Shown here: piece by piece, positions 1 through 34,891 of the stretch
How positions within the stretch are numbered: the stretch's first letter is position 1
Layout of the letters: each line of letters opens with the position of its first letter
Assembly: GCA_020832705.1 (NCBI GenBank)
Contig: JAFIEE010000017.1
Span: 1-34,891, forward strand
Direction: 5' to 3'
Length of the DNA: 34,891 nucleotides
DNA from: Paracoccaceae bacterium
GTDB lineage: Bacteria; Pseudomonadota; Alphaproteobacteria; Rhodobacterales; Rhodobacteraceae
Made by a program: the position numbers and the translations under genes
Notes under the pieces: model-generated
The model's input: the letters and a program-made list of their open reading frames with translations, nothing else
Told to the model about the DNA's origin: nothing
Database searches by the model: none

Positions 1-1
1 G

Positions 2-2917
<2,916 letters not shown>

Positions 2918-2959
2918 ACCGGCGCGGCGCAGGTGCTCCGGGCCTGCCTGAAACAACAG

Positions 2960-2988
2960 CCCCCCGCCTCCGGGCGGGGGGCCTTTTT
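2960..2988 (+). terminator. Rho-independent terminator of rpoC
   Basis: A nine-base-pair stem, CCCCCCGCC against GGCGGGGGG with a four-base loop, is followed by CC and five T. It lies 42 bases after the rpoC stop and should end the rpoBC transcript. The remaining 200 bases to the next gene contain a TTGACA at 3075-3080, but I see no convincing -10 box at the right distance. Confidence 0.9.
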
Positions 2989-3196
2989 CGTTCATGCCCG
3001 GGGAAACGGTGGCGGCGGCAGGCTTGCGCCACCCAAAGGGATGCGCGGCTGCCAACAAATGCGGCAGCCAGGCATTGACACCCCCGCCGCAATTGTTTCA
3101 GCTTTGGGCACTTCGGGTTCTTGCGTTTCCAGCGAGAACCCGTCCGCGGTCCAGGGATCCTCTGGAGCGAATGATAAATGACAACAGGAGAAGGCT

Positions 3197-4162
3197 ATGA
3201 CCAAATTCTGGATGGCTGCGGCAGCCACGACCGCGCTGATGGCGGGATCGGCGGCTTATGCCCAGCAGACCTTCATCTCGATCGGCACCGGCGGTGTCAC
3301 CGGCGTTTACTACCCGGCAGGCGGCGCGATCTGCCGTCTGGTCAATCGTGACCGGGCCGAGCACGGGATCCGCTGCGGCGTTGAGTCCACCGGCGGGTCG
3401 ATCTTCAACCTCAACGCGCTGCGCGACGGCGAGCTTGAGTTCGGCATCGTCCAGTCCGACTGGCAGTTCCACTCCTTCAACGGCTCCTCGCAGTTCGAGG
3501 ATCAGGGCCCGCACGAGGAGCTGCGCGCGATCTTCTCGCTGCATCCGGAACCGTTCACGGTTGTGGCCCGCGCGGATGCCGGCATCGCCACCTTCGAGGA
3601 CCTGGAAGGCAAGCGCGTGAACATCGGCAACCCCGGGTCCGGCCAGCGCGCCACGATGGATGTGGTGATGGGCGCCATGGGCTGGACAACCGATGTCTTC
3701 AGCCAGGCCACCGAACTGCCGCCGGGCGAACAGGCGCTGGCGCTCTGCGACAACAACGTCGATGCCATCGTCTACACCGTCGGCCACCCCTCGGGCGCGA
3801 TTCAGGAAGCCACCACCGCCTGCGACACCGTGCTGGTGAATGTGGACAACGACGCCATTCGCGCCCTGGTGGAAGAGCGTGATTACTACCGCATGGCCAC
3901 GATCCCCGGCGGCATGTATCGCGGCACCGACGCGGACGTGACCACCTTTGGTGTCGGCGCGACCTTCGTCAGCAGCACCGATGTCTCGGACGATGTGGCC
4001 TATGCCGTGACCCGCGCCGTCATGTCCGATCTGGACGCGTTCAAGGGCCTGCACCCGGCGCTCGATATCCTCGTGGCCGAGCAGATGGTGACCGACGGCA
4101 ACTCGGCGCCGCTGCACCCGGGCGCCGAGCGCTACTACCGCGAGGTCGGGCTGCTGGAATGA
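3197..4162 (+). CDS. TAXI family TRAP transporter solute-binding protein
   Basis: This is a periplasmic receptor for a TRAP transporter, 321 residues, close to the usual size of the TAXI family. The N-terminus has a Lys followed by a small hydrophobic stretch ending AAYAQQ, a signal peptide probably cut after AYA. The mature protein begins FISIGTGGVTGVYYPAGG, the hallmark start of TAXI proteins, and also carries GGSIFNLNAL and IGNPGSGQRATMDVV. The start is supported by AGGAGAAGG just upstream. TAXI receptors are known to bind glutamate, other dicarboxylates or similar small acids; the ligand cannot be read from the sequence. The permease gene follows 132 bases later, after a hairpin. Confidence 0.93.
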   Translation: MTKFWMAAAATTALMAGSAAYAQQTFISIGTGGVTGVYYPAGGAICRLVNRDRAEHGIRCGVESTGGSIFNLNALRDGELEFGIVQSDWQFHSFNGSSQFEDQGPHEELRAIFSLHPEPFTVVARADAGIATFEDLEGKRVNIGNPGSGQRATMDVVMGAMGWTTDVFSQATELPPGEQALALCDNNVDAIVYTVGHPSGAIQEATTACDTVLVNVDNDAIRALVEERDYYRMATIPGGMYRGTDADVTTFGVGATFVSSTDVSDDVAYAVTRAVMSDLDAFKGLHPALDILVAEQMVTDGNSAPLHPGAERYYREVGLLE

Positions 4163-4191
4163 TGCGCCGCAGCGACTGACAGTGACCGACT

Positions 4192-4222
4192 GGCGGTGCG
4201 CCCACGCGGCGCGCCGCCTTTT
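4192..4222 (+). terminator. Intercistronic hairpin with T tail (likely partial terminator)
   Basis: GGCGGTGCGCC pairs with GGCGCGCCGCC through 11 base pairs, one of them G-U, around a five-base loop, and is followed by TTTT. It sits between the binding-protein gene and the permease gene. Leaky terminators or stabilising hairpins at this place commonly let cells make more receptor than permease; that role is inferred here. Confidence 0.65.
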
Positions 4223-4294
4223 CATGTCAAGGGGCGCCCGCCCCCTGTCGCGCATGGCAGGGGCACGAGGGCCTGACGGAACGGGGGACAGCAC

Positions 4295-6973
4295 ATGGCC
4301 GAGCACGGGAAGCCGCAGGGCAAGGCGTCGGGCGACGCACAGGGCAACGGGCAGGGCAAGTCCTACAGCGACGAAGAGCTGCAGGACCTTCTGGCCAGTT
4401 CCGACACCGGCGGGCGGGCCCCGACAAACCGCTATGTGGCGTTCCTGATTGCCGCGGTGGCGCTGTTCTGGTCCGTGTTCCAGATCTGGATCGCCGATCC
4501 GCAATTCGCGCTGGCGCAGTATATCCCCGGCGTGCGGATCATCGGCCCGGACCAGACCCGGCCCATGCATCTGGCCCTGGCGCTGTTCCTCGCGTTCCTG
4601 GTGTTCCCGGCGTTCAAGGGCAGTCCGCGAAAGTATGTGCCGCTCTATGACTGGGTGCTGGCCATCGCGGCCTTCGGCGTGGCCATGTACATTTTCTGGA
4701 ATGCGCGGGAACTGGCCAGCACGGCGCGGGCCGGGCGACCGACGCAGGAACAGATCTATGTCGGCATCGTGGGTATCGTGCTGCTGCTGGAAGCCTCGCG
4801 CCGGGCGCTGGGTCCGGCGCTGACCATCGTCGGCGGGCTGTTCCTGGCCTACAGCTATTTCGGGCAGGGCTGGCTGATCCCGGAACTGATCGAACACTCG
4901 GGCCGGTCCTTCAACGGCATCGTCAACACGCAATGGCTGTCCACCGAGGGGGTGTTCGGCATCCCGCTGGGCGTGTCCACGGCCTTTGTGTTCCTGTTCG
5001 TCCTGTTCGGGGCATTGCTGGACAAGGCCGGCGCCGGTAATTACTTCATCAAGCTGGCGTTTGCCGGGCTGGGCCATCTGCGCGGCGGCCCGGCGAAGGC
5101 CGCCGTCGTGGGCTCGGGCGCCACCGGCCTGATCTCGGGGTCGTCCATCGCCAATGTGGTCACCACCGGCACCTTCACCATTCCGCTGATGAAGCGCGTA
5201 GGCTTTTCCAGCGAGAAGGCCGGCGCGGTCGAGGTGTCATCCTCGGTCAATGGCCAGATCATGCCGCCGGTCATGGGCGCCGCAGCCTTCCTGATGGTGG
5301 AATTCGTCGGAATTTCCTATCTGGACGTGATCAAGCACGCCTTCATCCCGGCGGTGATCAGCTATATCGCGCTGATCTACATCGTGCATCTGGAAGCGCT
5401 GAAGAACAACATGAAGGCGCTGGGCGAGTCGAAATCGCTCTTGCAGATGTTCCTGAAAGTCGCCATCGGCTTCGTGGTGGCCGGAGCGCTGTTCTATGGC
5501 GCCGTGGCCGGGGTGAACGCCCTGCGCACCTTTGCGCCGGGCATTTCGGGCACGGTGATCGTGCTGGTCTTGCTGGGGCTGTATCTGGCGTGCCTGTGGG
5601 TGGCCGCGCAGCGCGCCGATCTGGAACTGGACAACCCCCATGACAAGAACATCCGCCTGCCGGTGATGAAAGAGGTGTTTCCCACCGGCATTCATTTCCT
5701 GCTGCCCATCGTCGTGCTCGTCTGGTTCCTGATGATCGAACGCCAGTCGCCCGCCAAATCGGCCTATTTCGCAGTGATGACCATGCTGTTCATCATCACC
5801 ACGCAGCGCCCCATCAAGGAACTGATGCGCGGCGGCGCGAACTGGCTGGCAGAGTTTCGCGCGGGTTTCGGCGACCTGCTGGACGGCATGATCGCCGGGG
5901 CGCGCAACATGATCGGCATCGCGGTCGCCACGGGGGCCGCCGGGATCATCGTCGCCACCGTGACACGCACCCCCATCGGCACCGAACTTGCGGGGTTGGT
6001 GGAACTGCTCTCGGGCGGCAACCTGTTCTTCATGCTGCTGCTGGTGGGGCTGTTCTCGCTCATTCTCGGCCTCGGGTTGCCGACGACGGCGAACTATATC
6101 GTCGTCTCCTCGCTCATGGCGACGGTGGTGGTGACGCTGGGCGCGCAGGAGGGGCTTCTGGTGCCGCTGATCGCGGCGCATCTTTTCGTGTTCTATTTCG
6201 GGATCATGGCGGATGTGACACCACCGGTGGGGCTGGCCAGTTTCGCCGCCGCGGCCGTGTCCGGGGGCGATCCCATCCGAACCGGGTTTCAGGCGTTCTT
6301 CTACAGTCTGCGCACGGTGGCGCTGCCGTTCCTGTTCATCTACAACCCGGCGCTGATCCTTTATGGCATCGACCTTGGCACCACCGAGGGCATCTTGCAG
6401 GCGGCGTTCATATTCGTGATCGCGACATTCGCCATGCTGCTGTTTGCCGCTGCCACGCAGGGCTATTTCCTGGCCCGCTCGCGCTGGTGGGAATCGGCGG
6501 CGCTGCTGCTGGTGGCCTTCACGCTGTTCGTGCCCAACTTCTGGCTCAACCGCGTGCAGCCCGAGTTCGAGCGCCTGCCCGCCACCCAGTTCGAGGAGGT
6601 TCTGCAGACCGCCGAGGCTGGCGATGCGCTGCGGATCGAGGTGCAGGGTCCGGATTTTGTCAGCGGCGACATGCGCAGCCTGACCCTGATGATCGATGTG
6701 CCCGACACCGCGCCCGAGGCACGACTGGACGCCACCGGCCTGTGGCTCATGCCGGATGGCGATCAGGTGGCCATGGACGAACCGATGTTCGGCACGCCCT
6801 ATCAGGACGACCTGTCGGACTTCGACTTCTACGGCGCCGAGCCGGTGATCCTGGCCAACGTGCAGCGCCCTGCCGACCGGATGCCCGAGCAGATCTTCTT
6901 CATCCCCGCGCTGCTGCTGCTGGGGCTGGTGATCCTGTTCCAGCGCCGCCGTCAGACCCAACCCGCCTTCTGA
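4295..6973 (+). CDS. Fused TRAP transporter permease (DctQM type) with C-terminal DUF3394-like domain
   Basis: This is an inner-membrane permease of 892 residues in which the small and large TRAP subunits are fused, as usual for TAXI systems. A hydrophilic Gly/Gln-rich leader of about 40 residues precedes the first membrane segments. The DctM-like core shows GSGATGLISGSSIANVVTTG and GLGLPTTANYIVVSS, typical of the family's substrate and sodium sites. The last 165 residues (from about 727) hold a membrane segment, a soluble acidic domain of about 115 residues and a final membrane segment ending RRRQTQPAF. This matches the DUF3394 tail known from such permeases; its function is unknown. The ATG at 4295 follows GGGGGA. 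The stress-protein gene starts 12 bases after the stop. Confidence 0.93.
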   Translation: MAEHGKPQGKASGDAQGNGQGKSYSDEELQDLLASSDTGGRAPTNRYVAFLIAAVALFWSVFQIWIADPQFALAQYIPGVRIIGPDQTRPMHLALALFLAFLVFPAFKGSPRKYVPLYDWVLAIAAFGVAMYIFWNARELASTARAGRPTQEQIYVGIVGIVLLLEASRRALGPALTIVGGLFLAYSYFGQGWLIPELIEHSGRSFNGIVNTQWLSTEGVFGIPLGVSTAFVFLFVLFGALLDKAGAGNYFIKLAFAGLGHLRGGPAKAAVVGSGATGLISGSSIANVVTTGTFTIPLMKRVGFSSEKAGAVEVSSSVNGQIMPPVMGAAAFLMVEFVGISYLDVIKHAFIPAVISYIALIYIVHLEALKNNMKALGESKSLLQMFLKVAIGFVVAGALFYGAVAGVNALRTFAPGISGTVIVLVLLGLYLACLWVAAQRADLELDNPHDKNIRLPVMKEVFPTGIHFLLPIVVLVWFLMIERQSPAKSAYFAVMTMLFIITTQRPIKELMRGGANWLAEFRAGFGDLLDGMIAGARNMIGIAVATGAAGIIVATVTRTPIGTELAGLVELLSGGNLFFMLLLVGLFSLILGLGLPTTANYIVVSSLMATVVVTLGAQEGLLVPLIAAHLFVFYFGIMADVTPPVGLASFAAAAVSGGDPIRTGFQAFFYSLRTVALPFLFIYNPALILYGIDLGTTEGILQAAFIFVIATFAMLLFAAATQGYFLARSRWWESAALLLVAFTLFVPNFWLNRVQPEFERLPATQFEEVLQTAEAGDALRIEVQGPDFVSGDMRSLTLMIDVPDTAPEARLDATGLWLMPDGDQVAMDEPMFGTPYQDDLSDFDFYGAEPVILANVQRPADRMPEQIFFIPALLLLGLVILFQRRRQTQPAF

Positions 6974-6985
6974 GGAGTCGCCCCG

Positions 6986-7411
6986 ATGGCCCGCACCATC
7001 CTTCTGCCGATCGACCTGTCCGACCCGCACAGTTGGGAGCATTCACTGCCCGAGGCGCTGAAACTCCTTGCCCCGGAGGGCGCACTGCATGTGGTCAGCG
7101 TGCTGCCGGATTTCGGGCTGGCGCAGGTCAGCACCTTCTTTGGCCGCGACTTCGAGAAAAAGGCGCTGCACGAGTTCGGCGAACGGCTGGGCGAATGGGT
7201 CGGCGCCAATGTCCCCGATGGGGTCGAGGTGCACCCCCATGTGCTGCACGGCACGATCTATGACGAGATCCTGCGTGCGGCGGACAAGCTCAACGTGGAT
7301 GTGATCGTCATGGGCTCGCACCGACCGGTGTTGCAGGATTATCTGCTGGGGCCGAACGCGGCGCGGGTGGTGCGCCATGCCCGCTGCTCGGTTTATGTCG
7401 TGCGGGGGTAA
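6986..7411 (+). CDS. Universal stress protein family (UspA-like), TRAP-linked
   Basis: A single-domain UspA-like protein of 141 residues, normal for the family. It begins MARTILLPIDLSDP and ends ARVVRHARCSVYVVRG, the usual first and last strands. The nucleotide-binding loop, usually G-2x-G-9x-G-S/T, reads GSHRPVLQDYLLGP: the second glycine is missing and the last Ser/Thr is Pro, so ATP binding is doubtful. The gene lies 12 bases after the TRAP permease and 4 bases before the aminotransferase, with GAGG as ribosome site, so it is surely cotranscribed. A UspA protein (TeaD) is encoded with the ectoine TRAP transporter of Halomonas and modulates uptake; a similar role here is inferred. Confidence 0.9.
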   Translation: MARTILLPIDLSDPHSWEHSLPEALKLLAPEGALHVVSVLPDFGLAQVSTFFGRDFEKKALHEFGERLGEWVGANVPDGVEVHPHVLHGTIYDEILRAADKLNVDVIVMGSHRPVLQDYLLGPNAARVVRHARCSVYVVRG

Positions 7412-7415
7412 GACA

Positions 7416-8744
7416 ATGGCGGGGCATGTCTTCGGACGGTCAACGAAGGGCCGGTTGCCACGAGCGGTTGCGGGCGATGGCTGCTATATCATCGACGCGG
7501 GCGGCAAGCGCTATCTGGATGGTTCGGGCGGGGCGGCGGTGTCCTGCCTGGGCCATTCCGACCCGGATATTCGCGCCGCGCTGCATGCGCAACTGGACCA
7601 GTTGGCGTTCGCCCATACCGGCTTCTTCACCACCGACGCGGCCGAAGCGCTGGCCGATGCGCTGGTGGCCGGGGCGCCCGAGGGGATCGACCGCGTCTAT
7701 CTGGTCTCGGGCGGGTCCGAGGCGGTCGAGGCCGCGCTGAAACTCGCGCGGCAGTACTTCATGGAGATCGGCCAGCCGCAGCGCCACCGGGTCATCGCCC
7801 GGCGGCAAAGCTATCACGGCAACACGCTGGGCGCGCTGGCCGCCGGGGGCAATGCCTGGCGCCGGGCGCAATTTGCACCGCTGCTGGCGGAAACCAGCCA
7901 TATCGCGCCCTGCTATGAATACCGCGACCGCGCACCAGGCGAGAGTGTCGGGGATTACGGGCTGCGCGTGGCCGATGAGCTGGAGGCCGAATTGCAGCGG
8001 CTGGGGCCGGAAACGGTCATGGCCTTCGTGGCCGAACCTGTGGTGGGCGCCACCAGCGGCGCGGTCCCGGCGGTGCCGGGCTATCTGCGGCGCATCCGCG
8101 AAATCTGCGACCGCCACGGCGTCCTGCTGATCCTGGACGAGGTCATGTGCGGGATGGGCCGGACCGGACACCTCTTCGCCTGCCTCGAGGACGGCGTGGC
8201 CCCTGACATGCTGACCATCGCCAAGGGGCTGGGCGCGGGCTATCAGCCCATCGGCGCGCTGCTGACCAGCGCGGCGATCTATGACGCCATCGACGCGGGC
8301 ACCGGGTTCTTCCAGCACGGCCACACCTACATGGGTCACGCCATGGCCGCCGCCGGGGCGGGTGCAGTGCTGCGCGCCATCGATGAGCGGGGGCTGCTGG
8401 CGCGGGTCCAGGCCATGGGCGCACGGCTGGACACCGCCCTGCACGAACGCTTCGGCCAGCACCCCCATGTCGGCGATATCCGGGGGCGCGGGCTGTTCCG
8501 GGGGCTGGAACTTGTGGCCGACCGCGAGAGCAAGGCCCCCTTCGATCCGGGCCGCAAGCTGCACGCCCGGGTCAAGGCGGCGGCGATGCAGGCGGGGCTG
8601 ATCTGCTATCCGATGGGCGGGACCATCGACGGGCAGCACGGCGACCATATCCTGCTGGCGCCCCCGTTCATCATCACCGAGGACCAGATCGCCGAGTTGA
8701 CCGACAAGCTGGGCACGGCGCTGGATCAGGCGCTGGCGGCGTGA
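7416..8744 (+). CDS. Class III PLP-dependent aminotransferase
   Basis: A fold-type I, class III aminotransferase of 442 residues, cytosolic, expected to move an amino group from an omega- or alpha-amino compound to a keto acid. The PLP-phosphate loop SGGSEAVEAALK is at about 98-109, the pyridine-nitrogen Asp is D241 in LILDEVMCGMGRTG, and the Schiff-base Lys is K270 in TIAKGLGAGYQPIGA. The frame is open further upstream, but the ATG at 7416, four bases after the preceding stop, gives the normal start (MAGHVFGRS). The substrate is not evident; location in the TRAP operon suggests it handles the imported amine or amino acid, or its product. Annotated relatives include beta-alanine, taurine and diamino-acid enzymes. 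Confidence 0.9.
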   Translation: MAGHVFGRSTKGRLPRAVAGDGCYIIDAGGKRYLDGSGGAAVSCLGHSDPDIRAALHAQLDQLAFAHTGFFTTDAAEALADALVAGAPEGIDRVYLVSGGSEAVEAALKLARQYFMEIGQPQRHRVIARRQSYHGNTLGALAAGGNAWRRAQFAPLLAETSHIAPCYEYRDRAPGESVGDYGLRVADELEAELQRLGPETVMAFVAEPVVGATSGAVPAVPGYLRRIREICDRHGVLLILDEVMCGMGRTGHLFACLEDGVAPDMLTIAKGLGAGYQPIGALLTSAAIYDAIDAGTGFFQHGHTYMGHAMAAAGAGAVLRAIDERGLLARVQAMGARLDTALHERFGQHPHVGDIRGRGLFRGLELVADRESKAPFDPGRKLHARVKAAAMQAGLICYPMGGTIDGQHGDHILLAPPFIITEDQIAELTDKLGTALDQALAA

Positions 8745-8802
8745 TGCCCGCGGTTCCCGCTTGACCCTGCGGGCCGCTTCGCATACCTGAACGCATCGGC
8801 AA

Positions 8803-8833
8803 GGCCCCGGATTCGTCCGGGGCCACGATTTTT
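8803..8833 (+). terminator. Rho-independent terminator after the aminotransferase / in the rplB leader
   Basis: A perfect nine-base-pair stem, GGCCCCGGA against TCCGGGGCC, closed by a TTCG tetraloop, is followed by ACGATTTTT. It should end the TRAP operon transcript. A weak promoter-like pair (TTGACC at 8761-8766, 17 bases, TACCTG at 8784-8789) lies directly before it, so it may alternatively act as an attenuator in an rplB leader. A second small hairpin, GGACCT/AGGTCC, lies at 8877-8892. Confidence 0.85.
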
Positions 8834-8915
8834 GCACGCTCAGGCGCAGGATCGCACTGCCGGAGAAATCGAAACCGGACCTTCGCAGGTCCAGAGCTGA
8901 CGGAAGACAGAAAGC

Positions 8916-9755
8916 ATGGCACTCAAGTCGTACAAGCCGACGACGCCAGGCCAGCGTGGGCTGGTGCTGATCGACCGTTCGGAGCTTTGGAAAGGGCGCC
9001 CGGTCAAATCCCTCACCGAGGGGTTGACCAAGAAGGGCGGCCGGAACAACACCGGACGGATCACCGCACGCCGCATCGGCGGTGGCGCGAAGCGTCTGTA
9101 TCGAATCGTGGATTTCAAGCGCAACAAGCTTGATGTTCCGGCCACCGTGGAGCGGATCGAATACGACCCGAACCGCACCGCCTTCATCGCGCTGATCCAG
9201 TATGGCGATGGCGAACAGGCCTATATCCTGGCGCCGCAGCGCCTGGCCGTGGGCGATCAGGTTGTCGCGGGCGCCAAGGTGGACGTGAAGCCGGGCAACG
9301 CGATGCCGTTCTCGGGCATGCCCATCGGCACGATTGTCCACAACGTCGAGATGAAGCCCGGCAAGGGTGGCCAGATCGCGCGCTCGGCCGGGACCTATGC
9401 ACAGTTCGTCGGCCGGGACGGCGGTTACGCGCAGATCCGCCTGTCCTCGGGCGAATTGCGGCTCGTCCGGCAGGAATGCATGGCCACCGTGGGCGCGGTG
9501 TCGAACCCCGACAACAGCAACCAGAACCTCGGCAAGGCCGGGCGCAAGCGCAACATGGGCAAGCGCCCGTCGGTGCGCGGCGTGGCCATGAACCCGATCG
9601 ACCACCCCCACGGCGGCGGCGAAGGCCGCACCTCGGGCGGTCGCACGCCGGTCACGCCCTGGGGCAAGGACACCAAGGGCCGCCGCACGCGGTCGAACAA
9701 GGCGACGGACAAGCTGATCCTCCGTTCGCGCCACGCACGCAAGAAGGGCCGCTAA
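8916..9755 (+). CDS. rplB: 50S ribosomal protein L2
   Basis: L2 binds 23S rRNA near the peptidyl-transferase centre and bridges the subunits. The 279 residues match the family length. The conserved loop [16 protein letters not shown] is at residues 225-240, with H230 equivalent to the His known to matter for peptide-bond formation in E. coli L2. The C-terminus ends in the usual basic tail. This is the first gene of the r-protein run here; the genes that normally precede it (rpsJ, rplC, rplD, rplW) are absent, and an aminotransferase gene lies upstream instead. rpsS follows after three bases. Confidence 0.98.
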
Positions 9756-9758
9756 CAC

Positions 9759-10037
9759 ATGGCACGTTCAGTCTGGAAAGGCCCCTTCGTCGATGCCTAC
9801 GTCCTGAAGAAGGCGGAAAAGGCGCGCGAATCGGGGCGCAACGAAGTCATCAAGATCTGGTCGCGCCGCTCGACCATCCTGCCGCAGTTCGTGGGGCTGA
9901 CCTTCGGCGTCTACAACGGCAAGAAACACATCCCCGTCAACGTGTCCGAAGACATGATCGGCCAGAAGTTCGGGGAGTATTCGCCGACGCGGACCTATTA
10001 CGGCCACGCCGCCGACAAGAAAGCGAAGAGGAAATAA
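9759..10037 (+). CDS. rpsS: 30S ribosomal protein S19
   Basis: S19 sits in the head of the 30S subunit next to S13 and contacts tRNA at the A site. The 92 residues begin [18 protein letters not shown] and contain [21 protein letters not shown] (read as two short conserved strands) and [22 protein letters not shown], all standard for the family. Three bases separate it from both rplB and rplV, so translation is probably coupled across the three genes. Confidence 0.97.
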
Positions 10038-10040
10038 GCC

Positions 10041-10421
10041 ATGGGTAAGGACAACAATCCGCGCCGCGTGGCCGAAAACGAGGCGATGGCCAAGTCGCGC
10101 ATGCTGCGCACCAGCCCGCAGAAGCTCAACCTCGTCGCGGCCATGATCCGCGGGAAGCCCGTCAACAAGGCGCTGACCGATCTGACGTTTTCCAAGAAGC
10201 GGATAGCGGGCGACGTGAAGAAGTGCCTGCAATCGGCCATCGCCAACGCCGAGAACAACCACGGTCTGGACGTGGACGAACTGGTCGTGGCCGAGGCCTG
10301 GGTCGGCAAGAACCTGGTCATGAAGCGGGGCCGCCCCCGGGCGCGCGGCCGCTTCGGCCGTATCCTGAAGCCGTTTTCGGAACTGACCATCAAGGTTCGC
10401 CAGGTCGAGGAGCAAGCATAA
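10041..10421 (+). CDS. rplV: 50S ribosomal protein L22
   Basis: L22 lines the peptide exit tunnel with its long beta hairpin. The protein has 126 residues, a little longer than the 110 of E. coli because of an extra N-terminal stretch ([20 protein letters not shown]) common in alphaproteobacteria. The tunnel hairpin is the segment [18 protein letters not shown] near residues 94-111; no macrolide-resistance-type deletion is visible there. The stop codon shares one base with the start of rpsC. Confidence 0.97.
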
Positions 10422-11122
10422 TGGGTCAGAAGGTCAATCCGATCGGCATGCGCCTGCAGGTCAACCGCACCTGGGACAGCCGCTGGTTCGCCGATGACAA
10501 GGATTACGGAAACCTCCTGCTGGAGGACCTGAAAATCCGCGATTTCATCCACGAAGAGTGCAAGCAGGCCGGCGTCAGCCGCGTCATCATCGAACGCCCG
10601 CACAAGAAGTGCCGCGTGACCATCCACACGGCGCGTCCGGGGGTGATCATCGGCAAGAAGGGCGCCGATATCGAAACCCTGCGCAAGAAGCTGGCGAATT
10701 TCACCGACAGCGACCTGCACCTCAACATCGTCGAGGTGCGCAAGCCCGAACTCGATGCGCAACTGGTGGCCGAGTCGATCGCCCAGCAGCTTGAGCGCCG
10801 GGTCAGCTTCCGCCGCGCCATGAAGCGGGCGGTGCAGAACGCCATGCGGCTGGGCGCACTGGGCATCCGTGTCAATGTCTCGGGCCGTCTGGGCGGGGCC
10901 GAGATCGCGCGCACCGAATGGTACCGCGAGGGCCGCGTGCCGCTGCACACCCTGCGCGCCGACATCGATTACGCCAACGCCGAGGCCAAGACCGCCTACG
11001 GGATCATCGGGATCAAGGTCTGGATCTTCAAGGGCGAGATCATGGAACATGATCCGCAGGCGCGCGACCGTCGGCATCAGGAACTGCAGGACTCGGGCGG
11101 CGCCTCGCGTCCGCGCCGCTGA
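10421..11122 (+). CDS. rpsC: 30S ribosomal protein S3
   Basis: S3 forms part of the mRNA entry channel and helicase ring of the 30S subunit. The start is the ATG that overlaps the rplV stop (TAATG), giving 233 residues; the frame is open upstream, but [12 protein letters not shown] is the invariant start of the family. The type II KH domain is visible with its GKKG loop in [19 protein letters not shown]. The C-terminal domain includes [30 protein letters not shown] as two adjoining conserved pieces. rplP follows after 21 bases. Confidence 0.97.
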
Positions 11123-11143
11123 TCCCGCGACAGGAGAGAAAAG

Positions 11144-11557
11144 ATGCTGCAACCGAAACGGACCAAGTTCCGCAAACAGCACAAGGGCCGCATCCGGGGC
11201 GAGGCGAAGGGCGGGTTTGACCTGAACTTCGGCAGCTACGGCCTGAAAGCCACCGAACCCGAGCGGATCACCGCCCGGCAGATCGAAGCCGCCCGCCGGG
11301 CCATGACGCGCCACATGAAGCGTCAGGGCCGGGTGTGGATCCGCATCTTCCCGGATGTGCCCGTGTCGTCCAAACCGACCGAGGTGCGGATGGGCAAGGG
11401 CAAGGGCTCGGTCGATTTCTGGGCCGCCAAGGTCAAGCCCGGCCGGGTGATGTTCGAAATCGACGGCGTGAATGACGCCATCGCCCGCGAGGCCCTGCGC
11501 CTGGCTGCGATGAAGCTGCCGATCAAGACCCGGGTTGTGGTCCGCGAGGACTGGTAA
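11144..11557 (+). CDS. rplP: 50S ribosomal protein L16
   Basis: L16 organises the A-site tRNA region of the 50S subunit. The 137 residues begin [16 protein letters not shown] and include the conserved [16 protein letters not shown] and [18 protein letters not shown] segments. AGGAGAG lies eight bases before the ATG. Unlike in many bacteria, rpmC does not follow at once: a 164-base gap with a hairpin and a promoter-like sequence comes next. Confidence 0.97.
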
Positions 11558-11567
11558 GACATCGGGC

Positions 11568-11591
11568 GGGGCGGTCCACAGGGCCCGCCCC
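11568..11591 (+). other. Hairpin after rplP (weak terminator or attenuator)
   Basis: GGGGCGG pairs with CCGCCCC around a ten-base loop, 10 bases after the rplP stop, followed by GTCTTCG. The T content after the stem is low, so termination is probably partial. It may mark a processing or stability site inside the r-protein transcript. Confidence 0.5.
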
Positions 11592-11599
11592 GTCTTCGC

Positions 11600-11725
11600 A
11601 TGTATCGCCTTGCGCTGCGGGGCGATGCCGCTTATATCACCCGCTCATCCATCTCCGCCGGGAATCAGGGTGACCCTGTGCTCAGGGGCTCTCCGGTGAT
11701 TGTTGATCGAAGGAACAGGCCATGA
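11600..11725 (+). CDS. Possible 41-residue leader ORF overlapping the rpmC start (doubtful)
   Basis: An ATG at 11600 opens a 41-codon frame, [17 protein letters not shown]..., whose TGA stop lies inside the rpmC start as ATGA. Such overlap is the usual geometry of translational coupling. There is no good ribosome site before the ATG, the candidate -10 box of an internal promoter lies inside the frame, and I do not recognise the peptide. It is as likely to be chance as real. Confidence 0.2.
11610..11638 (+). promoter_or_regulatory. Candidate internal promoter before rpmC
   Basis: TTGCGC (11610-11615), a 17-base spacer and TATATC (11633-11638) lie in the gap between rplP and rpmC. Spacing is optimal and TATATC is one of the few AT-rich hexamers in this GC-rich run. 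A start near 11645 would supply rpmC and the genes after it even if transcription stops at the preceding hairpin. Confidence 0.4.
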
Positions 11726-11928
11726 AAGCCGAAGATCTGCGTGACAAGACGCCCGACGAGCTGCGCGATCAGCTTGTGGCGCTGAAGAAGGAGGCGTTCA
11801 ACCTGCGCTTCCAGAAGGCGACCAACCAGCTTGAGAATACCGCGCGCATGCGCGCCGTGCGCCGGGACGTGGCGCGCGTGAACACCGTGCTGACCGAAAA
11901 AGCCCGCGCTGCCGCGGCGTCGAACTGA
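11722..11928 (+). CDS. rpmC: 50S ribosomal protein L29
   Basis: L29 is a small helical hairpin protein beside the exit tunnel, part of the docking site for signal recognition particle and trigger factor. The 68 residues show [18 protein letters not shown], then [24 protein letters not shown] (two adjoining conserved pieces) and a basic [11 protein letters not shown] segment, as expected. The ATG at 11722 is preceded by AAGGAACAGG. rpsQ follows after 11 bases. Confidence 0.96.
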
Positions 11929-11939
11929 GGAGCCTTCCC

Positions 11940-12179
11940 ATGCCCAAACGCATCCTGCAAGGCACCGTGACCAGCGACAAGAACGAACAGACCGTGACTG
12001 TCCTGGTGGAACGCCGCTTCACGCATCCGATGATGAAGAAGACCGTGCGCAGCACCAAGAAATACCGCGCGCATGATCCTGAAAACCAGTTCAAGGTCGG
12101 CGACAAGGTTCGCATCCGCGAATGTGCGCCGGTCTCGAAGTCAAAACGCTGGGAGGTCGTGACCGAAGCCTCGGCTTGA
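11940..12179 (+). CDS. rpsQ: 30S ribosomal protein S17
   Basis: S17 is a primary 16S rRNA binder of the OB-fold type. The 79 residues begin [19 protein letters not shown] and contain the conserved [20 protein letters not shown] region and [27 protein letters not shown] precedes the ATG. It is the last gene of the classical S10 set; the 72-base gap after it corresponds to the S10/spc operon boundary of enterobacteria. Confidence 0.97.
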
Positions 12180-12190
12180 TCACACCTTCC

Positions 12191-12233
12191 GGTTTGAACG
12201 AAACCCTGGGACCGAACAGAAGCAACGGTTCCC
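12191..12233 (+). other. Two adjacent small hairpins at the S10/spc boundary
   Basis: GGTTT-GAACG-AAACC (12191-12205) is followed by GGGACCG (12208-12214) that can pair with CGGTTCCC (12226-12233) with one bulge. They fill the only sizeable gap between rpsQ and rplN. No T run follows, so they look like leader or processing structures rather than terminators. Confidence 0.35.
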
Positions 12234-12251
12234 AAAGGTCGGGAGAAACCT

Positions 12252-12620
12252 ATGATCCAGATGCAGACCAATCTGGATGTCGCTGACAATTCCGGCGCGC
12301 GCCGGGTGCAGTGCATCAAGGTCCTCGGTGGGTCCAAACGGCGCTATGCGTCGGTGGGCGACATCATCGTGGTATCCGTCAAGGAAGCGATCCCGCGCGG
12401 GCGGGTGAAGAAGGGCGACGTGCGCAAGGCCGTCGTCGTGCGCACCGCCAAGGAAGTGCGCCGCGAGGATGGCACCGCCATCCGCTTCGACCGCAACGCC
12501 GCCGTCATCCTGAACAACGCGGGCGAACCCGTCGGCACCCGGATCTTCGGACCCGTGGTGCGCGAACTGCGTGCGAAGAACTTCATGAAGATCATCTCGC
12601 TGGCGCCGGAGGTGCTGTGA
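12252..12620 (+). CDS. rplN: 50S ribosomal protein L14
   Basis: L14 lies at the subunit interface and takes part in bridges to the 30S subunit; it is also where the silencing factor RsfS docks. The 122 residues are the exact family length and contain [28 protein letters not shown] and the C-terminal [23 protein letters not shown] precedes the ATG. Its TGA shares one base with the rplX start. Confidence 0.98.
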
Positions 12621-12925
12621 TGGCTGCGAAGCTGAAAAAGGGTGACAAGGTCATCGTGCTGACCGGCAAGGACAAGGGCAAGCAGGGCGAGATCAGCCGC
12701 GTGATGCCCAGGGACAACAAGGCAGTCGTGGACGGCATCAACATCGCCGTGCGCCACACCAAGCAGAGCCAGACCACCCAGGGCGGGCGTATCCCGCAGG
12801 CCATGCCGATCGACCTGTCGAACCTGGCGCTGGTCGATGGCAACGGCAAGACCACGCGCGTGGGCTTCCGCATCGAGGACGGCAAGAAGGTCCGCTACGC
12901 CAAGTCCACCGGGGAGGCGATCTGA
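12620..12925 (+). CDS. rplX: 50S ribosomal protein L24
   Basis: L24 is an assembly-initiator protein with a KOW domain. The start is the ATG overlapping the rplN stop (TGATG), giving 101 residues; the longer open frame upstream lies inside rplN. The KOW motif is [20 protein letters not shown] near residues 6-25, and [15 protein letters not shown] follows later. Its own stop overlaps the rplE start by one base in the same way. Confidence 0.97.
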
Positions 12926-13485
12926 TGCTTGACACCACCACCTATATCCCGCGCCTGAAAGGCCTCTACAAGGACAGCATCCGCGCTGCCATGAAAGAGG
13001 AATTCGGCTACGCCAACGACATGATGATCCCGAAGCTCGACAAGATCGTGCTGAACATGGGTATCGGCGAGGCCGTCAAGGACAGCAAGAAGATCAAGTC
13101 GGCGCAGGCCGACATGACCGCGATTGCCGGTCAGAAGGCGGTGATCACCAAGGCGAAGAACTCCATCGCCGGGTTCCGCGTCCGCGAGGAAATGCCGCTG
13201 GGCGTGAAGGTCACGCTGCGCGGCGACCGGATGTATGACTTCCTGGACCGTCTGATCACCATCGCGCTGCCCCGGGTGCGCGACTTCCGCGGGGTGAAAC
13301 CGACCTCGTTCGATGGCCGCGGCAACTACGCCATGGGCATCAAGGAACACCTCGTGTTCCCCGAGATCAACTATGACCAGATCGACGAGATCTGGGGCAT
13401 GGACATCATCATCTGCACCACCGCAAAAACCGACGCGGAAGCCAAGGCGCTGTTGAAGCATTTCAACATGCCCTTCACCGGCTGA
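12925..13485 (+). CDS. rplE: 50S ribosomal protein L5
   Basis: L5 binds 5S rRNA and contacts P-site tRNA. The protein has 186 residues, typical of alphaproteobacteria. Visible signatures are [16 protein letters not shown], the [20 protein letters not shown] region and [20 protein letters not shown]. The ATG overlaps the rplX stop. rpsN follows after 18 bases that contain GGAAGGAGG. Confidence 0.98.
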
Positions 13486-13503
13486 CGCGGAAGGAGGAAG
13501 AAC

Positions 13504-13809
13504 ATGGCCAAGAAAGCAATGGTCGAACGCGAGAAGAAGCGTCAGCGGCTGGTGAAGAAATACGCCGCCAAACGCGCCGAACTGAAGGCGATTGCCGCCG
13601 ACGACTCGCGCCCCATGGAAGAACGGTTCAAGGCGAACCTGAAGCTGGCGCAACTGCCGCGCAACAGTTCGGCCACCCGGCTGCACAACCGCTGCCAGCT
13701 CACCGGGCGTCCGAAAGCCTATTACCGCAAGCTGAAACTGTCGCGGATCGCGCTGCGTGATCTGGCCTCGCAAGGCCAGATCCCCGGCATGGTCAAGTCG
13801 AGCTGGTAA
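13504..13809 (+). CDS. rpsN: 30S ribosomal protein S14 (zinc-free type)
   Basis: S14 binds in the 30S head. The 101 residues and the absence of paired CXXC motifs identify the zinc-independent form. The signature [20 protein letters not shown] is present near residues 64-83, and the protein ends GMVKSSW. AAGGAGG precedes the ATG. It lies between rplE and rpsH exactly as in the classical spc operon. Confidence 0.97.
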
Positions 13810-13821
13810 GGAGATCGCACC

Positions 13822-14220
13822 ATGTCGATGAACGATCCTCTGGGCGATATGCTGACCCGCATCCGCAACGCGCAGATGCGCGGCAAGTCCAGCGTGCGCT
13901 CGCCCGCGTCCAAGCTGCGGGCCTGGGTGCTCGATGTGCTCAAGAACGAAGGCTACATCCGCGGCTATGAGCACGTGACCGGTGAAAACGGGCATCCGGA
14001 GCTGGAAATCGCGCTGAAATATGCCGATGGCGCACCGGTAATCCGTGAACTGAAGCGCGTGTCCAAGCCCGGTCGCCGGGTCTATTCCGGCGTGCGCGAG
14101 ATGCCTGCGGTGCGCAATGGCCTGGGTGTTTCCATCGTGTCCACGCCCAAGGGCGTGATGTCGGACGCAAGCGCACGCGCTGCCAATGTCGGCGGCGAAG
14201 TGCTCTGCCGCGTGTTCTGA
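13822..14220 (+). CDS. rpsH: 30S ribosomal protein S8
   Basis: S8 is a primary 16S rRNA binder needed for assembly of the central domain; in E. coli it also represses the spc operon by binding its mRNA. The 132 residues begin [18 protein letters not shown] and end with the conserved [14 protein letters not shown] and GGEVLCRVF segments. The ATG follows AAGGAG. I did not find a clear copy of the E. coli S8 target around the rplX-rplE junction. Confidence 0.97.
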
Positions 14221-14230
14221 GGAGGGGGCG

Positions 14231-14764
14231 ATGTCTCGGATTGGAAAGAAGCCGGTCGAACTGCCCTCGGGCGTGACCGCCGAAGTGAAGGGCCAGACCG
14301 TTTCGGTCAAGGGGCCCAAGGGTATGCGCAGCTTCACCGCCAACGACGATGTGGATGTCAAGCTGGACGGCAACGTCATCACCGTGACGCCGCGCGGCAA
14401 CTCCAAGCGCGCGCGCCAGCAGTGGGGCATGACCCGGTCCATGGTCGCCAACCTGGCACAGGGCGTCACGAGCGGGTTCAAGCGCGAACTCGAACTGGTC
14501 GGCGTGGGCTACCGTGCGGCGCTGCAGGGCAAGGACCTGAAACTGTCGCTGGGTTACAGCCATGACGTGATCTTTGCGGTGCCGGAGGGGATCACCGTCA
14601 CGGTCCCCAAGCAGACCGAGATCGTGGTCGAGGGCATGGACCAGCAGCAGGTCGGCGAAGTGGCCGCGAACATCCGCAAGTGGCGTTCGCCCGAGCCCTA
14701 CAAGGGCAAGGGTATCCGCTACAAGGACGAGTATATCTTCCGCAAGGAAGGCAAGAAGAAGTAA
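14231..14764 (+). CDS. rplF: 50S ribosomal protein L6
   Basis: L6 lies near the factor-binding site of the 50S subunit. The start is the ATG at 14231 behind GGAGGGGG, giving 177 residues ([15 protein letters not shown]); the longer frame upstream overlaps rpsH and has no support. Conserved features are [31 protein letters not shown] and the C-terminal [16 protein letters not shown]. rplR follows after 11 bases. Confidence 0.97.
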
Positions 14765-14775
14765 GGGCGCGACAG

Positions 14776-15135
14776 ATGGCGAACACAAAGCAGAAGCTGT
14801 TCCAGAAACGCCGCCTGCGCGTGCGGAACAAACTGAGGAAGATGGCCAACGGGCGTCCGCGCCTGTCGGTGCATCGCTCGAACAAGAACATCAGCGTTCA
14901 ACTGATCGACGATGTGAAGGGCGTGACCCTGGCCGCAGCCTCGACGCTGGAGAAGGATCTCGGCGTCGCGGGCTCGAACAACCGGGAAGCCGCCGCCAAG
15001 GTCGGTGCCGCGATTGCCGAACGTGCGAAAGCCGCCGGGGTCGAGGAATGCTATTTCGACCGTGGCGGGTTTCTGTATCACGGGAAGGTCAAGGCGCTCG
15101 CCGATGCCGCCCGTGACGGCGGCCTGAAGTTCTGA
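14776..15135 (+). CDS. rplR: 50S ribosomal protein L18
   Basis: L18 carries 5S rRNA into the 50S subunit together with L5. The ATG at 14776 gives 119 residues ([20 protein letters not shown]), close to the family length; the longer open frame starts inside rplF. Conserved pieces are [36 protein letters not shown] and [20 protein letters not shown]. rpsE follows after ten bases including GAGGAG. Confidence 0.97.
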
Positions 15136-15145
15136 GGAGACGATT

Positions 15146-15712
15146 ATGGCAAGAGAAGACAACCGCCGGGACCGCCGCGACCGCGACGAAACCCCGGAAT
15201 TCGCCGATCGTCTGGTAGCGATCAACCGCGTGTCCAAGACCGTGAAGGGCGGCAAACGCTTCGGCTTTGCGGCGCTGGTGGTCGTGGGCGATCAGCGCGG
15301 CCGCGTCGGCTTCGGCAAGGGCAAGGCCAAGGAGGTCCCCGAGGCCATCCGCAAGGCCACCGAACAGGCCAAGCGCCAGATGATCCGCGTGCCCCTGCGC
15401 GAAGGCCGCACCCTGCATCATGACATCGAAGGCCGCCACGGCGCGGGCAAGGTGATCATGCGCACCGCCGTGGCCGGGACCGGGATCATCGCCGGTGGCC
15501 CCATGCGCGCCGTGTTCGAGATGCTGGGCCTGCAGGACGTGGTGGCGAAATCGCTGGGCAGCCAGAACCCCTATAACATGGTGCGCGCCACCATGGACGG
15601 GCTGCGCAATTCGTCCAGCCCGCGCCAAGTGGCACAGCGTCGCGGCAAGAAGGTGGCCGACATCCTGCGCAAGCCCGAGGCGGAAACCGCGCCCGAAGCA
15701 GCCGAAGCGTGA
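15146..15712 (+). CDS. rpsE: 30S ribosomal protein S5
   Basis: S5 lies at the mRNA entry channel and affects decoding fidelity. The 188 residues show a charged N-terminal arm ([15 protein letters not shown]), the double-stranded-RNA-binding part with [21 protein letters not shown] (two adjoining pieces), and [20 protein letters not shown] in the C-terminal domain. The last 20 residues are Ala/Glu rich. rpmD follows after 11 bases. Confidence 0.97.
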
Positions 15713-15723
15713 GGGAGAGCACC

Positions 15724-15912
15724 ATGGCCAAGACCATTGTCGTCAAGCAGGTGGGTTCGCCCATCCGCCGCCCCGCCGTCCAGCGCGCAACCCTGATCGG
15801 GCTGGGCCTGAACAAGATGCACCGCACCCGCGAACTGGAGGATACGCCTTCGGTCCGGGGCATGATCGCCAAGATCCCGCATCTGGTGGAAATCGTCGAA
15901 GAGCGCGGCTGA
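15724..15912 (+). CDS. rpmD: 50S ribosomal protein L30
   Basis: L30 is a small 50S protein, here 62 residues from the ATG at 15724 ([17 protein letters not shown]) behind GAGGGAGAG. The family signature [20 protein letters not shown] is at about residues 26-45. In most bacteria rplO and secY follow at once. Here a strong terminator and then a minus-strand gene follow, so rpmD is the last gene of this transcription unit. Confidence 0.96.
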
Positions 15913-15935
15913 CCGGCCGCGCGGGACAGACAGAA

Positions 15936-15968
15936 CCCGGCCGAAGCGCGCGCTTCGGCCGGGTTTTT
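15936..15968. terminator. Perfect palindromic terminator shared by convergent genes
   Basis: CCCGGCCGAAGCGC is followed directly by its exact reverse complement, a 28-base palindrome (15936-15963), then TTTTT. It ends the ribosomal transcript on the + strand. Read on the minus strand the stem is followed by GTTCTGTCTG, so it may also help to stop the methylated-amine operon that converges on it. Confidence 0.92.
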
Positions 15969-16040
15969 CATTATGCGCTGCGATTTGCCGCAACCGGGCA
16001 CCCTTCGCGCGCGCTATCCGGGCCGGGACGCGGCGCGCGG

Positions 16041-18479
16041 CTACTGTCGCAGAATACGCCCTTCGGGGTCGAAGGGGGGGGCATCAAGCTGCACGGCGCG
16101 GTGCGGGCGGCCCAGGATCGCCACGTCGAATGCGGCGCCCGGCCTTGCGTGGGCGGCTTTCACATAGGCAATCGCCAGCGACTTGCCGACGCTGTAGCCA
16201 TAGGCCCCGGAACTGACCTGCCCAACCGGCGTGCCATCGGGCAGGAAGATCGGCTCGGACCCCGTGGCGTCGGCGTTGGACGCGGCCACGGCATCGGCGT
16301 CCACCTCCAGCATCACCATCACGTCACGCGGCGCGTTCCCGGCCACGCGCTCATACGCGGCGCGGTTCAGGAAATCGCCCTTGTCGAGCTTGATCAGCCC
16401 CGCCAGCCCGCTTTCCTGCGGCCAGTATTCGGGGCTGTATTCGCGCCCCCAACTGCCATAGCCTTTTTCGATCCGCAGTGACATCAGCGCGCGTGATCCC
16501 ACCGGCCCCGCGCCGAACTCGCGCCCGGCCTCCAGCAGCGCGGTGTAAAGCGCCACCTGATCGGCTGCGGCGCAATGCAGTTCCCAGCCCAGATCGCCGG
16601 TGAAGCTGACGCGGATGGCGATGCAGTCGATCCCCGCGACCGTGATCCGGGCCGAGCGCATGAAGGCGAAATCCTCGGTCGCGAGCGACGCGTTGGTCAG
16701 CCGCGAGATCAGCGCGCGCGACTGCGGCCCGGCAACGTTGAAGCCGCAGAGCGCCTCGGTCTGCGACTCGAAGCTGGTGCCCACGGGCAGCGGCACGGCG
16801 TTGAAGAACCGCGCATGGTAGCGTTCGGCCATGCCCGAGCCGACCATGAGAAACTCATCCTCGGCCAGCCGCGTGACGGTGAAATCCCCCGCCACACCCC
16901 CGCGCTTGCCGATCAGCGGCGACAGACAGGACCGCCCCACCTTGCGCGGCATCCGGTTGGCCAGCAATGCGTTCAGCCAGTCCTCGGCCCCTGGTCCCTT
17001 CACCCGGTATTTGGCAAAGTTCGATATGTCGATGATCCCTGCCGTTTCGCGCAGCATCCGGCATTCGGCGCCCACGGGTTCCCACCAGTCCTGCCGGGTG
17101 AAGCCGTAGTTTTCGCGCGCCTTGTCCGCGCTACCGGCGAACCATAGCGGGTGCTCCCAGCCGTAGTTCAGGCCGAAGACCGCGCCCATCTCGCGCTGCA
17201 TGGCATATGCGGGGCGGGTGCGGACGGGGCGGCCAGCGTCGCGTTCCTCATAGGGGAAGTGGATCTTGAAGCGGTTGGCATACTGGTCGCGCACCTTCTC
17301 GCGCACGAAATCGGGCTTGTTCGCCCATGTGCCGAAGCGTGCCATGTCCCAGGCGAACATGTCATACTGCGGCTCGCCCTCGATCATCCATTGCGCCGAC
17401 ATCAGCCCCAGCCCGCCCGACTGCGAAAACCCGGGGATCAGCCCCGCGCAGCAGAAATAGCCCTTCCGTTCCGGCACCGGGCCGAACAGCGCGGCGGCAT
17501 CCGGAGACCAGATCATCGGCCCGTTGATCACCCGCTTCACCCCGGCCGTCGCCGCCACCGGCACGCGGTCCATGGCGCGCAGCATGTTTTCCTCGATCCG
17601 CTCCAGATCATCGGCGAACAACTCATGCCCGAAATCCGGCGGTGTGCCATCCTCGGCCCAGAAGCGCATGTCGCGCTCATAGGCGCCGATCAGCAGGCCC
17701 TTGCCTTCCTGCCGCAGGTAATACTCGCCATCACGGTCGGCGACGGACGGCAAGCGGCGGTCCAGCGCGGCGATCTCGGCGATGGTTTCGGTGACGAAAT
17801 ACTGATGCTCGGTCGGCTGCAGGGGCAGCTCAAACCCCGCCATCCGCGCCAGTTCCCGCCCCCAGAGCCCCGCCGCATTGACCACCCAGGGCGTGCGGAT
17901 TTCGCCCTTGGGGGTTTCCACGATCCAGGTGTCGTCCGCTTCCTGCCGCAGCGCGGTGACAGGGGTAAACCGGTGGATTTCGGCGCCGCGCGCGCGGGCA
18001 CCGGCGGCATAGGCGGCCGTCACGCCCGAAGGGTCCACATTGCCGCCGCCCGGTTCGAACATGATGCAGCGGATGCCGGTGAAATCGACCAGCGGGTGCA
18101 GGCGCTCGGCCTCATCGCGCGATACCTCGTGGAAATCGATGCCGTAGCGGCGGCCCTTGGCCTCCTGCAGGCGCAACTGATGCTCGCGCGCCTCGGTCTG
18201 CGCCAGATAGAGCGATCCGGGCTGAAAGACGCCGCAGCCCTGCCCGGTCTCGGCCTCCAGTTCCTTGTAGAGGTTCATCGTATAGTGCTGCATGCGCGAG
18301 ATGTTGGTGTTGTCATGCAGCCCGTGCAGGTTCGCCGCCGCGTGCCAGGTGGAGCCCGAGGTCAGTTCGTCGCGTTCCAGCAGGACCACATCCGACCATC
18401 CCAGCTTGGCCAGGTGATACAGGATCGAACAGCCGATCACGCCTCCGCCGATGACGACGGCCTGTGCATGCGATTTCAT
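16041..18479 (-). CDS. Dimethylglycine/sarcosine dehydrogenase-like FAD oxidoreductase with GcvT folate domain
   Basis: A two-part enzyme of 812 residues of the dimethylglycine/sarcosine dehydrogenase family, which oxidatively removes N-methyl groups and passes the C1 unit to tetrahydrofolate. The N-terminal DAO-type FAD domain has GGGVIG at residues 11-16 and STWHAA with H46, the position that carries covalent FAD in this family. The C-terminal half is a GcvT-like folate domain (for example AGIIDISNFAKYRVKGPGA and SFTGDLGWELHC). The start at 18479 is chosen because GGAGGA lies seven bases upstream; an ATG seven codons earlier has no such site. It is the last gene of the methylated-amine unit. 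The exact substrate (dimethylglycine, sarcosine, N-methylglutamate or another N-methyl compound) cannot be read from sequence. Confidence 0.85.
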   Translation of the reverse strand: MKSHAQAVVIGGGVIGCSILYHLAKLGWSDVVLLERDELTSGSTWHAAANLHGLHDNTNISRMQHYTMNLYKELEAETGQGCGVFQPGSLYLAQTEAREHQLRLQEAKGRRYGIDFHEVSRDEAERLHPLVDFTGIRCIMFEPGGGNVDPSGVTAAYAAGARARGAEIHRFTPVTALRQEADDTWIVETPKGEIRTPWVVNAAGLWGRELARMAGFELPLQPTEHQYFVTETIAEIAALDRRLPSVADRDGEYYLRQEGKGLLIGAYERDMRFWAEDGTPPDFGHELFADDLERIEENMLRAMDRVPVAATAGVKRVINGPMIWSPDAAALFGPVPERKGYFCCAGLIPGFSQSGGLGLMSAQWMIEGEPQYDMFAWDMARFGTWANKPDFVREKVRDQYANRFKIHFPYEERDAGRPVRTRPAYAMQREMGAVFGLNYGWEHPLWFAGSADKARENYGFTRQDWWEPVGAECRMLRETAGIIDISNFAKYRVKGPGAEDWLNALLANRMPRKVGRSCLSPLIGKRGGVAGDFTVTRLAEDEFLMVGSGMAERYHARFFNAVPLPVGTSFESQTEALCGFNVAGPQSRALISRLTNASLATEDFAFMRSARITVAGIDCIAIRVSFTGDLGWELHCAAADQVALYTALLEAGREFGAGPVGSRALMSLRIEKGYGSWGREYSPEYWPQESGLAGLIKLDKGDFLNRAAYERVAGNAPRDVMVMLEVDADAVAASNADATGSEPIFLPDGTPVGQVSSGAYGYSVGKSLAIAYVKAAHARPGAAFDVAILGRPHRAVQLDAPPFDPEGRILRQ

Positions 18480-18570
18480 CACGTCCTCCGCTTCGCGCAC
18501 CTGCGTTCACCAGACACCACCGGTGCGGGCGGCGCGAGTCCCGTTTCCGACAGAGGCGAAAGCAAAGCCG

Positions 18571-19593
18571 TCAGGCCGGGGCAGGTGCGCGCACGCGGAA
18601 CAGGTCCACGCCCTCGCGGTCCTCGCGCGGGCTGACGCCAAAGGCCTTGCGATAGTGCCGCGTCATCCCCGAGGCCGAGGAATAGCCCACGGCAAAGGCG
18701 ATATCGCTCAGGCTGTCGCCGGAATAGCGCACCATCTGGCGGGCCTCGTTCAGGCGCATCTGCCGGTAATAGGCCAGCGGTCCCAGCCCAGTGGCGCGCT
18801 TGAAGGCGCGTTCAAGCTGACGTTCGGACACCGCGACCTCGCGCGCCACATCGCCGATCAGCACCGGGGTTGCAATGTTGCGCGCGAATATGGCGATGGC
18901 GCGGGTCACCGGCGCCGGCAGCATGTCGCTGGCCGAGGCGCCGTCCGCCGAAGGTCGGCGCTGGCTGATCGCTTCGGAGCGGACCATCGGGTGCTGGAAC
19001 CAGCAGGCAACCTCGGTCATCACCCGGCCGTCCAGTTCCGCGCCGATCCGGCGCAGCATGAGGTCGAACACCGCATTCGCGCCCGAGGCGGTTTCCAGCC
19101 GCCGGTCGATGGTCATGACCGCGTCGCTCGGGACCGCAAGCGGGAACTCGGCGCGGAAAGCCGCCTCATAACACCAGTGCACCGACACGCGGTGTCCGTC
19201 CAGCAACCCCGCGCGGCCCAGCGGAAACACGCCCCCGCTGAAGGCGCCGACCACCACGCCCAGCCGCGCCAGCCGCCGCAAGGCGCCCAGCGTGCGGCGC
19301 GGATCAGCCATGTCGGCCTGCGGGCTGGAAATGACATAGAGCGCATCCACCCGGTCCCGATCATGCAGCGCGCAGTCGGCGGCAAAGGCGATCCCCGCGC
19401 TGGACAGGCAGGCATCGCCGGTTTCGGTGACGATCTGCCAGCGATAGGTTTCGGTGCCGGAAATCTGGTTGGCGGCGCGCAGCGGTTCGATCGCCGACGA
19501 CAGGCAGCCCATGGGAAACCCCGGCAGGATCAGCAGCGCGATCCGGCGCGGTGTCCGGACCTGCGTTCCGTCGAAGTCCCGCTGCGGCTTCAT
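18571..19593 (-). CDS. GlxA family transcriptional regulator (DJ-1/PfpI domain plus AraC-type HTH)
   Basis: A 340-residue regulator. The N-terminal half (about 15-200) is a DJ-1/PfpI-like domain starting RRIALLILPGFPMGCLSSAIEP; the usual nucleophile-elbow Cys is replaced in GAFSGGVFPLGRAGLLDG, so it is probably a ligand sensor, not an enzyme. The C-terminal 100 residues hold the two helix-turn-helix units of AraC proteins (IGDVAREVAVSERQLERAFK and LSDIAFAVGYSSASGMTRHY). Relatives such as GbdR and CdhR control glycine betaine and carnitine breakdown, so a methylated-amine signal is plausible. It lies within the operon, 36 bases after tdm and 91 before the flavoenzyme gene, so it may be autoregulated with the pathway. 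Confidence 0.9.
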   Translation of the reverse strand: MKPQRDFDGTQVRTPRRIALLILPGFPMGCLSSAIEPLRAANQISGTETYRWQIVTETGDACLSSAGIAFAADCALHDRDRVDALYVISSPQADMADPRRTLGALRRLARLGVVVGAFSGGVFPLGRAGLLDGHRVSVHWCYEAAFRAEFPLAVPSDAVMTIDRRLETASGANAVFDLMLRRIGAELDGRVMTEVACWFQHPMVRSEAISQRRPSADGASASDMLPAPVTRAIAIFARNIATPVLIGDVAREVAVSERQLERAFKRATGLGPLAYYRQMRLNEARQMVRYSGDSLSDIAFAVGYSSASGMTRHYRKAFGVSPREDREGVDLFRVRAPAPA

Positions 19594-19629
19594 GCGCTTG
19601 TGCCCTTTGTGTCGGCACGCACCTGCGGC

Positions 19630-21999
19630 TTAGCCATAGTTACCTTTCACCCGCTCCTTGGTGGGGTCGAAATGCGGCGTGCGCACCACCTTTGCCGACA
19701 GCCGCTTCTGCTGGCCATCAAGCTGGCCGATCTCAAGCTCGGTGCCGATTTCCGCATGCGTCACATCCACCCGCGCCAGCGCGATGACACGGCCCAGAAT
19801 GGGCGAGCGCATGGCCGAGGTGATTTCCCCCACCTGCGCGCGGCCCAGCCGGACACAGTCGCCCGATGCAGGCACGATCCCGCCGTCAATGTCCAGCCCC
19901 ACCAGCTTGCGCACCGGGCTGGCCTTGCGCCGTTCCAGCGCCGCGCGGCCGATGAAGTCATCGGGCTTGGATTTCAGCGGCACGGTGAAGCCGATGCCAG
20001 CCTCGAACGGGTCGGTCTGATCGCAGAATTCCATGCCCGCGAAGACCAGCCCGGCCTCGATCCGCACCATGTCCAGCGCGGCCAGGCCGAAGGGGAGCAT
20101 CCCGTGCGGCTGGCCCGCCTGCCAGACGGCATCGAACACGGTTTCAGCGTCCTTGGGCGCGCAGAAGATTTCAAACCCCAATTCGCCGGTATATCCCGTG
20201 CGGCTGAGCACCAGCGGCGCCCCGTCATAGGCCCCGATCCGCCCGATGGCGAAGCGGAACACGCCCAACTCATCGACCGAAGGCTGCGTCGGCGGGGTCC
20301 AGATGATGTCGCGCAGGATATCGCGCGATTTCGGCCCCTGCACGGCGATATTGCACAGATGGTCGGTGGCGGTGCGCACATGGACATTCAGGCCCTTTGC
20401 CTGCGCCACCTCGCGCAGGTGCAGCCCCGAGGCATCGGCGCCACCCACCCAGCGGAAATTCGAATCCCCCAGCCGATAGACAATGCCATCGTCCATCATC
20501 CCGCCGTGGTCATGGCATACGGCGGTATAGGCGCATTGCCCGACCGACAGCTTGCGCATGTCACGGGTCAGGCAGTATTGCAGCAGCGCCTCGGCGTCGG
20601 GGCCCAGGACTTCGAACTTGCGCAAGGGCGACAGGTCCATCACCACCGCGCGTTCACGGCAGGCCCAGTATTCCTCGATCGCGCCGTGGCCGGTCATGTC
20701 CTGCGCCAGCCAGAAGCCGTTGTATTCGACGAAATTGCGCGTGTGGCGGGCGAAACACTGGTGAAACCCGGTTTCGCGCGTCGGCTGCACGGGGCTGTCG
20801 GCGCTCATGCGATACCCTTTCGATGGTCTGAAATCCTGCCCCGCGTCATAGACCCGCACCTGTATGTCGGTAGGGTTCCAGCCGTTGGCGGGGTCGATGT
20901 CGCACGGACAGGCGGTGGAGACGCAGACAAGGTCCGTCAGCGCCTGCAGCATCACATAGTCACCGGGCCGCGACCACGGGTCATCCATGCCGATGGCGTT
21001 TGCCGCATCCAGCATGGTGTTGAAGAAGAAGTTGATCGCGGGCCACCCCTTGCGCGGGCGGACGTTCCAGCGCGCCAGATCGCGGGTGATGTTGTCCGAG
21101 CAGTTCACATGGCCGGGATAGCCCATGTCCTCGTAATACCGCGCGGTGCAGGCCAGCCCGAAGGTGTCATGCCTCCCGCAGGTATCCTGCACGATCTGCA
21201 CCAATGGTTCATGGTCCACGCTCCAGTATTTCGAAAATATCCCCGGCTCGGGGTACAGGTTGCCCATCAGCGAGCGCGTGGTGGTGGGGTCGATGTCGCG
21301 CTCAAGCCCGTCATCCAGCGCGCGCAGGGAAAACGCCTGAAAATCCGAACATTCGCGCCCCTGCACATCGAGTATCTGGATATACTGGCCCTTGCGCACC
21401 TCATAGGCCCGGGCCTCGCCGGGCAGGATGTTGAGATCGGTCAGCGGATTGGCCAGCGGCTCGGGTGGGGCCAGCCCGCCCTTGGCCGCGCCGGGGTTGG
21501 CGCGGCGGATGTAGAGCGCAAGCTCTGTCGGTGCGGTCTGCGCCGCCGGGTCCGGCACGGGGCCGGGCGCGCAGACGATCAGCAGCCCGTCGCAAGACGC
21601 GTGCAGCCGCACATGGTCCCCCGCGCGCGACCCTTCACCGAACAGCCGTACCGAATCGGCGCGCCCGATGTCGAAGCCGGTGGCTTCCAGCGCGCGCAAC
21701 ACCCGGCGACCCGATGCATCGGCCATCAGTGCGGCCTGCAACCCGCCCGGCGCACCCTGCCCCTTGGCGCCGATCATCGCCGCGTCGGATCGCCCTTGCG
21801 GGTCGAAGAACGTCAGTTCCGCAAGCTGCATCCCCTCGCGGTCCATGATCCAGATTTCATCCCCGGCTTCGATCCGCACCGCGCGCGACCCGCCGCCCGG
21901 CACGGGGTGGCGTTCGGTGCCGTGCGGCAGAATCGGCAGGCCCGGCACCCGTGCCGCGCCCAGTTGCGTGACCCGTTCGAAGGGCAGATACAGGCCCAT
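19630..21999 (-). CDS. tdm: Trimethylamine N-oxide demethylase (DUF1989 + GcvT fusion)
   Basis: Tdm splits trimethylamine N-oxide into dimethylamine and formaldehyde. The 789 residues have the diagnostic architecture: an N-terminal DUF1989 region (about 25-400) and a C-terminal GcvT-like tetrahydrofolate domain (about 410-789). Four likely zinc ligands are C284, H297, C300 and C364. Their spacing (13, 3 and 64) equals that of the ligands I recall for the Methylocella silvestris enzyme (C263, H276, C279, C343), shifted by 21. GGAGG lies six bases before the ATG at 21999. It is directly downstream of tmm (56-base gap with a hairpin), as in characterised trimethylamine users. Folate capture of the formaldehyde by the second domain is known chemistry for the family. 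Confidence 0.93.
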   Translation of the reverse strand: MGLYLPFERVTQLGAARVPGLPILPHGTERHPVPGGGSRAVRIEAGDEIWIMDREGMQLAELTFFDPQGRSDAAMIGAKGQGAPGGLQAALMADASGRRVLRALEATGFDIGRADSVRLFGEGSRAGDHVRLHASCDGLLIVCAPGPVPDPAAQTAPTELALYIRRANPGAAKGGLAPPEPLANPLTDLNILPGEARAYEVRKGQYIQILDVQGRECSDFQAFSLRALDDGLERDIDPTTTRSLMGNLYPEPGIFSKYWSVDHEPLVQIVQDTCGRHDTFGLACTARYYEDMGYPGHVNCSDNITRDLARWNVRPRKGWPAINFFFNTMLDAANAIGMDDPWSRPGDYVMLQALTDLVCVSTACPCDIDPANGWNPTDIQVRVYDAGQDFRPSKGYRMSADSPVQPTRETGFHQCFARHTRNFVEYNGFWLAQDMTGHGAIEEYWACRERAVVMDLSPLRKFEVLGPDAEALLQYCLTRDMRKLSVGQCAYTAVCHDHGGMMDDGIVYRLGDSNFRWVGGADASGLHLREVAQAKGLNVHVRTATDHLCNIAVQGPKSRDILRDIIWTPPTQPSVDELGVFRFAIGRIGAYDGAPLVLSRTGYTGELGFEIFCAPKDAETVFDAVWQAGQPHGMLPFGLAALDMVRIEAGLVFAGMEFCDQTDPFEAGIGFTVPLKSKPDDFIGRAALERRKASPVRKLVGLDIDGGIVPASGDCVRLGRAQVGEITSAMRSPILGRVIALARVDVTHAEIGTELEIGQLDGQQKRLSAKVVRTPHFDPTKERVKGNYG

Positions 22000-22023
22000 T
22001 GTCGCCTCCGTGGCCCAGAGTGG

Positions 22024-22054
22024 GCGCGCGCGGTCCGTTTCGCTTGGCGCGCGC
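22024..22054 (-). other. GC-rich hairpin in the tmm-tdm gap
   Basis: GCGCGCGC at 22024-22031 can pair with GCGCGCGC at 22047-22054 around a 15-base loop, immediately after the tmm stop. No T run follows on the minus strand. It probably slows decay or modulates read-through rather than stopping transcription. Confidence 0.4.
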
Positions 22055-22055
22055 G

Positions 22056-23393
22056 TCAGTTGCGCAGATAGGCTTCCATGCTGTCATCCAGCGCGTCAAC
22101 CCAGGGGGTGTGGTGCGCGGGCGCCATGGTGCCGGTCATCACGGACTTGTAGGAATTGTTCCGGAAGCCCATGATGTCCTGCTTCTTGTGCGTCTTCCAT
22201 TCGTAGAAGGCCGCGCAGGCGCCATCCACATCGAAGGAAGGATAGTCCGTCTCGGCAATCAGCTCCTTCACATAGTCCCCCTGATATCCGATCGGATCGT
22301 CGCTCGCGTCCTCTTCCGCCACACGGCGGGTCACATCGGCGTCAAGAACCGCGCGGTCGGAGGGAATCTCGATCCGCCCCAGGATCGCATCGCGCACCCA
22401 CCAGGCCTGCGCGTCGAACATGTTGAAGGTGAACCACTGGTCCTGCATGCCCAGATAGAACAGCTTCGGGTTCGCGTTCCAGACCACACCCTTGTACAGG
22501 TCCGCGGTCGCCAGCCGGTTGGCGGTGCGCAGCTTCAGCGGCTCGTCCATGAAGGGGAAATGGTGCAGGTAGCCGGTGCACAGGATGATCGCGTCCACCC
22601 GTTTCTGGCTGCCGTCCTTGAAGGTGCAGGTATTGCCCTCGACCCTGGTCAGCAGCGGCACCTCTTCCCAGTTGTCGGGCCATTTGAAGCCCATGGGCGC
22701 GGTGCGGTAGCTGACGGTGACGGATTTGCATCCGTATTTCCAGCACTGCGAGCCGATATCCTCGGCCGAATAGCTGGTGCCGATGATCAGGATGTCCTTG
22801 TCCTTGAACTCCAGCGCGTCGCGGAAATCATGGGCATGCAGAACCCGCCCGTTGAAGCCGTCCAGCCCATCGAAATGCGGCACATTCGGGGTCGAAAAAT
22901 GCCCCGAAGCGCAGATCACATGGTCGAATTCCTCGGTATAGACCTTCTGCGCCTTCAGATCCTCGGCGGTGACGCGAAACTTGCCGGTGTCTTCCCTGTA
23001 GGTGACCCAGCGCACCGGATGGCGGAAGCGCACCCAGTCGCGGACCCCGGCCTTTTCCACCCGGCCCAGAATGTAGTCGCGCAGCACCGCGCGCGGCGGG
23101 TATGAAGCGATCTGCTTGCCGAAATGTTCCTCGAATGTGTAATCGGCGAATTCCAGCCCTTCCTTGGGGCCGTTGGACCACAGGTAGCGATACATCGAGC
23201 AATGCACCGGCTCGCCGTATTCATCCAGCCCCGTGCGCCAGGTGTAATTCCACAGCCCGCCCCAGTCGTCCTGTTTTTCAAAGCATACGATCTCGGGGAT
23301 TTCGGCGCCCTTTTCCGCCGCCGACTGGAAGGCGCGCAACTGCGCGGTGCCCGAGGGGCCGGCACCGATAATGGCGACTCTCTTCTTGCTCAT
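22056..23393 (-). CDS. tmm: Trimethylamine monooxygenase (bacterial flavin monooxygenase)
   Basis: Tmm oxidises trimethylamine to its N-oxide with NADPH and oxygen. The 445 residues match the bacterial FMO size. The FAD motif GAGPSG is at residues 10-15, the FMO signature is [11 protein letters not shown], and the NADPH-binding loop is [10 protein letters not shown]. The C-terminal stretch [19 protein letters not shown] and the segment [20 protein letters not shown] are very close to characterised Tmm proteins of Methylophaga and roseobacters. The start at 23393 ([10 protein letters not shown]) follows GGGAG; the open frame extends 29 codons further but without family homology. It lies between an unknown small gene (25 bases) and tdm. 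Related activity on dimethylamine, dimethylsulfide or indole is known for the family. Confidence 0.95.
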
Positions 23394-23418
23394 GAACTCG
23401 CTCCCTTTGGTCCTTGAC

Positions 23419-24045
23419 TTATCGTTGCTGCGCCCCGGCGGGGGCGGGGTCAGCGCTGGCGCCGGTCCAGTCGGGCGCAAAGCCCAGGATCACCGCATCG
23501 CGCGGCAGCGCGGGGTTGAACAGCGCGTTGTGCCACCAGGTCGCCTGCCATGCGGGGTTGTGTTCGGCAAGTTGCCAGACCCGCACCGGGATATCGAACC
23601 GCTGGTTGAAGGCATCGAAGCGTAGCCGCAGCCGTTCGGCCTGCCGCAGCGCCGCCGCGCCGGGCGAGCCGGGCGCGAAACTGGCGCACAGCATGTCCGA
23701 GAATTCGTGCGGTTTCTGGTAGTAGAATTCCGAAAACAGCTTCAGCGCGGCCTCGCGCCGGGCCGCCGGGTCATTGGTGCGGCGCACCATGTGCTGCATT
23801 TCCGGTGTCTTGTCATGGGGGCCGGTCTTGTTCATCACCGTGATGATCTGGCCCAGACTGTCGCCGCCCTCGGCGGGCAGCACATCGGGCATGATGCCGG
23901 GGCCGGGGCGGCCCAGGTCCTCGCGCATCATCATCTGGCGCACGCGGCATTGCCAGCGCAGGAAGGCCATGCGCAGCGCCCCTGCGGCGCTGTCGGCAGG
24001 CGGGGCGGGTTGGGGCCAGAGCATCTGGCGCGCCTGTTCACTCAT
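23419..24045 (-). CDS. Unrecognised protein in methylated-amine operon (208 aa)
   Basis: I do not recognise this protein. It has 208 residues and a sound start at 24045 with GGAGG five bases upstream. No signal peptide or membrane segment is evident. The N-terminus is followed by a basic, Met-rich helix ([17 protein letters not shown]); the middle has [20 protein letters not shown] and a Phe/Tyr-rich [15 protein letters not shown]. The C-terminal third is Trp-rich ([20 protein letters not shown]) and ends in a low-complexity Ala/Pro tail. There are only two Cys and no clear metal or nucleotide motif. It lies 25 bases before tmm and 49 after the next small gene, so it is cotranscribed with the pathway and probably serves it. 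Confidence 0.8.
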
Positions 24046-24061
24046 GCAACCTCCGTCGATT

Positions 24062-24085
24062 GCGGCGGGGAAGATGCCCCGCCGC
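24062..24085 (-). other. Perfect GC-rich hairpin between the two small genes
   Basis: GCGGCGGGG at 24062-24070 pairs perfectly with CCCCGCCGC at 24077-24085 around a six-base loop. It occupies half of the 49-base gap. No T run follows on the minus strand, so an mRNA-stability or processing role is more likely than termination. Confidence 0.5.
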
Positions 24086-24094
24086 CGCCGTTGA

Positions 24095-24508
24095 TCAGAA
24101 CTTCATATACGCCTTGCGCAACTCCACCAGCGGGTGGCGGTCCGACATCTGGAACTTGATCAGCAATTCGCGCGCGATCATGTCGCGGTCCTGCTGGTTG
24201 TCGGGCAGCGCGATGCTGTCGGGCACGCGCACCCAGCCGTTGATGTTGCGGTCGAACACCGCCGGGTGCCCTTCCTCATAGCCCATATGCACGTCTTCCA
24301 GCCAGTTGAGGTCATCCCAGCCCATGACCTCCATGTATTTCGCCAGAAACGGCGTCAGGCGGTCATAATCGGGGACCAGGTTCACATCGTAGCGATAGCC
24401 GATGTGCTGGCCGATCTCCTTCTCGCGTTCGGACACCAGCCCGTCGGCATCCTTCAGGAACTGGTCCACATCGGTGATTTCCGAGCCGCGGTATTGCGTG
24501 CCTGCCAT
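24095..24508 (-). CDS. Unrecognised small protein in methylated-amine operon (137 aa)
   Basis: I do not recognise this protein. It has 137 residues with a start at 24508 behind AGGGAGA. It is soluble and acidic, with no Cys and no signal peptide. Notable stretches are HIGYRYDVNLVPDYDRL, YMEVMGWDDLNWLEDVHMGY, and IARELLIKFQMSDRHPLVELRK at the C-terminus. High Trp, Tyr, Asp and His content suggests a binding or enzymatic role rather than a structural one, but no catalytic motif can be named. It follows mgsC by 29 bases and precedes the 208-residue gene, so it belongs to the same transcript. It could be an accessory subunit of N-methylglutamate synthase or serve the trimethylamine steps. Confidence 0.82.
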   Translation of the reverse strand: MAGTQYRGSEITDVDQFLKDADGLVSEREKEIGQHIGYRYDVNLVPDYDRLTPFLAKYMEVMGWDDLNWLEDVHMGYEEGHPAVFDRNINGWVRVPDSIALPDNQQDRDMIARELLIKFQMSDRHPLVELRKAYMKF

Positions 24509-24537
24509 GTCATTCTCCCTTCACTTGCCTGCGTCGC

Positions 24538-25905
24538 TCACAGGTGGTGATAATCATCCACGCCCACGGTGTAGTTGGTGCCGGCCAGTGGCACGGCGGC
24601 CATGGCGGAAGCCTCCATCGTCAGCGCGGCCAGATCCTCGGGCTCCAGGCTGTGGATGTTGGTCTTGCCGCAGGCGCGGGCGAAAAGCTGCGCCTCGATG
24701 GTCAGCGTGTGCAGGAAGTTGTAGACCCGCTCGGCGGCTTCGTCGGGGTTGAGGCGCGCGCGCAGCTTGGGGTCCTGCGTGGCCACGCCCACCGGGCAGC
24801 GCCCCGTGTGGCAATGGTAGCAATAGCCCGGCTCCACGCCCATTTCGGATTCGTAATCGGCCTCGGGGATGTCCTTGTTGCAGTTGAGCGCCATCATCAC
24901 CGAATGGCCCAGCGCGATGGCGTCAGCGCCCAGCGCGATGGCCTTGGCCACATCGGCGCCGTTGCGGATGCCGCCGGCGTAGACCAGGCTGATCTCGCCG
25001 CGCTTGCCCAGATCGTCGATGGCGCGCCGCGCCTGACGGATCGCAGCCATGCCGGGCACGCCGGTATCTTCGGTCGCCAGATGCGGGCCTGCGCCGGTGC
25101 CGCCTTCCATCCCGTCGATATAGATCGAATCCGGGTCGCATTTCACCGCCATGCGCACATCGTCATAGACCCGCGCCGCGCCCAGCTTGAGCTGGATGGG
25201 GATCTGCCAGTCTGTCGCCTCGCGGATTTCCTGGATTTTCAGCGCCAGATCGTCGGGGCCCAGCCAGTCGGGGTGGCGTGCGGGCGAGCGTTGGTCGATG
25301 CCTGCGGGCAGCGAGCGCATCTCGGCCACCTGGTCGGTGACCTTCTGGCCCATCAGATGCCCGCCAAGCCCGACCTTGCAGCCCTGCCCGATGAAGAATT
25401 CGCAGGCATCGGCCAGCACCAGATGGTGCGGGTTGAAGCCATAGCGCGACTGGATGCACTGATAGAACCACTTGGTGGAATAGCGCCGTTCGTCGGGGAT
25501 CATGCCGCCTTCGCCCGAACAGGTGGCGGTGCCCGCCATGGTGGCGCCGCGCGCCAGCGCGGTCTTGGCCTCGTAGCTGAGCGCGCCGAAGCTCATGCCG
25601 GTCACATAGACCGGAATGTCCAGTTCGATCGGGCGCTTCGCGCGGGGGCCGATCACCGTCTTTGTCTCGCATTTCTCGCGGTAGCCTTCGATCACGAAGC
25701 GCGTCAGCGTGCCGGGAAGGAAGGTCAGGTCATCCCAGTGGGGGATTTTCTTGAACAGCGAGAAGCCGCGCATCCGGTAGCGGCCAAGCTCGGACTTGAT
25801 GTGAATGTCGTCGATCACATGCGGCGGAAAGATCGAGGAATTGCCCAGCCGGTTGGGGTCACGGTTGAGCGGCTTCTTGGTGCGGGGGATGTCGCCATCT
25901 GCCAT
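24538..25905 (-). CDS. mgsC: N-methylglutamate synthase subunit C (FMN / 3Fe-4S glutamate-synthase-like)
   Basis: The large catalytic subunit of N-methylglutamate synthase, 455 residues, resembling the FMN-binding barrel of glutamate synthase. Visible marks are MSFGALSYEAKTALARG, the FMN/substrate loop DGMEGGTGAGP, and the iron-sulfur cysteines in CYHCHTGRCPVGVATQ near residues 360-375. In the indirect methylamine route MgsABC transfers the methylamino group of gamma-glutamylmethylamide to 2-oxoglutarate, giving N-methylglutamate. Identification as MgsC rather than another glutamate-synthase-like protein rests on its company: mgsB, mgsA and gmaS lie upstream in order. GGAG precedes the ATG at 25905. 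Confidence 0.92.
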   Translation of the reverse strand: MADGDIPRTKKPLNRDPNRLGNSSIFPPHVIDDIHIKSELGRYRMRGFSLFKKIPHWDDLTFLPGTLTRFVIEGYREKCETKTVIGPRAKRPIELDIPVYVTGMSFGALSYEAKTALARGATMAGTATCSGEGGMIPDERRYSTKWFYQCIQSRYGFNPHHLVLADACEFFIGQGCKVGLGGHLMGQKVTDQVAEMRSLPAGIDQRSPARHPDWLGPDDLALKIQEIREATDWQIPIQLKLGAARVYDDVRMAVKCDPDSIYIDGMEGGTGAGPHLATEDTGVPGMAAIRQARRAIDDLGKRGEISLVYAGGIRNGADVAKAIALGADAIALGHSVMMALNCNKDIPEADYESEMGVEPGYCYHCHTGRCPVGVATQDPKLRARLNPDEAAERVYNFLHTLTIEAQLFARACGKTNIHSLEPEDLAALTMEASAMAAVPLAGTNYTVGVDDYHHL

Positions 25906-25946
25906 GGGTCACTCCGTCAATGTCGGTGCCGGTATCGGCGTTGCTG

Positions 25947-25974
25947 GCCCGCCCCGAGGGATGCCGGAGCGGGC
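25947..25974 (-). other. GC-rich hairpin between mgsB and mgsC
   Basis: GCCCGCCCCG at 25947-25956 pairs with CGGAGCGGGC at 25965-25974 through ten base pairs, one a wobble on the minus-strand RNA, around an eight-base loop. It lies in the 79-base gap and has no T run after it. Confidence 0.45.
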
Positions 25975-25984
25975 GCGCTGATGC

Positions 25985-26842
25985 TCAGAGGATCAGCTTC
26001 TTCTCGTTCGGTTCCAGATTGTCGTAATTCCAGAGCTGCTTGCCCGCGACGACCTTGGTGAAATGGTCCACGCCGCGTTCGGGCAGCAGGCCATACTGGC
26101 GCAGCTTCCGGGTCAGCCAGGCGCGGTCCAGATCGGTCAGTTCGGCCTCGACCGCGTCCACCCCCAGCGAACGTATTTCGCCGCCCACATAGATCGTGCC
26201 GTCATACATGGAATCGCCCAGGTTCTTGCCCGCGTTGCCGCAGACCACCATGCGCCCGCGCTGCATCATGAAGCCCGAAAGCGCGCCGGTGTCGCCGCCG
26301 ACGATGATGGTGCCGCCCTTCATGTCGATCCCCGTGCGCGAACCGACCGAACCCTTGCAGACCAGATCACCGCCGCGGATGGCCGCGCCGAAGGTGGAGC
26401 CCGCGTTCTTTTCGATCACCACGGTTCCGGCCATCATGTTCTCGGCGCAGGACCAGCCCACGCGGCCGGTGATCCGCACGTTCGGCCCGTCGATCAGCCC
26501 GACCCCGAAATAGCCAAGCGAGCCTTCGAAGATCAGGTTCAGCCGGTTGAGGATGCCCACTCCCAGCCCGTGCTTGCCGCGCGGGTTCTGGATGACGACC
26601 GTGCCGAACCCTTCGGCCATCAGGTCGCGCAGGCGCTTGTTGACCTCGGTCGTGGTCAGCCCGTCGGCGTCGATCTCGGTGCGCTTGTTGTAATCGACAT
26701 CCGCCGCCCAGGGGTAGGTGAAGCGCTCTTCCTCGGAGGGCTCAAAGAACACCTGCTGCGTGCGCCCGGTCAGCGCTTCGGTGGTCATGCCCATGTCGCG
26801 GGCGCGTTGTTCCTGCCCGTCGGCGGGTTTCTGGGCGCTCAT
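25985..26842 (-). CDS. mgsB: N-methylglutamate synthase subunit B (GXGXG domain protein)
   Basis: This is the structural beta-helix subunit of N-methylglutamate synthase, matching the C-terminal GXGXG domain of glutamate synthase. Of its 285 residues, the stretch from about 120 to 235 carries the Gly-rich turns (AIRGGDLVCKGSVGSRTG, MKGGTIIVGGDTG, GRMVVCGNAGKNLGDSM, DGTIYVGGEI). I chose the ATG at 26842 because it overlaps the mgsA stop as ATGA, the usual coupling geometry; an ATG three codons earlier would overlap more. Together with MgsA and MgsC it rebuilds the three functional parts of glutamate synthase as separate subunits. Confidence 0.92.
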   Translation of the reverse strand: MSAQKPADGQEQRARDMGMTTEALTGRTQQVFFEPSEEERFTYPWAADVDYNKRTEIDADGLTTTEVNKRLRDLMAEGFGTVVIQNPRGKHGLGVGILNRLNLIFEGSLGYFGVGLIDGPNVRITGRVGWSCAENMMAGTVVIEKNAGSTFGAAIRGGDLVCKGSVGSRTGIDMKGGTIIVGGDTGALSGFMMQRGRMVVCGNAGKNLGDSMYDGTIYVGGEIRSLGVDAVEAELTDLDRAWLTRKLRQYGLLPERGVDHFTKVVAGKQLWNYDNLEPNEKKLIL

Positions 26843-27774
26843 GCCTGCCATACCCGAACCTCCTCATCATAAGGGTCAACCGTGTCGATTTCCTCCGGAA
26901 GGATGGCGCGGATCGCCACTTCCTCGGAGGCCATGGCGATCAGGTCATCGCTTTCGTAAAGGACCAGAGGCTTGGCGGCCATGGTGTCCTTGGCCATGCC
27001 AAGCTGATCCTTCGTCGCCACCAGATAGGTGAACACGCCGTCGATTTCGTCGATGGAGCGGCGCAGTGATTCCTCCAGCGTCATGCCATTGGCCAGGTTG
27101 TGCGCCGTATAGACCGCCAGCAACTCGCTGTCGCAGTTCGACATGAAACGGTGTCCGCGGCGCTCCATCTCGCGGCGCATGTTCCAGTAGTTGGTGATCT
27201 GGCCGTTGTGGACCACGCTTACATCGTTATAGGGGAAGGCCCAGTAGGGATGGGCCGAGCGGATATCCACATCCGATTCCGTGGCCATGCGGGTATGGCC
27301 GATCCCGTGCGTGCCCTGGAAGCCCTGCAGCTTGTATTCATCGGCCACCCGGGTGGCATCGCCCAGATCCTTGATCAGTTCCAGCCCGTTGCCGAAGCTC
27401 AGGATCTCGGTGCCGTCCACTTCCTCGATGTATCTGGCCAGTGCCTCGGTGTTGCCGTCATGGCTGAGCACATAGCGCACGGCATGGGGGCGCACGCGGT
27501 CGCGCGCCTTGATGACGGCGCCGCGCTCTTCCATGCGGCGTTCCACTTCGGCGATGCGCTCATCGACGATCCTGTCGATCCCGCGCCCCTTGCCCATGTC
27601 CTCCTGCTCGGCGGCCTTGAGCCGCAGCACGTAGTCCCCTTCGACCGGCTCGCCGTAGACGGCGAAGCCGGTGCTGTCGGGGCCGCGGTGCTTGAGGGCC
27701 TGCAGCATCGCGGTCATTTCCGATCCCACATCGGACCGTTTGCCGCGATGAATCAATCCTGCGATTCCGCACAT
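26839..27774 (-). CDS. mgsA: N-methylglutamate synthase subunit A (class II glutamine-amidotransferase-like)
   Basis: This subunit of 311 residues has the Ntn-hydrolase fold of class II glutamine amidotransferases. C2 (MCGIAGLIHRG) becomes the N-terminal nucleophile; HRGPDSTGF, GHTRMATESDVDIRSAHP, VHNGQITNYW and SNCDSELLA form the rest of the active site. In this pathway it would release methylamine from gamma-glutamylmethylamide for transfer on MgsC. The ATG at 27774 follows AGGAG. It starts 67 bases after gmaS and overlaps mgsB by four bases. Confidence 0.93.
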   Translation of the reverse strand: MCGIAGLIHRGKRSDVGSEMTAMLQALKHRGPDSTGFAVYGEPVEGDYVLRLKAAEQEDMGKGRGIDRIVDERIAEVERRMEERGAVIKARDRVRPHAVRYVLSHDGNTEALARYIEEVDGTEILSFGNGLELIKDLGDATRVADEYKLQGFQGTHGIGHTRMATESDVDIRSAHPYWAFPYNDVSVVHNGQITNYWNMRREMERRGHRFMSNCDSELLAVYTAHNLANGMTLEESLRRSIDEIDGVFTYLVATKDQLGMAKDTMAAKPLVLYESDDLIAMASEEVAIRAILPEEIDTVDPYDEEVRVWQA

Positions 27775-27797
27775 GTTTCATTGCTCCTGCGTGTTGC

Positions 27798-27824
27798 GCC
27801 GGGCGGGGTCACCCCCGCGCCGGC
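27798..27824 (-). other. GC-rich hairpin between gmaS and mgsA
   Basis: GCCGGGCGGGG at 27798-27808 pairs with the segment ending CCGCGCCGGC at 27824, about 11 pairs with one bulged base and a short loop. It sits in the 67-base gap with no T run following on the minus strand. Such a hairpin could protect the upstream gmaS message. Confidence 0.45.
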
Positions 27825-27841
27825 CAAGACCCCTGCCCCGC

Positions 27842-29323
27842 TCAGGGCAGGCATTCCATGTAGAAGTCCTTGTCCCAGTCGGTGACGGTGGACATGAAGC
27901 GTGCCCATTCGTCGGACTTGTATTCGTGATACAGGCGATACATCTCGCCCGGCATGCCGCGCTGGACCACCTTGTCCTGTTCCAGCGCTTCCAGCGCCTC
28001 GCCCAGGCTCATGGGCAGCTTCTTGACCTGCTTGCCCGCTTCCATCGCTTCATAGATGTTGCGCTCTTCGGGCGCGCCGGGGTCGAGGTTGTTGTCGATC
28101 CCGTCATCGGCGGCGGCCAGGATGGTGGCGCCCATCAGATAGGGGTTCACCATGCTGTCCACGGAGCGGTATTCGAACCGCCCAGGCGCGGACACACGCA
28201 GGCCCGTGGTCCGGTTCTGAAAGCCCCAGTCGGCAAAGACCGGCGCCCAGAACCCGGTATCCCACAACCGGCGATAGGAATTCACCGTGGAACAACCGAT
28301 CGCGGTCAGCGCGCGCAGGTGGTGGACAATGCCGCCGATCGCCGCCAGCCCGGCCTTGCCCGGCATCTGTGGGTCGTCGGTGTCCGGCATGAAGGTGTTT
28401 TCGCCGCCGTCGACATACATGTAGTTGTCGGCCATCCCGGGCAGGTTGTCCGGGTCATTGCCGCAGCGCACGAACTGGTCCGCGCCGCCGTGCCACAGGC
28501 TCATGTTGTGGTGGCACCCCGAGGCCGAGACCCCCATGAACGGCTTGGTCATGAAACAGGCGAAGATGCCGTTTTCGCGCGCCACCTGCGCGCAGATCTG
28601 GCGGTAGGTGGTCAGCCGGTCGGCGTTGCGCAGCACATCGTCGAAGGTCCAGTTCAGCTCCAACTGGCCGGGTGCATCCTCGTGGTCACCCTGGATCATG
28701 TCCAGGCCCATCCTGCGGGCGTAGCGGATCACCTGCATCGACACCGGGCGCAGGCTTTCGAACTGGTCGATATGGTAGCAATAGGGCTTGGAATAGCCGT
28801 CACGCGGCTTGCCGTCCTCGTCGAACTTGAGCCACATCATCTCGGGCTCGGTGCCCACACGCAGCTGCAACCCGTTATGTTTCTTCTGGAATTCCTGGTG
28901 CAACCGGCGCAGGTTGCCACGGCAGTCGGCGGTCAGGAAGGCGCCGGGGTCGACCTTTTCCTCGCGGTTGCGAAACAGCGTGCAATAGAAGCGGCCGATC
29001 TCGGGCGCCCAGGGAAGCTGCATGAAGGTCTCGGGCTCGGGGATGCCGATCAGTTCGGCCGCCTCGGGGCCGTAGCCCAGATAATCGCCGCGCCGGTTCA
29101 GGAACAGGTTCATGGTGGCGCCATAGACCAGCTGGAAGCCCTTCTTGGCCACGCGCTCCCAGTGGTCGGACGGGATGCCCTTGCCCATGATCTTGCCGGT
29201 GACCGACACGAACTGAAGATACAGATACTCGATCCCCAACTCGTCGATTTTCTTGCGTACCTCGCGAATCTTTTCGTCGCGACCCTCGGCTTCCACGAAG
29301 GCTTCAAGATCTGTTTCCGGCAT
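27842..29323 (-). CDS. gmaS: Gamma-glutamylmethylamide synthetase (glutamine-synthetase family)
   Basis: GmaS joins glutamate and methylamine with ATP, the entry step of the indirect methylamine pathway. The protein has 493 residues. Glutamine-synthetase signatures are present: GTEPEMMWLKF (metal site), GDHEDAPGQLELNW, KPFMGVSASGCHHNMSLW (substrate loop) and FEYRSVDSMVNPYLMGATIL (near the C-terminal Arg and metal site). The frame is open another 116 codons, but the ATG at 29323 has a perfect AGGAGG six bases upstream and yields the family start. It is the first gene of the minus-strand operon and diverges from the GntR-type gene. Its linkage to mgsABC separates it from ordinary glutamine synthetases. 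Confidence 0.94.
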   Translation of the reverse strand: MPETDLEAFVEAEGRDEKIREVRKKIDELGIEYLYLQFVSVTGKIMGKGIPSDHWERVAKKGFQLVYGATMNLFLNRRGDYLGYGPEAAELIGIPEPETFMQLPWAPEIGRFYCTLFRNREEKVDPGAFLTADCRGNLRRLHQEFQKKHNGLQLRVGTEPEMMWLKFDEDGKPRDGYSKPYCYHIDQFESLRPVSMQVIRYARRMGLDMIQGDHEDAPGQLELNWTFDDVLRNADRLTTYRQICAQVARENGIFACFMTKPFMGVSASGCHHNMSLWHGGADQFVRCGNDPDNLPGMADNYMYVDGGENTFMPDTDDPQMPGKAGLAAIGGIVHHLRALTAIGCSTVNSYRRLWDTGFWAPVFADWGFQNRTTGLRVSAPGRFEYRSVDSMVNPYLMGATILAAADDGIDNNLDPGAPEERNIYEAMEAGKQVKKLPMSLGEALEALEQDKVVQRGMPGEMYRLYHEYKSDEWARFMSTVTDWDKDFYMECLP

Positions 29324-29469
29324 ATGTCCCTCCTGCTGATGTCCGGGCTTTCCGCAAGCGCGCACGGGGGCGCCAACGCGAGGCCAATCATGCCTGACCG
29401 CCATTACAGGCCCCGCTCCGATTACGGCCCGGTGCGAACCGCTCCTCCCCGGTTCGAGGAGCAGACTGC

Positions 29470-29498
29470 ACCAATAGGCTACCAATACGCAACCAAAT
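29470..29498 (+). repeat. Three 7-base direct repeats at 11-base period (candidate operator)
   Basis: ACCAATA at 29470-29476, ACCAATA at 29481-29487 and ACCAAAT at 29492-29498 lie on the same face of the helix, 11 bases apart. Position just upstream of a candidate -35 box suits a regulator binding site, possibly for the GntR-type or GlxA-type protein encoded nearby. Which protein binds is unknown. Confidence 0.6.
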
Positions 29499-29527
29499 TT
29501 TGACCCATTCTGACCAGAAAAATTCAA

Positions 29528-29556
29528 TTGGGCGCCCCCGAGTTTGTCACTATATA
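29528..29556 (+). promoter_or_regulatory. Candidate promoter of the GntR-type gene
   Basis: TTGGGC (29528-29533), a 17-base spacer and TATATA (29551-29556) point toward the regulator gene. The -10 box is the most AT-rich hexamer in the region. The implied start near 29563 gives a leader of about 80 bases. Confidence 0.5.
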
Positions 29557-29640
29557 CAGGGGACGGGTTGCGTGCTGCGCAGGTGTTGTGCACAGGGGAC
29601 GCGGATTTACGCTGATCGAGGACGCCTGCGGATTTCGGAC

Positions 29641-30312
29641 ATGATGACTGTAAACGCGACCGATATTGCAACTGCCCTGAAGCAGCAGATTTCGTCTGGC
29701 CGATTCGCGGTCCGGGACCGGTTACCGCCCGAACGCGTGCTGGCCGAACAGTATGGCGTGGCGCGGGGCACCATCCGGCAGGCGCTGCGCCAACTTGAGG
29801 AGTCGCGCTTTGTGGAGCGGCGCCCGGGCAGCGGCACCTATGTCACCTGGTCCGACGGTGACGACACCCGCCCGATTTCCGAGATCACGCGCCCGCTTGA
29901 CCTTGTCGACGCGCGCTTCGCGGTCGAACCGCAGATGTGCCGCCTTGCGGTGCTGCACGCCACCGGTGCGGAACTGGAAAAGCTGCGCGGATTGCTGGGC
30001 CGGATGGAGGACTGCGAGGACGACAGCGCCGCCTTTGCCGATATCGACGAGGATTTCCATCTGGCCATCGCCGAGGCCACCGCCAACCCGATGATCGAGT
30101 GGATGATGCGCAAGATCCACGAGACCCGCAGCCACGCCCAATGGGCACGGATGCGCGAACTGACGCTCAACCCGGATGTGATCCGTATCTACAACCGCCA
30201 GCATCGCGCGGTCGTCGACGCCATCGAGCACCGCAACCCGGAGGCGGCGGCCGAGGCGATGAAGAAACACCTGTCCACGGCGCGCCAGACACTGGTGGGG
30301 CTGGCCGATTGA
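29641..30312 (+). CDS. GntR/FadR-family transcriptional regulator
   Basis: A 223-residue DNA-binding protein. The N-terminal winged helix-turn-helix is clear (LPPERVLAEQYGVARGTIRQ, then RFVERRPGSGTYV). The C-terminal part is an FCD-type helical ligand domain with DEDFHLAIAEATANPMIEW and YNRQHRAVVDAIEHRNPEAA, whose Asp and His residues suggest a metal-assisted ligand site. The frame is open upstream to 29500, but that part overlaps the promoter, so I chose the ATG at 29641; the next codon is also ATG. It diverges from gmaS and so is the prime candidate to control the methylated-amine operon. The 216 bases after it contain no gene and no clear terminator. Confidence 0.88.
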   Translation: MMTVNATDIATALKQQISSGRFAVRDRLPPERVLAEQYGVARGTIRQALRQLEESRFVERRPGSGTYVTWSDGDDTRPISEITRPLDLVDARFAVEPQMCRLAVLHATGAELEKLRGLLGRMEDCEDDSAAFADIDEDFHLAIAEATANPMIEWMMRKIHETRSHAQWARMRELTLNPDVIRIYNRQHRAVVDAIEHRNPEAAAEAMKKHLSTARQTLVGLAD

Positions 30313-30528
30313 CACCGCTTCACGCCCCCGGCGCTGCGCATCGGGGCAATGCCGGGCTTGAGTATTTCGGGCAAGATGAAGCCATGGGCAGGGACTGGGT
30401 TCCGCGTGCCGTCTCCGCGACAACTCTGGCGCCGACTGGCAGATGGCCCCGGCACGCAGAGGCGCGATGGGGCTGGGCGGCGATTTCGCACCCGGAGAAT
30501 TGCCCTGCAGCCGACGGCGGGCACCCTG

Positions 30529-31347
30529 TCAGGCGTGCTGCGCGGCCGGATCGTAAACTGCCCGGACATGCGCGGCACTGACCCCATAGGCGGCGTGAAA
30601 AGCGCTCGCCATCTGCGTGTCAAGCAGGGGCAGCGGGTCGCGGATGCGCAGTTCGGAATCGTTATGATGGTTGATGCCCCGGATGAACATGTCCGGGTCG
30701 GTCATGGTAAGGGCGGGCATGTGTTTCCACAGTTCCTGATGCCCGAAGTTCATCACCGTCTGCCGACAGTCCTGTTGCAATGCCACCGCCAGACCCGGGG
30801 TCCAGTAGGCACGCGTCACCGGCAGCGCGTGGATACCCGCGGCCGAGGCGCGCATCACATGGCCGCGATTGAAATCGATCGCAACGCGGCGGTTGCGTTC
30901 GAAGATCGGCTGCGCCTCGTGCACCGTCCGCCGCAGCCGCTCGACGAATCTGCAGCCCACGCCGTCATCATCGTCCAGACGGAACTGCAGGCTGAAGCGG
31001 AGGCCGGGGCGCCGGACCTCGGTGATCGCCCGGGCCATGACGTCACGGTGGCGGCCCGGCGGAAAGGCCCGAATCACCGCCTGCGGCAGATCCGCCAGCA
31101 GCGCCTCGAGCCGGTCGCGCTGCGGGAATTCCGTGCCGATCACCACCAGAAAGGTGAAATCCGGGTCGGTCTGGGCGCGCAGGCTCGGCAGGGTGACCGT
31201 TTCGAAAAGCCGGAAGCGCTCTTCCAGCCGCGCAGGCGCGTAAAGATAGCGCGCCCGGTCCTCGGGCGTGTCATGCCGGCGCTGGAATCCGCCCAGCGCG
31301 GGATACGAAAAGCGGCACAGGCCGATCACCTCGGTCGGCGGTGGCAC
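30529..31347 (-). CDS. Putative rhamnosyltransferase / glycosyltransferase
   Basis: A soluble protein of about 272 residues resembling the putative rhamnosyltransferase family of alphaproteobacteria. It opens with EVIGLCRFSYPALGGFQ and has the acidic motif FRLDDDDGVG, which would bind the metal and nucleotide sugar. The start is uncertain: the frame is open to an ATG at 31506, but that extension is Arg/Gly rich without family character and reaches the rpsL promoter. I prefer a GTG at 31347 with GGGGGG eight bases upstream; a GTG at 31353 is also possible. It lies alone, convergent with the GntR-type gene and divergent from rpsL. The sugar and acceptor are unknown. Confidence 0.78.
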   Translation of the reverse strand: MPPPTEVIGLCRFSYPALGGFQRRHDTPEDRARYLYAPARLEERFRLFETVTLPSLRAQTDPDFTFLVVIGTEFPQRDRLEALLADLPQAVIRAFPPGRHRDVMARAITEVRRPGLRFSLQFRLDDDDGVGCRFVERLRRTVHEAQPIFERNRRVAIDFNRGHVMRASAAGIHALPVTRAYWTPGLAVALQQDCRQTVMNFGHQELWKHMPALTMTDPDMFIRGINHHNDSELRIRDPLPLLDTQMASAFHAAYGVSAAHVRAVYDPAAQHA

Positions 31348-31763
31348 GGGCACATCCCCCCGGTGGCGCAATCGCCGAAGTACCCCCCGAAACACCGCGC
31401 CACGCCCCTGAGCAAACCCGCTGCAAGAGGCTAGCACCCGCCCCGCAGGCCGACAAGCGCGCACGTCAGGATATCCAGGCAAGACCGCCCCGGCGCTTGT
31501 TGACAACCCTCCGGAACCCGCCTATACGGCGCGGACCCTGAAGCGCCCGAGCGCTTTCGGGGCGATACAGAACTGTATGTGGTCATGATCCGGGCCCCTG
31601 ATGCCCCGATCCTCTGGAATTCCACCGCGGCGTTCGCCTTAAACCGGCAACGCGTGCGGTTTCGTGCTTTGCGGACGCGCGGAGCATTTGACATGACGAG
31701 ATGCCCCCGGGACCCCGGCTGACGAGCGCGGGTCGAACGGGCCGCAAGACAAGGCGAGAGCTG
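31348..31763 (+). promoter_or_regulatory. Gene-free stretch: rpsL promoter and long structured leader
   Basis: These 416 bases contain no supported gene apart from the doubtful N-terminal extension of the minus-strand glycosyltransferase. They hold the rpsL promoter (31500-31528) and then about 228 bases of leader. In the leader, AAGCGC-CCGA-GCGCTT (31541-31556) forms a hairpin just after the expected start, and AAACCG (31641-31646) can pair with CGGTTT (31657-31662). Another TTGACA at 31688-31693 has no -10 partner. The leader may carry feedback control of the operon; that is inference. Confidence 0.5.
31500..31528 (+). promoter_or_regulatory. Near-consensus sigma-70-type promoter of rpsL-rpsG-fusA
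   Basis: A perfect TTGACA (31500-31505), a 17-base spacer and TATACG (31523-31528) lie 236 bases before rpsL. This is the best promoter match noticed in the window, as expected for a highly expressed translation operon. Transcription should begin near 31535. Confidence 0.8.
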
Positions 31764-32135
31764 ATGCCAACGATCCAGCAGCTGATCCGCAAGCCGCGGC
31801 AGCCGAAAGTGAAGCGCTCCAAATCCATGCACCTGGAGCAGTGCCCGCAGAAGCGCGGCGTGTGCACGCGCGTCTATACCACGACGCCGAAGAAGCCGAA
31901 CTCGGCCATGCGGAAGGTTGCCAAGGTGCGCCTGACCAATGGTTACGAGGTCATCAGCTACATCCCCGGCGAAAAGCACAACCTGCAGGAACACTCGGTC
32001 GTGCTGATCCGCGGCGGGCGCGTCAAGGACCTTCCGGGCGTGCGCTACCACATCCTGCGCGGCGTGCTGGACACCCAGGGCGTGAAGGATCGCCGCCAGC
32101 GCCGCTCGAAATACGGCGCGAAGCGTCCGAAGTAA
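31764..32135 (+). CDS. rpsL: 30S ribosomal protein S12
   Basis: S12 sits at the decoding centre and controls accuracy. The 123 residues from the ATG at 31764 begin [15 protein letters not shown]; the upstream open frame is leader. The sites of streptomycin-resistance changes carry the ordinary residues: TTPKKPNSA (the Lys42/43 region) and [13 protein letters not shown] (the Lys88 region). GGCGAGAG precedes the start. rpsG follows after 12 bases, so the S7-binding intercistronic structure of E. coli has no room here. Confidence 0.97.
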
Positions 32136-32618
<483 letters not shown>

Positions 32619-32643
32619 CAATCAGGCCAAAGGACCCACCCCA

Positions 32644-34767
32644 ATGGCACGCGAATACCCCCTTGAGCGCTACCGTAATTTCGGGATCATGGCGCATATC
32701 GACGCCGGCAAGACCACCACGACCGAGCGCATCCTGTTCTACACCGGCAAGAGCCACAAGATCGGCGAAGTCCATGATGGCGCGGCCACCATGGACTGGA
32801 TGGAGCAGGAGCAGGAACGCGGGATCACCATCACCTCGGCCGCGACCACGACCTTCTGGCAGCGCCAGGAAGACCCGACCGCCGAGGGCACCTCGGACAC
32901 CAAGTTCCGCTTCAACATCATCGACACGCCCGGCCACGTGGATTTCACCATCGAGGTGGAGCGCTCGCTTGCTGTGCTCGACGGTGCGATCTGCCTGCTG
33001 GACGCCAACGCCGGTGTCGAGCCGCAGACCGAAACCGTCTGGCGCCAGGCCGACCGCTATCAGGTCCCGCGGATCGTATTCGTCAACAAGATGGATAAGA
33101 TCGGCGCCGATTTCTTCAACTGCGTCAAGATGATCAAGGACCGCACCGGCGCCACGCCGTGCCCGGTCGCGCTGCCCATCGGGGCCGAGGACCAGCTTGA
33201 AGGCATCATCGACCTGATCAAGATGGAAGAATGGGTCTGGGCTGGCGAGGACCTCGGTGCGTCGTGGACCCGGCAGCCGATCCGCGAAGACCTGCAGGAT
33301 CTGGCCGACGAATGGCGCGCCAACATGATCGAGATCGCCGTCGAGATGGATGACGACGCGATGGAGGCTTACCTCGAAGGCAACGAGCCCGACGAGGCGA
33401 CCCTGCGTGCGTTGATCCGCAAGGGCACGCTGTCGCTCTCGTTCGTGCCGGTGCTGGCGGGGTCTGCGTTCAAGAACAAGGGCGTGCAGCCGCTGCTGAA
33501 CGCGGTGATCGACTTCCTGCCCGGTCCGCTGGACGTGCCCGCCTACATGGGCTTTGCGCCCGATGACGAGACCGAGACCCGCAACATCTCGCGTTCGGCC
33601 AAGGACGATGACCCGTTCTCGGCGCTGGCGTTCAAGATCATGAACGACCCCTTCGTTGGCTCGCTGACCTTCACGCGCATCTACTCGGGCGTGATCAAGA
33701 AGGGCGACCAGATGCTCAACGCAACCAAGGGCAAGCGTGAGCGTGTGGGCCGCATGATGATGATGCACGCGATCTCGCGCGAGGAAATCGACTGGGCTGC
33801 TGCGGGTGACATCATCGCGCTGGCCGGGCTGAAGGAAACCACCACCGGGGACACGCTCTGCGACCCGCAGAAACCTGTGGTGCTGGAAACCATGACGTTC
33901 CCCGAGCCGGTGATCGAGATCGCCGTCGAGCCCAGGACCAAGGCCGACCAGGAGAAGATGAGCCAGGGTCTGGCCCGTCTGGCCGCCGAGGACCCGTCCT
34001 TCCGCGTCGAAACCGATCTGGAATCGGGGCAGACGATCATGAAGGGCATGGGCGAACTGCACCTCGATATCCTGGTGGATCGCCTGAAGCGCGAGTTCAA
34101 GGTCGAAGCCAATATCGGCGCGCCGCAGGTGGCTTACCGCGAGACCATCTCGAAAGGGGCCGAGATCGACTATACCCACAAGAAACAGACCGGCGGCTCG
34201 GGCCAGTTCGCCCGCATCAAGCTGCTGATCGAACCGACCGAGCCGGGCGAAGGCTACAGCTTCGAATCGCGCATCGTCGGCGGCACCGTGCCCAAGGAAT
34301 ATGTGCCCGGCGTGGAAAAGGGCATCAAGTCGGTGATGGATTCGGGCCCGCTGGCCGGTTTCCCGGTGATCGACTTCAAGGTGGCGCTGCTGGACGGGGC
34401 CTATCACGATGTCGACTCCAGCGTGCTGGCGTTCGAGATCGCCTCGCGTGCGGCCATGCGTGACGGTCTGAAGAAGGCCGGGGCCAAGCTGCTGGAACCG
34501 GTCATGAAGGTCGAGGTGGTCACCCCCGAGGAATACACCGGCGGGATCATCGGCGACCTGACCAGCCGCCGCGGCCAGGTCACGGGCCAGGAACAGCGCG
34601 GTAACGCGGTGGCCATCAACGCCTTCGTGCCGCTGGCAAACATGTTCGGATACATCAACACGTTGCGGTCCATGTCCTCGGGGCGGGCGAACTTCACCAT
34701 GCAGTTCGACCACTACGAACCCGTGCCGCAGAACATCTCGGACGAGATCCAGAAGAAATACGCCTGA
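32644..34767 (+). CDS. fusA: Translation elongation factor G
   Basis: EF-G is the GTPase that drives translocation and, with RRF, recycles ribosomes. The ATG at 32644 gives 707 residues, the usual alphaproteobacterial size; the open frame further upstream overlaps the end of rpsG. GTP-binding motifs are AHIDAGKT at residues 17-24, DTPGHVDFT from residue 94 and NKMD at 148-151. Domain II begins near residue 300, and domain IV contains [17 protein letters not shown]. The gene usually precedes tuf; here it is followed by a hairpin, a C tract and a terminator facing the other way, so tuf does not follow directly. Confidence 0.98.
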
Positions 34768-34770
34768 TCG

Positions 34771-34808
34771 GCGCGGGGCGCCCCCCGCGCCCCCCCCCCC
34801 CCCCCCCC
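34771..34808 (+). other. Hairpin followed by a run of 19 C after fusA
   Basis: GCGCGGGG (34771-34778) pairs perfectly with CCCCGCGC (34783-34790) around CGCC, three bases after the fusA stop. Where a T run would complete a terminator, the sequence has C from 34790 to 34808. The stem is real by sequence; the homopolymer may be a sequencing or assembly fault or a true slippery tract. Confidence 0.6.
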
Positions 34809-34847
34809 ACAAGGGGAAGACAGATTGCCAAACAGCATTTTGAGCGG

Positions 34848-34889
34848 AAAAAAACGCCCCGGCAAGTTGGTAACAACGCGCACCGGGGC
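34848..34889 (-). terminator. Rho-independent terminator on the minus strand
   Basis: On the minus strand GCCCCGG pairs with CCGGGGC, with an inner GTTG/CAAC stem, and is followed by G and seven T (the A run 34848-34854 on the given strand). It implies a gene to the right of the window that runs toward fusA. Confidence 0.7.
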
Positions 34890-34891
34890 CC

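Follow-up and report, generated by a model that had tools for sequence, protein, structure and literature searches.

Two conserved small protein families accompany a second GmaS-MgsABC-like gene set, a candidate replacement for dimethylamine monooxygenase in Alphaproteobacteria

Introduction

What do two small genes of unrecognised kind contribute to methylated-amine use when they stand between an mgsC-like gene and tmm? This question is raised by the window, i.e., the whole 34,891-nucleotide stretch of contig JAFIEE010000017.1 of a Paracoccaceae bacterium (assembly GCA_020832705.1), in which proteins of 137 and 208 residues, here designated P137 and P208, are encoded side by side. According to the main text of PMC5520151, SAR11 bacteria lack DmmDABC (dimethylamine monooxygenase), and dimethylamine (DMA) is called a bottleneck. 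For strain HTCC1062, the main text of PMC3160333 lists glxBCD as a putative N-methylglutamate synthase and places SAR11_1304, a "monomeric sarcosine oxidase", next to an aminomethyltransferase. Regulation by TmaR and TmoR, together with an unnamed gene of unassigned function between tmoR and tmm, is described in the main text of PMC13390433. A P137- or P208-like protein is named in the excerpted text of none of these three papers, nor in that of PMC7948447, and the excerpted text of PMC12478193 and PMC12661815 holds nothing on the two genes. This paper describes both protein families, the gene set to which they are linked, and the distribution of that set relative to Dmm.

Materials and Methods

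A scan with a P137 alignment yielded at least 558 relatives, of which the best 80 loci were kept; one of these, L096, probably duplicates genome G008. Tallies of neighbouring genes are minimum counts, because some contigs are short. The gmaS and tmm genes were counted with an identity floor of 50%, and omission of the floor changed the counts to 69 and 26 loci, respectively. The P208 alignment comprised 58 of the 72 P208 genes present in these loci and 7 others, and the P137 alignment 48 of the 80 P137 genes and 7 others; short, fused, and near-identical rows were dropped by eye in both. For comparison with the classic methylamine genes, the surroundings of Dmm genes were retrieved at nine loci, 3 to 5 of which reach gmaS or mgs. 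Residues of RhGmaS were located in its PDB chain, the numbering of which equals that of the paper plus 20; all five residues compared fit this shift.

The family sample consisted of 198 genomes of the window's family, approximately one per genus. The class sample consisted of 385 Alphaproteobacteria genomes, 22 of which encode Tmm (21 over the cut-off and one in two pieces), including the window's own genome and G451 from the window's family. PF11927 matched 149 of the 198 family genomes, in two score groups, and was dropped as a Dmm marker; because of this lack of specificity DmmA (NF041259) was used instead. The Tmm tree contained 58 sequences: the complete set of 46 from the family sample, together with 12 of the 21 further ones detected in the class.

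Results and Discussion

P137 and P208 are conserved, previously undescribed protein families

The two reading frames lie in an operon-like row on the reverse strand (Table 1). Their coordinates, their ribosome-binding sites (AAGGGAG before P137 and GGAGG before P208, with AAAGGGAG before tmm, all purine-rich), and the gaps of 29, 49, and 25 bases that separate mgsC2, P137, P208, and tmm (the latter counted from its ATG at 23393) were confirmed as given in the first-pass annotation. Comparison of the window with G002, another genome of its genus, gave a dN of 0.003 and a dS of 0.26 for P137, and a dN of 0.034 and a dS of 0.31 for P208, and this purifying selection indicates that both are real genes.

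Table 1. Genes of the window discussed in the text
Feature	Position	Strand	Evidence
Dimethylglycine-dehydrogenase-like DAO + GcvT protein	16041..18500	-	Pfam DAO, FAO_M, GCV_T, GCV_T_C
tdm, trimethylamine N-oxide demethylase, dimethylamine source	19630..21999	-	NF053776, 1212.7 bits (cut-off 1100)
tmm, trimethylamine monooxygenase	22056..23393	-	NF058570, 826 bits (cut-off 675)
P208	23419..24045	-	208 aa; ORF, RBS, dN/dS; predicted FMN-binding split-barrel fold, AlphaFold2 pLDDT 93.3
P137	24095..24508	-	137 aa; ORF, RBS, dN/dS; directly downstream of mgsC2
mgsC2, GltB-like synthase subunit, module-2 type	24538..25905	-	Pfam Glu_synthase
mgsB2, GXGXG-domain subunit, module-2 type	25985..26851	-	Pfam GXGXG
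mgsA2, glutamine-amidotransferase-like subunit, starts MCG	26839..27774	-	Pfam GATase_6
gmaS2, glutamine-synthetase-like ligase, module-2 type	27842..29323	-	ATG at 29323, 493 aa; TIGR03105, 315 bits
Regulator gene, divergent from operon	29500..30312	+	homologue in 63 of 80 related loci (best 80 of at least 558)

The reported absence of known motifs also held, as neither window protein matched a Pfam or NCBIfam family at E<=1. Scattered weak matches were all that was obtained with the 65 aligned P208 members against Pfam (best E 0.006) and with the 55 aligned P137 members against NCBIfam (best E 0.04). A single match of P137 to Toxoplasma TLAP2 (E 0.0083, 74 residues) was judged to be due to chance, and carriage on plasmids was set aside when neither protein matched anything in the plasmid collection. 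P137 and P208 thus represent conserved protein families that were previously undescribed. Homologues with a known unrelated function were not encountered, nor was an absence of association with methylated-amine genes.

The model of P208 is confident. Its best VIA hit was 3db0 (Z 9.9, rmsd 2.8 over 118 residues), and Foldseek gave a probability of 1.00 for the top rows with a best E of 1.4e-3, none being at 0.001 or below. The matched proteins are mostly titled PNPOx-like, FMN-, FAD-, F420-, or heme-binding, or general stress proteins, and presumably share a split barrel. Split-barrel proteins of such kinds serve flavins, F420, and heme. The predicted fold of P208 appears to resemble that of FMN-binding split-barrel proteins (PNPOx-like, HugZ/HutZ-like), from which it differs in sequence (8% identity to 3db0), and its cofactor binding is putative. 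A weak model was obtained for P137 (pLDDT 73, pTM 0.60), and the fold search with it gave nothing convincing (best Z 2.2). The window P137 contains no cysteine, which excludes a cysteine-bound iron-sulphur cluster in this protein.

The adjacent genes form a second, paralogous GmaS-MgsABC set

The genes to the left of P137 had been named gmaS and mgsABC. This naming was not sustained, since identities, TIGR03105 scores, and trees identify them, at the level of sequence, as a paralogous second set, here called module 2, that is not orthologous to the named methylamine set. Compared with the classic proteins of 3 to 5 dmm-linked loci, identities were 30-33% for GmaS, 33-35% for MgsA, 35-40% for MgsB, and 51-52% for MgsC. 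The window GmaS2 score lies below the TIGR03105 cut-off of 469.6, whereas the classic copy in L112 reaches 661. In trees of 36 GmaS and 31 MgsC rows the two types split, with support values of 99 for GmaS2, 96 for GmaS1, 99 for MgsC1, and 70 for MgsC2; in the MgsC tree, a branch with support 99 separates the 10 mgsC1 rows from the rest, and all 20 mgsC2 rows fall outside it. Moreover, contig C160 (5,420 bases) of the window's genome carries mgsA, mgsB, mgsC, and gmaS genes that are 76, 80, 90, and 84% identical to classic references, with gmaS cut by the contig end. A classic mgsABC-gmaS operon is thus partly present on C160, and module 2 cannot simply be regarded as the methylamine set of this genome.

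Module 2 shares with GmaS-MgsABC, the route for monomethylamine (MMA) via gamma-glutamylmethylamide and N-methylglutamate, a putative ligase of the glutamine-synthetase type and three glutamate-synthase-like subunits with the same domains. All three expected subunits (GATase, GXGXG, and GltB-like by Pfam) are encoded in the window, N-methylglutamate synthesis by them being putative. GmaS2 also retains the amine-site motif QxDHEDAxGQxExN (QGDHEDAPGQLELN vs QNDHEDANGQFEMN), which covers five of the seven amine-site residues of RhGmaS (Q175, D177, E179, E186, and N188); the comparison covered these five, the other two being Tyr147 and Lys30'. Differences comprise the low identity, the separate position in the trees, and the extra genes for P137, P208, and a nitrilase-family protein. 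The two sets can coexist in one genome, the window's included.

P137 is linked to mgsC2 rather than to tmm

According to their record titles, the best 80 of at least 558 P137 loci derive mostly from Alphaproteobacteria, with some from Gammaproteobacteria; loci of Ruegeria arenilitoris (L078) and Roseovarius halotolerans (L036) are among those with module 2. The proposed tie of the two genes to others for methylated-amine use was corroborated by the finding that a window-type mgsC stands directly upstream of P137 in all of these 80 loci, in which P137 is 80-97% identical to the window protein. Median identities to the window proteins in the same 80 best loci were 92% for MgsC2, 88% for P137, 80% for MgsB2, 78% for MgsA2, and 60% for P208. 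Genes found near P137 encode P208 (72 loci), GmaS2 (68), the regulator, putatively of the GntR type (63), and a nitrilase-family protein of approximately 283 aa (PF00795; 62), again among the best 80 of at least 558. An exclusive neighbourhood of tmm or mgs, on which the first-pass annotation had focused, thus applied to P137 with respect to mgsC and not with respect to tmm, as a true tmm was found in just 25 of these best 80 loci, some of them on short contigs. The pair is consequently not confined to sites flanked by mgsC and tmm, and P208 varies in position, being located elsewhere, on the opposite strand, or missing in some relatives.

The gene that follows P137 encodes the nitrilase in 62 and P208 in 14 of the best 80 of at least 558 loci. 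Nitrilase and P208 genes adjoin in 58 loci of this selection, with a 4-base overlap in 43 of those, and a narrow motif of the nitrilase catalytic residues matched in 37 of the 62 nitrilase genes, a figure to which no weight is given here. The nitrilase-family gene is missing from module 2 of the window; a nitrilase on contig C164 of the same genome, 46-47% identical and in other surroundings, was judged to be a different member of the family. The gene immediately preceding gmaS2 encodes a 447-aa FAD oxidoreductase (PF01266) in 31 of the 65 loci in which gmaS2 has an upstream neighbour.

Several individual loci showed further features. Adjacent to the regulator gene, in the vicinity of module 2, locus L049 encodes a 240-aa class-I glutamine amidotransferase (PF00117; 2332-3054), and reading frames of 238-240 aa occupy the equivalent place in many other loci, the PF00117 profile having been run on L049 alone; a putative glutamine amidotransferase, SAR11_1286, is listed for HTCC1062 in the main text of PMC3160333. 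A DUF1330 protein is encoded between P208 and tmm in L015 (9314-9604), with a homologue in 11 of the best 80 of at least 558 loci. In genome G128, an amino acid permease gene (PF13520; L146, 10127-11740) lies inside module 2, between the nitrilase gene and P208. Finally, L096, titled Oceanobacillus sp. HTM 045 and hence assigned to a Gram-positive genus, carries a module-2 cluster of Rhodobacteraceae type and is probably mislabelled or contaminated.

Module 2 and Dmm exclude each other among the sampled genomes

In the family sample P137 and P208 were each detected in 19 of the 198 genomes, 18 being common to both. The two mismatches are likely caused by assembly gaps: in G129 P137 is followed by just 808 bases of contig, and in G187 the P208 match begins at base 4 of a contig. 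DmmA and Tmm scored over cut-off in 27 and 46 of the 198 genomes, respectively, and none of the 198 combined DmmA with P137 or P208. Among the 46 Tmm genomes, 25 encode DmmA, 17 module 2, none both, and 4 neither (Fisher p 3e-9, assuming an independence that largely fails). Of these four, G025 gave a PF11927 match of the Dmm type at 230 bits, and G110, G182, and G210 gave none above 200 bits. At class level, the 22 Tmm genomes comprise 17 with P137, 4 with DmmA, none with both, and one, 64% complete, with neither. The view that the genes stand where a DMA step is missing was therefore strengthened, since module 2 occurs where Dmm is absent.

Module 2 resembles DmmDABC in that it is found in Tmm/Tdm genomes, where DMA must be used. 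P137 and P208 themselves, as had been stated before, bear no resemblance to Dmm proteins; the idea that they are diverged Dmm subunits was rejected on hhalign probabilities of 0.1 to 1.6% against 9-sequence profiles of DmmA, DmmB, and DmmC.

A small genome with SAR11 signatures carries module 2 and P137

Genome G406, a single contig of 1.2 Mb with 29% G+C and a completeness of 99%, contains exact matches to four SAR11 16S probes. It encodes Tmm, Tdm, a TMAO transporter, Mgd-like sox genes, GmaS1, GmaS2, Mgs2ABC, P137, and an FAD oxidoreductase that shares 59% identity with the 447-aa protein; searches of its single contig found no DmmABC, Mgs1, or P208. As GmaS1 is present without Mgs1, Mgs2 would also have to serve methylamine in G406, if methylamine is used. 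P208, being absent, is not essential to module 2 there. Gene kinds corresponding to SAR11 glxBCD-glnT and SAR11_1304 (putative synthase, ligase, and oxidase; PMC3160333) are clustered in G406; however, the excerpted text of that paper, the sole source for HTCC1062 here, describes neither a P137-like gene nor two GmaS/Mgs types. In G230 and G535 a stretch of approximately 20 kb comprises both GmaS-Mgs sets together with Mgd-like genes and the genes for P137, P208, and Tmm; P208 comes after the classic gmaS1 in the same orientation, with module 2 on the other strand (L137, 1525-2115, and L138, 1761-2315, respectively). Among the stretches fetched at class level, P208 was found in G230, G535, G237, G275, G564, and G544 and not in G384, G478, and G375.

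A possible route for DMA and its alternatives

We propose that module 2, with P137 and P208, replaces Dmm in the use of DMA via a gamma-glutamyl amide and an N-alkyl-glutamate, and consider the chances that this reading of the sequences is correct to be evenly poised. GmaS2 would join DMA to the gamma-carboxyl of glutamate, Mgs2ABC would shift the amine onto 2-oxoglutarate to yield N,N-dimethylglutamate, and FAD/folate dehydrogenases, such as the 447-aa DAO protein often found beside gmaS2, Mgd, or the DAO + GcvT protein of the window, would move the methyl groups to tetrahydrofolate. The window protein is a possible demethylase of a later step, and the nitrilase-family product, where present, may recover side products. 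The main text of PMC7948447 gives RhGmaS Km values of 16 mM for DMA (poor use) and 27 uM for MMA; amide formation with DMA is chemically feasible, since RhGmaS itself accepts this amine, albeit poorly. The most likely role of P137 is that of an obligate fourth partner to the Mgs2 synthase, and that of P208 is an auxiliary one as a flavin (or heme) protein, which might, for instance, supply electrons.

The proposed replacement of Dmm is favoured by the linkage of P137 to mgsC2, the conservation of P137 close to that of MgsC2, and the co-occurrence of P137 and P208; by the exclusion of Dmm in family and class and the classic set on C160; and by the amine-site motif of GmaS2 and the presence of P137 and module 2 without DmmABC in G406. 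It is weakened by the small number of independent swaps, the lack of Mgs1 and P208 in G406, the three module genomes without Tmm (G091, G173, and G211), the three Tmm genomes with neither set, the module genomes without a classic GmaS, and the weak P137 model. A title-level search for bacterial literature on N,N-dimethylglutamate or gamma-glutamyl-dimethylamide, in which the matches for dimethylglutamate were three medical papers, found none, and this also weighs against it.

Module 2 could alternatively be a second route for MMA, with a differently controlled GmaS-MgsABC isoform that P137 and P208 tune or feed with electrons and with DMA not being a substrate. This explanation, which we consider unlikely though still credible, agrees with the retention in GmaS2 of the amine-site motif of the methylamine-preferring GmaS, with Mgs2 being the sole Mgs of the SAR11-type G406, and with the lack of a classic GmaS over the cut-off in 6 of the 20 family genomes with module 2, among them the single-contig G128. 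DMA is nevertheless favoured over MMA, because 12 of these 20 genomes do have a classic GmaS over the cut-off, to which G000, whose classic gmaS lies at the end of a contig, and G187, whose classic gmaS seems to be in two pieces, can be added, and because 22 family genomes encode a classic GmaS and neither Dmm nor module 2. Module 2 is thus missing from these 22 Dmm-less genomes, as it is from all 27 DmmA genomes.

The exclusion of Dmm might also reflect inherited clustering, i.e., two types of tmm cluster, with dmm or with module 2, that spread by lineage without being functionally equivalent. The Tmm tree lends this some weight, as the Dmm/module label is strongly clustered and changes three times overall, once within the family (each label needs 5 changes when rows with neither set are counted too), so that the exclusivity counts are far from independent. 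It provides three independent pairs, which all agree in direction (sign test p 0.25). The tree may understate the swaps at genome level, because Tmm is often linked to these genes, and the exclusion holds outside the window's family as well. We consider inherited clustering to be improbable. Still less probable is action on another amine (a larger alkylamine or an amino alcohol) released or taken up alongside TMA/TMAO, which could account for the three family module genomes without Tmm and for the 35 of the best 80 of at least 558 loci without tdm in the fetched stretch (some contigs being short), but not for Tmm in 17 of the 20 family module genomes or tdm in the other 45 of those 80 loci, and which would leave the exclusion of Dmm without a reason.

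A more far-reaching form of the replacement of Dmm by module 2 is put forward tentatively, as a possibility that we doubt more than the replacement itself: module 2 might constitute an oxygen-independent DMA path through gamma-glutamyl-dimethylamide and N,N-dimethylglutamate, with both methyl groups passing to folate and no free formaldehyde, with P137 as a new fourth synthase subunit, and as the step for DMA hitherto missing in SAR11 and in roseobacters without Dmm. If module 2 does replace Dmm, also in the genome with SAR11 signatures, the number of organisms counted as DMA users and the predicted release of DMA to the air would change, and genes open to confusion with gmaS or mgsABC would in some cases belong to a different system.
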